This document shows, piece after piece, positions 1 to 64,000 of a stretch of 64,000 nucleotides of DNA. Origin of the DNA: Thermoanaerobacter pseudethanolicus ATCC 33223 (GTDB lineage: Bacteria; Bacillota; Thermoanaerobacteria; Thermoanaerobacterales; Thermoanaerobacteraceae); contig NC_010321.1 of assembly GCF_000019085.1 (NCBI RefSeq), positions 1,000,501 through 1,064,500 on the forward strand, read 5' to 3'. The notes beneath the pieces are model-generated. The model made no database searches. It worked only from the letters and a program-made list of their open reading frames with translations, and was not told the origin of the DNA. The translations under genes were made by a program, and so were the position numbers. The stretch's first letter is position 1. Each line of letters opens with the position of its first letter.

Positions 1-687
1 ATCAAATTAGATAAAGGGAAAAAGTACACTCTAGTTGGAGAAAGCGGATGTGGGAAAACTACTTTACTAAAAGTCTTATTAAACCACATTACTGATTATG
101 AGGGGCAAGTACTTATTGACGGAGTAGATATAAGGTCCTTTGACCCGGCCTCTTATTACAAAAAAGTTAGTATTATACAGCAAAAGGTTTTTATGTTTAA
201 AGACACATTAAGGAATAATATTTGCCTGTACAGCGACTGTACGGAGGAAGAGCTAAATGAGGCATTAAGACAATCTGGTCTAGTTCAGGTTGTTGAAAAA
301 CTTCCAAATGGACTTAATACAGTAATAGGTGAAGGCGAAGTAGAATTATCCGGAGGGGAGATGCAGAGAATAGCTATTGCAAGAGCTCTTATCAAAAAAG
401 CGGAACTATTGCTCATAGATGAGGCTACAGTAGCTTTAGACAAAGTTACAGCGAGTGATATAGAGAGGACGCTTATAAATTTAGATGCGACAGTACTTGC
501 TGTAACCCATAAATTAGACCCGGATATACTGAAAAGGTATGATGAAATATTTGTGATGAAAGATGGAGAAATCATTGAAAGAGGTACATTAGATGAGCTA
601 TTAGAAAAGAGAGGATATTTCTATTATATGTATAATTATGGGATTGATGAAAAAGAGGAAATGGAGACCATAGAAGAAGCTGTATGA
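1..687 (+). CDS. ABC exporter, C-terminal ATPase part (5' end outside window)
   Basis: The reading frame is open from base 1, so the gene starts upstream. What remains is the nucleotide-binding domain of a half-size ABC exporter. The Walker A motif GESGCGKT is about 15 residues in, the signature is LSGGEMQRIAIA, and the Walker B is LLIDEAT followed by a D-loop reading VALD instead of the usual SALD. The switch histidine lies in AVTHKL. The tail ends in an acidic stretch much like the end of the 8920-10653 exporter, so the two are probably paralogues. It probably exports a peptide, as the neighbouring genes are regulators, pre-peptides and RiPP maturases. The substrate is unknown and the membrane domain is not visible. 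Confidence 0.9.
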   Translation: MKLDKGKKYTLVGESGCGKTTLLKVLLNHITDYEGQVLIDGVDIRSFDPASYYKKVSIIQQKVFMFKDTLRNNICLYSDCTEEELNEALRQSGLVQVVEKLPNGLNTVIGEGEVELSGGEMQRIAIARALIKKAELLLIDEATVALDKVTASDIERTLINLDATVLAVTHKLDPDILKRYDEIFVMKDGEIIERGTLDELLEKRGYFYYMYNYGIDEKEEMETIEEAV

Positions 688-731
688 AATAATCAAGTTG
701 AAGAGATAACTTCTCTTGTCTAAAAGAAAAA

Positions 732-757
732 AGTCCTCCACAAAAAGGAGGGCTTTT
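732..757 (+). terminator. Rho-independent terminator after the ABC exporter
   Basis: A GC-rich stem (AGTCCTCC with GGAGGGCT, one G-U pair) has a short A-rich loop and is followed by a T run. It lies 45 nt after the exporter stop. Confidence 0.85.
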
Positions 758-893
758 TATCTATTGTCTGTTAAAAAATATTGTTTCACTGTTATCATAA
801 ACAGAAGTGTGAAAAGTTTTTGTAATTATAACTATATCTCCTCTTAGGATGCATGGAGATCGAAGAAAAGAAATATTTCTAAATATTCCAATT

Positions 894-1859
894 TCATTCA
901 CGACTTTTTATTACAAGCATATTGTTTTCCTTAGAAATTTCCAAATTATAAAACTTCCTGCAGGACTCCATAATCGTCTTTATAAGTTTTTCCTGACCAG
1001 TTATTTCGAGTAAATGTATAGATTTAGATAAAGAGTCTTTGTATTCTTCTCTGCCGAGATTGTACTCTGCAATTGCTTTTCTAAAATACAGAAGTCCCAG
1101 ACCACTTAAAATATTATTTTTTACACAGGTTCCTATTCCAAGATTTGCATAATGTAAAGCTTCTTCGTCAAGCGAAAGAATGTGATAAGTATATGATATA
1201 TTGTAATACAACCTTATTCTCGTTTCCCATTCTTCAGAAGAAAGATTATGTAAGCAGAATAAGAGGACTTCAAGGCTTTTTTCTGCACCTTCTATTTTTT
1301 TAAGGAGCAAAGCCATGTTCATTAGAATTCGAATTTCCATGTCACTGTAAACAAAATCCGCATAATTAGAAAGAGAGAAATTTGGGATAGTGATTTCCAT
1401 CGCTTTTTGAAGCTTTTCCATAGCTTTTTCATAATTTTCATTGATTGTTTTTTCAAAGACAGACTCAGCAGTTAGTAAAAGTTGATTTAATAACTTAGAG
1501 TAATATAGGCTCATATCACCTTTTTCAAGCAATTTCTTTAACCTATCAATATCATCTCTCAAACTTTCAAAATCTCCGCTTTCGAGTTTCTTTTCTAGAG
1601 AGGATTTTATGTCAAAGAAGATAGAATAATCATTTAATCTGTATTTTAGGAGCAACTCATTTAAATCTTTTTTATAAAGGTGTGACAATAACTCTAGAGT
1701 TTCATGTTTGGGTATGACTTTACCGTTTTCAATTTTTCTAAGTGTATCTCTGCTGATGAAAGCTTGTTCAGCAACATCGCTTTGGGAAAGTCCCAGAGAT
1801 TTGCGAATATTTTTAAGTTCTTCACCAAATGCTTCTAAATCGTAATAGAAACCATCCAT
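894..1859 (-). CDS. PlcR-like HTH regulator with TPR peptide-binding domain (RNPP family)
   Basis: This 321-residue protein has an N-terminal XRE-type helix-turn-helix at about residues 10-65 (LRNIRKSLGLSQSDV-like, then SRDTLRKIENGK). The rest is all alpha-helical and TPR-like. The stretch around residues 205-290 (YYNISYTYHILSLDEEALHY, then LLYFRKAIAEYNLG) follows the spacing of the C-terminal TPRs of Bacillus PlcR. RNPP regulators bind re-imported signal peptides through these repeats and switch target promoters. The gene is divergent from a 49-codon signal-peptide-bearing ORF at 1961 and separated from it by a palindrome and a sigma-A promoter, an arrangement expected of a regulator/pheromone pair. 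A truncated copy of the same gene lies at 6293-6479. Family assignment is by eye. The cognate peptide is inferred from position. Confidence 0.85.
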   Translation of the reverse strand: MDGFYYDLEAFGEELKNIRKSLGLSQSDVAEQAFISRDTLRKIENGKVIPKHETLELLSHLYKKDLNELLLKYRLNDYSIFFDIKSSLEKKLESGDFESLRDDIDRLKKLLEKGDMSLYYSKLLNQLLLTAESVFEKTINENYEKAMEKLQKAMEITIPNFSLSNYADFVYSDMEIRILMNMALLLKKIEGAEKSLEVLLFCLHNLSSEEWETRIRLYYNISYTYHILSLDEEALHYANLGIGTCVKNNILSGLGLLYFRKAIAEYNLGREEYKDSLSKSIHLLEITGQEKLIKTIMESCRKFYNLEISKENNMLVIKSRE

Positions 1860-1871
1860 TTTTTAACACCC

Positions 1872-1919
1872 CATGCCGATTCAAATCGGCTTGAAATTAT
1901 CCTGGTTATTATCTATTAT
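1872..1919 (+). promoter_or_regulatory. Palindromic operator abutting a sigma-A promoter, copy 1
   Basis: Perfect half-sites GCCGATT and AATCGGC (1875-1890, 2-bp centre) extend with one mismatch to 1872-1893. The -35 box TTGAAA (1891-1896) starts immediately after, then 17 nt, then the -10 box TATTAT (1914-1919). This promoter reads toward the pre-peptide at 1961. An operator overlapping the upstream edge of -35 suits an activator, but repression is also possible. The same module recurs at 5791 and 6492. Confidence 0.8.
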
Positions 1920-1960
1920 ATAGTTAAAAGAAGGAAATGTAAAGGGCAGGTGAAGATGGA

Positions 1961-2110
1961 ATGAAGAAGAAATTGCTGGTTATTTTCTTTATTGTTAATA
2001 TCTTATTTACATTTTGTTTCTTGAGTTCCTTAGGAGATAGAGGGGTAGTACCATTAGGAGAAGAGGATGCAATAGACTTACATTATATAGTTTTTCATAA
2101 TACAGTATAA
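1961..2110 (+). CDS. Putative secreted pheromone precursor 1 (PapR-like)
   Basis: A 49-codon ORF with a Lys-rich start (MKKK), a hydrophobic segment at about residues 5-23 and a short acidic tail containing VVPLGEEDAIDLH. This is the layout of PapR/Phr-type signal pre-peptides, which are exported by Sec, trimmed and re-imported. GGCAGGTGAAG upstream is a plausible ribosome site. It is read from the operator-promoter at 1872-1919 and lies divergent from the PlcR-like regulator. Homology with the ORF at 6581-6730, also 49 codons, with the same PL-x-EEDAIDLH core, supports it being real. The mature signal sequence is not known, and the last nine residues differ between the copies. Confidence 0.75.
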   Translation: MKKKLLVIFFIVNILFTFCFLSSLGDRGVVPLGEEDAIDLHYIVFHNTV

Positions 2111-2288
2111 CTCCATGAAATGCGAATTTCAAAAAATTAGATGTTAATCTGTGAATCTGACAATTTTTAAAATTTTACACAATTTTGTTCAATATATACA
2201 CAAAAAAGGAAGAGGACTATCAAAAGGTATAGACCAAATAAAAAATTGTGATAAATGTGTATAACTCATAATTTAAATTCGTGATTAG

Positions 2289-2318
2289 TTCATTAAAAGC
2301 CCCCCTGAATTTTATAAT
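2289..2318 (+). promoter_or_regulatory. Likely sigma-A promoter of the secreted-protein operon
   Basis: TTCATT (2289-2294) and TATAAT (2313-2318) are 18 nt apart, just before the gene at 2342. No copy of the 22-bp palindrome is present here. The rest of 2111-2288 shows no gene. Confidence 0.45.
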
Positions 2319-2341
2319 ATTTCAGAAGGAGATGAATGGTG

Positions 2342-2779
2342 ATGAACAAGAAAATAACAAGCCTGTTTGTAATTCTTTTGATAGTTACTTTTACTACTTC
2401 TGCATATGCGGCAATTACTACGATTGTATATCAGTCAGGTCCAAATCTAGTTAAGTCTACGGAGTACTATCAATACAAATACGTTGGTTACATTCAATTG
2501 ACCTCAGCTTATAATGATAATGGTTGGAGTAGATTACGAGGCTATATAAGGTATTATATTCCTAATACAGATAAAGATACTGGTAGATGTTATACTGACT
2601 GGTCACTAAATGGAGAACTCGTCAGTAGAGAGATTACTTTTTATGATACCTTAAATCCGTTTGCTGAAAAAGTACGGTTTGAATATGGATTTGACTCTGT
2701 ACCATATGGTAGCGGAATTTTACCATTTACTATATCTACACCAATGGTGGAAGTTTTTGAAATAAAAATTGGTAAATAA
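2342..2779 (+). CDS. Secreted protein of unknown function, candidate exported effector
   Basis: About 146 residues with a clear Sec signal peptide (hydrophobic residues 5-20, cleavage probably after AYA). The mature part is rich in Tyr, with a single Cys, and predicted mostly beta. The start at 2342 is chosen because AGAAGGAG at 2325-2331 is spaced 10 nt from it; the in-frame ATG at 2336 is too close. It precedes two FtsX-like permeases and an ABC ATPase. In lactococcin-972-type loci a small secreted bacteriocin is followed by a large membrane protein and an ABC ATPase in the same order, so a bacteriocin-like role is possible. The sequence itself does not show an obvious lactococcin-972 motif, and I do not recognise the family. 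Confidence 0.75.
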   Translation: MNKKITSLFVILLIVTFTTSAYAAITTIVYQSGPNLVKSTEYYQYKYVGYIQLTSAYNDNGWSRLRGYIRYYIPNTDKDTGRCYTDWSLNGELVSREITFYDTLNPFAEKVRFEYGFDSVPYGSGILPFTISTPMVEVFEIKIGK

Positions 2780-2909
2780 GACAAACCACTTGTTTATTAC
2801 ACTTGGCAGATAAGAGTGTTTTAAAAGGGGGCTTTTTATAGGGCTTTCCGGTTCGGAGAAGACAACATTGTATATGTTGTAGTTCATATAATGAGAGGAG
2901 AATTAAAAA

Positions 2910-3974
2910 ATGAAAAACAAATTTATACTTTTCACACTGACTTTTATTTTTTCTGTAGCACTTCTCATTTTTTCTTTGTTTACATATTTCAGAGCAGATA
3001 CGATTTTAAAAAATCCTTTGGGACTTAGTGAGAATTTTGTCGAGCTTCAAATTTCCCCTCCTTTTGATCCTCAACTAGCCTTAGACGTTGAAACAGCCCA
3101 TAAAGTTAGAGAGGAAATGTATAAAATTGTTAAAAATAAAAATATTGTAATGGTATATTGGGACATAGAGGATGTTGGACTTGGTTTATATGACCCAATA
3201 AACTTTTACAAGTCAAACTTATTAAAAGAAGGGGATATGTTTTCTGCTGTGTCTGATAAAGACATAATCATAAAGGAAGATTCTTATTCTTATGATTACA
3301 ATGTAAAAAGATTAGGTAGAAATTATATTGAAGACAATGCAGAAGGTAAAAGACTAAACATAGTAGGAGTATACGATTCAAGACATCCCCTCTATGACAA
3401 AACTCATGAATATATATACAACTATTTTAGCAAGGCTAATAATATTTTTGGATTTTATTATTTTGATTCTAATTCAAAAGAAGAGGTAGGTCAAATTGTT
3501 AGTGATATTCAAAAGATGCTGCAAAAATACGGGTATTTATATGACATTACTGATGAAGGCTTTTACAAGGGTAATCTTACAAATATTATCTCTTCAATAC
3601 TGCTTTCTAAAATTTATTTGCCTCTATTTATAGCCTTTTTTTTCGTATGTGTAAACTTGTATTTTTTCTATTATATACTTTTGCATAATCAGAAAAAAGT
3701 TATGATTATACATTCAATATTTGGAGCAACAAATGTAAAGCTTTTGCTAAGGTATACAAGAGAAATATTGAAGTACTTATTTTTAAGCTCTGTGCTAGTC
3801 ACAATTTTTTACAAACTATTTTTTGCCAGCAGTATTTATGATGTTTCGATTAAAACACTATCAATTGTCGTATTGGCAAATGTCTTATTGGGATATGCAA
3901 TATGGTTTTTGGCGTTTTTAACTGTAGACTACAGGTTAAACCGAAAGGGTGAAGTATATGATTACGCAGTTTAA
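2910..3974 (+). CDS. FtsX-like ABC permease subunit 1
   Basis: 354 residues. One transmembrane helix near the N-terminus (about 5-28) is followed by an extracytoplasmic domain of about 200 residues and three C-terminal helices (about 235-258, 290-310, 320-345). This is the FtsX/MacB permease layout. GAGAGGAG precedes the start. The gene overlaps the next permease, and an ATPase follows, so the three form one transporter. Two separate half-permeases in place of the single ~700-residue membrane protein of lactococcin-972 loci could be a split version of that protein. Function in export or in immunity cannot be told apart from sequence. Confidence 0.8.
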   Translation: MKNKFILFTLTFIFSVALLIFSLFTYFRADTILKNPLGLSENFVELQISPPFDPQLALDVETAHKVREEMYKIVKNKNIVMVYWDIEDVGLGLYDPINFYKSNLLKEGDMFSAVSDKDIIIKEDSYSYDYNVKRLGRNYIEDNAEGKRLNIVGVYDSRHPLYDKTHEYIYNYFSKANNIFGFYYFDSNSKEEVGQIVSDIQKMLQKYGYLYDITDEGFYKGNLTNIISSILLSKIYLPLFIAFFFVCVNLYFFYYILLHNQKKVMIIHSIFGATNVKLLLRYTREILKYLFLSSVLVTIFYKLFFASSIYDVSIKTLSIVVLANVLLGYAIWFLAFLTVDYRLNRKGEVYDYAV

Positions 3975-5085
3975 ATTAGCTTTTAAAGATATTAGAAAAA
4001 ACAAATGGAAAATTCTTTTATTTATTTTCCAAATGGCAATTTTTTTGTTTTTTACAATTATAATTTTAGAACAGTTTGTACAGATGAGTTACCACAGCAA
4101 AACACTAAAGATTGTAAAAAATAACAATATAATCTTTTTTAAAGATTACATAAACCAGTGGGAACGTCCTTTTATTGACAAGGAGATATATTATTTTTTT
4201 GAAAATCTTTTTGACAGGAGTGGTAATGCGTACTCCGTAATGGAAAATGCAGGTACTACAGAATTTTCACAAGAACATCCCGATGCGAAAATAGTTATAG
4301 GGGTGGGGAATTTTGATAAAATTTTTGGCATTGATAAATACAAAGATACAGAAAAACCCTCATACGTTTTTATAGGTTCTGATGTAAAAAGCATCAAGAT
4401 TGGAGATGAAATTAAATTGGGAATTTTTAATAGGCAAACGTACAAGGTTGATGGAAGATTAGAAAAGGGAGAGGGTTATATAAATAAAGGCAGATACAGA
4501 AGTTTAGACGACAAAGTACTGGTTTTGACTTCATCAAGAGAAGTAGCAACATTGTACCAAACAGGAGGGTTTCTTGAGTTAATACAAAATATTCATATTA
4601 CAAAATCGGAGGAAGACGAGATTGACAAAATTGTAGAAATGGCAAATAAGACTAAAAAAGTTACTTTAATTCCTGAAAAATTGGATTTAAAAAGTATAAT
4701 TGAAAAGGACTATAATGAGGACTTCATGAATTTTATATTTTTTTCAAGCTTTCTTATAAACATGGGGATATTCATAATAGTTGGATTGGTTTCTTTCCTT
4801 TATGTAATGATAGAGCGCAACTTTACAGAATATGTTGTTCATCAAATATACGGGGCTACTAAAAAAGATTTATATTTGCGCATAACTATTTTTGTGGTTT
4901 TAGTTGTCATTTTGCCATTAGCTATATTTTTAGCTATACCTAATATGCTTTTATTGCCAAGCACCAAGTGGGTATGGTGGTTTGTCTTTACGTTTTATTT
5001 TATAACAATATTATTTGTATCCATTTTGTCTGTTGGGAGATTGAACAAAAAAGACTTAACAGCATTTTTAAGGAGGGATAATTAA
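3958..5085 (+). CDS. FtsX-like ABC permease subunit 2
   Basis: About 375 residues with the same layout as its neighbour: N-terminal helix (about 17-38), external domain, then three helices after residue 255. The GTG at 3949 lies inside the ribosome site AAAGGGTGA, so the ATG at 3958 is the likelier start. It overlaps the upstream stop by 17 nt, which suggests translational coupling. It probably pairs with the 2910-3974 permease and the ATPase at 5088. Confidence 0.8.
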   Translation: MITQFKLAFKDIRKNKWKILLFIFQMAIFLFFTIIILEQFVQMSYHSKTLKIVKNNNIIFFKDYINQWERPFIDKEIYYFFENLFDRSGNAYSVMENAGTTEFSQEHPDAKIVIGVGNFDKIFGIDKYKDTEKPSYVFIGSDVKSIKIGDEIKLGIFNRQTYKVDGRLEKGEGYINKGRYRSLDDKVLVLTSSREVATLYQTGGFLELIQNIHITKSEEDEIDKIVEMANKTKKVTLIPEKLDLKSIIEKDYNEDFMNFIFFSSFLINMGIFIIVGLVSFLYVMIERNFTEYVVHQIYGATKKDLYLRITIFVVLVVILPLAIFLAIPNMLLLPSTKWVWWFVFTFYFITILFVSILSVGRLNKKDLTAFLRRDN

Positions 5086-5087
5086 GC

Positions 5088-5765
5088 ATGCTCATAAAAA
5101 CAGAAAATGTAAAAAAAGAATACATGAGTGGAAAGAAGAAGAATCTGGTTTTAAAGGGAGTAAACTTAGAAATAAATGCGGGAGAAAAGATTGCTATAGT
5201 AGGACCTTCAGGCTCTGGCAAAACAACACTTCTTAATATAATAGGATTATTACTTCCCGCAACAGAAGGGGAGGTTTACTTAGCTGGGAAAAGAGCATCA
5301 ACTTTAAAGGAAAAAGAAAGGGCAAAACTCAGAAATAAATTTTTTGGTTATGTATTCCAGGAATTTCTTTTGGTAGAAGAAGACACGGTATTTCAAAATA
5401 TAGAAATACCTCTTTTGTACTCTTTGACAAAGAAAACAAAATCGGAGAAAAGAAAAATGGTTGAAGAAGTTTTGGAAAAAGTGGGTTTGGAAGTTAAAAT
5501 AAACGAAAAGGTCAGGAACTTATCAGGAGGAGAAAGGCAAAGGGTGGCAATAGCAAGAGCTATAATAAATGACCCTGAGGTAATCCTTGCAGATGAACCG
5601 ACAGGTTCGTTAGATGCAGAAAACGGGGAAAAAATCATGGACATTCTGGAAAGTTTGGTAGACAAGGGTAAAACTTTATTGATTGTAACACATAATGAAG
5701 CTATTGCAAAAAGATGTGACAGGATATTCAGAATAAAGGATGGATATGTGGAGATAGAAGAGTAA
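5088..5765 (+). CDS. ABC transporter ATPase of the LolD/MacB type
   Basis: 225 residues and complete. Walker A is GPSGSGKTT (about residue 39), the Q-loop is VFQEF, the signature is LSGGERQRVAIA, Walker B is VILADEPTGSLD and the switch His is in IVTHNE. The GSLD D-loop and the size are typical of ATPases that drive FtsX-like permeases (LolD, MacB, lactococcin-972 export groups). It begins 2 nt after the second permease stop and is the last gene of the operon. It powers the permease pair, probably for export of, or protection against, a peptide. Confidence 0.9.
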   Translation: MLIKTENVKKEYMSGKKKNLVLKGVNLEINAGEKIAIVGPSGSGKTTLLNIIGLLLPATEGEVYLAGKRASTLKEKERAKLRNKFFGYVFQEFLLVEEDTVFQNIEIPLLYSLTKKTKSEKRKMVEEVLEKVGLEVKINEKVRNLSGGERQRVAIARAIINDPEVILADEPTGSLDAENGEKIMDILESLVDKGKTLLIVTHNEAIAKRCDRIFRIKDGYVEIEE

Positions 5766-5790
5766 CACAGTTTTGGTTATTTTTAATACC

Positions 5791-5838
5791 CATGCCAATT
5801 CAAATCGGCTTGTAATTGTTTCCTTTACCATGTATTAT
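5791..5838 (+). promoter_or_regulatory. Palindromic operator-promoter, copy 2 (one base changed)
   Basis: GCCAATT and AATCGGC are the half-sites (one transition from the other two copies). They abut a -35 box TTGTAA (5810-5815), with 17 nt to the -10 box TATTAT (5833-5838). No pheromone ORF follows. The next coding sequence is the broken MFS gene at 5991, which this promoter probably drove. Confidence 0.7.
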
Positions 5839-5990
5839 ATAGATAAGGAAAGGAAAAGTAAAGCTACTTTTATATTCATATTTTCGGATGTTTCTTTTTT
5901 ATCAATAGATAAAAATGGTTTAAGAGAAAAAACAGTTTTATTATTTAAAGGGTATCGAAGTTAGATTCAATAAGAGGAAGATTTAAATAA

Positions 5991-6194
5991 ATGCAAAATT
6001 TAAAGGGTAATATACAATTTTTCTTGGCAGTACCATTATTTTCAAATCTTTTTACCTCTTTAATGGCGCCTTTTTGGGTAGTATATTTTAACAGAATTAA
6101 TTTGGATTTTGCACAAATTTCACTGCTCATAATTATAAATCATGTAGCGGTTACATTATTTGAAATACCAACTGGTGCTCTTGCTGATACATAA
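5991..6194 (+). pseudogene. MFS transporter, N-terminal remnant
   Basis: 67 codons read as the first two helices of a major facilitator carrier. The loop motif after helix 2, FEIPTGALADT, matches the conserved G-x-x-x-D region of MFS exporters. The frame stops right there, at the edge of an inverted repeat (6192-6262), so about 80% of a normal MFS protein is missing. AGAGGAAG lies upstream as a ribosome site. The placement behind operator copy 2 suggests that an exporter was once under pheromone control. Confidence 0.75.
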
Positions 6195-6262
6195 TCAAAC
6201 AGGAGGGACGGTTCCTTCTGTTTGATTTTTTCAGATAAAAGGAACCGTCCCCCTTGTTTGAC
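6192..6262. repeat. Imperfect inverted repeat, GGGACGGTTCC type
   Basis: A long hairpin pairs TCAAACA...GGGACGGTTCCTT with AAGGAACCGTCCC...TGTTTGA. A second, mutually exclusive hairpin uses AATCAAACAG and CTGTTTGATT followed by six T, and could act as a terminator. Degenerate versions of the same GGTTCCTTTT/AGAACCG repeat lie at about 6790-6860 and 11552-11620, so this is a dispersed MITE-like repeat. Confidence 0.7.
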
Positions 6263-6479
6263 TGTGGGAAGAAGATGCAATTGACTTGCACTCATAGAGA
6301 TGGGACAAAAGATCTAAAGTTTCCTGTTTGGGTATGACTTTACCGTTTTCAAATTTTCTAAGTGTATCCCTGCTGATGAAAACTTGTTCAGTAACATCGC
6401 TTTGGGAAAGCCCCAGAGATTTGCGAATATTTTTAAGTTCTTCACCAAATGCTTCTAAATCGGAATAGAAACCATCCAT
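6231..6479 (-). pseudogene. Truncated PlcR-like regulator (HTH only)
   Basis: From the start at 6479, about 62 residues are nearly identical to the N-terminus of the regulator at 894-1859 (same MDGFY start, same HTH, a few substitutions). The homology stops after LLSHLYE. The frame then runs through the antisense of a pheromone tail fragment and the GGGACGG repeat before stopping. All TPR repeats are gone, so it cannot sense peptide. If made, it could bind DNA as a competitor, but decay is the simpler view. Confidence 0.8.
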
Positions 6480-6491
6480 TTTTTAACACCC

Positions 6492-6539
6492 CATGCCGAT
6501 TCAAATCGGCTTGAAATTATGTTGGTTATTATCTATTAT
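6492..6539 (+). promoter_or_regulatory. Palindromic operator-promoter, copy 3
   Basis: Half-sites GCCGATT and AATCGGC (6495-6510) abut -35 TTGAAA (6511-6516), with 17 nt to -10 TATTAT (6534-6539). The whole 100 bp before the pheromone gene is almost identical to copy 1, with only a few differences. It reads toward the pre-peptide at 6581. Confidence 0.8.
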
Positions 6540-6580
6540 ATAGTTAAAAGAAGGAAATGTAAAGAGCAGGTGAAGATGGA

Positions 6581-6730
6581 ATGAAGAAGAAGATATTAAT
6601 TATGTTCTTTGTTGTAAACATTTTATTTACATCTTGCTTTTTTAGTCCATTAGGAGAAGGGAAAGTAGTTCCACTGTGGGAAGAAGATGCAATTGACTTG
6701 CACTCCTATGACTCCATTGGGATGAAATGA
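6581..6730 (+). CDS. Putative secreted pheromone precursor 2 (PapR-like)
   Basis: 49 codons, the same length as precursor 1. It has a MKKK start, hydrophobic residues 5-23, then a tail with VVPLWEEDAIDLHSYDSIGMK-like sequence. Its own regulator copy is truncated (6293-6479), so this is an orphan signal that either acts on the intact regulator at 894-1859 or is no longer used. Conservation of the reading frame against precursor 1, with changes concentrated at the end of the tail, suggests selection on the core PL-x-EEDAIDLH. Confidence 0.7.
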   Translation: MKKKILIMFFVVNILFTSCFFSPLGEGKVVPLWEEDAIDLHSYDSIGMK

Positions 6731-6986
6731 TGGGGTGAATCGATTTAGTTTTCTTTTTAAAGTACATAAAACGCCAGAGACAAATGCAGGTGACAGTTCC
6801 TTTTATCCGATTTCTAGATTCCAAACAAAAAGAACCGCCTTCTTTGTTTGGATTATTTGTGTTAAAGTCCAAATTTTCGGATAATTTATTTTAAAAATCC
6901 CTTTTCAAATCTTATACCACTGTATTTTACTCTCTTAGAAGCCATTTTACAAATTTAGCCTATTGTAACTTACAGTTACAAAATTA
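6675..6986. repeat. About 0.3-kb direct repeat, copy A
   Basis: The stretch from TGTGGGAAGAAGATGC (inside pheromone gene 2) to GTTACAAAATTAAA recurs with scattered differences at 11450-11748. It carries the pheromone tail, a GGTTCCTTTT/AGAACCG hairpin and noncoding DNA. The first 33 bases (from 6673) also occur alone at 6261-6293. Confidence 0.8.
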
Positions 6987-7148
6987 AAAATTTTCACTGG
7001 TGATATAGTTTTTTTACTTGGAATATTGACGTACATTAGTGTAACTCCAGCTTATGTGAATGATAAAAAAGAGGTGCTCCAATATCTAGTAGCAGAAGAA
7101 AGAGAACCAAGGATACATGGAGATATAAATAATCCATGGGGTGGATAG
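6969..7148 (+). pseudogene. Start-less small ORF, possible decayed secreted peptide
   Basis: An open frame of 59 codons with no plausible start encodes a hydrophobic segment (IVFLLGILTYISV) and a polar tail ending REPRIHGDINNPWGG. It resembles a signal-bearing pre-peptide whose 5' end was replaced at the repeat boundary near 6986. I do not recognise a family. The rest of 6731-7340 shows only repeat A and a leader hairpin. Confidence 0.4.
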
Positions 7149-7257
7149 AAGCTTAGAAATTGAAAAGTATTTTTCATATCCAATGCTTACTATCGTAGAA
7201 GATACTATTATAAATAGAAAAGATGCAAAGCAAAAGTAGATTTCAGGCAGGTTGAAT

Positions 7258-7308
7258 GCACATCTTAGAACTGTGATATAAATACAAATAAAAAGTTTTA
7301 AGATGTGC
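7258..7308 (+). promoter_or_regulatory. Leader inverted repeat before RiPP precursor 1
   Basis: GCACATCTTA (7258-7267) pairs perfectly with TAAGATGTGC (7299-7308) across a 31-nt AT-rich spacer, 33 nt before the precursor start. There is no T run, so it is not an obvious terminator. It could be an mRNA leader stem or a protein-binding site. Confidence 0.45.
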
Positions 7309-7340
7309 TCAGCATAAAAATTGTTTAGGGGGAGGTGTCA

Positions 7341-7424
7341 ATGGTGAGAAAGATAAATTTCGACCCCATCGTTAATCCAGCATTTTGTGGTTTAGCGAAA
7401 ATATGCGGCGTTGAAATTAAGTAA
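7341..7424 (+). CDS. RiPP precursor peptide 1 (two-cysteine, 27 residues)
   Basis: 27 codons with a very strong ribosome site (AGGGGGAGGTG). It ends in AFCGLAKICGVEIK, with two Cys six positions apart. It lies directly before a radical-SAM/SPASM protein and an ABC exporter and is separated from them by a strong hairpin, the layout of radical-SAM-modified bacteriocins. The thiols could become thioether crosslinks (sactipeptide or ranthipeptide). No leader protease is visible nearby. The role is inferred from context, since the peptide is too short for a family call. Confidence 0.7.
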   Translation: MVRKINFDPIVNPAFCGLAKICGVEIK

Positions 7425-7430
7425 AAATTA

Positions 7431-7478
7431 GGTGAGATGTGTAGTTTGAAAGACTACATATCTCACCCTCCTTTTTTC
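7431..7478 (+). terminator. Attenuating terminator between precursor 1 and its maturase
   Basis: A 15-bp stem (GGTGAGATGTGTAGT with ACTACATATCTCACC, one G-U pair) has a 7-nt loop and is followed by CTCCTTTTTT. Partial read-through would give many precursor transcripts per enzyme transcript. It also shows that the open frame seen from 7437 is not the true start of the next gene. Confidence 0.85.
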
Positions 7479-7517
7479 CTTGATCATAATTGGATTATAA
7501 GAAGGAGCGTGTTTTCG

Positions 7518-8900
7518 ATGTATTATGAAAAGGCTAATGTTTATATTACTAATGACAAGAAAATATTATTTGATTTGAATAAATATGATATATACGAGAT
7601 TGATGATGAAACTTTCAACTTATTTGAAGAAATATATTTTGAGGTAGAAAAAGGAGTTTTATTTGATGAAAACATTAATGAAAGCACTCCTAAAAAGAAA
7701 GAAATATATGAACTGTTGTTTAGATTTCGGAATTATAACAGTAGTGGAGAAAGAGAGACTACCCAGATAAGGATCCACACGAGCAATGAGTGTAACCTTA
7801 AGTGCAAGTACTGTTATGCAAACCATGGGGACTATAACCAAGGGCAAGCTATAATGACAGAAGAAATAGCGGAAAAAGTAGCTGATTTTATAAAGTTAAA
7901 TTTTCCAAAAGTTAAAGTTATAGTATTTTTTGGAGGAGAACCTTTACTTGGATTTAAAGCTATAGGAAAGATATGTGAAAAAATGGGAAAAGAAACACAT
8001 TACATTGTTTACACTAATCTTACGATTTTAAATGAAGAAATAATAAAACTAATTAACGAGTATAGTATAAATGTTACAGGAAGCATAGATGGTCCAAAGG
8101 AAATACATGATCTTAATAGGGTATATAAAAGGAACGGAAGAGGAAGCTTTGATATTGTTAGGCACAATGCTAGGAAACTTATGGAGGAAACAGAATATTT
8201 CGATACGGTGGATGCCGTATATACTCTTCCAGCTCAAAAAAAGTATTCTAAACATCAGATCGCAGAGTACCTTTACAAAGAATTTAAAGTAAAATATATT
8301 GCTATTGGCGATGTGATTACAGAAGATGAAACGCTTAAAGTAGAAAAGGAAAAGGTCCAAGATATAGAAAAAGAAGTTGAATATGTGTTTGACAATATAA
8401 TCGCTGATAGGTTTATTTATCTAAATGAATACTCTCTTCCATTAATATCATTTTTCTCCAAATCATATAATGATAATTTTTGTACTACAGGTATCTCAAA
8501 TATTACGATAACAGCCAGCGGGGATATATGGCCATGCCAATTGTTCATTGGGAGAAATGAATATCATATGGGGAAAATAGATTTTAACGACATTACAAAC
8601 TTCGATTTTAAAAAATTCAATAAGGTGTCAGATAATTTTTACAAAATAAAGAAATCTAGATTTTCAGAATGTCAGAAATGTATTGCTAGATATTGGTGTG
8701 TAAAGTGCTTGGGAGCTATACAAAAAAATAACTTAGAAGAAAATATCATAACAAGTGAGTGTATAAATATACGGAAAATAACAGAAATAGTCTTAGAAAA
8801 ATTAGGATATTACATTTTAAATGGCAATTTTGAAAAACTATACGGCAACCTAAGGAAAACAACAAAAGGAATTGAGGATAAATTTTTAAATGTTGTGTGA
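7518..8900 (+). CDS. Radical SAM/SPASM peptide maturase 1
   Basis: 460 residues from the ATG at 7518, chosen because GAAGGAG at 7501-7507 is well placed and the upstream in-frame starts lie in the terminator or on the ribosome site. Order: an N-terminal ~85-residue peptide-recognition-like region, the radical SAM cluster CNLKCKYC (Cys 92, 96, 99), FFGGEP, then a C-terminal SPASM region with Cys in CTTG, WPCQLF, ECQKCIARYWCVKC and SECI for auxiliary iron-sulfur clusters. Such enzymes install thioether or other crosslinks on Cys-containing peptides. The likely substrate is the 27-mer at 7341. Exporter genes follow within 20 nt. Confidence 0.85.
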   Translation: MYYEKANVYITNDKKILFDLNKYDIYEIDDETFNLFEEIYFEVEKGVLFDENINESTPKKKEIYELLFRFRNYNSSGERETTQIRIHTSNECNLKCKYCYANHGDYNQGQAIMTEEIAEKVADFIKLNFPKVKVIVFFGGEPLLGFKAIGKICEKMGKETHYIVYTNLTILNEEIIKLINEYSINVTGSIDGPKEIHDLNRVYKRNGRGSFDIVRHNARKLMEETEYFDTVDAVYTLPAQKKYSKHQIAEYLYKEFKVKYIAIGDVITEDETLKVEKEKVQDIEKEVEYVFDNIIADRFIYLNEYSLPLISFFSKSYNDNFCTTGISNITITASGDIWPCQLFIGRNEYHMGKIDFNDITNFDFKKFNKVSDNFYKIKKSRFSECQKCIARYWCVKCLGAIQKNNLEENIITSECINIRKITEIVLEKLGYYILNGNFEKLYGNLRKTTKGIEDKFLNVV

Positions 8901-8919
8901 AAAGGAGTGAAAGACCTGT

Positions 8920-10653
8920 ATGAGAGAATTTCTATTCAAGTATAAAAAAGAGTTTGTGCTTGCAGTATTTTTCTTAGTAGCTTCTGTATTGATAAATATT
9001 TACTTTGCTTTTATTTATAAAAAACTCATAGATGTAGCAACTACACGTGATTTGGTGAAATTTTATTCTGTTGTCAAATTCGCAGTAATGTTTACCATAT
9101 TGGAAGCAGTAGTTGGATGGTTAAATAGAACAACTCGATTTCATTACATGAAAAAAACTTTGATATACCTAAAAGACAGGTTATTTAGAGCAATCATTAA
9201 AAAGGATGTGGAACATTTTAATGAAGTTAATACAGGTAAGTACATTTCAATTATTTCAAATGATGTAAAGATTGTAGAAGAGGATTATTTTAACAATTTC
9301 TTTAGGCTTTTAGGCAGTGCAGTAGGATTTGTGGCTGCATTAATTTCTCTATTTATATTAAGTTACAAAATAACTGTGATGATAATACTCATGGCAATTC
9401 TTAGTGTAATAATTCCTCGCATTTTTGATGATAAGATTGCTAAAATGAGAAACGATTATTCTGAGAGCTTAGAACTTTTTACTATAGAATCTAAAGATAC
9501 TCTTACAGGACTTGAAGTGATAAAGAGCTTCGGGATAGAGGATAAAGTACATGAGAAGTTTTCAAAAGTTAATGAAGATGTGGAAGATAAAAAGCTTAAA
9601 TACAGCGTGCTTTTAAATACCTCTGACACCATGTCAGAAATTTTAAGTAGCTTTATTTTCCTCTCTGTATTTGCAGTAGGTTTATACTTTAATATAAAAG
9701 GAGAGATGACTTTAGGAACGATGATTGCCTGTGTACAGCTTACCAATAACATAATTATGCCAATATACAGTATGGGTCAAAATCTCAACAGGATACTCTC
9801 ATTAAAGAGCATATCACAGAAGATAAATGAAGTATTACAGGAAAAGGAAGAGAGGAATGATTATATACCAGTAAAATCTTTTAACGACTCAATAGAATTT
9901 AAAAACGTATCTTTTAGCTACACAGGGGAGACAAAAGCTTTGGATAATATAAACTTTACAATCAAAAAAGGAGGAAAGTACGCATTAGTAGGGACAAGTG
10001 GAGCAGGGAAATCCACAATACTCAAGTTATTGTTAAAACAATATGAAAACTATGAAGGAGAAATAAAATTAGATGGGATAGAATTAAGAAGAATAGACAA
10101 GAAAGACTTATTCAAGATAATAACCCTATTACATCAGAATGTATTCATATTTGACGGGACAGTAAAAGACAACATAACCCTATTTAATGACAGATACACG
10201 GATGAAGAAGTAGTAAGAGCGGCGAAGATAGCAGGATTAGGGCCGTTATTAGAGAAATTGCCAGAGGGGATATTAAGTGATGTAGGAGAAGGGGGAAAAC
10301 TTTTATCGGGAGGGGAGAGGCAGAGGATAGCGATAGCTAGGTCAATAATAACAAATGCGTCAATACTGGCACTGGATGAAGCGACAGCGGCGTTAGACAA
10401 TGAGACGGCGTATATGATAGAGAAGACGATACTAGATATGGACATAACAGCGATAGTTGTAACACACAGGTTGTGGAGTGAGCTACTCAAAAGGTATGAC
10501 GAGATAATAGTATTAAGGGATGGAAGGATTGTGGAGAAAGGAAGGTTTGATGATTTAATGAAGATGAAAGGGTATTTTTACAGTTTGTTTAATATAGAGA
10601 AGCTGGATAAAGTAGAGGAGCGTATAGAAGAAGAGGGAATATATGTGGTGTAA
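8920..10653 (+). CDS. ABC exporter (membrane plus ATPase), RiPP cassette 1
   Basis: 577 residues: six transmembrane helices in about 1-300 and an ATPase domain in 325-565 with VGTSGAGKST, LSGGERQRIAIA and ALDEATAALD, and switch His in VVTHRL. It lacks a C39 peptidase domain, so it does not cut leaders itself. It begins 20 nt after the maturase and probably exports the modified peptide. From about 9,850 on, the codons shift toward ATA, AGG, GAG and GCG compared with the first half, hinting at a mosaic gene. The neighbouring copy at 10687 is broken, so this may work as a homodimer. Confidence 0.9.
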   Translation: MREFLFKYKKEFVLAVFFLVASVLINIYFAFIYKKLIDVATTRDLVKFYSVVKFAVMFTILEAVVGWLNRTTRFHYMKKTLIYLKDRLFRAIIKKDVEHFNEVNTGKYISIISNDVKIVEEDYFNNFFRLLGSAVGFVAALISLFILSYKITVMIILMAILSVIIPRIFDDKIAKMRNDYSESLELFTIESKDTLTGLEVIKSFGIEDKVHEKFSKVNEDVEDKKLKYSVLLNTSDTMSEILSSFIFLSVFAVGLYFNIKGEMTLGTMIACVQLTNNIIMPIYSMGQNLNRILSLKSISQKINEVLQEKEERNDYIPVKSFNDSIEFKNVSFSYTGETKALDNINFTIKKGGKYALVGTSGAGKSTILKLLLKQYENYEGEIKLDGIELRRIDKKDLFKIITLLHQNVFIFDGTVKDNITLFNDRYTDEEVVRAAKIAGLGPLLEKLPEGILSDVGEGGKLLSGGERQRIAIARSIITNASILALDEATAALDNETAYMIEKTILDMDITAIVVTHRLWSELLKRYDEIIVLRDGRIVEKGRFDDLMKMKGYFYSLFNIEKLDKVEERIEEEGIYVV

Positions 10654-10686
10654 GGTAAAGTGTTTTATAGAGGAGGATGAGCCAAA

Positions 10687-11505
10687 GTGAAGGCATTTTT
10701 GTTAAAATATAAAAAAGAATTTGTAATTGTAGTATTTTTTGCAATTCTTGCTGCTCTGATGAATGTTTTTGTAGCATTTATCTTAAAAATGTTTTTTGAT
10801 GTAGCTACAATAGGCAGATTAGAGAATTTTTATACTGCCGTTGAAATAGCATTGGTTTTTGTGATTTTCAACAGCCTTGTACTCTGGTTGGCTCAAATAT
10901 CTAAATTCGACTATATCAAAAAGAGCTTAATACATTTAAAAAATGTACTCTTTGAGAAAATTATAGGAAAAGATTTAAATCAATTTGATGAAGTAAATAC
11001 CGGTAAATATATTTCAATTGTTTCCAACGATATAAACATGATAGAAGAAAATTATTTCAACAACTTTTTTGAACTGGTAAGCAGTGGAGTGGGATTTTTA
11101 GCAGCACTAATTGTTTTATTCATACTTAGTTATAAAATTACCTTTATAATAATTGGTTTGACAGTTTTAAGCATGTTAATACCGAGAGTTCTGGATAGAA
11201 AGATAAGCGATTTAAGATGAATTTTCTCACACAGTTTAGAAGAATATACGAGTATGGCAAAAGATATCCTCGCGGGGTTTGAGGTAATAAAAAGCTTTGG
11301 CATAGAAGGAAAGGCAAAAGAGAATTTTGAAAATGTAAATGAAGAAGTAGAGAAAAATAAGCTCAAATTCAATTTAGTACTGAATATGGCAGATGTAATT
11401 GGGTATTTTTTAGCTTTGGGTTTAATGTTAGTAGTGTTTAGATTAGGTATGTGGGAAGAAGATGCAATAGAACTACACTCCTATAATTCCATTGGGATGA
11501 AGTAA
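10687..11505 (+). pseudogene. Broken ABC exporter, membrane part only
   Basis: A GTG start with GAGGAGG upstream begins a protein closely similar to the first 250 residues of the 8920-10653 exporter. An in-frame TGA at 11218-11220 interrupts the frame after DLR, and the same frame continues with homologous sequence (EVIKSFGIEGKA). At about 11449 the gene is cut and joined to the pheromone-tail repeat, so its last codons read WEEDAIELHSYNSIGMK. The ATPase domain is absent. It was probably the partner of, or a tandem duplicate of, the upstream exporter. Confidence 0.85.
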
Positions 11506-11748
11506 TGAGTGAATCGATTTAGTTTCCTCTTTAAAGTACATCAAACGCCGGGGATGGTTCCTTTTGTCCGATTTTTAGGTTTCAAACAAAGAGAACCGTC
11601 CCCTTTGTTTGGATGATTTATGTTAAAATCCAAATTTTCAGATAATTTATTTTAAAAATCCCTTTTTAAATCCTGTACCACTGTATTTCACTGTTTTTGA
11701 AGCCATTTTACAAATTTAACCTGTTGTAACTTACAGTTACAAAATTAA
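11450..11748. repeat. About 0.3-kb direct repeat, copy B
   Basis: It matches 6675-6986 from TGTGGGAAGAAGATGC through the GGTTCCTTTT hairpin to CAAAATTAA. Its left edge cuts into the ABC pseudogene, and its right edge is the IS1380 target site TTAA. The encoded pheromone tail has Asp to Glu and Asp to Asn changes relative to copy A but stays in frame. Confidence 0.8.
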
Positions 11749-13500
11749 ACTTGAATTCGGCAAGTAGCAAGCAAATTAAAAATTCAATTTCCATGAATGT
11801 AAAAAAAACGGTGTTTTGTTATAAGTTTTGCACTTTGATAACTGCATATTTACATTGAAAGAATAAAAGCTATATCCTTTTTTACAGTTAATTTACTCTT
11901 TTAAGGTATAGCAAAGCTAACCGTCTACTTGATATGGCGGTTTCTATCATTTGGTATATTTTTTGGTATATTCTATGTGTTTACTATGTTAAGCAAAATA
12001 CCATTAGTGCTTTTCGTATATACGTTATCACAGTTTTAAGAAACGGATTATTAGGATAACGTATATGCCTATAACGTCCTTTCCCAACAAGATTACCAGG
12101 TACATTATATAATATTCGCCTTATTGTGGTTATCTCATGATGACTCATAAACTCTGGCAAGATAGTCCTTTTGAACCAATTATGGAGATTGTAAGCGATC
12201 ATTTTGATAAGCAAAAATATTTCGTTGCAAAATTTGTTTCTTTGACTGTTTTTTGAAAAAGCAAATCCTTCTTTTAGTTCATCTATTTTGTTTTCAATGT
12301 CGCAGCGTTGGTTGTATTCATGAAATATTTCTTCAGGTGTCATGTACTCAATATTTGTTACTATAGCTTGATATTCATATTTGAATTCGTCTATATCCAT
12401 ACAAATCTGCCCTGTTTTGGGCTGTGGCAGTTTTTTGCGTATAATCACAATTCTGCGTACTTTATCCCATTTAGGCATTTTTGCATATATTTCATTTACA
12501 CTAAAGGTTTTATCTATTTCAGTCCAAGGATAAAGGTGTTCTCTTTGATTGACATAGTCTATAAAGCATCTGATCCATGCCTGATTTTTAGCTTTCATTA
12601 CATATTCATAACCTTTAGATTCAAAATACAGCATATTATCGTAGTCAAATGCTCCACGGTCAACGCGTACTCGCTTAATTATCCAATTTTCAGGAAGCTG
12701 TTCTTCGCAAGATTTTACAAAATCTAAGAAACCATGATTTGTGTGATGTTTACCTTCTTCAAGAGTAACATTAACAAGTTCATCAGTATTAGCAATAATG
12801 CCGATTTTCTCTTTGAAAGATGGTCGACCATGGTACCTTGGATTATAACCTACTGAAGCACCTTCCTGCTCTCCAAATATAGTACAAACTGTATCATCAA
12901 AATTCATAATGACTTCACGTTTCGTTCCTTTAGATTGCAAGGAAAGCAAAGTCTTGTTAATAAGTCTTAATTCTTCAAGAGAACTTTCAGGCAAAGCTTT
13001 AATTAAGTCTCTGCATACTTTTTCGCTGGGAACTTTATGCCCTTTAATTTCTGTGTATGCATTATCATATCTTAGTTGGTCCATGTGAAGAAAGCGGGTA
13101 TTCCCTTGAATTACAGAATCAATCATAAAGTCAATAATCTCGGCTGGTTGAAAAACAGCATTTGGTGCTTTTTTAAAGGATAATATGCTTGAAAGAATTT
13201 TATTAAAGCCGATTTTTTCTTTAAATGCTTGGATATAGGTGAAAGTTACATTGTTTGATACTGTAAAATTATCAAAAGTTGCTGGCAAAATATATTTTGA
13301 AAACCCCTTTTCTTTTGTAAGATTAAGTGTTAAACTCATATTATGGAGATTCTCCTTTCTGTTAATGTTTTTGTTTGACACTTAAATTTTATCAGAAAAA
13401 GGGGAATCTCCATATATTTTTTGTAAAAAATTTTTCACTTAATTTAGCCCTCAAATGGCTCTATTTGGGCATTTCGTAAATTCACTTGCCGAATCCAAGT
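11749..13500 (-). mobile_element. IS1380-family insertion sequence, complete
   Basis: Terminal inverted repeats ACTTGAATTCGGCAAGT (11749-11765) and ACTTGCCGAATCCAAGT (13484-13500) match with one mismatch. Both ends are flanked by TTAA (11745-11748 and 13501-13504), consistent with a 4-bp target duplication. It contains one transposase on the minus strand. It is inserted at the end of repeat B, between the two RiPP cassettes. Confidence 0.88.
11984..13381 (-). CDS. IS1380-family transposase
   Basis: 465 residues, complete. DDE transposase of the IS4/IS1380 superfamily, with the first Asp in NFDDTVCTIFGEQEG and the typical following GYNPRYHGRPSF. The second Asp is in RVDRGAFD, and the Glu is in the NQRCDIENKIDELKEGF region (YREK-like). 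The start may be at an internal Met (residue 15), since GGAGATTCTCC lies before the first ATG. It is intact, so the element may still be mobile. Confidence 0.9.
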   Translation of the reverse strand: MSNKNINRKENLHNMSLTLNLTKEKGFSKYILPATFDNFTVSNNVTFTYIQAFKEKIGFNKILSSILSFKKAPNAVFQPAEIIDFMIDSVIQGNTRFLHMDQLRYDNAYTEIKGHKVPSEKVCRDLIKALPESSLEELRLINKTLLSLQSKGTKREVIMNFDDTVCTIFGEQEGASVGYNPRYHGRPSFKEKIGIIANTDELVNVTLEEGKHHTNHGFLDFVKSCEEQLPENWIIKRVRVDRGAFDYDNMLYFESKGYEYVMKAKNQAWIRCFIDYVNQREHLYPWTEIDKTFSVNEIYAKMPKWDKVRRIVIIRKKLPQPKTGQICMDIDEFKYEYQAIVTNIEYMTPEEIFHEYNQRCDIENKIDELKEGFAFSKNSQRNKFCNEIFLLIKMIAYNLHNWFKRTILPEFMSHHEITTIRRILYNVPGNLVGKGRYRHIRYPNNPFLKTVITYIRKALMVFCLT

Positions 13501-13737
13501 TTAAATTTAAATAATTAGGGTATATTCAAAAGTAGCTAAAAAGGTAGGTTTTCTTCTTTCTTAAAAATATTTCTATGTTGTATATAAAAGAATAATTCGA
13601 CAAATATGAGGGGAAATTCTACATAAAAGATAAAGAATTCAAGAGTGATAGGAAAAAGTATGTCTCCAGAATCGCTTAAATGAAGGCTTTTGAATTTTGC
13701 ACAAGTCTATTTCAAAAAGCAAGGAGGTGAAAAATAA

Positions 13738-13848
13738 ATGAAGGTACTTTCACCAGCAAAGTTAGAACAAAATGGATTAAAGGTAATTCCACCACTTTGT
13801 GGACCTTGTTCCCATTTGGGTGGATGTAGAAGTATTGAGATATACTAA
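13738..13848 (+). CDS. RiPP precursor peptide 2 (three-cysteine, 36 residues)
   Basis: 36 codons after a perfect AAGGAGGTGA ribosome site. The first half (MKVLSPAKLEQNGLKVIPP) looks like a leader, and the second half is the Cys-rich core LCGPCSHLGGCRSIEIY. The layout is like the Cys-rich clostridial bacteriocins made by CcpM-type radical SAM enzymes, an analogy from memory. A strong hairpin, a radical SAM maturase and two ABC half-exporters follow. The core differs entirely from precursor 1, so the two cassettes make different products. Confidence 0.75.
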   Translation: MKVLSPAKLEQNGLKVIPPLCGPCSHLGGCRSIEIY

Positions 13849-13882
13849 AATAAAAGATACAAACTATTCTTGAATAAAAAAT

Positions 13883-13943
13883 GCTGTGCTCATAAGAGAG
13901 TAACCAATATGTGCCTTATGAGCACAGCAAGGATTTCTTTTTT
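13883..13943 (+). terminator. Attenuating terminator between precursor 2 and its maturase
   Basis: A perfect 14-bp stem, GCTGTGCTCATAAG (13883-13896) with CTTATGAGCACAGC (13915-13928), is followed by a T-rich stretch. It sits in the same place as the hairpin of cassette 1. The rest of 13849-14109 has an open frame through the hairpin that I do not believe is a gene. Confidence 0.8.
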
Positions 13944-14109
13944 GTGGGTTTTGGTTTTGATAATTACTGCTTTTGACACGAAGCAAGAAGCTTTCTCTTT
14001 TCTCAAATCCTTCTCTATAATCTTTTCCCTACCAAGTATTGTAAGGTTTAATATACCTCAAAATTAGAGGTTTATCTGACATAATTTATAGACTTTAGGG
14101 GTGTGAAAA

Positions 14110-15474
14110 ATGAAATTTACAAAATTTTACTCTTTTTTAGATGTAAACCAACATCATTATTTGTTAAATACCATAAATTCTGCGTTGATAGAGCTGGATG
14201 ATGAACACTACGAGAAACTTAAAAAAGCTTTTTATCTAAATAATCCAGATGTCATTGAAACCGATGAAAAAAATGTACTAGCAGACAATGGTTTTTTAAT
14301 TGAAGACACAATAGATGAGTACTTGAGTATTCGAAACAAGTATCTTTTCTCTAAGTATAACGTTTCTTATAATTTGAAGTTAGATATTGCTGTTACTAAT
14401 AAATGTAATTTTTCTTGTGTATATTGTTACGAAAATTTTTCTGATAGTAAGATGTCATTTGAACTTAATGATGAAATAAAAAGCAAATTCTGTAATAATT
14501 TGAGAAAATATTTAAATCATATGATAATGAATTATAAAGTAAAATCGCTTCAAGTAACTTGGTATGGTGGTGAACCTTCACTTGAATGGTCCTTAATCTT
14601 TACATTAAATAATGAGTTTATAAAATTAGGAAATGAACATCATATACGATATAAAAATGTGATTGTTACTAACGGTTTTTTAATTGACGAAAGTATAGCT
14701 ACTAAATTATCGCAACAAAACACAGAATATGTACAAATAACTGTTGATGGACCCGAAATAATTCATGATAAGAGAAGATATCTTGCTAATAAAAAAGGGA
14801 CCTATTCAAAGATTTTAGATGGGATATACAATCTTCTGAAAAACGGAGTAAATACAGTTGTAAGAGTAAATATTGATAAAGGTAATATAGATTATATTGA
14901 GATATTAATAGAGGAATTATATAGTAGATTTCAAACGTTTGTAGGAAAAGGTTTGCTTTCACTTGATTTAGCAAGAGTATTTGGGCATCGAGATTCTTTT
15001 TCACTTTCGGAGTTTTATAGCAAACGTAAAATTATTATGAAAAAAGCAGTAAAATTAGGATTTATTAACCCATCACTTGAAAGTGGTGGTGTAAGAGCAT
15101 ATTGTAATGCAGAAACTGATGTACTTAGTAATCTTACTATTGATGTTTTTGGGAATATATACAAATGTTGGAATTATGTTTTTGTCAAGGATTCTAGCTA
15201 TTGTACTTTAGATGAGCTTATTGAAAATAATTTTGAAATATTACCTCAAAACAAAAATAGATTGGATTACGTGGAAAAAGTGTCACTTCTAAATGCTAAC
15301 AATGGGCAATGCTTAAAATGTAAATATATTACATACTGTGCTGGTCTATGTCCAGATGTGAGAAAAAAAATAGCAAACGGAGAAGAAGAAAATATTTATA
15401 AAAATGAAAAATGCAAATCAATAGTAGAAGATTTAATAAAAGAGCAGATTAAATTAATTTATAATACAGACTAA
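14110..15474 (+). CDS. Radical SAM/SPASM peptide maturase 2
   Basis: 454 residues. The N-terminal region (about 1-85) resembles a peptide-recognition domain. The radical SAM cluster is CNFSCVYC (Cys 99, 103, 106), followed by TWYGGEPS. The C-terminal SPASM region has Cys in AYCNAE, YKCWNY, GQCLKCKYITYCAGLC and NEKC. This is the pattern of maturases for Cys-rich bacteriocin-like peptides. The substrate is probably the 36-mer at 13738. It differs strongly from maturase 1, so the cassettes are not recent duplicates of each other. Two exporter genes follow 16 nt later. Confidence 0.87.
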   Translation: MKFTKFYSFLDVNQHHYLLNTINSALIELDDEHYEKLKKAFYLNNPDVIETDEKNVLADNGFLIEDTIDEYLSIRNKYLFSKYNVSYNLKLDIAVTNKCNFSCVYCYENFSDSKMSFELNDEIKSKFCNNLRKYLNHMIMNYKVKSLQVTWYGGEPSLEWSLIFTLNNEFIKLGNEHHIRYKNVIVTNGFLIDESIATKLSQQNTEYVQITVDGPEIIHDKRRYLANKKGTYSKILDGIYNLLKNGVNTVVRVNIDKGNIDYIEILIEELYSRFQTFVGKGLLSLDLARVFGHRDSFSLSEFYSKRKIIMKKAVKLGFINPSLESGGVRAYCNAETDVLSNLTIDVFGNIYKCWNYVFVKDSSYCTLDELIENNFEILPQNKNRLDYVEKVSLLNANNGQCLKCKYITYCAGLCPDVRKKIANGEEENIYKNEKCKSIVEDLIKEQIKLIYNTD

Positions 15475-15490
15475 ATAAAGGGGTTTTATT

Positions 15491-17098
15491 ATGGAAGCAA
15501 TAAAAAAGTTTAAAGTTTTGTGGGAGATAATTCCTAAAAAAGATAAAATTTATTATATTGCTTACACCATAATTTCAATAATTCATTCATTATTGTTTGT
15601 TCTTTTGCCTTTCTTGTATAGAGATATTATAAACGCAGTTACTACAAGAGTTTATCCTGAAGAAAAAGTGTTTTTTTACATCGCTCTCACGATACTTGGG
15701 TATGCATCAATAAGATTGTGGAGTTTGATGAATGTATACATAAAAGAAAAAATGACTAAAAATCTTTTAGATAAGCTTTTTTCCTCTATACTTAAGATGG
15801 ATTTAAAATTTTTTATAAGAAAAGATGCAGGTTACTGGGCGAGTATATTTTCAAATGATGTGAGATTTGCCTCACAGCTTTACAGCGATTTTCTTTACAC
15901 TCTTCCGGCAGAATTTATCGTGTTTATTGCTATACTGGCAATTTTATTTGTCTACTGCAAACCGCTTTTAATTATAGTTACTGTTATTCTTTTTGCAGTA
16001 ACCCTTATAAGTTTATTGAGAGAAAAATATGTAATTCCTCATTATGACAGAGCGCAAGAGAATTTAAGGATAACAAGTGACCATATAAATGCGTACTTAA
16101 AGGGGATAGAGGACCTCATACACTACAGAGGGGAGTCTTTTTTGAAGAAGAAATTTTTAGAGGATTTCAGCTCTTATATTGACAATATCAAAAACTATCT
16201 CTTAAGAGATTTTCTAAATGGATATTCTATAAACCTTTTTAATGAATTTGGGAAACTTGCAGCTATAGGTATGTCTTTACTGTTTTTTGTAAGGGGAGAC
16301 TTTAGTTTTGGCACAGCAGTAATGCTAATAACGTTTTCTACAATGTCTTATGATAAAGCTAATTATATTGTTGAAAACTTGAAATGGCTTCAGAATTTTC
16401 CACCTCATATAGAAAAAATACAAGAGGCAATTGAATTACCGGAAGTAGAGATGGAAGATAAAGGCACAGGTAATTTTGAAGAATTGATTTTAAATAATGT
16501 TAGTTTTAGCTATGATGGAAAGCTTGTTTTAAAAAACTTTAGTATGCAGGTGAAAAAAGGTGAGATAGTTGCTTTAATTGGCAGGAGCGGGATAGGAAAA
16601 TCGACTGTTTTAAAGATTATAACGGGATTTTTAAAACCTCAAAAGGGAGAAGTGATTTTTTTACAGGGGAAGCCTAAAATAGGCATGTTATTTCAAGGAG
16701 GGCGATTATTTAACCGCACTCTTAGAGAAAACTTGCTTATAGCAAAACCAAATGCCTCTGAAGAAGAATTGGTAGAAGCCTTGAAAAAGGCAGGACTGTT
16801 GGAGTGGTTTGAGAAACTGCCAAAAGGGTTTGATACACAAATAGGACAGACAGGAAAGCTTATTTCAGGAGGAGAACGGTCGAGATTGTCACTAGCAAGG
16901 ACGATTTTGTTTGATCCGGAAATTCTTTTACTTGATGAGCCTTTGGTAGGTGTAGACCAAGATAGAAAAGAAGAAATACTTGATACACTAAAAGAACTGC
17001 TAAAAGGCAAAACCTGCATTTTAGTTACTCATGATAAGAGTTTATTGAGAATTGCTGACAGGACAATATATATAATGGAAGAGGAAGATGCAGTATGA
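15491..17098 (+). CDS. ABC half-exporter A, RiPP cassette 2
   Basis: 535 residues: six membrane helices in about 1-300, then an ATPase domain with IGRSGIGKST, ISGGERSRLSLA and ILLLDEPLVGVD. The Walker B region reads DEP, where exporters usually have DEA. There is no C39 peptidase domain. Its last four bases overlap the start of the next exporter (ATGA), so the two are translationally coupled and almost certainly form a heterodimer that exports the modified peptide. Confidence 0.9.
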   Translation: MEAIKKFKVLWEIIPKKDKIYYIAYTIISIIHSLLFVLLPFLYRDIINAVTTRVYPEEKVFFYIALTILGYASIRLWSLMNVYIKEKMTKNLLDKLFSSILKMDLKFFIRKDAGYWASIFSNDVRFASQLYSDFLYTLPAEFIVFIAILAILFVYCKPLLIIVTVILFAVTLISLLREKYVIPHYDRAQENLRITSDHINAYLKGIEDLIHYRGESFLKKKFLEDFSSYIDNIKNYLLRDFLNGYSINLFNEFGKLAAIGMSLLFFVRGDFSFGTAVMLITFSTMSYDKANYIVENLKWLQNFPPHIEKIQEAIELPEVEMEDKGTGNFEELILNNVSFSYDGKLVLKNFSMQVKKGEIVALIGRSGIGKSTVLKIITGFLKPQKGEVIFLQGKPKIGMLFQGGRLFNRTLRENLLIAKPNASEEELVEALKKAGLLEWFEKLPKGFDTQIGQTGKLISGGERSRLSLARTILFDPEILLLDEPLVGVDQDRKEEILDTLKELLKGKTCILVTHDKSLLRIADRTIYIMEEEDAV

Positions 17099-18693
17099 CT
17101 AATATAAAATGGGTGTTTCGTTCAATAAATAAAACTCTTTTGATAAGCTTTTTTGCTGTTTTTTCCGTATATTTGCTATCTGAAACAGGACTTTTAATAT
17201 TGCCATTACTTTATGGGCAGATTTTAAATACAGTTGAAAGCACAAGGATTTTTCCATTACATCTTTTTATGATGCTCTTAGGCTTTACTGTTTTGCTTCT
17301 GACACTTAGGTCTTATACAAGTTTTATAAACAGCAGGCAGCAGGCTAAAATTCACGAAAACCTCTGTTTAGTTGCAATCAAAAAAATATTTAATCTTCCT
17401 CCTTCCAAAGTTGCGGAAAAAGGGTCAAAATATTATACAGACACGGTTTTGGAAAGGACGAGAGAGGTTTCTACTCTTTTTGACATTAAAGCTATGACAG
17501 GAATTATTAATCTCATAAAGCTTTTTGTAATAACAGTAATAATATTTTTTATAGATAAAATTGTGGGAGTTGTCTCAGTTGTCCTTATCCTCATATCTAT
17601 CTGCATCTATAAATATGGAAATGAATATTTTATGAAACACAATAAAGAATTGATAGAGAAGAAAATGGAGTATCTGAGCAACGTAGAAGACACTATAAAA
17701 AACAAAGAGGAGATACATGTATTGAATGCTTTTTCCTATGAGTTAAAAAGAAATGATATTTTTACAGAAGAATTAAGGAAAATGGCGTCTAAAATTTTTG
17801 CTAGAGATTTTATTCACTTTTTTATAGAGCTTGATTTTGTAAGGATTTTTTATGAACTATTGGTCTTTACATGGGGCCTTTATCAGGTGTACATTGGAAG
17901 CTATCAAATAGGTGCAGGAATAGTGCTTATTGGGTACAGTACAATGATTACAGGGCCAATCGTATATTTAAATTCAATTCTTTTAAATATAAAAAACAGC
18001 CTAAATGCAGTTGATATTCTAAAGGAATTAGAGGTAAAAGAAGAAGGGGTAATTGTACCTGAAGGAGAAATTGAAGAAATCATTTTTGACAAAGTTAACT
18101 ATACAGTAAATGGTAGAGATATTTTTAAAGATTTTTCTTTTAGTATTAAAAAAGGTGAAAGGATTGCCATTTTAGGACCTTCTGGTAAAGGGAAAAGCAC
18201 GCTTGTTACACTTATTTTAAAAGACATCAAGCCTACATCAGGTAAGATACTCATAAATGGGAAGGACATAAACTTTATTTCTAAGGACTGGCTCTATCAG
18301 CAGATTGCAGTGCTTTCTCAGAATTCTACTTTGTTTCCGGCAACAATTGAAGAAAATATAAAATTAGGGGAGGACTTTTACAGGAGGGAGGAGTTAGAGG
18401 GGATTTTAAGAATAGTGAAACTTCCTTTTGATTTGGATTATACAATTGAAGAAAATGTTTCAAATGTTTCTCAAGGTGAAAAAGAGAGAATTTTACTGGC
18501 AAGGCTTATAGCTCACGACAAAAACTTTATTATTCTTGATGAACCTCTTGAGGGAGTGGACATTGAGACTAAAAAAGAAATCATAAGCTTTTTAAAGGAG
18601 TATCTTAAAGATAGGACAGCTTTAGTGATAACACATAGAGATGAAATTGCACAAAACCTATGTGAGAGGGAAGTAAGGATAGATGAGAGATAA
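17095..18693 (+). CDS. ABC half-exporter B, RiPP cassette 2
   Basis: 532 residues, membrane domain then ATPase. Walker A is GPSGKGKST and Walker B is FIILDEPLEGVD. The signature is degenerate, reading VSQGEKERILLA where LSGGE is normal. Heterodimeric exporters often have one weakened site of this kind. It is the last gene of the cassette and overlaps the partner gene by 4 nt. Confidence 0.9.
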   Translation: MTNIKWVFRSINKTLLISFFAVFSVYLLSETGLLILPLLYGQILNTVESTRIFPLHLFMMLLGFTVLLLTLRSYTSFINSRQQAKIHENLCLVAIKKIFNLPPSKVAEKGSKYYTDTVLERTREVSTLFDIKAMTGIINLIKLFVITVIIFFIDKIVGVVSVVLILISICIYKYGNEYFMKHNKELIEKKMEYLSNVEDTIKNKEEIHVLNAFSYELKRNDIFTEELRKMASKIFARDFIHFFIELDFVRIFYELLVFTWGLYQVYIGSYQIGAGIVLIGYSTMITGPIVYLNSILLNIKNSLNAVDILKELEVKEEGVIVPEGEIEEIIFDKVNYTVNGRDIFKDFSFSIKKGERIAILGPSGKGKSTLVTLILKDIKPTSGKILINGKDINFISKDWLYQQIAVLSQNSTLFPATIEENIKLGEDFYRREELEGILRIVKLPFDLDYTIEENVSNVSQGEKERILLARLIAHDKNFIILDEPLEGVDIETKKEIISFLKEYLKDRTALVITHRDEIAQNLCEREVRIDER

Positions 18694-18732
18694 TAGCAAT
18701 TTTTTTATTGTCTAAACCTTATAAAAAATGGC

Positions 18733-18772
18733 ATTCACAAGGTCGGGGGTTCAAGTACCCTTGGCTCCACCA
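18733..18772 (+). other. tRNA 3'-end fragment, candidate att site (island edge)
   Basis: The 40 nt read like the variable loop, T arm (GGGGGTTCAAGTACCCT, one stem mismatch) and 3' acceptor strand of a tRNA ending GGCTCCACCA. No 5' half lies upstream. Integrases commonly use tRNA 3' ends as att sites, so this probably marks the downstream junction of the peptide island. The parent tRNA is not in the window; an alanine-type acceptor is possible but unproven. Confidence 0.6.
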
Positions 18773-18792
18773 AAAAAGTACTGAAAAATGGG

Positions 18793-18832
18793 AGCACTTA
18801 GGGTTCATTTGCCTAAGTGCTTTTCTTTTTTA
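18793..18832 (+). terminator. Rho-independent terminator
   Basis: A perfect 10-bp stem AGCACTTAGG/CCTAAGTGCT is followed by TTTCTTTTT. It may have been the terminator of the former tRNA gene. The following 190 nt before 19023 hold a promoter-like TATAAT at about 18980 and nothing else that I can identify. Confidence 0.85.
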
Positions 18833-19022
18833 CTACAAAATTGTTGTAATGGCCTAAAAAGATATAAAAGTTTATGCATAAGTGTCATGGTAAAAATAGG
18901 ATTTGCAGGATTTATAAATAATTATGACTAAAAATTTATAAAATTGTAGCCGTGGCCACAGTTTTATTTATGTATTGTGATATAATTACAAAAAATAAAT
19001 CCATTTTAAAGGGGGATAGTTT

Positions 19023-19715
19023 ATGATTAAGTTAATTGGTATTTTAATCATTATTGTGGGATTTGTCTTGAAGCTCGATACTTTAGCAGTGGTTTTAATT
19101 GCTGGTATTGTGACTGGCCTGGTGGCAGGGGTACCTTTTCATAAAATTGTAGAAATTTTAGGAAAAGCTTTTGTAGACAATAGATATATGTCTATATTTA
19201 TTATCTCATTGCCTGTAATTGGAATACTTGAAAGGTATGGTCTCCGTGAAAGGGCTGCATATGTAATAGGAAAGATAAAAGCAGCTACAGTGGGAAAAGT
19301 AACTTCTTTATATTTAGCACTTAGGACATTGGCAGCGATGTTCGGCTTAAGGCTTGGCGGACATGTACAATTTATACGACCTTTGATATTACCTATGGCA
19401 GAAGGGGCAGCAATGAATAGATATGGCGAAATAAAAAGCGAAGACCATGAAACAATTAAGGGGTTAGAAGCTGCAGTAGAAAACTATGGTAATTTCTTTG
19501 GGCAGAATGCTTTTGTTGCAGCAGGAGGTGTTTTGTTAATTGTTGGTGTATTAAAAGAATTAAACTATACCGTAGAAGCTTTAGATATCGCAAAAGCGTC
19601 AATACCTATCGCGTTAATAATAATGGTAGTTGGTACTTTGCAGTTTTTCTATTATGACAGAAAATTTGACCAAAAGTATAGGATAAGAACGAGGTCCAAA
19701 AAAGAAAATAGGTAA
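19023..19715 (+). CDS. DUF969 family membrane protein
   Basis: 230 residues with several hydrophobic segments (about 1-40, 55-75, 90-110, 160-180, 195-215). The family is found next to DUF979 proteins and pyroglutamyl peptidase, exactly as here, and the pair is thought to be a transporter for a small (pyroglutamyl-related) substrate. That function is inference from gene order. A strong AAAGGGGG site precedes the start. Confidence 0.85.
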   Translation: MIKLIGILIIIVGFVLKLDTLAVVLIAGIVTGLVAGVPFHKIVEILGKAFVDNRYMSIFIISLPVIGILERYGLRERAAYVIGKIKAATVGKVTSLYLALRTLAAMFGLRLGGHVQFIRPLILPMAEGAAMNRYGEIKSEDHETIKGLEAAVENYGNFFGQNAFVAAGGVLLIVGVLKELNYTVEALDIAKASIPIALIIMVVGTLQFFYYDRKFDQKYRIRTRSKKENR

Positions 19716-19740
19716 AATGCTTAGGAAGGAGGAGTATTGA

Positions 19741-20697
19741 ATGCTTAAGGATTCTTTAACTGAAATCCTATACATTATGATGGGCATAGTTTCTTTTTAC
19801 TCAGCGTATGCTACACTAAAAGAAAAAAATCATCCTTCAAAAATCCCTACTGCTTTATTTTGGGGGTTATTAGGAATAATTTTTACATTTAGTCGAATAG
19901 GCTTATTGTGGGGTAATAAAAACATTTATATACCTGATATATATACAGGATACATGGTTATTGTATTGACTCTATTATCTGCATTTCGATTAGTCAAAAT
20001 TGGAAAATTTGACGAATCAACCTCAGAATTTAAAGAACAAATGTCACAAAAAATTGGCAATCTAATTTTTGTTCCAGCTTTGGCTCTTGGCATAGTTACA
20101 TTTATTGTTGCTCAAGTATGGACAAAACAACTTGGTTCTCTTGTTGCATTTTGGATATCAACTGTAGTTGCAGCAATTTTAGCATTGGTGATTACAAAAG
20201 GGAAAGTTAAAGAAATGGCTGATGATGGTAGAAGATTGCTTGAAGTAGTAGGACCTATAAGCATTTTACCGCAACTTCTTGCTGCTTTAGGAGCTGTTTT
20301 TACAGTTGCAGGTGTAGGTGAAGTAATAGCAAGTGGGATAAAGACAATTATTCCTCAGGGTAATATACTTTTAGGGGTAATTGCTTATTGCTTAGGAATG
20401 GCTTTATTTACCATGATAATGGGCAATGCTTTTGCAGCATTTGCGGTTATTACAGCAGGAATTGGAATTCCTTTTGTAATAGCTCAAGGAGGGAATCCGG
20501 TGATAGTAGCGGCTTTAGGTATGACAGCAGGATATTGTGGAACTTTAATGACACCAATGGCGGCGAATTTTAATATAGTTCCGACTGCAATATTGGAAAT
20601 GGAAGATAAGAAATATGGAGTTATAAAATATCAAGTTCCTGTAGCTATTGCCATGCTCATTATTCACATAGTACTAATGTATTTTTGGGCATTTTAA
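19741..20697 (+). CDS. DUF979 family membrane protein
   Basis: 318 residues with about nine hydrophobic segments, partner of the DUF969 gene 25 nt upstream. GNAFAAFAVITAGIG and TAGYCGTLMTPMAANF resemble the re-entrant loops of ion-transporter superfamily permeases. It lies between DUF969 and pcp in one operon. Confidence 0.85.
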   Translation: MLKDSLTEILYIMMGIVSFYSAYATLKEKNHPSKIPTALFWGLLGIIFTFSRIGLLWGNKNIYIPDIYTGYMVIVLTLLSAFRLVKIGKFDESTSEFKEQMSQKIGNLIFVPALALGIVTFIVAQVWTKQLGSLVAFWISTVVAAILALVITKGKVKEMADDGRRLLEVVGPISILPQLLAALGAVFTVAGVGEVIASGIKTIIPQGNILLGVIAYCLGMALFTMIMGNAFAAFAVITAGIGIPFVIAQGGNPVIVAALGMTAGYCGTLMTPMAANFNIVPTAILEMEDKKYGVIKYQVPVAIAMLIIHIVLMYFWAF

Positions 20698-20723
20698 TAT
20701 TTTTATGAAAGGGTGATATGATA

Positions 20724-21335
20724 ATGAAAATACTAGTAACAGCTTTTGATCCTTTTGGGGGGGAAAATATTAACCCTTCTTATGAAGTATTAAAAAACTT
20801 GAAAGATAATATAGAAGGTGCGGAGATAATTAAGATTCAGGTTCCTACTGTTTTTTATCTTTCTGTTGAGAAAGTAATAGAAAAAATAAAGGAAGTTAAG
20901 CCGGATGCAGTTCTAAGTATTGGACAGGCTGGCGGGCGATATGATATAACTGTTGAAAGAATAGCGATTAATATTGATGATGCTAGAATTCCAGATAATA
21001 TAGGGCAACAACCAATTGATACCCCGATTGACCCTGAAGGTGCTCCAGCTTATTTTGCTACTATTCCCATAAAAGAGATAGTAGAAGAGATAAAAAAAGA
21101 AAATATACCGGCATCAATTTCTAATACAGCAGGTACGTTTGTGTGCAATCATTTAATGTATGGAATTCTCAATTATGTTCACAAAAACGGATTAAATATT
21201 AAAGCAGGCTTTATTCACATACCTTATTTGCCAGTGCAAGTTTTGAATAAGCCTTATACTCCTTCCATGTCTTTAGGGGATATGGTTAAAGCTATAGAAA
21301 CTGCTATAAAAGTAATTGCAAAAAAAAGTAGATAG
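20724..21335 (+). CDS. pcp: Pyroglutamyl-peptidase I
   Basis: About 203 residues, normal for the C15 family. It removes N-terminal pyroglutamate from peptides in the cytoplasm. The substrate-binding start is ILVTAFDPFGGE, the catalytic Glu is near VERIAINIDDARIPDN, the catalytic Cys is in AGTFVCNHLMYG and the His is in FIHIPYLP. The ATG at 20724 is preferred over 20718 because AAAGGGTGA is 7 nt from it. Cotranscription with the DUF969/DUF979 permease suggests uptake and use of pyroglutamyl compounds. Confidence 0.93.
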   Translation: MKILVTAFDPFGGENINPSYEVLKNLKDNIEGAEIIKIQVPTVFYLSVEKVIEKIKEVKPDAVLSIGQAGGRYDITVERIAINIDDARIPDNIGQQPIDTPIDPEGAPAYFATIPIKEIVEEIKKENIPASISNTAGTFVCNHLMYGILNYVHKNGLNIKAGFIHIPYLPVQVLNKPYTPSMSLGDMVKAIETAIKVIAKKSR

Positions 21336-21338
21336 CAG

Positions 21339-21608
21339 TTATTTAGGAGAAACAAAAAAATTATTTGTATATGGGGAGAGATTATTACTTTCTATGATGA
21401 TGGCAGCGTTTTGCCAAGTATTGATGAATTAGAGTTGTATTTTGGAGATAATCATGAAATTATGTATCTGAGAGAAAAAAGATAAGTGTTTTATGAGGAT
21501 GGCAAGAAAGAATATGTAGATATTTATGTATATAAAAAGGACATAAAAAACGAGCCTCATATTTATATTGCAACGTGTGATTGGAGGGTATTTTTACTAA
21601 ATAGATGA
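21339..21608 (+). pseudogene. Decayed ORF of unknown family
   Basis: In frame with, and right after, the pcp stop, the sequence reads ITFYDDGSVLPSIDELELYFG, then after an in-frame TAA at 21483-21485, VFYEDGKKEYVDIYVYKKD, ending ATCDWRVFLLNR. There is no start codon. The residue composition is protein-like, so this is probably the remnant of a small acidic protein. Confidence 0.4.
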
Positions 21609-21619
21609 AACTATTTTAG

Positions 21620-21649
21620 GCATGGGGATTTTATGCTCCATGCTTTTTT
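21620..21649 (+). terminator. Rho-independent terminator
   Basis: GCATGG pairs with CCATGC around an AT-rich loop, followed by TTTTTT. It ends the pcp operon. Confidence 0.8.
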
Positions 21650-21803
21650 GATATAAAAGATCAAAATATAGAAATATAATTTTGAAAATAGTATAATAAA
21701 TTTTAAGGTTGACTTTTTTAATTAAACATATTGTAAAAATAGTAAAATTGTTGGTGCAATTTTTATTGTTTCAAACAGGAGAGAAGTGGGGAGCTGAAAG
21801 GGG

Positions 21804-22490
21804 ATGACTATAAGTTCGGTATATAATGAAATGTTTGATATAAATCGACAGAAAGATATGAGAAAATTTTTCCTTAATATAGCTATACAGGGATATAAAA
21901 AGAGTTTTTTGAAAAATGAAACTATAACAATTAATTATAACAAACCATATATTGCCATAATAACGAAAGGGTTGATAAAGCAATTTATTTCAAATAAAAA
22001 TGGAAAGATAAAAGTCCTTTATTTGTTGCAACCAGGGGAAATATTTGGAGAATTTTCCTATTTAGGAGGAGGATTTGATTTAATTGAAGGTCAAGCTATA
22101 AAAGATAGTGAAATATCTATTATTTTTGAAGATAAATTAAGTTCTATTCTGGAAACAAATCCTGATATGTATAAATATATTGCTCATAGCATGAGCAGAA
22201 AATTTAGAATTGTTACTATGCAGATGAGCGATTTAATTTTCAAAGATTCAATGGGAAGACTGTGCGATTTTCTAATTAGATTATTCTATCAACAAGGCAA
22301 GAAGATAAAAAAAGGTTATATAATAGATATTCCTTTAACCCATGAGAATATTGCCAATTTAATAGGATGTGATAGAGTAACGGTTACAAAAGGACTAAAT
22401 AAGTTAAAAAAAGAAGGTTTAATTGAGATAGATGGAAAAAAGATTATAATAAAAGACCTTCGCTACCTTGAAAATTATGTGGATTCATAA
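21804..22490 (+). CDS. Crp/Fnr-family transcriptional regulator
   Basis: 228 residues: a cyclic-nucleotide-binding-type beta barrel (about 35-125, with LLQPGEIFGEFSYLGG), a dimer helix, and a C-terminal winged helix (HENIANLIGCDRVTVTKGL). There is no Fnr-type Cys cluster in the N-terminus, so it is unlikely to be an oxygen sensor of the Fnr kind. The ligand is unknown. It stands alone between terminators. An alternative start is 21828. Confidence 0.88.
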   Translation: MTISSVYNEMFDINRQKDMRKFFLNIAIQGYKKSFLKNETITINYNKPYIAIITKGLIKQFISNKNGKIKVLYLLQPGEIFGEFSYLGGGFDLIEGQAIKDSEISIIFEDKLSSILETNPDMYKYIAHSMSRKFRIVTMQMSDLIFKDSMGRLCDFLIRLFYQQGKKIKKGYIIDIPLTHENIANLIGCDRVTVTKGLNKLKKEGLIEIDGKKIIIKDLRYLENYVDS

Positions 22491-22516
22491 CATTTAAGCA
22501 TGATATAATAAATAAC

Positions 22517-22542
22517 AACCCCGCCTTTTAAGTGGCGGGGTT
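22517..22542. terminator. Bidirectional terminator between convergent genes
   Basis: A perfect 9-bp stem AACCCCGCC/GGCGGGGTT lies between the Crp/Fnr gene and the convergent PfpI gene. Confidence 0.8.
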
Positions 22543-22564
22543 AGTAATTTGTGAAACATATAGT

Positions 22565-23071
22565 TTACTTAACCTTTTCAATTATGGCTTTTACAAAAGC
22601 CACCAAATCATTTGGAGTTCTGGAGGTTATTAAATTTCCATCTACAACTACTTCTTCATCTACATACTGGGCTCCTGCATTTATTAAGTCATCTTTTATT
22701 GAGAAAAAGCTTGTCACTCTTTTTCCTTTTAAATTGCAAGCGGAAGCCATAATCCAGGGGCCATGGCAAATAGCCGCTATTGGTTTTTGTAGTTTGTCCA
22801 TTTCTTTGACAAAATTAATAGTGTCATTACATCTTCTCATGTAATCAGGTGAATAACCCCCAGGGATTATTACTGCATCATAATCTTCTGCTTTTATATC
22901 TTTTGAAGCATGGGTGCTTTTCATTGGATATCCATGTTTTCCTGTGTATACTTTGTCTTTTTCTGGACCTATTAAATGTACTTCATATCCTTCTTCTTTA
23001 AGTCTATAGTATGGATATAGTAGTTCTGGCTCTTCATACATATTCTCAATTAATATGGCAAATTTTTTCAT
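22565..23071 (-). CDS. DJ-1/PfpI family protein
   Basis: 168 residues, normal for the family. The nucleophile elbow Cys is in AAICHGPWIM, and the conserved Glu is at YEEPELLYP near the N-terminus. Members act as glyoxalase/deglycase-like stress proteins or peptidases; which applies here cannot be told. AGAGAGGTG precedes the ATG. It is transcribed away from the oxidoreductase at 23257. Confidence 0.9.
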   Translation of the reverse strand: MKKFAILIENMYEEPELLYPYYRLKEEGYEVHLIGPEKDKVYTGKHGYPMKSTHASKDIKAEDYDAVIIPGGYSPDYMRRCNDTINFVKEMDKLQKPIAAICHGPWIMASACNLKGKRVTSFFSIKDDLINAGAQYVDEEVVVDGNLITSRTPNDLVAFVKAIIEKVK

Positions 23072-23256
23072 AAGAATTCACCTCTCTAGGATTTTTATGA
23101 TTAATATTATTGTAACTTTTATGGCAACTTATGTCAAGAAATTAAAATTTCACATTAACCACCTCATAAGTTTTCACTTATATGTTGTATAAAATTATAT
23201 TATTTTACTTATGTCAATGCAAGTTTTAAAATATAACTATGAAAGAGGTGGTCAAT

Positions 23257-25077
23257 GTGTTATTAAAAGAAGGGAAAATAGGGAATATTAAGTTAAAAAA
23301 TAGGATAATTATGTTGCCTACTGTTACAAATTTATCAAATGAGGGGTTTGTAAGCGAAAGAGAAATGGAATATTATAAAAGAAGGTCAAAAGGTGTCTCA
23401 TTGGTCATTGTGGGTGCAAGTTACGTAAATAAGCTGGGGAAATTTTTTATAAATCAAATAGGAATAGATGATGACGACAAAATACAGGGACTTAGAAGAT
23501 TATCGGAGGTAATTCACCAAAATGGGGCACAAGCTGCTATTCAACTTGCAATGCACAATCCAAAATACAAGCCATCAGATTTTACAAAACAACAAATACA
23601 AGGCTTTGTACAAGATTTTGTAAGTGGAGCAATAAGGGCGAAAAAGGCTGGTTTTGATGCTGTGGAGTTGCATTTTGCTCACGGATGGTTTGTAAATCAA
23701 TTTTTATCTCCTGATACAAACAAAAGGACTGACGAATACGGAGGAAATTTTGAAGGAAGGACAAAGTTTGCACTTGATATATTGCGAGAAGTTAAAAAAA
23801 CTATTCCGGAGATGACGGTAATTTGCAGGATTAATGGCAGTGATTTTACAGATAGAGGCTTTACAATTGAAGAGAGTGTAAGATTCGCAAAACTGTTAGA
23901 ATACCATGGTGCTGATGCTTTAGATATATCGGGAGGTGTATCTTCCACATCGGAGTACCATATCTCTCCTATGGGGATTGAAGATAAGCCTTTGATTGGA
24001 ATTGTAAAGAGGATAAAAGAAAATGTAACTATACCTGTTATAGCGGTTGATAAGCTCGGCAGTGTTTATGATTGGGAAAAAGTTTTAGAGGATGGCATAG
24101 CTGATTTTATAGGGATAGCTCGTGGTTTCATAGGAGATCCGGATTTGGCGGAAAAATTGATAAAAGGACACGAAGAAGATATAAGGTATTGCATTCACTG
24201 CAATCAGGCGTGTATTGCATACATTCAAAAAGGACTTTCTGTTTCTTGCATGATTAATCCAGAGGTAGGAAGAGAAAAAGAATTTGAAGTAAAGACCGAT
24301 AAACCATTAAATATAGCTGTAATTGGCGGCGGGCCAGCGGGCATGTCTGCGGCCAAATATCTCGCAAAAAAAGGCCATAACGTTACTTTGTTTGAAAAAG
24401 AAAATAAACTTGGTGGACAACTAAATGTAGCAAAAGTGCCTCCTCATAAACAAGAGATAGGAAAAGTTATTGAATATCTGGAAAATGATTTAAAGAAATA
24501 CAATGTCAAAGTACATTTAAATAAAAAAATAAGTTTACAGGAAATAAAAGAAATGCCTTATGATAAAATTGTCATTGCTACAGGCTCAAAGCCAGCTAAA
24601 ATCAATTTGGATGCGGATATAAATCCCTACATGGCTATTGAAGTATTGGAGGGAAATATTCCAAAAGGAAGAGATATTGCAATAATTGGTGGAGGCCTTA
24701 CTGGACTTGAAACAGCCGAATACCTTGCTGAAAAAGGGAAAAAAGTGACAGTTTTAGAAATGAAAGAAGAAGTTGGCGAAGGGATATACCCAATGGTTAA
24801 AAAACTGATTTTAAATAGATTAAAAGAACTTAAAGTTGATATAATCACAAATGCTTTAATAAAAGAAATATCTGGGGGGAAACTCATGTATACTTCCAAG
24901 GACACATATAAAGTAGTCAAAGTGGAGGATGTAGTTTTAGCAGTTGGAAATTTACCTGATACTGAATTTGAGGAACTAAAAAATGAGAACAGATATTATT
25001 TCATTGGTGACTGCAAAACTGTTGCTTCTGCAGTAGAAGCGATAAGGGATGGAGCAGAGCTTTCACTCATTATATAG
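23257..25077 (+). CDS. NADH:flavin oxidoreductase, old-yellow-enzyme/dienoyl-CoA-reductase type
   Basis: About 606 residues from a GTG at 23257. The ATG at 23239 overlaps the ribosome site GAAAGAGGTGG, so it is less likely. Domains: an FMN TIM barrel (about 1-320), a 4Fe-4S cluster (CIHCNQAC, then Cys 12 later), an FAD domain with IGGGPAGMSAAK, and an NAD(P) domain with IGGGLTGLETAE. This is the arrangement of FadH, NADH oxidases and enoate reductases, which reduce activated C=C bonds. An alpha/beta hydrolase follows 11 nt later, so they may share a pathway. The substrate is unknown. Confidence 0.9.
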   Translation: MLLKEGKIGNIKLKNRIIMLPTVTNLSNEGFVSEREMEYYKRRSKGVSLVIVGASYVNKLGKFFINQIGIDDDDKIQGLRRLSEVIHQNGAQAAIQLAMHNPKYKPSDFTKQQIQGFVQDFVSGAIRAKKAGFDAVELHFAHGWFVNQFLSPDTNKRTDEYGGNFEGRTKFALDILREVKKTIPEMTVICRINGSDFTDRGFTIEESVRFAKLLEYHGADALDISGGVSSTSEYHISPMGIEDKPLIGIVKRIKENVTIPVIAVDKLGSVYDWEKVLEDGIADFIGIARGFIGDPDLAEKLIKGHEEDIRYCIHCNQACIAYIQKGLSVSCMINPEVGREKEFEVKTDKPLNIAVIGGGPAGMSAAKYLAKKGHNVTLFEKENKLGGQLNVAKVPPHKQEIGKVIEYLENDLKKYNVKVHLNKKISLQEIKEMPYDKIVIATGSKPAKINLDADINPYMAIEVLEGNIPKGRDIAIIGGGLTGLETAEYLAEKGKKVTVLEMKEEVGEGIYPMVKKLILNRLKELKVDIITNALIKEISGGKLMYTSKDTYKVVKVEDVVLAVGNLPDTEFEELKNENRYYFIGDCKTVASAVEAIRDGAELSLII

Positions 25078-25088
25078 AGGTGATTTAA

Positions 25089-25679
25089 ATGGTTATAAAA
25101 GGTGAGTATGTAAATATAAAAGGCAGTAAAATTCATTATTTAGAAATAGATAAAGAGAGTAGCAAAGATACAGTGATATTATTGCATGGCAAAAGATACA
25201 ATGCTTATGATTGGATAAATTCAGGGATAGCTGAAAATTTATCTAATCAAGGATTTAAGGTGATATGCTTTGAGTTTCCCGGATATGGTTCTTCCGAAGA
25301 GTGCGATTTAGAAAAGGAAGAGGTTTTATTAGAATTTGTAAAAAAATTAAATATATCTTCTTTTCACCTTGTAGCTCCCTCTTTTAGTGGGGAGATATCT
25401 ATAAAATTTGCTCTCAAATATGGCGATATGCTTAAAAGCTTGACAATTGTAGATAGCATAAATGTAGATAAATACAAAGAAAAATTAAATGAAATATATG
25501 TAAAAACATTGATTGTATGGGGGAAGAAAGATGAAATTGCACCCTATGAATTTGCGGAAATATTGAAAAATAATATTAAAAACAGTACATTGTTTGTGTT
25601 TGAAAATTTGGGACATACCTGCTATTTTGATGATGCAAAAAAGTTCTCTGAGGTGTTGATAAATTTTATAAGAGCATAA
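25089..25679 (+). CDS. Alpha/beta hydrolase
   Basis: 196 residues, small for the fold. The oxyanion-loop region is LLHGKRYNAYDW. The nucleophile Ser sits in LVAPSFSGEIS, where the usual first Gly of G-x-S-x-G is Pro. The acid is probably in WGKKDEIAP, and the His is in NLGHTCYF. It is the second gene of the operon with the flavin oxidoreductase. The substrate is unknown. Confidence 0.85.
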   Translation: MVIKGEYVNIKGSKIHYLEIDKESSKDTVILLHGKRYNAYDWINSGIAENLSNQGFKVICFEFPGYGSSEECDLEKEEVLLEFVKKLNISSFHLVAPSFSGEISIKFALKYGDMLKSLTIVDSINVDKYKEKLNEIYVKTLIVWGKKDEIAPYEFAEILKNNIKNSTLFVFENLGHTCYFDDAKKFSEVLINFIRA

Positions 25680-25687
25680 ATTAAAGG

Positions 25688-25714
25688 GGCTGTCTTTAGG
25701 ATGGCCTTTTTTTT
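25688..25714 (+). terminator. Rho-independent terminator, target of the group II intron
   Basis: GGCTGTC pairs with GATGGCC (two G-U pairs), followed by eight T. The intron starts 2 nt after the T run. Confidence 0.8.
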
Positions 25715-25716
25715 AT

Positions 25717-27628
25717 GTGCGCCCGGCATGGGCGATAACTAGGCGGTGAAAGTCCGCTGTGGGCTTGGTAGTGGGAACCACTAGCCAAGAGCAAGGGTGT
25801 CCATCGTGAGGTGGAATCTGAAGGAAGCTTAAGGCAAAATCTCGGTCTGATGAACAAGAACCAGATAAGAGGCTGAATTGGGATGGATGAGTTTGCGTAA
25901 CAAAACGAAGTCCAACACTACCCGAATCCCATACAGTAAATCTGGCAGATATATGAGATGAAAGTTATCGTTCTTACCCGGGGAGGTCTCAAGGATAAGT
26001 CACTAAAGTGAACTCTGAAGTGACAACCCATACAGTGATGTATGGTTGAACCTTGAGAAGTCAGCAGAGGTCATAGTACTTATCTAGTCATGAATAGATA
26101 AGGAAGGGCCGAACGTTAGGAGGTTTTGGAAATCTTATGGACTCGAAAGATATGCAGAGACTGCAGACAACTCAACAAAGAGGCTATCCGTTGAATAGAG
26201 AAATGGAATTTCAAAAGACAACGGAAGTGCATAGTATATCATCGGCGTCAAAAGATAGAAGAAACGATGTACAAAGATATACCAGCAAGATGCTTGAAAT
26301 GATAGTAGAACGAGGAAACATGAGAGCAGCATACAAGCGCGTTGTTGCAAATAAAGGAAGCCATGGAGTCGATGGGATGGAAGTAGATGAACTTCTACCG
26401 TATCTCAAAGAAAACTGGGCAACCATAAAACAACAACTGCTGGAGGGGAAATACAAACCACAACCAGTGCGAAGAGTAGAAATTTCCAAACCAGATGGAG
26501 GAGTAAGACTACTAGGAATACCTACAGCACTAGATAGGCTAATACAACAAGCAATAGCCCAAATACTAAATAGAGTCTACAACCATACATTTTCTGATAG
26601 CAGTTATGGATTTAGACCAGGACGCAGTGCAAAAGACGCAATAAAAGCCGCAGAAGCATACATAAATGAAGGATACACATGGGTTGTAGATATGGACTTA
26701 GAAAAGTTCTTTGACAGAGTAAACCACGACATAATAATGTCCAAACTAGAAAAGCGGATAGGAGACAAAAGAGTACTAAAGTTAATACGAAGATACCTAG
26801 AATCAGGAGTAATGATAAACGGAATCAAAGTATCAACAGAAGAAGGGACACCCCAAGGAGGGCCATTAAGTCCACTATTAGCAAACATAATGTTGGACGA
26901 ACTAGACAAAGAACTTGAGAAACGAGGGCATAAATTCTGCCGATATGCAGATGACTGCAACATATATGTAAAAAGCAGGTCTGCAGGAAACAGAGTAATG
27001 AAGAGCATAAAGAAATTCATAGAAAGCAAATTAAAACTAAAAGTCAACGAAGCAAAAAGTGCTGTAGATAGACCATGGAGAAGAAAATTTCTTGGATTTT
27101 CATTCTACACAAAAGAAAACGAAGTAAGAATAAGAATCCATGAAAAATCCATCAAAAGGTTTAAGGAAAAAGTAAGAGAAATAACCAATCGGAACAAGGG
27201 AATAAGCATGGAAAACAGAATAAAAAGACTAAATCAAATAACAACAGGATGGGTCAACTATTTTGGATTAGCAGACGCGAAAAGCATAATGAAAACCCTT
27301 GACGAATGGATAAGGCGAAGACTAAGGGCATGTATATGGAAACAATGGAAGAAGATAAAAACGAAGCATGATAACTTAGTAAAACTAGGAGTAGAAGAAC
27401 AAAAAGCCTGGGAATACGCCAATACAAGGAAAGGCTACTGGAGAATATCCAATAGCCCAATCCTAAATAAGACTCTTACAAATAAATACTTTGAAAGCAT
27501 AGGTTATAAGAGTTTATCCCAAAGATATCTAATTGTACACAATTCCTAATGAACCGCCGTATACCGAACGGTACGTACGGTGGTGTGAGAGGACGCTGAA
27601 TAAAATAATTATTCAGCTCCTACTCGAT
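25717..27628 (+). mobile_element. Group II intron, probably class C (IIC), complete
   Basis: The 5' end GTGCGCCCGGCATGGGCG matches group IIC introns of the Oceanobacillus type. About 420 nt of ribozyme precede the ORF. Domain V lies at about 27553-27585: ACCGCCGTA pairs with TACGGTGGT and carries a CGC-type triad. Domain VI follows, and the intron ends ...CTACTCGAT at 27628 (consensus AY). It is inserted directly after a terminator T tract, the known IIC target. Joining the flanks restores a terminator and a stop codon for the M48 gene, which supports these boundaries. Exact ends could be off by 1-2 nt. Confidence 0.85.
26137..27549 (+). CDS. ltrA: Group II intron reverse transcriptase/maturase
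   Basis: 470 residues. The reverse transcriptase domain spans about 60-330, with palm motif YADDCNIY, GTPQGGPLSP and YGFRPGRSAKDA. The maturase X/GIIM domain spans about 340-420 (TGWVNYFGLA). There is no HNH endonuclease at the C-terminus, as expected for class C introns. It is intact, so the intron may be active. An upstream GTTAGGAGG is the ribosome site. Confidence 0.93.
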   Translation: MDSKDMQRLQTTQQRGYPLNREMEFQKTTEVHSISSASKDRRNDVQRYTSKMLEMIVERGNMRAAYKRVVANKGSHGVDGMEVDELLPYLKENWATIKQQLLEGKYKPQPVRRVEISKPDGGVRLLGIPTALDRLIQQAIAQILNRVYNHTFSDSSYGFRPGRSAKDAIKAAEAYINEGYTWVVDMDLEKFFDRVNHDIIMSKLEKRIGDKRVLKLIRRYLESGVMINGIKVSTEEGTPQGGPLSPLLANIMLDELDKELEKRGHKFCRYADDCNIYVKSRSAGNRVMKSIKKFIESKLKLKVNEAKSAVDRPWRRKFLGFSFYTKENEVRIRIHEKSIKRFKEKVREITNRNKGISMENRIKRLNQITTGWVNYFGLADAKSIMKTLDEWIRRRLRACIWKQWKKIKTKHDNLVKLGVEEQKAWEYANTRKGYWRISNSPILNKTLTNKYFESIGYKSLSQRYLIVHNS

Positions 27629-28869
27629 ATTTGCCTTTCTACTAATTTAATCCTATGCATTGTAGAAGGATGAGAATAAGAAAACCATTCTATAAAAGGC
27701 GGCGGAGCTACATCCAATAAACTTTTTTTAGCAAGGTCAATCTGAAGTTTTATTACAAGTTTTTTGTCGCGAAGGTACTCTACAGATAGTAAATCTGCTT
27801 GTTTTTCCATCTGCCTTGATATGTAATTTTGTATTGGACTTGTGTCAAAATTTATAAGTAGTATAAACAAATATATCATCGCTAAAACAGCAGGAGTCAT
27901 TCTTTTACCATAAGGGAGAAATAGGCTTGAGTGAATTAAAATATTAAGAAAATAAAGGCCTATTACAAGTCCTACTATGCCTATTAACATACTTTTTAAT
28001 ACGTGATTTTCTTTCCAATGACCTGCTTCATGAGCTATAACTGCCTTTATTTCATCCTCTGGATAATTTTTTAATAATGTATCATACAATACAATCCTAC
28101 TTGTCTTTCCAAATCCATAAAAGTAGGCATTGGCAAGAGTAGTCCTTTTACTTGCATCCATTTCTTGAATCTTATCTATTTTTATTCCCGCATTTTTTGA
28201 TATTTCCTTTACCATGTTTATTATTTTTTGGTCTTTGATTGGGGTGAATTTATTAAATAAAGGTGCTATAAAAGTAGGATAGACGTAAATTTGCACAAAC
28301 ATAATTATCGTCAAAAAGACTGCAGCACTTACCCACCAGTTATTAGGCCATTTATTTAGAGCCACAAATAAGAGCAATACTCCCATTGACGAAAAAACAA
28401 AGTCTAAAGCCGCACTTTTAAAATAATCACTCCACCAAGAAGCCATTGTCTGTACAGAAAAACCCCATTCAACTTGAACAGAATGGCTTAAAAGGCTAAA
28501 GGGTAGAGATATTAACCTTAAAATTACCCATAAGGCAATGAAATATAAAAAGACATTCACATAGTATTTACCTGAAGCTAATTTTTCAGTATAATATGAA
28601 AGCTTGATAGCATTATTCCCAAATACAAACCATATCAAAAAAGCTGCTTTTGTCAAAAAAGAAGTTATGTAAATCAATCGATTTATTCTGTGATACTTTT
28701 GCGCTTTTGATATTTCTAAAGGAGAAAAATATTTGTAGACTTCACGAGGTATATTTCCTGGAAATAATGTATAATAAAGGTATAAAGCAGAAAATATTGT
28801 GGTAATTAATATAAGTGTCAGCCACAATTTATTGAATTTTATAAAAGACATAGTCTTCAATCCTTTCAC
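27613..28869 (-). CDS. M48 family metalloprotease (CAAX protease/Ste24 type)
   Basis: 418 residues. About six membrane helices surround the zinc site HEAGH (in VIAHEAGHWKENH), with the third ligand Glu in EKQADLLSVEY. Ste24-type enzymes cleave membrane-associated peptides. The last four codons and the stop (SSRS-TGA) lie in the 3' end of the group II intron. Without the intron the protein would end VERQI-TAA. The start may lie at the MSFIKF Met, six residues in. Confidence 0.9.
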   Translation of the reverse strand: MKGLKTMSFIKFNKLWLTLILITTIFSALYLYYTLFPGNIPREVYKYFSPLEISKAQKYHRINRLIYITSFLTKAAFLIWFVFGNNAIKLSYYTEKLASGKYYVNVFLYFIALWVILRLISLPFSLLSHSVQVEWGFSVQTMASWWSDYFKSAALDFVFSSMGVLLLFVALNKWPNNWWVSAAVFLTIIMFVQIYVYPTFIAPLFNKFTPIKDQKIINMVKEISKNAGIKIDKIQEMDASKRTTLANAYFYGFGKTSRIVLYDTLLKNYPEDEIKAVIAHEAGHWKENHVLKSMLIGIVGLVIGLYFLNILIHSSLFLPYGKRMTPAVLAMIYLFILLINFDTSPIQNYISRQMEKQADLLSVEYLRDKKLVIKLQIDLAKKSLLDVAPPPFIEWFSYSHPSTMHRIKLVERQISSRS

Positions 28870-28997
28870 AAAGTTTTACCTAACAATATTATATCTCATT
28901 AGAGGAAAAAATAGTTTTGCAAATAAAATTATTTGCTTTTTTGTATAAATACTTATATTATATATTTGTAAAATGTAGTAAAATGCGAGGGATATAT

Positions 28998-30686
28998 ATG
29001 AAAACACTTCTTGTAGGAATCAATGCAAAATATTATCACACCAATCTTGCTATAAGAAATATAAGAAAGTTTTGTCATCCTTATGATATAGAAATTTTTG
29101 AGACTACTATAAATGACAGTACAGATTTTATGCTAGAAAGTGTTGTAGAAAAGGAACCAGACGTAGTAGGTATATCTTGTTACATATGGAATATAGAAAT
29201 AGCATTAAATTTGGCTGAAAATATAAAAAAAATACTTCCGAAAGTAATATTGGTTTTGGGGGGACCTGAGGCTTCTTATGATGTAGATAATCTTTTGTCA
29301 AAAGGCTTTATAGATTACATAGTTTTAGGGGAAGGGGAAATTGCTTTTAAAGAATTATTGGAAGCGTTAGAAGGAAAAAGGGATATAAAAGAAGTTGCAG
29401 GAATTAGCTATAAGGTTGATGGGCAAATAGTAATTCAACCACAAAAAGATTATGTCAACTTAAATGAAGTTCCCATATCTTATGAGGAAGAGGAAGATTT
29501 GAGCAATAAGCTTGTGTATTATGAGACCTCAAGAGGTTGTCCTTTTAAATGTGCTTATTGTCTTTCTTCTATTGACAATAAATTGAGATATGAAAGCCTT
29601 GAAAAAGTCGAAGGGGATTTGAAGTGGTTTGTAGATAAAAATGTGAAAATATTAAAACTTATTGATAGGTCTTTTAATTCAAATAGAAAGAGAGCAAGAG
29701 AGATTTTAAATATTATGAAAAAAATAGGTGGAGATACTGTATTTCACTGCGAAGTTAACCCTGAGCTTGTGGATAAAGAGTTTATAGAAGAATTAAAAGG
29801 GTTGGAAAAAAGAATACAGTTTGAAGTAGGAGTTCAGACTACAAATAAGAATAGCTTAAAAAAAATATCTCGTATTACTGCAGTTGAAAAAGCCTTGAGA
29901 GGAATAAAACTGCTTAGAGAAGCGGGAATAAAACTGCATGTAGATTTGATAGCGGGACTTCCTGAAGATAGTTTTGAAACTTTTAGTAAAGCTTTTGATG
30001 ATGTGTATAATTTAAAACCTGATGAAATACAGTTGGGATTTTTAAAAGTATTAAAAGGTACTCCTTTAATGAGAAAAGTGGAGGAGTTTAAAATAGTTTA
30101 TGATAATAAGCCCCCCTATGAGATCTTGTATACAAAGGATGTTAGTTATCAAGAGTTAGTCATTTTAAAAGGTATAGCATTCCTTTTGAACAAATACTAT
30201 AATTCCGGAAAATTTAAAAAAACTCTTGAATATTTGGAGAATAAATTTGAAAGGCCATTTGACTTTTATCTTGAATTTTATAAGTACTGGAAGGAAAACG
30301 AGCTATTATATAAAAATCATTCATTAAAAGCCTTATACGATATTTTATATAAATTTTCTATTGAAACACTCGATGTTGATGAGGATTTAATAAAAGACGT
30401 TATAAAATTTGATTTTTTGTATTTTAATGCTGCCAAAGATTTACCTGATTGTGTAAAAGAAAAATATGAGAAAGGTCAAGAGATTTTTAAAAAGTATATT
30501 AAAGATGAAAATTGGTTAAAAGAAAATCTTCCACAAGCTGTTGGACTTTCCAGCCTTGAATTGTCAAAAAAAATAGTTTATGAATTTTTTAAACACGATG
30601 TGACAGCAGATTTTAAAAAAGAAAATTTAATAATAATTTTCCTTCATGGAAAAGAACAAACTTATTATGCAAAATTAATTTTGTGA
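28998..30686 (+). CDS. B12-binding-domain radical SAM protein (DUF4080 type)
   Basis: 562 residues from the ATG at 28998 (GCGAGGG upstream); the open frame extends further upstream without a ribosome site. An N-terminal cobalamin-binding fold (about 1-140, LVLGGPEASYD, VLGEGE) is followed by a radical SAM core with CPFKCAYC and then a C-terminal DUF4080-like domain. Relatives are widespread in Clostridia with unknown reactions, probably methylation or B12-assisted radical chemistry. The gene stands alone. Confidence 0.87.
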   Translation: MKTLLVGINAKYYHTNLAIRNIRKFCHPYDIEIFETTINDSTDFMLESVVEKEPDVVGISCYIWNIEIALNLAENIKKILPKVILVLGGPEASYDVDNLLSKGFIDYIVLGEGEIAFKELLEALEGKRDIKEVAGISYKVDGQIVIQPQKDYVNLNEVPISYEEEEDLSNKLVYYETSRGCPFKCAYCLSSIDNKLRYESLEKVEGDLKWFVDKNVKILKLIDRSFNSNRKRAREILNIMKKIGGDTVFHCEVNPELVDKEFIEELKGLEKRIQFEVGVQTTNKNSLKKISRITAVEKALRGIKLLREAGIKLHVDLIAGLPEDSFETFSKAFDDVYNLKPDEIQLGFLKVLKGTPLMRKVEEFKIVYDNKPPYEILYTKDVSYQELVILKGIAFLLNKYYNSGKFKKTLEYLENKFERPFDFYLEFYKYWKENELLYKNHSLKALYDILYKFSIETLDVDEDLIKDVIKFDFLYFNAAKDLPDCVKEKYEKGQEIFKKYIKDENWLKENLPQAVGLSSLELSKKIVYEFFKHDVTADFKKENLIIIFLHGKEQTYYAKLIL

Positions 30687-30750
30687 ATTTGTTTTTAAAG
30701 GTAAATGTGATAAAATTTGTATAGTAATTGAAAAATGAGGAGGCATATTT

Positions 30751-31482
30751 ATGAAACCTTTAGTAATCGCCCATAGAGGAGATTCAAGAAATGCTCCAGA
30801 AAACACATTAGCATCTTTTAAAAGTGCTTTAGAAATGGGAGCTGACGGTATTGAATTGGACGTGCAGCTTACTAAAGATGGACAACTAGTAGTTATTCAC
30901 GATGAAAGGGTAGACAGGACTACAGACGGAATTGGCTTTGTTAAAGATTTTACTTTAAAAGAGCTTAAGAGGTTAGATGCTGGCATAAAATTTGACAAGA
31001 AGTTTGCAGGTGAGAGAATACCAAGTCTTTATGAAGTTTTTGAACTCATTGGACATAAAAATTTTATTGTAAATATAGAGATAAAAAGTGGAATTGTACT
31101 TTATCCAGGAATTGAAGAAAAGCTTATCAAAGCGATAGAAGATTATGACTTTGAGGATAGAGTAGTTATTTCTTCTTTTAACCATTATAGCTTAAGGGAT
31201 GTAAAGAGAATGGCACCGGAGCTTAAAATTGGGCTTCTTTATCAATGTGGGCTTGTAGAACCATGGCACATGGCAATACGAATGAAAGCGTATTCTCTGC
31301 ATCCTTTTTATTTTAATATAATACCTGAATTAGTAGAGGGATGTAAAAAGAATAATATAAAATTATTTCCTTGGACTGTTGATAGGAAAGAAGACATGGA
31401 AATGATGATAAAAGCAGGTGTTGATGCGATTATCACTGACGACCCACAAACTTTGATAAATCTTTTAGAGAAGGGAGAATAA
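30751..31482 (+). CDS. Glycerophosphodiester phosphodiesterase
   Basis: 243 residues, normal length for the cytoplasmic UgpQ type. The active-site start is AHRGDSRNAPENT, with metal ligands in IELDVQLTKDG and catalytic His in VVIHDERVDR. It hydrolyses deacylated phospholipids to glycerol-3-phosphate. No signal peptide is present. The MFS gene begins 2 nt later, so the carrier may import a glycerophosphodiester or sugar. That link is inference. Confidence 0.93.
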   Translation: MKPLVIAHRGDSRNAPENTLASFKSALEMGADGIELDVQLTKDGQLVVIHDERVDRTTDGIGFVKDFTLKELKRLDAGIKFDKKFAGERIPSLYEVFELIGHKNFIVNIEIKSGIVLYPGIEEKLIKAIEDYDFEDRVVISSFNHYSLRDVKRMAPELKIGLLYQCGLVEPWHMAIRMKAYSLHPFYFNIIPELVEGCKKNNIKLFPWTVDRKEDMEMMIKAGVDAIITDDPQTLINLLEKGE

Positions 31483-31483
31483 T

Positions 31484-32689
31484 ATGTCCTCGCGATTGAA
31501 TTATTTGAAGATATTTAATTTAGGCCTTGGTTTTATGGTAATTTCCATGATTTGGGCAGCATATAATGCCTATATGCCCATTTTTCTTGGTAATTTTACA
31601 AAAAGCAATACTTTAATTGGGTTTGTAATGAGTTGGGACAACATTGCTAACCTTTTTATACTTCCATTTTTTGGAGCTTTAAGCGATAATACGCGAACAA
31701 GAATAGGCAGGCGAATGCCATATATACTTGTAAGCATGCCTCTTGCTGGCGTTTTATATGCTTTGCTTCCACTTCAGACAAAACTTTTATCGCTTCTCGT
31801 TATAGATTTGTTGTTTAATATTGTTGTAGCTACGTATAGGACTCCTATGGTAGCTTTAATGCCAGATATTGTAGAAGAAGAGCACAGAAGCAAAGCTAAT
31901 GGAGTCATAAATTTTATGGGAGGATTAGGTTCATTAATAATATTTTTTATTGGATCTCAGCTTTATAAAATAAACAAAGCATATCCCTTCTTTTTGTCAG
32001 GGATTTTATCATTAATTATACCTATAGTTTTATTTTTAACAATTAAAGAACCTAAAATAGTTGTTAATGAGGAAAAAAAAGAAAAACAGAGTATTTTAAA
32101 GGCACTTGCTACTGTGGTAAAAGATCAAAATAAAGCACCCTTTTATACTCTCCTGTCAATTTTTATGACAATTGCAGGTTTTTCTGCAGTTGAAACTTTT
32201 TTCACAAGGTATTGCAAAATAGCTTTAAGGATAGACGAAAGTGTTTCTTCTTTTGCAATGGGTTTTTACGCTTTGGCATTTTTAGTTTTTGCTTTACCTG
32301 CTGGATTTATAGCTACAAAAATAGGAAAAAGAAAAACTATGATGATTGGAGCTTTTGGACAAGGAATTTTATTTTTAATATTTATGATAGTACGTGATTT
32401 TAGGACAATCCAAATTTTGATGCCTTTTGCTGGAATGTTTAATGCTTTATTTACAATAAATTCTTATCCTCTTGTAGTGAGCTATACTTCAGCTGAAAAA
32501 ATAGGAACATATACAGGGCTTTATTATTTCTTTTCATCCCTGGCAGCAATAGTTACTCCTTCCTCTTTTGGAGCTATTATGGATTTTATAGGATTTAACA
32601 AGTTATTTTTAGCAGCGTCTATATGTTTATTTATATCTTTTGCTTTTCTATGGATAATTGGTGAAAAATATGAAAACACAATGTTGTGA
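31484..32689 (+). CDS. MFS transporter, glycoside/sugar-cation symporter-like
   Basis: 401 residues, about twelve helices. The loop after helix 2 reads GALSDNTRTRIGRRMPYI, the form typical of the GPH/SLC45-like sugar carriers. Cotranscribed with the phosphodiesterase (1-nt gap). The substrate is unknown. Confidence 0.85.
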   Translation: MSSRLNYLKIFNLGLGFMVISMIWAAYNAYMPIFLGNFTKSNTLIGFVMSWDNIANLFILPFFGALSDNTRTRIGRRMPYILVSMPLAGVLYALLPLQTKLLSLLVIDLLFNIVVATYRTPMVALMPDIVEEEHRSKANGVINFMGGLGSLIIFFIGSQLYKINKAYPFFLSGILSLIIPIVLFLTIKEPKIVVNEEKKEKQSILKALATVVKDQNKAPFYTLLSIFMTIAGFSAVETFFTRYCKIALRIDESVSSFAMGFYALAFLVFALPAGFIATKIGKRKTMMIGAFGQGILFLIFMIVRDFRTIQILMPFAGMFNALFTINSYPLVVSYTSAEKIGTYTGLYYFFSSLAAIVTPSSFGAIMDFIGFNKLFLAASICLFISFAFLWIIGEKYENTML

Positions 32690-32753
32690 AAATATAGCTT
32701 TTTTGTGGTATAATCTTAATTGAAAATAAAAATAAAAATTATAGGGTGATGAA

Positions 32754-33278
32754 ATGAAAGAAAAGATAAAATTAATAAAGGGGAATATTGTGGATCAAGA
32801 AGTAGATGCTATTGTAAATGCTGCAAATTCTTCTTTATCTGGAGGTGGTGGAGTAGACGGAGCTATTCATAGAGCGGGTGGCCCTTCTATCGCTGAGGAG
32901 TGCAGAGTTATAAGAGAAAAACAAGGGGGTTGTCCTACAGGTCATGCGGTTATAACTGGAGCAGGTAATTTAAAGGCTAAATATGTGATTCACGCTGTAG
33001 GACCTATTTGGAGAGGTGGCAATCATAATGAAGATAATTTATTAGCAAGTGCTTACATAGAAAGCCTCAAATTGGCGGATGAATATAATGTAAAAACTAT
33101 AGCTTTTCCTTCTATAAGCACAGGAGCTTATGGTTTTCCTATAGAAAGAGCGGCAAAAATAGCTTTAAGAGTAGTATCTGATTATCTTGAAGGTAGCGAT
33201 ATAAAAGAAGTGAGATTTATACTTTTTAGTGATAAAGACTATGAAGTGTATTCAAAAGCTTATGAGGAACTGACTTAA
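32754..33278 (+). CDS. Macro domain protein (O-acetyl-ADP-ribose deacetylase-like)
   Basis: 174 residues, a single macro domain. The catalytic loop is [19 protein letters not shown] and the diphosphate loop is [11 protein letters not shown]. It matches YmdB-type enzymes that hydrolyse O-acetyl-ADP-ribose or ADP-ribosyl modifications. It has its own promoter region and terminator. Confidence 0.93.
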
Positions 33279-33279
33279 A

Positions 33280-33312
33280 GAGAGATAGACCCTCAATACG
33301 GGCCTATCTCTC
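33280..33312. terminator. Terminator between convergent genes
   Basis: GAGAGATAG pairs with CTATCTCTC, and an inner CCC/GGG extends the stem. It serves the macro-domain gene and possibly uppP. Confidence 0.75.
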
Positions 33313-33315
33313 GAT

Positions 33316-34125
33316 TTATTTTACTATTTTTTCTGCCACAAGTAATATCATCAATACACCTACAGCTAGTCTATAATAAGCAAAAGGTTTTAAAGAATGC
33401 CTGGTAAGATAAGATAAGAATTTATCGACGACAAATAAAGCTGTTAAGAATGACGTGATAAAGCCTACTGCCAGGGCTTGCCATTCCAATAAAGACATGG
33501 CGCTAAAGCCCTTCAAAAGAGAAAGAGTCGTTGCAGCAAACATTGTAGGTATTGCTAAAAAGAAGGAAAATTCCGCTGCAGCTTTAACTGACAATCCTGC
33601 GAGCATACCTCCCATTATAGTAGACGCCGACCGTGACATTCCTGGAAACAGGGACATAACTTGTGCTATACCTATTAACAAAGATTTTTTTGTATCTACT
33701 TTGTCCATGTTGTCAATTTTATATCTTTTTCCGAAAGTATCTTCTATGACTATCATCATTATTGCACCTGCGATGAGGGCAATTGCTACAGTGAAGGGCG
33801 AAAATAAATGCTCTTCAATGTATTTGTGAGTAAGTAGTCCTATGACAGCTGCTGGTATAAAGGCTATAAAGATTTTGAACCACAAATTAAATCCCCAACT
33901 TCCGGGTTTCAAATTTTTAAGAGAAGCAAATATTTTTTTTCTGTAGTGGAATACAACTGCCAAAATAGCACCCAACTGAATGACGATTTCAAACATGGTG
34001 GCGAAGTTGCCTGTAAAATGTATAAATTTTCCTACGATGATGAGATGTCCCGTGGAAGAAATAGGTAAAAATTCAGTTAATCCTTCTACTATTCCCATTA
34101 TAAAAGCTTTGATTAATAGTTCCAT
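33316..34125 (-). CDS. uppP: Undecaprenyl-diphosphatase
   Basis: About 269 residues, normal for BacA/UppP. It recycles undecaprenyl pyrophosphate for wall synthesis at the membrane. Motifs are GIVEGLTEFLPISSTGH near the N-terminus and PGMSRSASTIMGG in the middle, with about seven helices. The Met at 34125 is 7 nt from AAAGGGG, and the one at 34131 is too close. Also confers bacitracin tolerance in other bacteria. Confidence 0.95.
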   Translation of the reverse strand: MELLIKAFIMGIVEGLTEFLPISSTGHLIIVGKFIHFTGNFATMFEIVIQLGAILAVVFHYRKKIFASLKNLKPGSWGFNLWFKIFIAFIPAAVIGLLTHKYIEEHLFSPFTVAIALIAGAIMMIVIEDTFGKRYKIDNMDKVDTKKSLLIGIAQVMSLFPGMSRSASTIMGGMLAGLSVKAAAEFSFFLAIPTMFAATTLSLLKGFSAMSLLEWQALAVGFITSFLTALFVVDKFLSYLTRHSLKPFAYYRLAVGVLMILLVAEKIVK

Positions 34126-34271
34126 TATCATACCCCTTTGTCTTAAATTTTGTAACCTCTATTATTTTATATGATTAATAAAGACTAATCAATCAAAAAA
34201 ATGTAAATTTAAATTTATTTTTAATTTGCAAAATATGATATAATGTAATCAAGATATGCGAGGTGATTTGC

Positions 34272-34541
34272 ATGGTGATGGAAGGGACTTTTTCGTTTAT
34301 TGTTGCTATTTTAATATTAGTTTTTATTTTATGGCTTTTAGGTAAGTCTCTGAGATTGATGTTAAAGTTTGTACTAAATGCCTTAGTGGGTTTTGTGATG
34401 CTTTTATTTTTTAATTTTTTTGGTGTTCTATTTGGGGTTTACTTGCCTGTCAATATAATTACCTCTTTTATTACAGGAGTTTTTGGGATAGTTGGTATAG
34501 TAATTTTGTTAATTCTTAAATATTTATTCCATGCCATTTAG
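34272..34541 (+). CDS. BofA-family pro-sigma-K processing inhibitor-like protein
   Basis: 89 residues, nearly all hydrophobic (three segments). The conserved end [20 protein letters not shown] matches BofA. In Bacillus, BofA holds the SpoIVFB protease inactive in the forespore outer membrane. The GTG at 34263 overlaps the ribosome site, so the ATG at 34272 is used. It lies upstream of sspI. Confidence 0.85.
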
Positions 34542-34545
34542 GTTT

Positions 34546-34570
34546 AAGTTCCTTTTTAGGAACTTTTTTG
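34546..34570 (+). terminator. Rho-independent terminator
   Basis: AAGTTCC/GGAACTT with a TTTTTTG tail separates bofA-like from sspI. Confidence 0.85.
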
Positions 34571-34627
34571 TTTATTATTTTTTGTTTTGGGTATTATATT
34601 AGTGAATCTTACAATTGGAGGTATGTT

Positions 34628-34828
34628 ATGGACATAAAAAAAGCTGTGCTTGACAACTTAAAAGGAAGAACAAAAGAGGAAATCAAAGGGTTTATACAGG
34701 AGGTTGTTGACAGCAAAGAGGAAAATGCAATACCAGGATTGGGGGTGATTTTTGAGGCGACGTGGGAAAAGTTGAGCAATGAGGAGAAAGACAGTATGAT
34801 GAATTTGATAATGAGGGGAATATCTTAA
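34628..34828 (+). CDS. sspI: Small acid-soluble spore protein, SspI family
   Basis: 66 residues from the ATG at 34628, behind TTGGAGGT. The pattern [20 protein letters not shown], then [13 protein letters not shown], follows Bacillus SspI closely in spacing and sequence. It is a minor spore-core protein made in the forespore. It shows that the organism's lineage sporulates. Confidence 0.88.
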
Positions 34829-34830
34829 AA

Positions 34831-34854
34831 GCCGAGGTTTAGTCCTCGGCTTTG
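34831..34854 (+). terminator. Rho-independent terminator
   Basis: A perfect stem GCCGAGG/CCTCGGC with TTTG tail follows sspI and lies against the end of the convergent permease. Confidence 0.8.
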
Positions 34855-34857
34855 TAA

Positions 34858-36213
34858 TTATAATAAAAATATTGTCACAAAATATGCTGCTATAAGACCT
34901 GCTATTGCAGGTACCATGTTTTTTTTAGCGATTTTTTCGGCTTCTACGTCTATTACTGTAGAAACAGCTACGGTACTCCAAGGTATTATTGTACCACCTC
35001 CTGTCCATATTGCGGCTATCTGCCCTATAGAAGCTAAAATTGCCGGGTTTAGATTTAAAGTTGAAGAAATTGTTTTAGCAATAGCACCTATTAAAGGAAG
35101 GCCTGAGAATCCAGAACCAGATAAACCAGTCAGAACTCCTAATGAAAATTCTAATAAAGAAACAGTGTACTTATTTAATGGAATGTGCTGAGATAAATAC
35201 ATTCCTAAATCTACAAGATATCCTTTTGCATGAGGACTTATAACTTCCTTTGCCATGCTTGTTTCTCCAAGGAGAAAAAAAGCGCTGATGACTATAATTG
35301 GGGAAAAGGTTCTCATTCCAGTTATAAAACCTTCTCTTAAATATTCGCGGGTTTTGTCTAAAAAATTTTTTTGTACTATTGTAGAGGCAATTAAAACTAT
35401 TATAGATGTTCCTCCTATCAAAGCAGTGGCCGCGTTAGAGTGAATTCTAAATAAGAGCATCAGAATTATATCCAAAATAAAAAGTACTACTGCGATTATT
35501 GAAACCACAAAACTACTAAAAGGAGGAGAAGGTTTGTCAATGCTATTAACATCTAAATGATTGTTTTGCTGTTGTATTTTACTTTGCTGCAATGTGCTAA
35601 AATAAAGTATAAGAATGCTTACAGTTGAGGCTGTAGCCCAAATAGGTAAGCTTGTCAATATCAATGTATGAATTGGTATACCTGCTGCCCTGGCTGTTAT
35701 AGAGGGAGCTCCTTGTATGAAAAAGTCACTTGACAATGCTACCCCAAAGCCAAAAATTGAAACAATAGAGGCAAGACTTATTTTGTTAATACCCGATTTT
35801 AAAGCGGGATTGATGAGGACTGTGCCGAGTAAGCCCACTGCAGGTGCAGGCCATATAAAAAATGATAAAAACATCGTTAAAAAGCCGATTATCCAAAAAG
35901 AAAAAGTAGGAGTTTTTAAATATTTTATAAAAGGTTTTGTTATGATTATATCTGCGCCTATGTCATCTAAAGCTTTTGACATAGATATTATAAGAGATAT
36001 TATTACTATGATTTGCCACAGCCTTTTTCCTGACACAAAAATTGCAGTGTAGAGTATTTGAACGGCTTTTAAGATATTTCCAGTTGATAGAAATCCAATT
36101 AAAAATATTGCTAATATTATGGGTAGAATTATATCTTTTCTCATTAAAAGTAAAATCAATATAATTAAAATCATTATTAGATATGCTATGTGGGATGCAG
36201 TCAAGGTAACCAT
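34858..36213 (-). CDS. Permease, ion-transporter superfamily (GntP/DcuC-like)
   Basis: About 451 residues with twelve or so helices and two Gly-rich loops, GFGVALSSDFFIQGAPS and LTGLSGSGFSGLPL, in symmetrical places. This is typical of carriers in the GntP/CitM/DcuC group. The substrate, probably an organic acid or gluconate-like compound, cannot be read from sequence. The ATG at 36213 follows GAGAGGTG; the upstream TTG is unlikely. Confidence 0.8.
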   Translation of the reverse strand: MVTLTASHIAYLIMILIILILLLMRKDIILPIILAIFLIGFLSTGNILKAVQILYTAIFVSGKRLWQIIVIISLIISMSKALDDIGADIIITKPFIKYLKTPTFSFWIIGFLTMFLSFFIWPAPAVGLLGTVLINPALKSGINKISLASIVSIFGFGVALSSDFFIQGAPSITARAAGIPIHTLILTSLPIWATASTVSILILYFSTLQQSKIQQQNNHLDVNSIDKPSPPFSSFVVSIIAVVLFILDIILMLLFRIHSNAATALIGGTSIIVLIASTIVQKNFLDKTREYLREGFITGMRTFSPIIVISAFFLLGETSMAKEVISPHAKGYLVDLGMYLSQHIPLNKYTVSLLEFSLGVLTGLSGSGFSGLPLIGAIAKTISSTLNLNPAILASIGQIAAIWTGGGTIIPWSTVAVSTVIDVEAEKIAKKNMVPAIAGLIAAYFVTIFLL

Positions 36214-36309
36214 TTCAACACCTCTCAATATTTTTCATAGTTTTATGATAGCTATATTTTGAGTTTTTATACCTTTTATAAAGTGGTATAATTGTTATGA
36301 GGTGTTATA

Positions 36310-36576
36310 ATGAACAAGATTGCAATGATTGCTTTATTAACTTTAAATGTATTTTCTTTTGTTTTAATGGGTATTGATAAATATAAAGCGATGCATAAAC
36401 TTTGGAGAATAAGTGAAAAGACCTTTTTCTTTTTAGCACTATTTGGTGGTTCAATAGGCGTATGGATTGGCATGTGTTTTTTTAGACATAAGACAAGACA
36501 TAAATTATTTGTATTTGGCATACCGATGATTATTCTTTGTCAAATTGTTTTAGTTGCTGTCATAAAATACTGGTAA
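36310..36576 (+). CDS. DUF1294 membrane protein
   Basis: 88 residues with three hydrophobic segments. The pattern MGIDKYKA, RISEKTFFFLALFGGSIG, then FRHKTRHKLF is the DUF1294 signature. Function unknown. GAGGTG precedes the start. Confidence 0.88.
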   Translation: MNKIAMIALLTLNVFSFVLMGIDKYKAMHKLWRISEKTFFFLALFGGSIGVWIGMCFFRHKTRHKLFVFGIPMIILCQIVLVAVIKYW

Positions 36577-36597
36577 AATAGTGCATATAATAAAAAC

Positions 36598-36664
36598 TTT
36601 TAAGGGTCTGTGCAAAATGTCAGCATATTATTCACCTACTAGCTTTTGACACACACCTTTTAAG
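36598..36664. repeat. Short inverted-repeat remnant, possibly IS ends
   Basis: AAGGGTCTGTGCAAAA at the left and its near-reverse TTTTGACACACACCTT at the right bound about 35 nt. The ends look like insertion-sequence termini that have lost the transposase. Confidence 0.4.
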
Positions 36665-36736
36665 GAAAATTGTTTTTTTATAAGAGTTTATTTGCTATAA
36701 TATAGTTGAGAAATTAACAAATAGGAGGGGACATCG

Positions 36737-37915
36737 ATGAAAGCAATGACTATAAAACCAGGAGTAAGTAAAATTGGCGCAGTACATTGGGAAAGAAGAT
36801 TATTCGACTCTTTAATACCCCTGCCAGATGGTACGAGTTATAATGCCTATTTGGTAGAAGGAAAGGATAAAATAGCCCTTTTAGATACTGTAGATCCGAT
36901 GACTTCAGAGATTTTGATGGAACAGTTAAAGGATGTAGAAAAAATTGATTATATAATAGCACATCATGCCGAGCAAGACCATTCAGGATGTATTCCTTTA
37001 GTCCTTGAGAAATATAAAGAGGCTAAGGTGATATGTACCCCTAAAGCAAAAACTTATTTGATGGATTTACTTTTAATACCTGAAGACAAATTTATTACTG
37101 TAGAAGACGGTGAAACTTTAGATTTAGGAGGAAAGACGTTAAAATTCATACATGCCCCGTGGGTACATTGGCCAGAAACAATGTTTACTTACCTTGTAGA
37201 AGATAAAATCCTTTTTACGTGTGACTTTTTAGGTTCCCATCTTGCAACTTCTGAACTTTATGCAACAGATGAGTGCAAAGTGTATGAGGCAGCAAAAAGA
37301 TACTATGCAGAAATAATGATGCCTTTTAGAAACTTTATAGAAAAGGACTTAGAAAAAATAAAAGATTTGGATATAGATATAATTGCTCCTAGTCATGGTC
37401 CTGTGTACAATAACCCTAAATTTATCTTAGATGCTTATAATGAATGGGTTTATGCAAAACCTAAAAATATAGTCGTAATACCTTATTCTACCATGCACGG
37501 CAGTGTGAAAAAAATGGTGGAATACCTACAGACTGTTCTTGTGGCAAAGGGCGTCATTGTAAAGCCTTTTGATTTGTCTGTTACAGATATAGGTGAATTG
37601 GCTATGGCATTAGTGGATGCTGCTACAATAGTTATAGGTACTCCAACAGTACTTACAGGTGCTCATCCAATGGTGGTTTATGCTACTTATTTGGCCAATG
37701 CTTTAAAGCCGAAGACAAAGTTTGTTTCAATTATAGGCTCTTATAATTGGGGTAGCAGGGCACAAGATCAGCTTTCTCAAATGATTACCAATTTAAAAGT
37801 AGAGGTTATTTCACCAGTTTTCATAAAAGGATTCCCAAAAGAAGAAGACTTTAAGGCTCTTGATAAGTTAGCTGAAGAAATAGTGAAAAAACATGAAGAG
37901 GCTGGAATTTTATAA
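36737..37915 (+). CDS. Flavodiiron protein (FprA-type A flavoprotein)
   Basis: 392 residues: an N-terminal metallo-beta-lactamase-like diiron domain with HHAEQDHSG, then a flavodoxin domain from about residue 250 (IPYSTMHGS). These cytoplasmic enzymes reduce oxygen to water (or NO) in anaerobes using reduced rubredoxin. No rubredoxin gene is adjacent. AGGAGGGG gives a strong ribosome site. Confidence 0.95.
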   Translation: MKAMTIKPGVSKIGAVHWERRLFDSLIPLPDGTSYNAYLVEGKDKIALLDTVDPMTSEILMEQLKDVEKIDYIIAHHAEQDHSGCIPLVLEKYKEAKVICTPKAKTYLMDLLLIPEDKFITVEDGETLDLGGKTLKFIHAPWVHWPETMFTYLVEDKILFTCDFLGSHLATSELYATDECKVYEAAKRYYAEIMMPFRNFIEKDLEKIKDLDIDIIAPSHGPVYNNPKFILDAYNEWVYAKPKNIVVIPYSTMHGSVKKMVEYLQTVLVAKGVIVKPFDLSVTDIGELAMALVDAATIVIGTPTVLTGAHPMVVYATYLANALKPKTKFVSIIGSYNWGSRAQDQLSQMITNLKVEVISPVFIKGFPKEEDFKALDKLAEEIVKKHEEAGIL

Positions 37916-37919
37916 TTTA

Positions 37920-37951
37920 AAAGCACTCGTGATTAGTGCGAGTGCTTTTTT
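37920..37951. terminator. Bidirectional terminator between convergent genes
   Basis: AAGCACTCG pairs with CGAGTGCTT, flanked by A and T runs. Its right arm runs into the last codons of the convergent arsenate reductase gene. Confidence 0.85.
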
Positions 37952-38370
37952 ATGTCTTCTATCAAATTTTTTACATTTTCTTTGATTATATCTCTTATTT
38001 CACGAAATTTATTTAAAACTTCTTCTTCTGTGCCTGTTGCTCTTGCAGGGTCTTCTAAGTCCCAATGGAGGCTTTTTATTGAAGGAGGCAAAGCAGGACA
38101 TTTATCTCTTGCATCACCACATAAAGTTATCACATAATCTGCTTTAAAAAGGATATTTTCATCCAATAAATCGGAAGTTTGATTGCTTAGGTCAATTCCT
38201 ATTTCCTTCATAACTTGTACAGCTTTTGGGTTTAAACCGTGAGCTTCTACACCACCACTATATACTTCAAAATCATCTTTTCCATAATATTTGCCAAAAC
38301 CTTCTGCCATTTGACTTCTACAGGAATTGCCAGTGCATATAAAATATAAAATTTTTTTATTTTTTGACAC
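37933..38370 (-). CDS. arsC: Arsenate reductase, thioredoxin-coupled (low-MW phosphatase fold)
   Basis: 145 residues. The phosphate loop [13 protein letters not shown] at the N-terminus, followed by the Cys pair in [14 protein letters not shown], is the redox triad of Staphylococcus/Bacillus-type ArsC. It reduces arsenate to arsenite. No arsenite exporter or ArsR regulator is adjacent, so it may also act as a general phosphatase. Confidence 0.9.
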
Positions 38371-38494
38371 GTAACATCCCCCTTTTTTGTTTATTCACAA
38401 ATTATTATAGATGATTGTAGATTATAAAACAATCCGCTTTTTGTTAAGAATATGTTAAATTCTTTTGAGTAAAATAAAGTAGAGGTGATGTTTA

Positions 38495-38803
38495 ATGTTG
38501 AATTATCCATACGGGCAAAATTCCATAGCGCCTGGTATAATTGTTACACCAGACAATGGAAATGCAAATTTAAAAGTACCGACAGATACATTTAGTATAT
38601 ATGTAAATGGGGAATATGTGGGAGAAAAAATCCTTATTGCACAAGGAGATTTAGGGGAAAACTCTGTAAAAGAGTACCTTATGAATCAAGGTTTTACGGA
38701 TTTTAGCTATACAACTGATGGGAAAAATATTTATATAGACACATATGAAGAAAATGCTAAAAATATGATAAATTATTTAAAAGTGTATTTAAGAATAAGG
38801 TAA
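38495..38803 (+). CDS. Conserved hypothetical protein
   Basis: 102 residues, soluble, no motif that I recognise. The first 25 residues are Pro/Asn/Gly-rich (YPYGQNSIAPGIIVTPDNG), and the rest looks like a small alpha/beta domain. GTAGAGGTGAT precedes the start. It is single-gene, with its own terminators. Confidence 0.75.
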   Translation: MLNYPYGQNSIAPGIIVTPDNGNANLKVPTDTFSIYVNGEYVGEKILIAQGDLGENSVKEYLMNQGFTDFSYTTDGKNIYIDTYEENAKNMINYLKVYLRIR

Positions 38804-38829
38804 AAGGGACTAAAATGGGTCCCTTTTTA
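38803..38829 (+). terminator. Rho-independent terminator
   Basis: AAAAGGGAC/GTCCCTTTTT stem and tail, directly at the stop codon of the hypothetical gene. A second stem, AGCAGGG/CCCTGCT with TTTT, lies at 38884-38906. Confidence 0.85.
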
Positions 38830-39020
38830 AATTTTGTTATATTGCAGATAAAAACAAGGAAAAATAATAGTGTAAAGGTATTAAGCAGGGTTTTTCCCTG
38901 CTTTTTAAATGAAAGCATGTGAATTTCGTCATTTAAAATTTTAAAATGTGTGATATAATTATATAACACCCTCAAGTAAAAAATATCACATAACAATAAT
39001 TATTATTAAGGAGGATTTAT

Positions 39021-39917
39021 ATGAAGGTAGGTTTAATTGGATTAGGACGAATGGGATTTAATCTTGCTTTAAATATGAGAGACCATGGGCATGAGGTAGT
39101 GGTATATAACAGGTCACCTGAGAAAATAAAAGAGGCTGAAAAGGAAGGAATAAAAGGAGCTTATACAATTGAAGATTTAGTAAAAAACCTTGAAAGAAGA
39201 AGAATAATATGGCTTATGGTACCTGCAGGAGACCCTGTTGACGAAATGATAGAAAAATTAGTTCCCTTGCTTGAAGAACATGACATCATAATAGACGGCG
39301 GCAATTCCTACTATAAAGATACTTTAAGAAGGTATGAGATGCTTAAAGAAAAGGGAATTGATTTTGTAGATGTTGGAACAAGCGGAGGAATTGAAGGAGC
39401 AAGGCATGGGGCTTGTACCATGATAGGAGCAGAAGATGAGGTCTTTAAATATATTGAACCTCTAATTAGGGATATAAGTGCGGAAAACGGTTATTTACAT
39501 ACAGGAAAAAACGGTTCAGGACATTTTGCAAAAATGGTTCATAACGGCATAGAATACGGAATGATGCAGGCTATAGGAGAGGGTTTTGAAGTTTTAGAGA
39601 AGAGTCAGTTTGATTTTGATTTAAAAGAAGTGGCTAGAGTTTGGAGCCATGGCTCAGTAATTCGCGGATGGCTTATGGAGCTTATGGAAAAAGCTTTTGA
39701 AAAAGACCCTAAATTATCTGGGATAAAAGGAATAATGCACTCTTCTGGAGAAGGACTCTGGACGGTAGAAGAAGCTTTAAACCTCAAAGTGCCAGTGCCT
39801 GTAATTGCACAGTCTTTATTTATGAGATATCGTTCAGAGCAAGAAGATACCTTTGCAGGAAAGGTTGTAGCTGCTTTGAGAAATGAGTTTGGAGGACATG
39901 CGGTGGAAAAGAATTAA
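39021..39917 (+). CDS. gnd: 6-phosphogluconate dehydrogenase, decarboxylating
   Basis: 298 residues, the short class (YqeC/GndA-like, about 300 residues, usually NAD-linked). NAD site GLGRMGFNLA, substrate motif in DVGTSGGIEGARHG, catalytic Lys in GHFAKMVHNGIEYG. It oxidises 6-phosphogluconate to ribulose-5-phosphate. zwf follows 15 nt later. Strong AAGGAGG site. Confidence 0.95.
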   Translation: MKVGLIGLGRMGFNLALNMRDHGHEVVVYNRSPEKIKEAEKEGIKGAYTIEDLVKNLERRRIIWLMVPAGDPVDEMIEKLVPLLEEHDIIIDGGNSYYKDTLRRYEMLKEKGIDFVDVGTSGGIEGARHGACTMIGAEDEVFKYIEPLIRDISAENGYLHTGKNGSGHFAKMVHNGIEYGMMQAIGEGFEVLEKSQFDFDLKEVARVWSHGSVIRGWLMELMEKAFEKDPKLSGIKGIMHSSGEGLWTVEEALNLKVPVPVIAQSLFMRYRSEQEDTFAGKVVAALRNEFGGHAVEKN

Positions 39918-39932
39918 CACGAGGTGGTTTAT

Positions 39933-41390
39933 ATGGTTAAAAATAATATATCTAATATAATGGTTATATTTGGCGGGACAGGGGATTTAACTCACAGAAA
40001 ACTTATACCTGCTTTGTACAATTTGAAATACCAAAAAATTCTTCCTGAAAATTTTGCTATTGTATCCATAGGAAGGAGAGATAGAACAGAAGAACAATAT
40101 AGAAACGAAGTATTAGAGTCAATTAAAAATTATTCGAGATTTGACATTGATGAGAAAGTTTGGCAAAATTTAAGTGAGAGGATATTTTATAAAAGGTTTG
40201 ATTTTGTATACGATAATGGATATATAGAGCTAAGTTCTTTTTTAAAGGACCTCGATGAAGAATATAATACAAAAGGCAATAGGATATATTATCTTGCAGT
40301 AGCTCCAGAATATTTTGGTATAATTGTTGAAAAACTTTATAGGCACGGCATGGTAAATAATGAGACCTCTTGGCAAAGAGTGGTTATAGAAAAACCTTTT
40401 GGAGAAAACTTGGAATCGGCGCGGAAATTAAATAAAATGATAACTGATGTTTTTACAGAGAGAAATACCTATAGGATAGATCATTATCTGGGAAAAGAAA
40501 TGCTTCAAAATATAATGGTAATTAGATTTGCTAATGTATTTTTTGAGCCCGTATGGAACAGAAGGTATATTGATAATGTTCAGATTTCTTCAAGTGAAAC
40601 AGTCGGAATAGAAAATCGCGGTGGATATTATGAAAAAGCTGGGGCCTTACGAGATATGGTACAAAATCACATGATGCAACTTCTAACTTTAACGGCAATG
40701 GAACCGCCTGTAAATCTCGATACAGAGTCTATAAGAGATGAGAAGGTAAAAGTTCTGAAGTCTTTAGAGATATTTACTCGCGAGGCTGTTGAGAAAAATG
40801 TTGTGAGAGGGCAATATGTAGGATATAGACAAGAAGACAAAGTTTCCCCTACTTCTAATACAGAGACATTTGTAGCTTTGAAAGTGCATGTGGAAAATTT
40901 TCGCTGGGCAGGAGTACCTTTCTACATTCGCACAGGCAAAAGAATGCCGGAAAAGTCTACACAAATTGTAATACAGTTCAAACCGTTGCCAGGAATCTTG
41001 TATTTTAAAGAATATAAAAATTTATTGCCAAATTTATTAGTTATAAAAATTCAACCTGAGGAAGGTGTAAAGCTTCAATTTAATGCAAAAGTTCCTGGGG
41101 CAGGAGATATCACCATACAACCTGTAGATATGGATTTTTGTCAAAATTGCCAGATTTCTAGTAATTCTCCAGAAGCTTATGAAAGACTTCTTTACGATGT
41201 CATGAGAGGAGATTCTACTTTATTTACGCGATGGGATGAGGTAGAATATTCTTGGAAGTTTGTAGATGCTATTGCTGAAGCATGGAAAGACAAAACGCCT
41301 GACTTTCCTAATTATCAACCGGGGACATGGGGACCTAAAGAAGCAAGTGAGCTGTTACTAAGGGACAATAGAATGTGGTGGAATGTATAA
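39933..41390 (+). CDS. zwf: Glucose-6-phosphate 1-dehydrogenase
   Basis: About 485 residues, normal length. Coenzyme site GGTGDLTHRKL, catalytic motif RIDHYLGKE. The GTG at 39924 is part of the ribosome site GAGGTGG, so the ATG at 39933 is the start. With gnd it makes the oxidative pentose phosphate branch. No 6-phosphogluconolactonase gene lies between or beside them. Confidence 0.96.
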   Translation: MVKNNISNIMVIFGGTGDLTHRKLIPALYNLKYQKILPENFAIVSIGRRDRTEEQYRNEVLESIKNYSRFDIDEKVWQNLSERIFYKRFDFVYDNGYIELSSFLKDLDEEYNTKGNRIYYLAVAPEYFGIIVEKLYRHGMVNNETSWQRVVIEKPFGENLESARKLNKMITDVFTERNTYRIDHYLGKEMLQNIMVIRFANVFFEPVWNRRYIDNVQISSSETVGIENRGGYYEKAGALRDMVQNHMMQLLTLTAMEPPVNLDTESIRDEKVKVLKSLEIFTREAVEKNVVRGQYVGYRQEDKVSPTSNTETFVALKVHVENFRWAGVPFYIRTGKRMPEKSTQIVIQFKPLPGILYFKEYKNLLPNLLVIKIQPEEGVKLQFNAKVPGAGDITIQPVDMDFCQNCQISSNSPEAYERLLYDVMRGDSTLFTRWDEVEYSWKFVDAIAEAWKDKTPDFPNYQPGTWGPKEASELLLRDNRMWWNV

Positions 41391-41408
41391 AAAAAGGGGG
41401 TAAATTAA

Positions 41409-42026
41409 ATGAAAATATACGATATTTCGATGGAAATTCACGAAAATATGACTGTTTACAAAAATAAAAAAGAAAAAAGGCCTAAACATACTATTACCGT
41501 TGATAGTGGCGATGTGAGAGAGTCCCGTATTAGCATGGACATGCATACAGGAGCGCATATTGATGCTCCTCTACACATGATTAGGGGAGGAGATACAGTA
41601 GAAAATATAGACCTCAATAAGGTTATAACTAAATGTAAAGTATTTGACTTTACAAATATATCTGATAAAATAACATCGGAAGACCTTGCAAGTAAAGACA
41701 TTCAAAAAGGAGATTTTATAATATTTAAAACAAGAAATTCTTTTAGAGAGGATTTCGATTTTGAATTTGTCTATTTAGATAAAAGCGGTGCCCAGTTTTT
41801 AAAAGAAAAAGGTGTAATTGGTGTAGGTATTGATGCATTAGGAATTGAGAGAAATCAGCCAGAGCATGAAACTCACAAGATTCTTTTAGGAGCAGGTATA
41901 GTTATTCTTGAGGGACTACGGTTAAAAGATGTAGAAGAAGGAGAATATTTCTTATATGCTGCGCCTTTAAAAATTAGAGGTGCCGAAGCCTCCCCTACAA
42001 GAGCTGTTTTGATAAAGGAAGAGTAA
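41409..42026 (+). CDS. Cyclase-family metal hydrolase (kynurenine formamidase-like)
   Basis: 205 residues. The metal motif HTGAHIDAPLHM matches the H-x-G-x-H-x-D-x-P-x-H signature of the cyclase family. The C-terminal His/Glu ligands are in QPEHETHKILL and LEGLRL. Members hydrolyse N-formylkynurenine, polyketide or isatin-type amides; the substrate here is not known. It is behind zwf by 18 nt. Confidence 0.88.
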   Translation: MKIYDISMEIHENMTVYKNKKEKRPKHTITVDSGDVRESRISMDMHTGAHIDAPLHMIRGGDTVENIDLNKVITKCKVFDFTNISDKITSEDLASKDIQKGDFIIFKTRNSFREDFDFEFVYLDKSGAQFLKEKGVIGVGIDALGIERNQPEHETHKILLGAGIVILEGLRLKDVEEGEYFLYAAPLKIRGAEASPTRAVLIKEE

Positions 42027-42032
42027 AAAATC

Positions 42033-42272
42033 ATGAAGTTAAAATGGTCTAAGGGCAAAAATTTTGTTTTTGGAAAAATCTCATATGATGAAGAAAATAC
42101 AGATGAATATATAGAGCTTTTATTTGAAAAATTCGGCAAAGAATTTTTTGAAGAAGTATATTTAGAGTATCAAAAAGGTACGACTATTGACGTAGCTTTT
42201 AAAGAGGTGCTAATCAAGCATAATAAGCTAAAACCCTTAAATATAAAAAAATTGAAAATAAAAAAGCAATAA
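42033..42272 (+). CDS. Small hypothetical protein
   Basis: 79 residues, charged, predicted helical in the middle, with a Lys-rich end. It starts 6 nt after the cyclase gene (ribosome site GGAAGAG inside that gene), so it is cotranscribed. I do not recognise a family. Confidence 0.65.
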   Translation: MKLKWSKGKNFVFGKISYDEENTDEYIELLFEKFGKEFFEEVYLEYQKGTTIDVAFKEVLIKHNKLKPLNIKKLKIKKQ

Positions 42273-42310
42273 GTCAGATTTACTGGCTTGTTGTTCTATT
42301 GCATTTTTAT
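42257..42310 (+). terminator. Probable terminator
   Basis: GCAATA...TATTGC with an inner AAGTCAG/CTGGCTT stem, followed by ATTTTTA. Confidence 0.6.
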
Positions 42311-42362
42311 AGGGCTAAAGGTACAATATAGTTAAGAAAACTTTTACGTAAGGGGATTTTGT

Positions 42363-43031
42363 ATGAGAGAATACAGTGTATTTGATATTATGGGGCCTGT
42401 GATGATTGGACCCAGCAGTTCTCATACAGCAGGGGCCGCAAGGCTTGCGAAAATTGCTCGTGAAATTGTGGAAGAAGATATATCAGAAGTGGAATTTGTA
42501 TTGTATGAATCTTTTGCCCGTACATATAGGGGACATGGTACGGATAAGGCTCTTGTGGCAGGGATATTAGGTTTTGACCCAGATGATGAGAAACTGCCTC
42601 ATTCTTTTGAAATAGCAAGACAGCAAGGGATAAAGTTTAAATTTACTGAAAGTGACGAAGAATCACCACATCCCAATACTGTAAAAATGATAATAACAGG
42701 TAAAAGTGGACAGAAAAACAGCATTTTAGGATGTTCTATTGGTGGAGGAAATGTGCTTTTAAAAGAGATAAATGGCATAGAGGTAGAGTTTACTGGTGAA
42801 TATGAAACGTTGATTACAAATCACATAGATAGACCAGGGATAGTGGCAAATGTCACTAAAATTTTTGCAGATTACAAAATAAATATAGCTTTTATGAGAG
42901 TGTACAGGCATTCAAAAGGTGACAAAGCTATTATGGTCATAGAATCAGACCAAAAAATACCTGATGTTGCAAAAGAAACCATAAAAAACATTGATGGAAT
43001 TTTAAATGCCATAATAATAAATCCTATGTAA
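42363..43031 (+). CDS. sdaAB: L-serine dehydratase, iron-sulfur-dependent, beta subunit
   Basis: 222 residues. The substrate motif GPSSSHTAGA is near the N-terminus, and a C-terminal ACT-like domain starts at about 148 (DRPGIVANVTKIF). With the alpha subunit 12 nt downstream it deaminates serine to pyruvate. GTAAGGGGA precedes the start. Confidence 0.95.
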   Translation: MREYSVFDIMGPVMIGPSSSHTAGAARLAKIAREIVEEDISEVEFVLYESFARTYRGHGTDKALVAGILGFDPDDEKLPHSFEIARQQGIKFKFTESDEESPHPNTVKMIITGKSGQKNSILGCSIGGGNVLLKEINGIEVEFTGEYETLITNHIDRPGIVANVTKIFADYKINIAFMRVYRHSKGDKAIMVIESDQKIPDVAKETIKNIDGILNAIIINPM

Positions 43032-43043
43032 TGGAGGTATAAA

Positions 43044-43937
43044 ATGTATCAATTTAATCATGGTTATGAACTATTAGAACTTACAAAAAAATTTAACTTA
43101 CCAATATCGCAAATTGTGGTGCTAGCGGAGCAAGAAAAGACAGGAGAAGACCTTGATACAATTTTTCAAAAGATGAGAAATAACCTCAAAGTAATGAAAG
43201 AAGCTATTAATAAAGGTTTAAATGAAGATTTAAAATCAGTAAGTGGTTTATCAGGTGGAGATGCAAAAAAACTATATGAAAGAATAATCATTGGCAATAC
43301 TCTTTCTTGTGAAACAATGGCAAAAGCTGCTGCTTCTGCTCTTGCAGTGACAGAAGTAAATGCTTCTATGGGTAAAATTGTTGCTGCTCCTACTGCAGGT
43401 TCCAGTGGAGTTATTCCGGGAGCTCTTATTACGGTGGCGAGAAAATTTGGCAAAAGTGATGATGATATGACAAGAGCTCTTTTCACTGCTACCGGCATAG
43501 GTATTATAATAGCTAAAAATGCTACTTTATCTGGAGCTGAGGGGGGATGTCAAGCAGAAGTAGGTTCTGCTTCAGCGATGGCTGCAGCAGCTTTAGTAGA
43601 ACTTATGGGGGGAACACCAGAACAGTGTTTGACGGCAGCTTCTTTTGCTATAATGAATTTGCTAGGGCTTGTATGCGACCCAGTTGCAGGGTTGGTAGAA
43701 ATCCCTTGTGAAAAGAGAAATGCCCTTGGGGCGCTTAATGCTATGATATGCGCTGATTTTGCAATAGCAGGAATGGACAGTGTCATACCCTTTGACGAAG
43801 TGGTAGAAGCTATGTATAAAGTAGGGAAAGCTATACCTTACGCTTTAAGGGAAACTGCAGAAGGGGGACTTGCAAAGACTCCTACAGGGATAAGGCTTAA
43901 GAAAGAGATATTTGAAAAAGTTGAACGGGGGGATTAA
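43044..43937 (+). CDS. sdaAA: L-serine dehydratase, iron-sulfur-dependent, alpha subunit
   Basis: 297 residues. Conserved APTAGSSGVIPG and cluster-ligand Cys in GNTLSCETM, GGCQAEVGSA and LVCDPVAGLVEIPC. It forms the oxygen-sensitive 4Fe-4S enzyme with the beta subunit. The pepF start follows 1 nt after its stop. Confidence 0.95.
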   Translation: MYQFNHGYELLELTKKFNLPISQIVVLAEQEKTGEDLDTIFQKMRNNLKVMKEAINKGLNEDLKSVSGLSGGDAKKLYERIIIGNTLSCETMAKAAASALAVTEVNASMGKIVAAPTAGSSGVIPGALITVARKFGKSDDDMTRALFTATGIGIIIAKNATLSGAEGGCQAEVGSASAMAAAALVELMGGTPEQCLTAASFAIMNLLGLVCDPVAGLVEIPCEKRNALGALNAMICADFAIAGMDSVIPFDEVVEAMYKVGKAIPYALRETAEGGLAKTPTGIRLKKEIFEKVERGD

Positions 43938-43938
43938 A

Positions 43939-45729
43939 GTGGAGGTTTTAAAAGATAGAAGCGAAATTGAAGATAAGTATAAATGGCGACTTGAGGATAT
44001 ATATGAAAATGAGAATTTGTGGGAAGAAGACTATAACAAGACAAAAGAGCTTTTAAAAGAAATTGTAAAGTTTAAAGGCAAAATTAACACTTCAAGAAAT
44101 TTATTAGAGGTACTAAAACTTAATGACCAAATTGGGATGACAGCCAGCAAAATTTTTGCCTATGCCCGTATGAGAAGAGACGAAGATAATACTAATCCCA
44201 AATATCAAGCTTTGACTGACAAGGCCATGAGACTCAATATTGAAGTTATGAGTGCTACTTCTTTTATAGCTCCAGAGATTTTATCCATTGATACACAAAA
44301 ATTAATGGAAATGATAGAAGGATTAGAAGAATTAAAGATTTATAAGCAATATCTTGAAGATTTAATCAGGTTTAAACCTCATGTACTTTCATCGGAAGAA
44401 GAAAAAATATTAGCAGAAGCAGAAACATTGGCAGAATCTGTTTCAAATGTATATACTATGTTGAATAATGCTGACATGAGATTCTCCACTATTAAAGATG
44501 AAGAAGGCAAAGAAGTAGAATTAACTCATGGCAATTTTGTACGCTTCATGCAGAGTAAAGACAGAAACGTCAGAAAAGCCGCATTTAACGCCATGTATGA
44601 CACATACAAAAAATTTATAAATACTTTTGCTTCTACAATGGCAGGAAATGTAAAGAAAGATATTTTCTACGCGAAGACACGGAAATATAATTCTTCATTG
44701 GAAGCCTCACTATTTGAAGATAATGTAAGTGTAGAAGTTTACAACAATCTTATAGAGACAGTACATAGTAGACTTGATGTATTACATAGATATGTGAGGC
44801 TTAAAAAGAAACTTTTAGGTTTAGACGAACTTCACATGTATGACTTGTATGTGCCCTTGATACAGGAATATGATAAGAAATTTACATATGAAGAAGCAAT
44901 TAACCTCGTGCTAGAAGGACTACAACCGTTAGGAGATGAATACATAAATTTACTAAGGAAAGGGTTTAATTCCCGTTGGGTAGATGTTTATGAAAACCGA
45001 GGTAAAACTTCTGGAGCTTATTCATGGGGAACTTATGGCACCCATCCTTATGTACTTTTAAACTATCAGGGCAAATTAAATGATGTATTTACAATTGCCC
45101 ATGAAATGGGACATTCTTTGCATACGTATTATTCAAATGCGACACAACCATATGTGTATGCAGGATATAAGATTTTTGTGGCAGAAGTAGCTTCTACTTG
45201 TAATGAGGCTCTACTGATGGATTATCTTTTAAAAAATTCAAAAGACGAAAAAGAAAGACTTTATCTTTTAAATCACTTTTTTGAGGAATTCAGAGGAACA
45301 GTCTATAGGCAGGTTATGTTTGCTGAGTTTGAAAAACTCATACACGAAATGGCAGAAAGAGGAGAACCTCTTACAGCGGAAGTGTTAAACAAAAAATATT
45401 ATGAATTAAATAAGCTCTACTATGGAGATGACATAGTAGTAGATGAAGGAATAAGCTATGAGTGGGCGAGAATCCCACATTTTTATAGAAATTTCTATGT
45501 CTATAAATATGCTACTGGATTTTCTGCGGCAATAGCTATTTCTCAGATGATACTAAATGAGGGGGAAAAAGCTGTAGAAAGATACAAGGAGTTTTTAAAG
45601 AGCGGGAGCTCTGATTATCCTTTAAACCTTTTAAAGAAGGCAGGAGTGGATTTAACTACTCCAAAACCAGTAAACGATGCTTTGGATGTTTTTGAAAAAT
45701 TGCTTGATGAGTTTGAAAAAATGCTATAA
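43939..45729 (+). CDS. pepF: Oligoendopeptidase F
   Basis: About 596 residues, normal for M3B. The zinc motif is HEMGH in TIAHEMGHSLHTYY, with the third ligand Glu about 25 residues later (AEVASTCNEALL). It degrades cytoplasmic oligopeptides. The GTG at 43939 follows CGGGGGGATTAAA, which is a better start than the ATG at 43912 inside sdaAA. Confidence 0.94.
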   Translation: MEVLKDRSEIEDKYKWRLEDIYENENLWEEDYNKTKELLKEIVKFKGKINTSRNLLEVLKLNDQIGMTASKIFAYARMRRDEDNTNPKYQALTDKAMRLNIEVMSATSFIAPEILSIDTQKLMEMIEGLEELKIYKQYLEDLIRFKPHVLSSEEEKILAEAETLAESVSNVYTMLNNADMRFSTIKDEEGKEVELTHGNFVRFMQSKDRNVRKAAFNAMYDTYKKFINTFASTMAGNVKKDIFYAKTRKYNSSLEASLFEDNVSVEVYNNLIETVHSRLDVLHRYVRLKKKLLGLDELHMYDLYVPLIQEYDKKFTYEEAINLVLEGLQPLGDEYINLLRKGFNSRWVDVYENRGKTSGAYSWGTYGTHPYVLLNYQGKLNDVFTIAHEMGHSLHTYYSNATQPYVYAGYKIFVAEVASTCNEALLMDYLLKNSKDEKERLYLLNHFFEEFRGTVYRQVMFAEFEKLIHEMAERGEPLTAEVLNKKYYELNKLYYGDDIVVDEGISYEWARIPHFYRNFYVYKYATGFSAAIAISQMILNEGEKAVERYKEFLKSGSSDYPLNLLKKAGVDLTTPKPVNDALDVFEKLLDEFEKML

Positions 45730-45737
45730 TGAATCAA

Positions 45738-45767
45738 GAGGGCAGTAAAAGAGACTGTCCTTTTTTG
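45738..45767 (+). terminator. Rho-independent terminator
   Basis: GGGCAGT/ACTGTCC with TTTTTTG tail. Confidence 0.8.
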
Positions 45768-45781
45768 TTTTTTAATAATCA

Positions 45782-45844
45782 GTAGAACCAGAATTTGAAG
45801 ACATGTACCTCTTTTATTTTGATAAAGAGCCAGAAGAAGTTTAA
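45782..45844 (+). pseudogene. Tiny C-terminal relic, ABC ATPase-like
   Basis: Twenty codons reading VEPEFEDMYLFYFDKEPEEV then stop, preceded by stops and without a start. The pattern resembles the last residues of ABC-2-type ATPases (..P-x-x-E-D-x-F-L..). Weak evidence because it is so short. Confidence 0.3.
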
Positions 45845-45930
45845 GCTGAAATATTGTTTTACTCATTTTGCTTAACTTTTTCTTTTTAATGATGTATAAT
45901 ATTAAAATAAAAAAGTGTGAGGTGTGAACT

Positions 45931-47001
45931 TTGGATTTTATAACAATTGATTTAAAAGAAAGGTCTTATCCTATTTATTTTGCCTATGATTCTTTTGATA
46001 AATTAGGAGAAATAGTAAAGAAACATGTAAGAAGTAGTAAAACATTTATAATAACTGATTTTAATGTTTATCCTTTGTATTTTGAAAAACTCAATGAAAG
46101 TCTTAAAAAAAGTCGTTTTGATGTGTCATATGAAGTTATTCCTGCAGGGGAAACAAGTAAAACAATGGAAATGGCACAAAGGCTTCTTGAAAAAGCTTAT
46201 GACTATGGACTTTTAAGAGACAGTTCAGTTATAGCTCTTGGAGGAGGCGTTGTAGGAGACATAGCGGGATTTGTCGCAGCAACTTACATGAGGGGAATAG
46301 ACTTTGTGCAAATTCCTACGACTTTGTTGGCGCAGGTTGATAGCAGTGTAGGGGGCAAAGTAGCAGTCAATCTAAAAAAAGGCAAAAACATAATAGGAGC
46401 TTTTCATCAACCTAAAATGGTATATATAGACACCGCCGTTTTAAACACGTTAGATAAAAGAGAAATACTTGGTGGATTAGCTGAAATAATCAAATATGGT
46501 ATTATATGGGATTTTAGTTTATTTGAGTATATTGAAAGCAACATTTATGAAATTTTAGATTTAGAAGAAGATAAATTAAGGCATATAATCAAAAAATCTT
46601 GCGAAATAAAAGGGAAAATCGTATCTCTTGATGAAAAAGAAGAAAACCTGCGTTCAATATTAAATTTTGGCCATACAATAGGACATGCCATTGAAGCTTT
46701 AACAGGTTATGAGAGGTATATTCACGGTGAAGCTGTTGCTATAGGTATGGTATACGCTTGTAAACTTGCATTAAATTTAGGGTATATTGATGAAAAATAT
46801 TTTGAAAGAATTTTTTCTTTAATACAAAGGACAGGATTACCTACAGATTATGAGGATTTGCACAAAGAAGACATCGTAGAGGCTATAAAACTTGATAAAA
46901 AGAGTAGAGAAGCCAAAATAAATTTTGTTCTTCTTCGTGGTTTAGGAAAAGCTGAAGTTACGACTGTTAAAGAGGAAGAAATCTTAAAAGTTTTAAAATA
47001 A
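45931..47001 (+). CDS. aroB: 3-dehydroquinate synthase
   Basis: 356 residues, TTG start behind GAGGTG. NAD and metal motifs GGGVVGDIAGFVAATYMRG and FGHTIGHAIEA, plus KYGIIWD. It is the first gene of an aromatic cluster (aroB, pheA, aroF, tyrA, aroA), second step of the shikimate pathway. A small terminator after it suggests partial separation from pheA. Confidence 0.95.
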   Translation: MDFITIDLKERSYPIYFAYDSFDKLGEIVKKHVRSSKTFIITDFNVYPLYFEKLNESLKKSRFDVSYEVIPAGETSKTMEMAQRLLEKAYDYGLLRDSSVIALGGGVVGDIAGFVAATYMRGIDFVQIPTTLLAQVDSSVGGKVAVNLKKGKNIIGAFHQPKMVYIDTAVLNTLDKREILGGLAEIIKYGIIWDFSLFEYIESNIYEILDLEEDKLRHIIKKSCEIKGKIVSLDEKEENLRSILNFGHTIGHAIEALTGYERYIHGEAVAIGMVYACKLALNLGYIDEKYFERIFSLIQRTGLPTDYEDLHKEDIVEAIKLDKKSREAKINFVLLRGLGKAEVTTVKEEEILKVLK

Positions 47002-47020
47002 GCGGGTAACCGCTTTTTTC
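47001..47020 (+). terminator. Small terminator overlapping the aroB stop
   Basis: AGCGG gtaa CCGCT followed by TTTTTC. The short stem may allow read-through into pheA. Confidence 0.65.
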
Positions 47021-47115
47021 TTTATCTTTTTTAGACTTTATGAAAAATTTACTTGACTCTACTTATGCAAAGTATTAAAATATCACTAATATTATAATTT
47101 GCAAGGGGGTGTTGG

Positions 47116-47940
47116 ATGAAAATTGGCTATTTGGGTCCTAAAGGAACATTTTCTGAAGAAGCTGTTATAAAATACACACAAGGTGTTGAAAACTGTGAAG
47201 TTGTAGAGTTTAACACCATTCCGGAAGTCATAAATTGTATAAGCAATAGCTTATGCGAAGAGGCAGTAATTCCTATTGAAAACTCTATCGAAGGTTCTGT
47301 AAATATTGCCGTAGATATGCTGATAAACGACGCAAATGGGATAATGATAAAAGGAGAGGTGATAATACCTATTTCCCATTGCTTGATTTCGGATGCTCCA
47401 GTTGAATTTAAAGATGTACATTGTATACTTTCTCATCAGCAGGCAATTGCTCAGTGCAGGGAATATATATCTAAAAAATTTCCCAATGCGGAAGTAAAAG
47501 CTACAGACAGTACTGCCCAAGCAGTCTTAGGTGTCAAATCTAAACCCGGAGTAGTGGCGATAGGTCCTGAAAGAGCAGCTGTTATTTACGGCATGAGAAT
47601 AATTGATAGAAACATACAAGATGTGAAAGAAAATTATACGAGATTTTTAATTCTTTCTCAAAAAGATTGGGTTGTCACAGGTAAAGACAAGACCTCAATA
47701 GTATTTTCTGTTCCCAATGTTCCAGGCAGTTTATATAACGCTTTAGGTGTTTTGGCCAACAAAAAAATTAATATGACAAAAATAGAATCTCGACCTTCAA
47801 GGAAAAAACTTGGGGAATATGTTTTTTGGGTGGACATTGAGGGGCATAGAGAAGATGAGATAGTAAAGGATGCCTTAGAGGAGTTAAAAGGTAGAACGGA
47901 TTTTTTAAAAGTATTAGGTTCATATCCTAAATTTAAGTAG
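47116..47940 (+). CDS. pheA: Prephenate dehydratase
   Basis: 274 residues, monofunctional form (no chorismate mutase domain). Start GYLGPKGTFSEEA, catalytic ENYTRFLIL, then a C-terminal ACT domain (about 190-270, GSLYNALGVLANKKINM) for phenylalanine feedback, with ESRPSR. It makes phenylpyruvate. The next gene starts 24 nt later. Confidence 0.95.
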   Translation: MKIGYLGPKGTFSEEAVIKYTQGVENCEVVEFNTIPEVINCISNSLCEEAVIPIENSIEGSVNIAVDMLINDANGIMIKGEVIIPISHCLISDAPVEFKDVHCILSHQQAIAQCREYISKKFPNAEVKATDSTAQAVLGVKSKPGVVAIGPERAAVIYGMRIIDRNIQDVKENYTRFLILSQKDWVVTGKDKTSIVFSVPNVPGSLYNALGVLANKKINMTKIESRPSRKKLGEYVFWVDIEGHREDEIVKDALEELKGRTDFLKVLGSYPKFK

Positions 47941-47964
47941 AACGGTAGAATGGAGGAATTGAAA

Positions 47965-48981
47965 ATGGTAATTGTTATGAATATTGATGCCACTGATAAG
48001 CAAATCTCTGATATTACAAATCTTTTAACATCTCTCGGTTTAGGTTACCACATTTCAAAAGGTGAAGAAAAAATAGTCATAGGTGTTATAGGTGATAAGA
48101 AAAAATTAGAAGGTAAGGCTATAGAAATGATGGAGGGAGTAGAAAAAGTCATTCCTATTGTGGAGCCTTACAAACTCGCCAGCAGAATTTTCAAACCAGA
48201 GCCTACCATCGTGGAAGTAGAGGATGTAAAAATAGGTGGAAACAACATAGTTATAATGGCAGGACCTTGTGCAGTAGAAAGCAGAGAACAACTTTTTGAA
48301 AGTGCTATGGCGGTTAAAAAAGCGGGAGCTCAATTTTTAAGAGGAGGGGCATTTAAACCGAGAACATCTCCTTATTCTTTCCAAGGTCTTGAAGAAGAGG
48401 GTTTAAAGATGCTTAAGGAAGCAAAAGAACTCATTGGACTTAAGATTGTGACAGAGGTCATGGATGTACATTCAGTTGAACTAGTGGCACAATACGCGGA
48501 TGTTCTACAGATAGGTGCGAGAAATATGCAGAATTTCCCATTGCTTAAAGCAGTGGGTAGAATTAACAAGCCTGTTTTATTGAAGAGGGGACTTGCTGCA
48601 ACATTAGAAGAGTGGTTAAGTGCTGCTGAGTATATTTTAAGTGAAGGCAACAAAGACGTTATCCTCTGTGAAAGAGGAATAAGGACTTTTGAAACTTATA
48701 CGCGAAATACTTTAGATTTAAGTGCAGTTCCAGCTATAAAAAAATTGAGTCATTTGCCTATAGTTGTTGACCCCAGTCACGGCACTGGGAAATGGCACCT
48801 TGTAGCTCCTATGGCTAAAGCTGCTATAGCAGCAGGAGCTGATGGACTCATTATTGAGGTACATCCAGACCCCAAAAATGCCTTATCCGATGGGGCTCAA
48901 TCCCTTACCCCAGAAAATTTTGAAGCCTTATGTCAAGATATAAAAGTTATCGCTAAAGCGGTAGGACGGGATTTTTCATGA
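47965..48981 (+). CDS. aroF: 3-deoxy-7-phosphoheptulonate (DAHP) synthase
   Basis: About 338 residues: an N-terminal ferredoxin-like regulatory domain of about 65 residues, then the TIM barrel with [22 protein letters not shown] and [10 protein letters not shown]. This is the Thermotoga-like type feedback-regulated through the N-domain. The start at 47965 follows TGGAGG; an upstream in-frame codon at 47950 overlaps it. It catalyses the first shikimate step and overlaps tyrA by 4 nt. Confidence 0.94.
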
Positions 48982-49820
48982 TAAAAAAAGCGGTTATTGT
49001 AGGATTGGGTCTTATAGGGGGATCAATGGCAAAAGCATTAAAAAAATACACAGATATAGACATTATTGGTGTTGATATAAATAGAGACAGTTTACAAAAA
49101 GCATTAGAAGAAGGAGTAATTTCTTACGGCGTGACAGACATCGATTTTCAAGTAGATGCTGATATAGTTTTTATATGTACACCTGTTGGAAAAGTCGTTG
49201 AAAGCGTAAAAAATATAATTCATTATTTAAAAAGAGGCTGTATTGTAACTGACGTTGGAAGTACAAAAAAAGTCATAATGGAAGAAGTACAAAAATTTTT
49301 ACCCGATGAAATTTTTTTCATCGGGGGCCATCCCATGGCTGGCACAGAAAAAGCAGGTTATGACAACGCTGATGCAGATTTATTTGTCAATTCAAATTAT
49401 TTGTTGACACCTTTTGATACTACAAATGATGAGGTTTTGGATCTGTTTATAAAAGAAGTAATAATAAAAATAGGTGCAAAACCGATGATAATGGATTATA
49501 ATAAACACGACACTATTGTGGGAGTTATAAGCCATGTACCTCATATCATTTCTGCTATACTGACGAATTTTGCTTATAACAAATGTAATGAAGCCTTTAA
49601 ATACGCAGCTGGTGGTTTTAAAGATACTACGCGAATTGCATTATCTCAAACTGAGATATGGAAAGATATAATTTGCACAAACAGGGAAATTATTTTAGAT
49701 TTATTAAAAAATTATAAAGAAGTCTTGACTGACTTTATTAGTTATTTAGAAAATGATGATATTGAGAGTATACAAAAATTTCTTGAAGATGCGAGAAAAT
49801 ATCGAAACACTATAACTTGA
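48978..49820 (+). CDS. tyrA: Prephenate dehydrogenase
   Basis: 280 residues. NAD site [13 protein letters not shown], prephenate-binding [16 protein letters not shown] and SHVPHIISA. It lacks a C-terminal ACT domain. The ATGA overlap with aroF shows coupling. It makes 4-hydroxyphenylpyruvate for tyrosine. Confidence 0.95.
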
Positions 49821-49829
49821 GGTGTTGTT

Positions 49830-51101
49830 ATGGATATTGAAGTAAAGAAGAAAAGATTTTTAAAAGGTGTTATCTCTGTCCCAGGAGATAAGTCAATATC
49901 TCATAGAGCTGTAATGATTGGGTCAATTGCAGAAGGAATTACAGAGATTGAAAATTTTCTTTTAGGAGAAGATTGTATATCTACTATTAACTGTATGAAA
50001 AATTTGGGTGTTGACATTGAATTAAAAGGCACAAATGTTAAAGTTCAAGGAAAAGGACTTTATCTAAATAAAAGTGAAAAAATTCTTGATGTAGGAAATT
50101 CGGGTACTACTATTCGGCTTTTGATGGGTATTCTCGCTGGTCAAAAATTTGAGACAACGCTTACAGGCGATGATTCTATAAAGAGACGCCCTATGGGAAG
50201 AGTGATAACTCCTCTTAGTATGATGGGAGCGAAAATAGAAGCAAGAGAAGGAAATTTTGCACCTCTTACGGTTTTTGGAAACAAACTTAAAGGCATATAT
50301 TACAAAATGCCAATTGCCAGTGCACAGGTTAAGTCCAGTATAATGTTGGCAAGCCTTTACGCCGATGATAAAACGACTATTGAAGAGCCCTACCCTTCAA
50401 GAAATCACACGGAACTCATGTTTAGTTCTTTTGGTGCTAAAGTGGAGGTAAATGGCACAAAAATAACTTGTTACCCTGGCTACAAATTACAAGGGCAGAA
50501 AGTTATTGTACCAGGGGATATATCGTCAGCAGCATATTTTATTGTTGCTGCAACTCTCGTTCCAAATTCGGAGGTTACTATAAAAAATGTAAATGTAAAT
50601 CCTACAAGAACCGGTATTATTGATGTGATAAAAGAGATGGGAGGAGACATTGTCTTAACAAATGAAAGAACTATAAACAATGAAAAAGTAGCGGATATAA
50701 CAGTTAAGACTTCAAGGCTAAAAGGAATTGAAATTGGAGGAAGTCTTATTCCAAGGCTTATTGATGAAATTCCAGTAATAGCAGTTGCAGCAGTCTTCGC
50801 AGAAGGGAAAACAGTGATAAAAGATGCCGAGGAGTTAAAAGTAAAAGAAAGCAATAGAATAAATACAATCACTTCAGAATTAAAGAAAATGGGAGCTAAA
50901 ATTTTTGAAACAGAAGATGGGATGATTATAGAAGGCACGGGATTTTTGAAAGGGAATACAGTGGAAAGTTACAATGACCACAGGATTGCCATGTCTTTAT
51001 GGGTTGCTGGACTTATGGCAGAAGGAGAAACTAAGATAAAAAATGCTGAATGTGTAAATATTTCGTATCCGGATTTTTATAAAACCTTTGATATGCTTTA
51101 A
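49830..51101 (+). CDS. aroA: 5-enolpyruvylshikimate-3-phosphate synthase
   Basis: 423 residues. [27 protein letters not shown] and [16 protein letters not shown]-like motifs cover both domains. Ala follows the [16 protein letters not shown] motif, as in glyphosate-sensitive or class II forms; the class is uncertain by eye. Last gene of the aromatic operon. Confidence 0.95.
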
Positions 51102-51243
51102 TATCATTGGTGATGAATAATCAAAAAATGTAAGTTTTACAAAAAAAAGCAGAAGGATGTTATTTTTTTGTCAAACTTTGCTCTTGAAATCCTATATATT
51201 GTGTGTTATTATAATAATACAACAATATATAGAGGTGATTAAA

Positions 51244-51402
51244 ATGAAAAACCAAGTGGCAGAGGATAAAAAACAGCTAAAAGAAAATAAAGCTGATCAA
51301 AATAATGTAAATGTGTTTGCATGTCCGGATTGCGGTGCTAAATTGGTTCATGAAGGAGGATGTGTTTTTTGTCCTTTCTGTGGCTATAGTGAGTGCCAGT
51401 AA
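51244..51402 (+). CDS. Free-standing zinc-ribbon protein (NrdJ tail-like)
   Basis: 52 residues from the ATG at 51244 behind TAGAGGTGATT. A Lys/Gln/Asn-rich lead is followed by CPDCGAKLVHEGGCVFCPFCGYSEC, here given as motif parts: CPDCG, GGCVFCPFCGYS. The pattern matches the C-terminal Cys tail of B12-dependent ribonucleotide reductases (class II), which rereduces the active site. Here it is separate, with no reductase beside it. It may be a split tail or an unrelated zinc ribbon. Confidence 0.7.
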   Translation: MKNQVAEDKKQLKENKADQNNVNVFACPDCGAKLVHEGGCVFCPFCGYSECQ

Positions 51403-51467
51403 GTACCTATCTTTCCACCAGTTTAATATGGACACAAATTAGATATCCGGTTATAATTTAGTTAAAA

Positions 51468-51575
51468 ATATGCCGAATCCCCGATAAGGGGTACGGGGGA
51501 ACTAAATTGGGGTGAATCCACTTTCGTGGTAGGGTGGCCCTCACCCGAACCCGTCAACTAACCTCGGAGGCGAAA
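51468..51575 (+). promoter_or_regulatory. c-di-AMP riboswitch (ydaO/yuaA type)
   Basis: The conserved pieces appear in order: GCCGAATCC, then GGTACGGGGGAAC, TTGGGGTGAATCC, a variable hairpin, then CCGAACCCGTCAACTAACCTCGGAGGCGAAAG-like closing sequence. The last part runs into the ribosome site AAAGGGGG of the next gene. In Firmicutes this class switches off wall hydrolase and potassium genes when c-di-AMP is high. The downstream gene is a LysM/SleB hydrolase, which fits. Confidence 0.88.
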
Positions 51576-51586
51576 GGGGGAACAAC

Positions 51587-52390
51587 ATGTTTAATATTCA
51601 CATCAAGGTCAAACCTCTCATCGCATCAGTTATAGGCGGATTGTTTATTTTCCAATCAATATTTGCCGCAACTTACACAGTTAAACCCGGCGATACCTTA
51701 TGGGGTATAAGCCAAAAATATGGAACTACCTATACTAAGTTGATGTCTTTAAACGGCCTTCAAAGTACCGTAATATACCCAGGACAAGTTTTACAAGTGC
51801 CGGGAAGTGATAACACATATGTTGTCCAAAAAGGTGACAGCTTGTACTTAATTGCTTTAAAATACGGCATTACTGTTGATATGCTCAAATCTGTAAACGG
51901 ATACAAAAGCGACATAATATATCCTGGACAAGTCTTTATTATACCCAGTGCTACTTCTTCTAATAGGACATATCAGGATGTCAGCAGAGGTTCTATTGAA
52001 AGGGGTGTAATCCCCTACACAAAAGAGGAATTTGACCTCCTTGCGCGACTTGTTACCGCGGAAGCAGATGGAGAACCATACCAGGCTAAAGTAGCAGTTG
52101 CGGCCGTAGTAATAAACAGAGTTAAAAGTGGTATTTTCCCTAATACTATAAAAGACGTGATATATCAAGTCGATGCATACGGAAATTACCAATTTACTCC
52201 TGTGTTAAATGGGTGGATAAATAGACCTGCCTCAGCTGATGCTATAAGTGCGGCAAGAGATGCGTTGAGTGGTGTTGACCCAACAAACGGAGCGTTATAT
52301 TATTTTGACCAGAGTTCTACAAATGCGTGGCTGTGGTCACTTCCTATAGCGGCAAGAATAGGAAATATGGTTTTCTGTTACGGCAGGTAA
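51587..52390 (+). CDS. LysM-containing cell wall hydrolase (SleB type)
   Basis: 267 residues: a signal peptide (about 1-28), two LysM repeats ([17 protein letters not shown] and [17 protein letters not shown]), then a hydrolase-2/SleB domain (about 140-267) with catalytic Glu near [19 protein letters not shown]. It acts on peptidoglycan, in spore germination or wall turnover. It is under the c-di-AMP riboswitch. Confidence 0.93.
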
Positions 52391-52407
52391 AACTTCCGAT
52401 GAGAGGG

Positions 52408-52442
52408 TCAAAAACGGGTACAACTTAAGTACCCGTTTTTGA
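52408..52442. terminator. Terminator between convergent genes
   Basis: A perfect 14-bp stem TCAAAAACGGGTAC/GTACCCGTTTTTGA serves both strands. Confidence 0.85.
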
Positions 52443-52443
52443 C

Positions 52444-53004
52444 TTAGAAAAACAATTTATACAAAGTAGAAAGACCAAAGGCGATGAATATGAAAGAAGA
52501 TAGATATTTTAAATATTTTGAAGGGATTCTTTTATTAAAATAAATGCCCACAATTATCCCTAATACATCTGCTAAAAATATTCCCAGAGTAGTACCTATT
52601 AATATGTACAGAGGACTGTTATATGATGCAGTCAAAGCTATAGCAGCCAATTGCGTTTTGTCTCCAAATTCTGATAGTACATATGTACTTATAATAGTTG
52701 CAACAGGACCGTATTTTGAATTTTTTATTTTTTCCTGTTTTGTTTCTTCCTCTATTAAAGTTGAAATTCCAAAAAACAAAAATAATAAAGCAGCTGAAAA
52801 TTTTATATAAAAAATGGGAATGTATTCGGTGATATACGAACCAAATATCACAGCAATACCATTGTTTATTAAGGCTGCGATAAATATACTTATAAGAACA
52901 GTCCTTACTTTAAAAAGAGTAGCAAAGGCCATTGACATGAGCTGTGACTTATCTCCCATCTCAGAAGTAAAGATAAGGACAAATGATGTGACAAGTGCCT
53001 CCAT
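52444..53004 (-). CDS. GDT1/TMEM165-family Mn2+ exporter (UPF0016)
   Basis: 186 residues, six helices in two repeats. Each repeat has the family motif: SEMGDKSQLMSMAFAT near the N-terminus and SEFGDKTQLAAIALTA in the second half. Bacterial members export manganese. A yybP-ykoY manganese riboswitch lies in its leader, which supports this role. GGGGAGG precedes the ATG. Confidence 0.93.
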   Translation of the reverse strand: MEALVTSFVLIFTSEMGDKSQLMSMAFATLFKVRTVLISIFIAALINNGIAVIFGSYITEYIPIFYIKFSAALLFLFFGISTLIEEETKQEKIKNSKYGPVATIISTYVLSEFGDKTQLAAIALTASYNSPLYILIGTTLGIFLADVLGIIVGIYFNKRIPSKYLKYLSSFIFIAFGLSTLYKLFF

Positions 53005-53049
53005 TTTATTGCCTCCCCAACTATTATATTTGCTCTATAAATAAATTAG

Positions 53050-53167
53050 GACCTTTACATAATATGTAAAACATATTATGTAAAGGTCTCGTTCTTTAAG
53101 GTAAAGCCAGGGTTTCCCGATATGTTGACTTTACCACATATAAGCTATGCGAACTACTCCCCTTTAC
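53050..53167 (-). promoter_or_regulatory. yybP-ykoY manganese riboswitch with switching hairpin
   Basis: On the minus strand, AAAGGGGAGTAG (near 53167-53155) opens the aptamer. The inner loops GTCAACATAT and GGCTTTACC follow, and CGAGACCTTTAC (53091-53080) closes it. The closing strand also belongs to a perfect 18-bp stem at 53050-53067/53071-53088, so aptamer and hairpin exclude each other. The controlled gene is the GDT1-type Mn exporter. The tail after the stem is only moderately T-rich. The rest of 53168-53439 shows no gene. Confidence 0.88.
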
Positions 53168-53439
53168 TCAATATATTGTAAAAAATTTATCATAAAATGT
53201 CAACTTATTTGATTGTAACATGTCTGTCAAAATTTTGAAGGTTGCTGAGTTTTTGCATAGTTATATTTTTAGACTAAAATTTTACACACATTATTGTAAC
53301 CTTTTTAAAAAAGTGCTATTTTAAAATTGTGAGATATTTAGGAGGCGATTGTATGTACTTAGTAAACTATACTTCTGATGACTTAGAATGCTATTATTTC
53401 TAATGGAGCAATAATAAAGGGAGAATGCTATATTAGGAA

Positions 53440-53868
53440 TTATTGTAATATCAATATAAAAACTATTTCAAGAAGATAAACTAAACCTTTATCAGGATAT
53501 CCTAAAAAAATAATGTTTTCCTCTTTTACTCCTAAGTATTTTAAGGTAGAGAGAGTTTCTTTTTGTCTATCGTATCCAAGACGCAAAAAATCATGAGGGG
53601 TTGGAAAAGGAATGTCATAATTTTCAATAACTGCCCTTTTAAAGGAATCTCCATTAGTTATTATTACGACTTTTACTTCACCACCATATCTCATAGTGTC
53701 TTGAATAAGGCCAGCTGAAGCCAATGTTTCATCATCAGGGTGAGGTGCAAAGACTAATACTCTTTGATAAATTTGAGGAGTTGGATAAAGTTTTTTAACA
53801 GGAGTTTTGCACAAAGGCTATAAAAGTATTAAAGTAATTATTGCAATGTATTTCATTTTTTTATTCAT
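53440..53868 (-). pseudogene. PIG-L deacetylase, broken at both ends
   Basis: Reading back from an ATG at 53868, a lipoprotein-like signal (MNKKMKYIAIITLILL) is followed by an in-frame TAG, then PLCKTPVKKLYPTP. A PIG-L core follows, with the zinc motif FAPHPDDETLA and FLGYPDKGL. After that the homology derails and stops, about 100 residues short of a normal domain. It looks like a recently inactivated secreted N-acetylglucosamine deacetylase-like gene. Confidence 0.8.
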
Positions 53869-53956
53869 TATAAGGCACCTTCCTTGTATATTTGTAGTCT
53901 CAAAATTTATTATTTACATTTTTCAAATTATTATGGTATAATAATTACAAGAAAAT

Positions 53957-54007
53957 GTTCGGATATCGAACTAATTTTTTAGATAATTAGTTCAGATAAT
54001 GAACTAA
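53957..54007 (+). promoter_or_regulatory. Two palindromic operators before the ROK regulator
   Basis: GTTCG-gatat-CGAAC (53957-53971) and TTAGTTCA-gataa-TGAACTAA (53987-54007) are both perfect inverted repeats with 5-bp centres and a shared GTTC/GAAC core. They lie directly before the ribosome site of the ROK gene, as expected for autoregulation of the regulator-nagB operon. Confidence 0.7.
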
Positions 54008-54020
54008 TGGAGGCGAGATA

Positions 54021-55166
54021 TTGAAAGACTATACTAAAGGCACTTCAGGGTTAATTAAAAATATCAATAAAGCCAATGTTTTAGATGTTATTAAAAAGAT
54101 GCAACCCATATCGAGAATAGAGGTTTCTAAAGTTTTAAAAATGAGCAAATCTACTATTTCTGCCATTGTAGATGAGTTGATTGAAGAAGGTTTGGTAATA
54201 GAAAATGGTTACGGAGAAAAAGGTACAGTAGGGAGAAAGCCTATACAGCTTTCTTTTAATCCTGATGCTAGATTTGTTATAGGGATAAGCGTTGAATCTA
54301 CAAATTCGATAGGAATTCTGACTAATTTAGAGGGGAAAATTTTAAAAAAGATAAAATGGGAAACTGGCATTAAAGAACAGGCTTTTAATGGAATTGTGAA
54401 AGGGATAAAAGAACTTGCTGAGGAAGATAAAAATATAATAGGAATTGGTATTGGTCTTCCAGGAATCACAGATATACAAAAAGGAATTGTTGATGCACCA
54501 GGATTGAAATGGAGTAATTTTGATTTAAAGAAAAGGTTGAGTGAAATTTTTAATTATAACATCTACGTGGACAACAGTGTAAATTATGCTGCACTGGGCG
54601 AGAGATGGATTGGTTGTTGCCGTGAAATAGAGAATTTTGTGCTTATAAACATAGGAAATGGTATAGGCTCGGGAATATATGTAAATGGTACTTTATTACG
54701 AGGCAATAGTTACGCTGCAGGGGAAGTAGGGTACATGGCCATAGGAGAGGATGCTTTTGAAAGAGTTTATTCTTACGAGGATTATGGTTATTTTGAAAGA
54801 AAGGCTTCTTTGTCTGCTTTAGTTGAATCAGTTTCTAAAAGTTTGCCTTATGTAAAAACTATGGAGGGTGTAGTAAAAGAATATAAAAAACAAAATCCTG
54901 CTTGTGTACAAGCTGTATCTCAATTTATTAAAAATTTAAGCATGGGTATTGCCAATATTGTAAGTATCTTAAACCCAGAAGTGATAATAATTGGAGGAGA
55001 CATTTTAAACTATGAAATTGATATACGCCAGGAGCTAAAGGAGAAAGTGAAAAGGATTGTGCCTTTTGATTTTGACATTAAAGTAGCTCAACTTGGTGAA
55101 GATGCTTCTGCTATTGGGGCGGTAGCCGATGTGCTTTTAAATACAAATAATTTAATTTTACTATAA
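54021..55166 (+). CDS. ROK-family transcriptional regulator (NagC/XylR type)
   Basis: 381 residues with a TTG start behind GGAGGCGAG. An N-terminal winged helix (about 15-75, SRIEVSKVLKMSKSTISAIV) is joined to a sugar-kinase-like ROK domain with GIGIGLPGITD and NIGNGIGSGIYVNG. The zinc-binding Cys cluster of many ROK proteins is not evident. nagB is 12 nt downstream, so it probably represses amino-sugar use through the operators at 53957-54007. Confidence 0.9.
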   Translation: MKDYTKGTSGLIKNINKANVLDVIKKMQPISRIEVSKVLKMSKSTISAIVDELIEEGLVIENGYGEKGTVGRKPIQLSFNPDARFVIGISVESTNSIGILTNLEGKILKKIKWETGIKEQAFNGIVKGIKELAEEDKNIIGIGIGLPGITDIQKGIVDAPGLKWSNFDLKKRLSEIFNYNIYVDNSVNYAALGERWIGCCREIENFVLINIGNGIGSGIYVNGTLLRGNSYAAGEVGYMAIGEDAFERVYSYEDYGYFERKASLSALVESVSKSLPYVKTMEGVVKEYKKQNPACVQAVSQFIKNLSMGIANIVSILNPEVIIIGGDILNYEIDIRQELKEKVKRIVPFDFDIKVAQLGEDASAIGAVADVLLNTNNLILL

Positions 55167-55178
55167 GGAGGCCATAAG

Positions 55179-55940
55179 ATGAAAGTAATTATAACTGTAA
55201 ATTATGAGGAAATGAGTAAAAAGGCAGCAGAAATTGTGAAAAAGCAAATCAAAGAAAAACCTAATACGGTTTTAGGGCTTGCTACAGGTTCTACGCCTCT
55301 GGGGATGTATAAACATTTAATTGAGATGTATAAAAGAGGGGAAATAGATTTTTCTAATGTCATTACTTTTAATTTAGACGAATACATTGGTTTATCTCCA
55401 GACCATCCTCAAAGCTATCATTATTTTATGTTCCACAATTTTTTCAATCATATTAACATTAAAAAAGAAAATGTTCATATTCCAAATGGTATAGCCGAGG
55501 ATTTAGAAGAAGAATGTAGAAAATATGAAGAAGAAATAGAAAAAGCAGGAGGAATTGATTTACAGATATTAGGAATTGGTATAAATGGACATATAGGGTT
55601 TAATGAGCCAGATGAAAGTATAGAGACAAAAACACATGTGGTTACTTTGACTGAAAAGACGATAAATGCTAATAAGAGATTTTTTAAAAGCGCAGAGGAA
55701 GTGCCAAGAAAGGCGATTACTATGGGACTTGGAAGTATCATGAAAGCAAAGAAAATTGTCCTTTTGGCATCTGGAAAAAATAAAGCAGAGGCAATAAAAG
55801 AAACTATAAAAGGACAATTGACTACTAAAGTGCCTGCTACTGTTTTAGCTTTACATCCCGATGTAACTATAATAATTGATAAGGAGGCTGCTTCACTTAT
55901 ACCCGATGAAGATTTAAAAGAAATAGAAGTAATTGTTTAA
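55179..55940 (+). CDS. nagB: Glucosamine-6-phosphate deaminase
   Basis: 253 residues. [13 protein letters not shown], catalytic Asp in FNLDEYIGL, and [13 protein letters not shown] with the catalytic His. It converts glucosamine-6-P to fructose-6-P and ammonia. No nagA deacetylase is next to it in this window. Confidence 0.96.
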
Positions 55941-55962
55941 TAGGCGAAAGCCTGTTTTTTTA
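55941..55962 (+). terminator. Rho-independent terminator
   Basis: TAGGC-gaaa-GCCTG with a GAAA tetraloop and TTTTTTT tail, directly after the nagB stop. Confidence 0.85.
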
Positions 55963-56100
55963 TATTTTCAAAAGATAACTGTATAATTTATAATGTAAGG
56001 AAAAAATGGTTATAGATAGGTAAAAACATGAATAGCGGTGTTTTATTATATATGAACGCTATTGTATTGTAGTTATAATTGTAATATAATATTTGATAGT

Positions 56101-56116
56101 TATACCCTATAGGGGA
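56101..56116 (+). promoter_or_regulatory. Palindrome before ccdA, CsoR/CstR-like operator candidate
   Basis: TATACCCTATAGGGGA contains the perfect palindrome CCCTATAGGG just before the ribosome site. It resembles the TACCC/GGGTA sites of CsoR-family copper or persulfide repressors. No such repressor gene is nearby. Confidence 0.4.
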
Positions 56117-56129
56117 GGGAGGTGTAGAT

Positions 56130-56786
56130 GTGCCAATTTACACTGCATTTTTAGCAGGAATTGTTTCTTTTTTATCACCCTGTGTTTTGCCTTTAATTCC
56201 CGCTTATGTGTCATATATTTTTGGAAATAAAAAGAATAATTTAATAAATTTGCTTCTCTTTGTTTTGGGATTTAGCATAGTGTTTGTTTTAATGGGGGCG
56301 ACTGCAAGCCAACTAGGAAAGCTTTTTTTAGCCTATAAAGACATTTTTAGGAAAGTAAGTGGGATAATAATTGTGCTTTTTGGACTTCAAATGACTGGGA
56401 TTTTTAGACCAATATTTTTAAACAAAGAAGTCAAATTAATAAATATGGAAAAGGTACAGACCGGTTATATAGGGTCATTAGTATTGGGTATAACTTTTGC
56501 AGCAGGATGGACACCTTGTGTAGGTCCAATTCTCGCTTCGATATTGTTGTATGCTGGGTCTGTCAGTACTTTAAGTGTAGGCGTGATATTGCTTTTTGCA
56601 TATTCTATGGGGCTTGGTATACCTTTTATAATTACAGCCTTATTGATTGACAAGTTTAAAAGTATGTATAAAAGGATTAACAAAATATTGCCTTATATAG
56701 AGGTAATAAGTGGGGTTATTCTCATAATATTTGGAGTTCTCTTATATTTTAACATGCTAATCAAGATAAGTGGATATTTTTATTAA
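56130..56786 (+). CDS. ccdA: CcdA-type thiol-disulfide transmembrane electron carrier
   Basis: 218 residues, six helices, GTG start behind GGGAGGTG. The redox Cys pair is in SFLSPCVLPLIPAY (helix 1) and GWTPCVGPILAS (helix 4), as in CcdA/DsbD-beta. It passes electrons from cytoplasmic thioredoxin to external thiol proteins. The two following genes are a TlpA-like oxidoreductase and a thioredoxin, making a complete relay. Confidence 0.93.
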   Translation: MPIYTAFLAGIVSFLSPCVLPLIPAYVSYIFGNKKNNLINLLLFVLGFSIVFVLMGATASQLGKLFLAYKDIFRKVSGIIIVLFGLQMTGIFRPIFLNKEVKLINMEKVQTGYIGSLVLGITFAAGWTPCVGPILASILLYAGSVSTLSVGVILLFAYSMGLGIPFIITALLIDKFKSMYKRINKILPYIEVISGVILIIFGVLLYFNMLIKISGYFY

Positions 56787-56798
56787 GAGGTGGTTAGT

Positions 56799-57419
56799 GT
56801 GAAAAATAAAAGTTTAATTTTTACTATAATTGCTGTGATAGTTATAGGGGCACTTATTTTTGTGTTGAATAATTACACAAAAAGTGTGCAGCCTGCACCT
56901 TCTCAAGTGGCAGAAAATAATTCTCCTAGCAATAATGAAGATCAAAATACAAGTTCAAATGTAAATTCAAATACAACTGAGCAAAGTGAGCCTAAGATAG
57001 GGAATCAAGTAGGAGATATAGCACCAGATTTTACGTTAAAAGATTTAGATGGCAATACTGTGACCTTGTCGAGCTTAAGAGGAAAAAAAGTTATACTAAA
57101 CTTTTGGGCAACAACTTGTCCTTATTGCATAATTGAAATGCCAGCTTTAAATCAGTTTATAAAAAGCCATAAAGATGATACGGTTTTACTTGCAATAGAT
57201 TTGGGTGAAAGCCCATCAAAAGTAAAGCAGTATTTAGAAGGAAAAGGATATGAATTTACTGTACTACTGGATACTGACTTAAGTACTATTTACGATTATC
57301 AGGTTCAATTTATACCTATGTCCTATTTTATAGATAAAAACGGGATTATAAGAGCAATTAGCAATGGGGCTATGACATATGACGAAATTGAAGAGTATTA
57401 TAAATCAATTTCTCGATAA
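56799..57419 (+). CDS. Membrane-anchored TlpA/ResA-like thiol oxidoreductase
   Basis: About 206 residues. An N-terminal anchor helix (about 5-25), a Ser/Asn/Gln linker, then a thioredoxin fold with active site TTCPYC (in NFWATTCPYCIIEMPAL). The GTG at 56799 is preferred over the GTG at 56790, which lies on the ribosome site GAGGTGG. It probably receives electrons from CcdA outside the membrane. Confidence 0.92.
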   Translation: MKNKSLIFTIIAVIVIGALIFVLNNYTKSVQPAPSQVAENNSPSNNEDQNTSSNVNSNTTEQSEPKIGNQVGDIAPDFTLKDLDGNTVTLSSLRGKKVILNFWATTCPYCIIEMPALNQFIKSHKDDTVLLAIDLGESPSKVKQYLEGKGYEFTVLLDTDLSTIYDYQVQFIPMSYFIDKNGIIRAISNGAMTYDEIEEYYKSISR

Positions 57420-57460
57420 ATGAAAATGTACAAAAGCAAGTAGAAGGAGTGTATACACAA

Positions 57461-57784
57461 ATGAAACCAGTAAATGTCACAGATGAGACTTTTGCAGAGG
57501 AAGTATACAATTCTAATAAACCTGTTTTAGTAGATTTTTGGGCTAAATGGTGTAGACCCTGTTTAATGATGGCTCCAGTGTTAGAGGAGTTTGCGGAAGA
57601 ATACGCAGATAAGATGAAAGTGGCAAAACTGGATGTAGATGAAAATCCAGTAATCGCTTCTAAATATAGAATTATGAGCATACCTACGATGGGAGTTTTT
57701 GTAAATGGAAAAATGGTAGACAAAGTTATAGGTTTTATGCCTAAAGAGCATTTAGTTGAAAAGCTGTCAAAATATTTAAAATAG
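57461..57784 (+). CDS. trxA: Thioredoxin with CRPC active site
   Basis: 107 residues from the ATG at 57461 behind AGAAGGAG. Thioredoxin fold with WAKWCRPCLMMAP; the usual CGPC is CRPC. The cis-Pro is in SIPTMGVF. It is the last gene of the ccdA operon and the likely cytoplasmic electron donor. The Arg should shift the redox potential, but the direction cannot be said from sequence. Confidence 0.93.
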   Translation: MKPVNVTDETFAEEVYNSNKPVLVDFWAKWCRPCLMMAPVLEEFAEEYADKMKVAKLDVDENPVIASKYRIMSIPTMGVFVNGKMVDKVIGFMPKEHLVEKLSKYLK

Positions 57785-57785
57785 C

Positions 57786-57832
57786 TACTAAAAAAGGAGT
57801 ATCTTTTTGTGAAAGATACTCCTTTTTTAGTA
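57786..57832. terminator. Perfect bidirectional terminator
   Basis: A 21-bp perfect stem (57786-57806 with 57812-57832) including GGAGTATC and A/T runs on each side ends both the thioredoxin and the convergent decarboxylase gene. Confidence 0.9.
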
Positions 57833-57837
57833 AAACA

Positions 57838-59337
57838 TTATGCTATCACGTTTAAAACTTGCCGGTCATTTACTACTTTTATATAATTTACTTCCGGGTC
57901 TTCGGTGCCTTGTATGCTTAAGTTAGCTTCTTTCATTTTATCTACATATTCTATAATTTCTAATGTTATTCTTTCCCCTGGGCAAAGCACTGGAATACCT
58001 GGAGGATAAGCCATCAAAAACTCGGCACTTATTTGCCCTACACTTTCTCTTAAAGGTAGTGCAACAGTGGAGGAGCCAAAAGCATATCTTGGTGATACTA
58101 CTTGTTCTGGTATTTCTGGTATATCTATAGGTTTCGCTATTTCAATGTTTTCATTGTATAATTCATCGCTTATTTCTCTTAAAGCCCTTAAGAGATAATC
58201 GACTTTTTCCTTTGTATCACCAATAGAGAATACACATAAAACATTATACATATCTGATAGTTCAGGTTGTATATAATATCTTTCTGCCAATATTTTCTCT
58301 AACTGATGGCCGCTTATTCCAAGGCCTTTAGCTGTTATTGTAACTTTTGTGGGGTCAAAGTCATAGGCACCATCTCGGCCAACAATTTCTTCACCAAAAC
58401 AGTAGAGTCCTTTTATATTGTTTATCTCTTTTCGAGCGTACTCTGCTAATTCTATTGTTTTATCTAATAATTCTCTTCCTTCTGTAGCCATTTGCATTCT
58501 TGCAACATCTAAGGAAGCCAACAATATATATGAAGGACTTGTTGTCTGGAGTAAACTCATTACTTGTTTTACTCTATTAATATCAATTCTATCGCCTTTA
58601 ACGTGAAGCATCGAGCTCTGCGTCATTGAGCCAATAATCTTATGAGTGCTCTGTGCACAGATATCGGCTCCTGCTTCCATCGCTGAAATAGGCAATTTTT
58701 CGTTAAATTTAAGGTGTGGTCCGTGAGCTTCATCCACCATGAGTATAGCGCCATAATCATGAACAATTTCAGCAATTTTTACTATATCCGTAGAAACTCC
58801 GTAATAAGTCGGGTTTATTATTAAAACAGCTTTTGCATCGGGATGTTCTCTTAACGCTCTTTCTACTGTTTCTGGGGTGACATTTAATGCAACACCGATA
58901 TTTTTATCAATTTCTGGTTGCATATAAACAGGTATAGCACCACTTAATATAATTCCTGACGTTACAGATTTATGAATATTTCGAGGAACGATAATTTTTT
59001 CTTCTTCTCCCATTACACTTAAAATCATTGCTTGAATTGCACCAGATGTTCCGTGTATAGAGAAAAAGGTAGCGTCGGCACCAAAAGCTTCTGCTGCTAA
59101 TTCTTGGGCATACTTAATTGGTCCAGTAGGTTTGTGCAAGCTGTCTACTTGCTGAAACACTGTTACATCCATTGACAATACATTTTTGCCCACAAAGTCT
59201 AAGAACTTTTTTGCCATTCCCACACCTTTTTTATGGCCTGGCACGTGAAAAGGGATAGTATTGTTATTTACATATTCCATTAAGGCATCAAATAAAGGAG
59301 TTTGGGTTTGATCTAACTTTTTCAACGCATCTAACAC
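57838..59337 (-). CDS. speA: Orn/Lys/Arg decarboxylase (probably arginine decarboxylase)
   Basis: 499 residues, the fold-I Firmicute type. The PLP lysine is in AQSTHKIIGSMTQSS, the PLP Asp and His are in VDEAHGPHL, and PGHKKGVG lies near the N-terminus. A C-terminal domain has YPPGIPVLCPGE. It makes agmatine or cadaverine for polyamines. No speE or speB is adjacent, so the substrate is not certain. Confidence 0.9.
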   Translation of the reverse strand: MLDALKKLDQTQTPLFDALMEYVNNNTIPFHVPGHKKGVGMAKKFLDFVGKNVLSMDVTVFQQVDSLHKPTGPIKYAQELAAEAFGADATFFSIHGTSGAIQAMILSVMGEEEKIIVPRNIHKSVTSGIILSGAIPVYMQPEIDKNIGVALNVTPETVERALREHPDAKAVLIINPTYYGVSTDIVKIAEIVHDYGAILMVDEAHGPHLKFNEKLPISAMEAGADICAQSTHKIIGSMTQSSMLHVKGDRIDINRVKQVMSLLQTTSPSYILLASLDVARMQMATEGRELLDKTIELAEYARKEINNIKGLYCFGEEIVGRDGAYDFDPTKVTITAKGLGISGHQLEKILAERYYIQPELSDMYNVLCVFSIGDTKEKVDYLLRALREISDELYNENIEIAKPIDIPEIPEQVVSPRYAFGSSTVALPLRESVGQISAEFLMAYPPGIPVLCPGERITLEIIEYVDKMKEANLSIQGTEDPEVNYIKVVNDRQVLNVIA

Positions 59338-59370
59338 CTTCTTTCATAAGTTTTGGCTCAGAATAAAAGC

Positions 59371-59430
59371 CTAAAACCTTGATATAAGTAATTCAAAGGC
59401 ATAGGCTTTGCAGAGCATCGCTGCTCCTTA
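59371..59430 (-). promoter_or_regulatory. Two leader hairpins before the decarboxylase
   Basis: On the minus strand, GAGCA-gcga-TGCTC (59428-59415) is followed by a stem GCCTA/TAGGC with inner CCTT/AAGG (59408-59371) and a TTTTATT tail, between promoter and gene. This could be a transcription attenuator. The rest of 59431-59640 is AT-rich with no gene that I can identify. Confidence 0.5.
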
Positions 59431-59653
59431 AAAATAATTTCAATTCATTATAAGACATATTGTTGTAAATTTCAATAATAAGTTTGCTTTAATTTAAAAA
59501 TTTTTTAGAGAAATTTTAAACTGCTAATCTATTTTTAATTACACTATACTATATAGTATGAGAAAAACCCTGAAATGTCAAATGCATTTTGTGATAAGTA
59601 GAGCATTCCTGTAATGAATAAAAAATAAGGGAGAATGAACTTTGAAAAAATAA

Positions 59654-59724
59654 GTACCTCCTGATAAAATACAGAGTGTAAGTTCTAGAACTTACCTCGA
59701 ATTATCAAAATAAACAGGAGGTAC
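59654..59724 (+). promoter_or_regulatory. Leader hairpin hiding the IS110 transposase ribosome site
   Basis: GTACCTCCTG (59654-59663) pairs perfectly with CAGGAGGTAC (59715-59724), which contains the ribosome site of the transposase starting at 59730. Inside is an 18-nt perfect palindrome (59678-59695). Transcripts entering from outside would fold and block translation. Confidence 0.7.
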
Positions 59725-59729
59725 CTAAA

Positions 59730-61013
59730 ATGAAGTATACACAAAATGAAAAGATTTTGCAAGTAACAGAAGACACATTAATTGCGGGAGTAGACATAGC
59801 AAAAGAAAGCCATTATGCCAGAGCATTTGACTACAGAGGAGTAGAATATGGAAAATACCTAAGATTTGAGAACAATAGAGAAGGTATAACAAAATTTCTT
59901 AGATGGGCAAAAGACTTGATGGAGAGACATAAGAAAAACAAACTAATAGTAGGGATAGAACCGACAGGGCAATATTGGCTATGTTTTGCCCAATACCTTA
60001 AAGACAATAACATAAAGGTAGTATTGGTTAATCCATTCCATGTAAAGAGGAGCAAAGAATTAGATGACAATTCTCCCACAAAAAGCGATAAAAAAGACCC
60101 AAAAACAATAGCAATGCTAGTAAAAGACGGGAGATATGTAGAACCGACAATACCTGAAGGAGTATATGCAGAATTAAGGGTAGCGATGGACATAAAAGAC
60201 AGGTTGAACAAACAAATAGGGATGACAAAAAATCAAATAACAAGATGGATGGACATATACTTTCCGGAGTTTAACACCGTATTTTCAGACTGGGAAGGGA
60301 AAGCAGCACTTATCACATTAAGAGAATTTCCAACGCCTGAGAAGATAGCAAAAAAGAGTGCTGAAGAAATAATATCGATATGGAAGAAAGAAGTACAAAG
60401 AGGGGTAGGAGAAAAAAGGGCTATAAAGCTGATAGAAACTGCTAAGGAGAGCATAGGGAAGAAGCAGGGCATAAAGATGGCGGAATACGAGATAAAGACT
60501 CTCATTGAACAATACGAATTTCTCAAAAAACAAATTGAAGAAATAGAGAAGAAGATGGAAGAATTAATAGTTGAGATACCAGGGGTTAAAGAACTACTAG
60601 AAATCAAAGGGATAGGGATGAATACAGTAGCAGGGTTTATTGCAGAAGTAGGAGACATTGAGAAATATGAACATCCAAAACAGATACAAAAACTAGGAGG
60701 ATTAAACCTAGTAGAGAATAGCTCTGGTAAGTATAAAGGAGAAACAACAATAAGTAAAAGAGGGAGGAAACGATTGAGGAGAGTACTATTTACTGCAGTA
60801 ATGGCCTTGGTTGCAAAAAACGAAGAGTTTCGTGAACTTCACAAATATTACACTACCAGAGCGCAAAACCCGTTAAAAAAGAAGCAATCACTAATAGTAT
60901 TGTGCAACAAACTGATAAGGATATTTTATGTCATATTAAAGAAAGGAGTAAAATATGACCCAATCAAGATGATGAAGGATATAAAGAGGCCAGCCTTACA
61001 GGAAGCTGCATAA
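59730..61013 (+). CDS. IS110-family transposase (DEDD recombinase)
   Basis: 427 residues, intact. The RuvC-like DEDD domain begins GVDIAKESHYARA, with Glu in VGIEPTGQYW and Asp pair in SDKKDPKTIAML. A coiled coil (about 255-285) precedes the Transposase_20 domain, with LLEIKGIGMNTVAGFIAEVG and RGRKRLRRVLFTA. The catalytic Ser region is near the end. Family members work with a guide (bridge) RNA encoded beside the gene. Confidence 0.92.
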   Translation: MKYTQNEKILQVTEDTLIAGVDIAKESHYARAFDYRGVEYGKYLRFENNREGITKFLRWAKDLMERHKKNKLIVGIEPTGQYWLCFAQYLKDNNIKVVLVNPFHVKRSKELDDNSPTKSDKKDPKTIAMLVKDGRYVEPTIPEGVYAELRVAMDIKDRLNKQIGMTKNQITRWMDIYFPEFNTVFSDWEGKAALITLREFPTPEKIAKKSAEEIISIWKKEVQRGVGEKRAIKLIETAKESIGKKQGIKMAEYEIKTLIEQYEFLKKQIEEIEKKMEELIVEIPGVKELLEIKGIGMNTVAGFIAEVGDIEKYEHPKQIQKLGGLNLVENSSGKYKGETTISKRGRKRLRRVLFTAVMALVAKNEEFRELHKYYTTRAQNPLKKKQSLIVLCNKLIRIFYVILKKGVKYDPIKMMKDIKRPALQEAA

Positions 61014-61560
61014 AAAGTGCCAACATACTATAAAATCAATTAAGGGTTAATTATCTTCTCTTCAGCTTTAACTTACTCACATCTAAAAAGCTGATCCTTA
61101 AGAAGAATTAATTTTTAGGGAAAACGAAAGTGTGAACGACGTGACATAAAAGGTAAAGGAAGAAATAAAGCAAAAACAACTAGTCAAGATGGTATATTGA
61201 CAACAAGAGCGGGAATTGTCATAAAAAATAATCACCATACGGGCAAAGACCCTGCAATGGAGCAGAAATGACATCCACCTCATGGCAGGTAGAACGAAGG
61301 AATTAAGGACGGAGATCCAGTGAGACATGGGAGGGTAAACCCCATGAGATAAGTGGAGCTATCCCGCCATAATATGGAAATAGGATATGAGGTTTATTAA
61401 ACTTACCTATTTAATGGTTAGATAAGTAAGAAATGATAATATAAGCCATGAGATGCTCTTGTTGTGATGAGAAAATTAAAGAAAAACTAAGATATTAAGA
61501 GAAAATAAAAGATAATAGAGGGAGGTTTTCTATATAAATTTTTATTTGCGATTTTTACTA
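61014..61560 (+). ncRNA. Probable structured noncoding RNA of the IS110 element
   Basis: About 500 nt with no ORF but several GC-richer segments in an AT-rich background: GGGCAAAGACCC (61239), CATGGGAGGGTAAACCCCATG (61327-61347) forming CATGGG/CCCATG, and GGAGCTATCCCGCC. These suggest a folded RNA. In IS110 elements of the IS1111 group the bridge RNA lies 3' of the transposase. The identity is inference. Confidence 0.45.
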
Positions 61561-61620
61561 TAGAAATTTATAATAATAAACAAAACGGTATGACAATATG
61601 GGATTTAATGAGGTGTGGAA

Positions 61621-64000
61621 ATGTTTAGTAAAGATGTTGTGCAAAAAGTAAAAGACTTGTCATTAGAAAAATTAAAAAACATGAATTTTGATGTGGATCA
61701 ATATTTAATTGAGGAAGCAACTGGCGAAGTACAAAATTTGATAGATTACAAAATGATTCACCAAGTATGTGATAATTTTCATATTGATGAGAGAGAAAAT
61801 AAAATAATCTTTAAAACTGGAGATTATTTGTTTGGGGATTATATAGTAAAAAATTTAAAAGAAGCGGAATATATAATTTTAGCAATCATTACACTGGGAG
61901 ATAGAATAGATAAAAGGGTAAATGATTATTTTTCAGAAAGTAATTACACAAAAGGAATGATTTTAGATGTTATTGCAGGCGTGTTCCTTGAAATATTGAC
62001 GAATAATTTTTGGGAAGAGGTAAGAGAAAACGCGCAAAAGTATGGTAAAGAAGTTACAGATATTTTTTACCCAGGAAATAAATGGGACATAAAAAATCAG
62101 GCTGTGATTTGTAAACTTGTGGACAGTTCAAAAATCGGTGTAAATATTAATCACAGTTTTATCATAACACCCCAAAAAACAGTGTCTTTTGTATGTGGAG
62201 TAGGGGAAAATGTCAAAAGACTTGTAAAAAAATCAGTCTGTGACGATTGTGAAGCAAAAGATTGTATTTATAGAAATGTTCCCGGTGAATCTAAATATAA
62301 AGTGACTGTACATTTTAGTAGTAATACAAAAGTTATTGAAGCAAATGAAGGAGAAAATTTGTTTCATATTCTTGTAAGAAATGGAATAGGACTTAACAAT
62401 TTTTGTGGTGGTAGTCGGATCTGTGGTCAATGTAAAGTTATATTAAATGAGGAACTTGATATCTCTGATGATGAAAAATACTTTTTGACAGATAAAGAAA
62501 TAAAAAACAATGTTCGGCTTGCGTGTTTTGTTGAGATAGATAGGGATTTAGAGGTCAAAGTACTTTCTGAAGAGCAAAAAGCAAAGATATTGACGAAAGA
62601 AAATAATTTGTTAAGTATTGAGTCACACCCTCGCATAAAAACTTCTACAGTAGATATTAGAAGACCAACTTTAAACGACCAAAGAGACTATGTTAAAAGA
62701 ATTAAAGAGGCTGTGGGTGGAGAAATAGAAATTCCTTTAGAGCTTTTAAGTAATCTTCCTGAAGTTTTAGAAGAAAATGATTATAAGGTAAATATTACTA
62801 TTAGAAAAAATGAAATAATTTCTATTAAAAAAGCTGCTTCAAAACAATACAACTATGGTATAGCATTAGATATAGGAACTACTACTATTGCTGCTTATTT
62901 GTATGACTTAGATGAAGGTAAGGAAGTAGATGTGTATTCATGTTTAAATCCACAGAGAACTTTTGGGGCTGATGTTATAACGAGAATAACTTATAGTATT
63001 TCTAATTCTCAAGGATTATATCAGTTGCATTCAGCTCTAATAAATAAAATAAATGAGATTGTAGAAGAGTTTTGTGTAAAAAATTCCATAGACAAAAGCG
63101 ATATACATGAAATTGTGGCAGTGGGTAATCCTACAATGATACATTTTCTTTTAAATGTATCTTCCAAGAATATAGCAGTATCTCCGTATGTGCCGACTTT
63201 TACCTCAAAGATAGAAGTAAAAGCAAAAGAAATTGGCATAAACATAAACAAGGAAGGATACGTAATAACATTACCGCTTATATCTTCTTATGTAGGAGCA
63301 GATACTGTGGCAGCGGTTTTGGCAAACAAAATTGACCAATCTCAGGAACTATGTTTGCTTGTAGACATAGGAACCAACGGCGAAATGGTATTGGGGAATA
63401 AAGATAACCTTATTGCTTCTTCGGCAGCAGCAGGCCCTGCTTTTGAAGGAGCAGGAATAACTTTTGGACTAAATGGCGTAGAAGGAGCTATAGACCATGT
63501 AGATTTTAGTAAAAGACCTTTTTATACTACAATAGGGAATAAAAAAGCTAAAGGAATATGTGGCTCCGGTATTGTAGATATTATTTCTGAACTTTTGAAG
63601 TACGGCATTGTTGATATTACTGGCAGATTTTTGTCTAAAGAAGAAGTTAAAAATGTACCTGTTGATATTGCAGAAAGGATAACTGTTTACAAAGGTGAAC
63701 CGGCATTTTTGATAGAAGATGGAATATATGTGACACAAAAAGATATAAGGCAAATACAACTGGCAAAAAGTGCCATACTTGCTGGCATTAACATCATGAT
63801 AAAAGAAATGGGCATTGATGTAAATGAAATAAAAAAAGTTTTTTTGGCAGGAGGATTTGGAAATTATATTCTTCCTGCGAGTGCAATAGCAATTGGGCTT
63901 TTACCAAAGGAACTTCAAGGCAAAATCCTTCAAGTAGGCAATAGTGCTGGAGTTGGTGCGATAATGGCATTGCTTTCTGATAAAGAATTGGAAAGAGCTA
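61621..64000 (+). CDS. Corrinoid-protein reductive activator, N-terminal extension plus 2Fe-2S plus ASKHA (3' end outside window)
   Basis: Open from the ATG at 61621 (GAGGTG upstream) to the window end, about 793 codons so far. Order: about 215 residues resembling a MetH-activation-like domain, with a Cys group CDDCEAKDC; a plant-type ferredoxin domain at about 225-310 (NNFCGGSRICGQCKV, LACF); then a DUF4445 ASKHA ATPase with LDIGTTTIAAY, VDIGTNGEM, AAAGPAFEGAGITFG and GICGSGIVDII. RamA/RACo-like proteins of this kind use ATP to rereduce Co(II) corrinoids for methyltransferases. The N-terminal extension is unusual. The partner methyltransferase is not in view. Confidence 0.87.
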   Translation, partial: MFSKDVVQKVKDLSLEKLKNMNFDVDQYLIEEATGEVQNLIDYKMIHQVCDNFHIDERENKIIFKTGDYLFGDYIVKNLKEAEYIILAIITLGDRIDKRVNDYFSESNYTKGMILDVIAGVFLEILTNNFWEEVRENAQKYGKEVTDIFYPGNKWDIKNQAVICKLVDSSKIGVNINHSFIITPQKTVSFVCGVGENVKRLVKKSVCDDCEAKDCIYRNVPGESKYKVTVHFSSNTKVIEANEGENLFHILVRNGIGLNNFCGGSRICGQCKVILNEELDISDDEKYFLTDKEIKNNVRLACFVEIDRDLEVKVLSEEQKAKILTKENNLLSIESHPRIKTSTVDIRRPTLNDQRDYVKRIKEAVGGEIEIPLELLSNLPEVLEENDYKVNITIRKNEIISIKKAASKQYNYGIALDIGTTTIAAYLYDLDEGKEVDVYSCLNPQRTFGADVITRITYSISNSQGLYQLHSALINKINEIVEEFCVKNSIDKSDIHEIVAVGNPTMIHFLLNVSSKNIAVSPYVPTFTSKIEVKAKEIGININKEGYVITLPLISSYVGADTVAAVLANKIDQSQELCLLVDIGTNGEMVLGNKDNLIASSAAAGPAFEGAGITFGLNGVEGAIDHVDFSKRPFYTTIGNKKAKGICGSGIVDIISELLKYGIVDITGRFLSKEEVKNVPVDIAERITVYKGEPAFLIEDGIYVTQKDIRQIQLAKSAILAGINIMIKEMGIDVNEIKKVFLAGGFGNYILPASAIAIGLLPKELQGKILQVGNSAGVGAIMALLSDKELERA

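Follow-up and report, generated by a model that had tools for sequence, protein, structure and literature searches.

Gene clusters of the kind analysed here are already known from the genus Thermoanaerobacter. For T. mathranii, a thuricin CD-like cluster (Tmath_1974-1977) with a 32-aa peptide, a 453-aa radical SAM enzyme carrying the motif CX3CX2C and two ABC transporters was described by genome mining (PMC3132745). Subtilosin A and both peptides of thuricin CD contain three thioether bridges each, streptosactin has small, unnested rings (Cys25-Ser28 and Cys31-Gly34), and the cluster of thuricin Z was listed without a protease (PMC8172795). Among the curated families, Clo7bot (TIGR04334) is the nearest. 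The Clo7bot-like peptides that we saw are about 60 aa long, Cys-rich and mostly start like MEYL(I/V)EGY/F or MS(R/K)MQMLVEG. In the Clo7bot-like loci of the congeners, the peptide gene lies downstream of the maturase gene and a gene for an S41 peptidase is adjacent.

In the window, a stretch of 64 kb from T. pseudethanolicus ATCC 33223, we examined a cassette that shares genus and plan with Tmath_1974-1977 (PMC3132745). A 36-mer, a SPASM maturase and two coupled ABC half-exporters had been proposed in the original prediction. All four open reading frames were found (Table 1), together with a homologous set in a genome of another bacterial class (G183). Gene order, intact frames and catalytic motifs are directly supported. 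The locus probably represents a compact cassette for biosynthesis and export of a radical-SAM RiPP and, as such, a new small subfamily. It is a known kind of system, since the plan of T. mathranii (PMC3132745) and the three-bridge peptides precede it. It is new within that kind, because peptide and maturase meet no curated family and the core is conserved across classes. The general features of a radical-SAM RiPP cassette were found, namely a precursor co-occurring with the maturase (with insertion sequences between them in G183), the motifs CX3CX2C and SPASM, and a predicted RiPP recognition element (RRE). In contrast to the peptide described here, that of T. mathranii has a GG motif and two C-terminal Cys only, and its enzyme carries CNLKCEYC instead of CNFSCVYC; going by the description in the paper, the sequences are different (PMC3132745).

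Table 1 Features of the cassette and its borders, with positions in the window
Feature	Position	Strand	Evidence
Insertion-sequence end remnant	13508..13709	+	blastn to L028 (82%) and L031 (84-89%); common terminal motif GAATTTTGCACAAGTCTA (end at 13709)
Shine-Dalgarno sequence AAGGAGGTG of the peptide gene	13721..13729	+	sequence; ~9 bases ahead of ATG
Precursor peptide, 36 aa, MKVLSPAKLEQNGLKVIPPLCGPCSHLGGCRSIEIY	13738..13848	+	ORF; homologue in the G183 locus (L015:4979-5086)
15-bp perfect hairpin, then T-rich tract (13934-13943)	13882..13929	+	z -4.9; ~33 nt past the peptide stop codon
Radical SAM/SPASM peptide maturase, 454 aa	14110..15474	+	ORF, profile and structure matches
Predicted N-terminal RRE, residues 1-84	14110..14361	+	model pLDDT 92; best structural matches are RREs
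Radical SAM motif CX3CX2C (CNFSCVYC, residues 99-106)	14404..14427	+	sequence
Complete seven-cysteine SPASM motif: CX15GX4C (332-353), CX2CX5CX3C (401-414), C435	15103..15414	+	sequence
ABC half-exporter 1 (ABC1), 535 aa, without peptidase domain; canonical Walker A, ISGGE signature, DEP, H-loop	15491..17098	+	ORF, profiles, motifs
ABC half-exporter 2 (ABC2), 532 aa; 4-bp overlap with ABC1; degenerate signature VSQGE	17095..18693	+	ORF, profiles, motifs
Diverged 3' part of tRNA-Ala gene, attachment-site-like right edge of island	18727..18772	+	comparison with G002, G003

The start codon of the peptide gene is preceded by a strong ribosome-binding site. Within the 64-kb window, the peptide is the sole small open reading frame (20-75 aa) that combines a Shine-Dalgarno sequence with at least three Cys. 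Residues 1-20 would form the leader and residues 21-36 the core CGPCSHLGGCRSIEIY, whose first, fourth and tenth residues are Cys; six residues lie behind the third Cys (five in the peptide of G183). No match to any NCBIfam (E up to 1), Pfam or PHROG model was obtained for the peptide. The maturase gene follows after 261 bp and the first ABC gene after a further 16 bp; the two ABC genes share the four bases ATGA. The hairpin behind the peptide gene may be an attenuator or an mRNA stabiliser that sets the ratio of peptide to enzyme, and it could hold the level of the enzyme below that of the peptide. An unrelated 17-bp hairpin (z -7.3), lacking a T tract, is located at the corresponding position in G183. 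Within the cassette, Rfam gave no match.

For the maturase, Clo7bot was the best model with 172.4 bits (E 1e-50) over nearly the full length; further models were TIGR04463 (163 bits) and CefB (157 bits). The maturase stays far below every one of the curated cut-offs of the NCBIfam models (340-600). A match to a non-peptide family would have spoken against the original prediction, but the best matches are families modifying peptides. With Clo7bot the maturase shares a similar N-terminal domain and an equal pattern of SPASM Cys. Membership is nevertheless not supported, with 172.4 bits versus a cut-off of 600 bits and a precursor that, unlike the Cys-rich peptides of about 60 aa, has 36 aa with three Cys, is encoded upstream of the maturase and has no linked protease. 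The original prediction saw a likeness to Cys-rich clostridial bacteriocin loci and named CcpM- and CLI_3235-type models for a check; membership in that type is not supported by the curated model: TIGR04068 reached 75.9 bits versus 500 and covered residues 6-255 only, and the precursor has no NCBIfam match. Two types of ranthipeptides were rejected. For SCIFF, six Cys in about 45 residues are opposed to three in 36, and TIGR03974 gave 55.7 bits versus 425. For the PapB type, linking Cys to Asp/Glu, NF047865 gave 107 bits versus 340, and the only Glu of the core, E34, is Ala in G183. The model of GggB from the streptosactin system (GggABC) was not among the best 25 for the maturase. The streptosactin precursor is of the GGG type with two Cys, and GggC is a processing/export protein, whereas a peptidase-free ABC pair is encoded here. 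A separate SCIFF-like locus (L020) of its own is present in the genome.

In a profile search against solved structures, the SCIFF maturase CteB (5wgg) ranked first with E 2e-31, and anSME, TigE and SkfB were among the following matches. The fold of the maturase model (pLDDT 77) matched CteB, TigE and anSME. The match to CteB extends over the full length including the RRE region, and the full SPASM motif is a further likeness. All three Fe-S cluster motifs are present in the maturase sequence, and its SPASM cysteines occur likewise in G183 and in full-length relatives. When an N-terminal piece of 88 residues was modelled alone (pLDDT 92), its first 84 residues formed three strands followed by three helices. 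The best structural neighbours of this domain were mostly RREs (McbB, TbiB1, TigE, MccB, lasso B1 and PbtF; Z 6-7, Foldseek E 0.07-0.7). The domain is predicted to be an RRE; the single scores are weak, the list is consistent.

Each of the two ABC proteins, which share 28% identity, consists of ABC_membrane and ABC_tran, with no match to C39. They show the features of a heterodimeric type IV ABC exporter, i.e. two adjacent TMD-NBD halves with NBD motifs and without a peptidase domain. The counterpart of ABC2 in G183 has LSGGE where ABC2 has VSQGE, a degenerate signature that may impair one ATP site of the pair. Neither a protease gene nor an immunity gene is linked to the cassette. The search for a C39 peptidase was negative for the whole genome and positive for 8 of 14 control genomes. 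Removal of the leader would have to rely on an unlinked protease, or it does not take place. The absence of a leader protease, stated in the original prediction, could be verified for the linked genes and, regarding C39, for the genome. Its description as unusual does not stand in view of thuricin Z, and the odd number of Cys is equally no exception in view of the three bridges of subtilosin A and of the thuricin CD peptides (PMC8172795).

Homologues of the peptide, the maturase and both ABC genes occur together in G183, which shows that these genes travel together; the co-occurrence of all four in a second class is directly supported. The peptide MKVLVPANKTESGIIAVHALCGPCSHLGGCRTIAG was detected by tblastn in that locus with 48.5 bits (E 2e-12). 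Hence, the precursor, whose absence from homologous loci would have spoken against it, is present in the only independent homologous locus that was found. Among 300 shuffled versions of the peptide the top score was 24.3 bits, thus the likeness is not due to chance. The identity to G183 is 49-55% for the maturase and 51% and 53% for the ABC genes. In G183 the peptide is encoded about 2 kb from the maturase and not directly upstream, the gap being occupied by transposase genes of insertion sequences, and a frameshift breaks the maturase in two. Therefore, this copy is regarded as damaged.

Conservation is unevenly distributed over the peptide. In residues 20-33, the block LCGPCSHLGGCR(S/T)I, 13 of 14 positions are identical between both peptides, with Ser to Thr as the sole change, versus 6 of 18 across residues 2-19 of the leader (two sequences; Fisher p 0.003). 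The tail is variable with EIY here and AG in G183. Leaders of RiPPs are, as a rule, better conserved than cores. A conserved core next to a variable leader would reverse this habit, which with two sequences is a lead and not a rule. It is more unusual than the number of Cys or the absence of a protease. Whether some radical-SAM peptides serve as effectors that stay constant, and not as toxins that vary, is a testable question raised by this pattern. Two independent peptides only are known.

Compared with Thermoanaerobacter sp. A7A (L010), one difference was counted in the cassette (13738-18693) and 42 in the adjoining genes (19023-21335). Thus, the cassette was transferred or shared far more recently than its flanks diverged, and this recent transfer is directly supported. 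Two genomes without the cassette (G002 and G003) have the intact order smpB - tmRNA - tRNA-Ala - DUF969. Hence, the region resembles an island at a tRNA-Ala site, with the cassette at its edge; an integrase was not identified for it. On the left side, the end of the insertion sequence, which was also found beside other genes in congeners, stops 28 bp before the ATG, so that any promoter has to be located within the remnant or further upstream. Since the natural upstream region is cut by this end, the native promoter may be lost and expression in the strain is uncertain. The promoter scan yielded nothing above chance.

Two draws of about 400 genomes were taken from the phylum, and beyond the genus only G183 had a closely related maturase. 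With 2 of 240 sampled genera, the distribution of the cassette is patchy. Searches in genus, family, order and class revealed only the A7A copy, identical apart from the difference mentioned above, and distant Clo7bot-like loci, and in the class of G183 no additional close relative was found. A class search around G087 covered three genomes only and has little weight. In viral contigs nothing was found with the maturase or the back-translated core CGPCSHLGGC. With the peptide, tblastn gave no match in phages and, in plasmids, only chance-level matches in Sinorhizobium (E at least 1). Neither the core sequence nor the word Clo7bot was found in the literature searched.

Several other explanations were weighed against a new subfamily. 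The best maturase model and the relatives in congeners, which have 29-31% identity and adjoin Cys-rich peptides, would also be expected from an ordinary divergent member of Clo7bot or of the Cys-rich clostridial bacteriocins with a shortened precursor. The distance to the 600-bit cut-off and the short upstream peptide, without linked protease and family match, make this unlikely. The peptide might instead be a fixed functional molecule, i.e. a redox-active CGPC pair, a metal chelator or a cell-cell signal, with the third Cys cross-linked. CGPC is the active-site motif of thioredoxin. Together with this motif, the missing immunity gene and a core that is nearly invariant across two classes beside a diverged leader, opposite to typical arms-race RiPPs, argue for such a role. 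However, only two sequences are compared, the CGPC may be a coincidence, and bacteriocins typically have such a patchy distribution and lie on islands, so we consider it quite unlikely. Rather doubtful is a separate family of radical-SAM peptides that is characterized by its invariant core LCGPCSHLGGCR(S/T)I and not by its leader, the product being a fixed functional molecule (redox peptide, metal chelator or signal) with an undescribed ring pattern and not a bacteriocin that diversifies.

It is also rather doubtful that the cassette is a decaying relic, no longer expressed in the strain. The insertion-sequence end close to the start codon, further copies nearby, the broken second ABC gene of the neighbouring cassette 1 and the damaged copy in G183 point in this direction. 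In contrast, all four frames are intact, and their 4.7 kb of coding sequence differ by a single base from the A7A copy, although that one is recent. A regulatory leader peptide, with Cys codons and hairpin acting as attenuator before the radical SAM and ABC genes, would account for the strong hairpin with T-rich tail and for the presence of a hairpin in G183. But attenuator peptides usually need runs of a single codon, and the Cys codons are scattered here. Furthermore, a specific sequence of 13 residues including Pro, His, Leu and Gly is conserved, the hairpin of G183 has no T tract, and the maturase with its predicted RRE needs a peptide substrate. This explanation is very improbable.

For the new subfamily, the following route is conceivable. 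The short N-terminal leader would hold the 36-aa precursor on the RRE of the maturase, which would cross-link, with the help of SAM and a pair of auxiliary clusters, at least one of the three Cys in the invariant block LCGPCSHLGGCR, most likely to short thioether rings (sactionine or ranthionine). The heterodimeric ABC exporter would then pump the product out, and an unlinked host protease would remove the leader, or the product would retain it. The product may act as bacteriocin or signal. The cassette would define a very small radical-SAM RiPP system from a thermophile with two independent members, comprising a 36-aa precursor, one enzyme and one exporter pair.

Trp, Tyr and Phe are missing from the conserved core block, in which Cys, His and Ser occur, and with this composition Cys would be the obvious donor and thioether formation the likeliest reaction. 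Aromatic cyclophane or Lys-Trp chemistry appears unlikely for the same block, His26 being a small opening. Thuricin CD and subtilosin A resemble the system in three Cys per peptide, a radical SAM enzyme and ABC export. Their bridges form nested hairpins with the acceptors C-terminal of all donors (at least 8 residues away in thuricin CD). Since only five to six residues follow the last Cys in G183 and here, respectively, a nested hairpin with three bridges as in thuricin CD is impossible, and a sactipeptide of this type was rejected; unnested thioethers remain compatible. By analogy with streptosactin, whose product is a very short 14-mer, small unnested rings would fit the core of 16 residues. 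The cassette is an easy test case for heat-stable maturases and for the number of rings that such a core can accommodate. The distance from C30 to the conserved I33 corresponds to that in the rings of streptosactin, a spacing that implies no specific partners.

In the congener loci listed (L028, L029), smpB-tmRNA-tRNA-Ala adjoins DUF969. In the genome of the window it was found at G000 1392476-1393389, in opposite orientation and about 373 kb from the diverged 3' part of a tRNA-Ala gene (window 18727-18772) at the right edge of the island carrying the main cassette. Both sites have copies of one DDE transposase on their flanks, which makes an IS-mediated inversion likely.

The sole independent homologous cassette detected, in a genome of another class (L015 4979-8436), has two lesions: transposase genes separate peptide and maturase, and the maturase is frameshifted. 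Despite both lesions, the peptide is intact.

Cassette 1, upstream of the main cassette, encodes a two-Cys peptide of 27 aa, MVRKINFDPIVNPAFCGLAKICGVEIK, led by an SD sequence. Two unrelated ORFs of the window (6581-6730 and 11254-11505) share the C-terminal end WEEDAI(D/E)LHSY(D/N)SIGMK, which suggests that a repeated element truncated genes here.

Features of cassette 1 and of the region left of the window
Feature	Position	Remarks
BREX-type defence genes	L033 379-11732, left of window	BrxF, BrxC, PglXI, BrxHI, PglZ; PADLOC
Cassette 1	window 7341-11505	peptide, SPASM maturase, two ABC genes
SPASM maturase	window 7437-8900	resembles PapB (152 bits, under the cut-off)
ABC half	window 8920-10653	
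Second ABC gene	window 10687-11505	broken

Clo7bot-like loci of congeners (L005, L006, L007, L009) encode Cys-rich peptides of about 60 aa downstream of the maturase, adjoined by an S41 peptidase gene. The starts of these peptides (MEYLIEGY) are conserved and the cores differ strongly between strains. Genome G337 carries two Clo7bot-like maturase genes in tandem (L017 3039-6108), with a Cys-containing ORF of 43 aa (4583-4714) between them. A SCIFF-like peptide-maturase pair (L020 5140-6729) and a further radical SAM gene, apparently split in two (L019 5913-7432), were also observed in the genome of the window.
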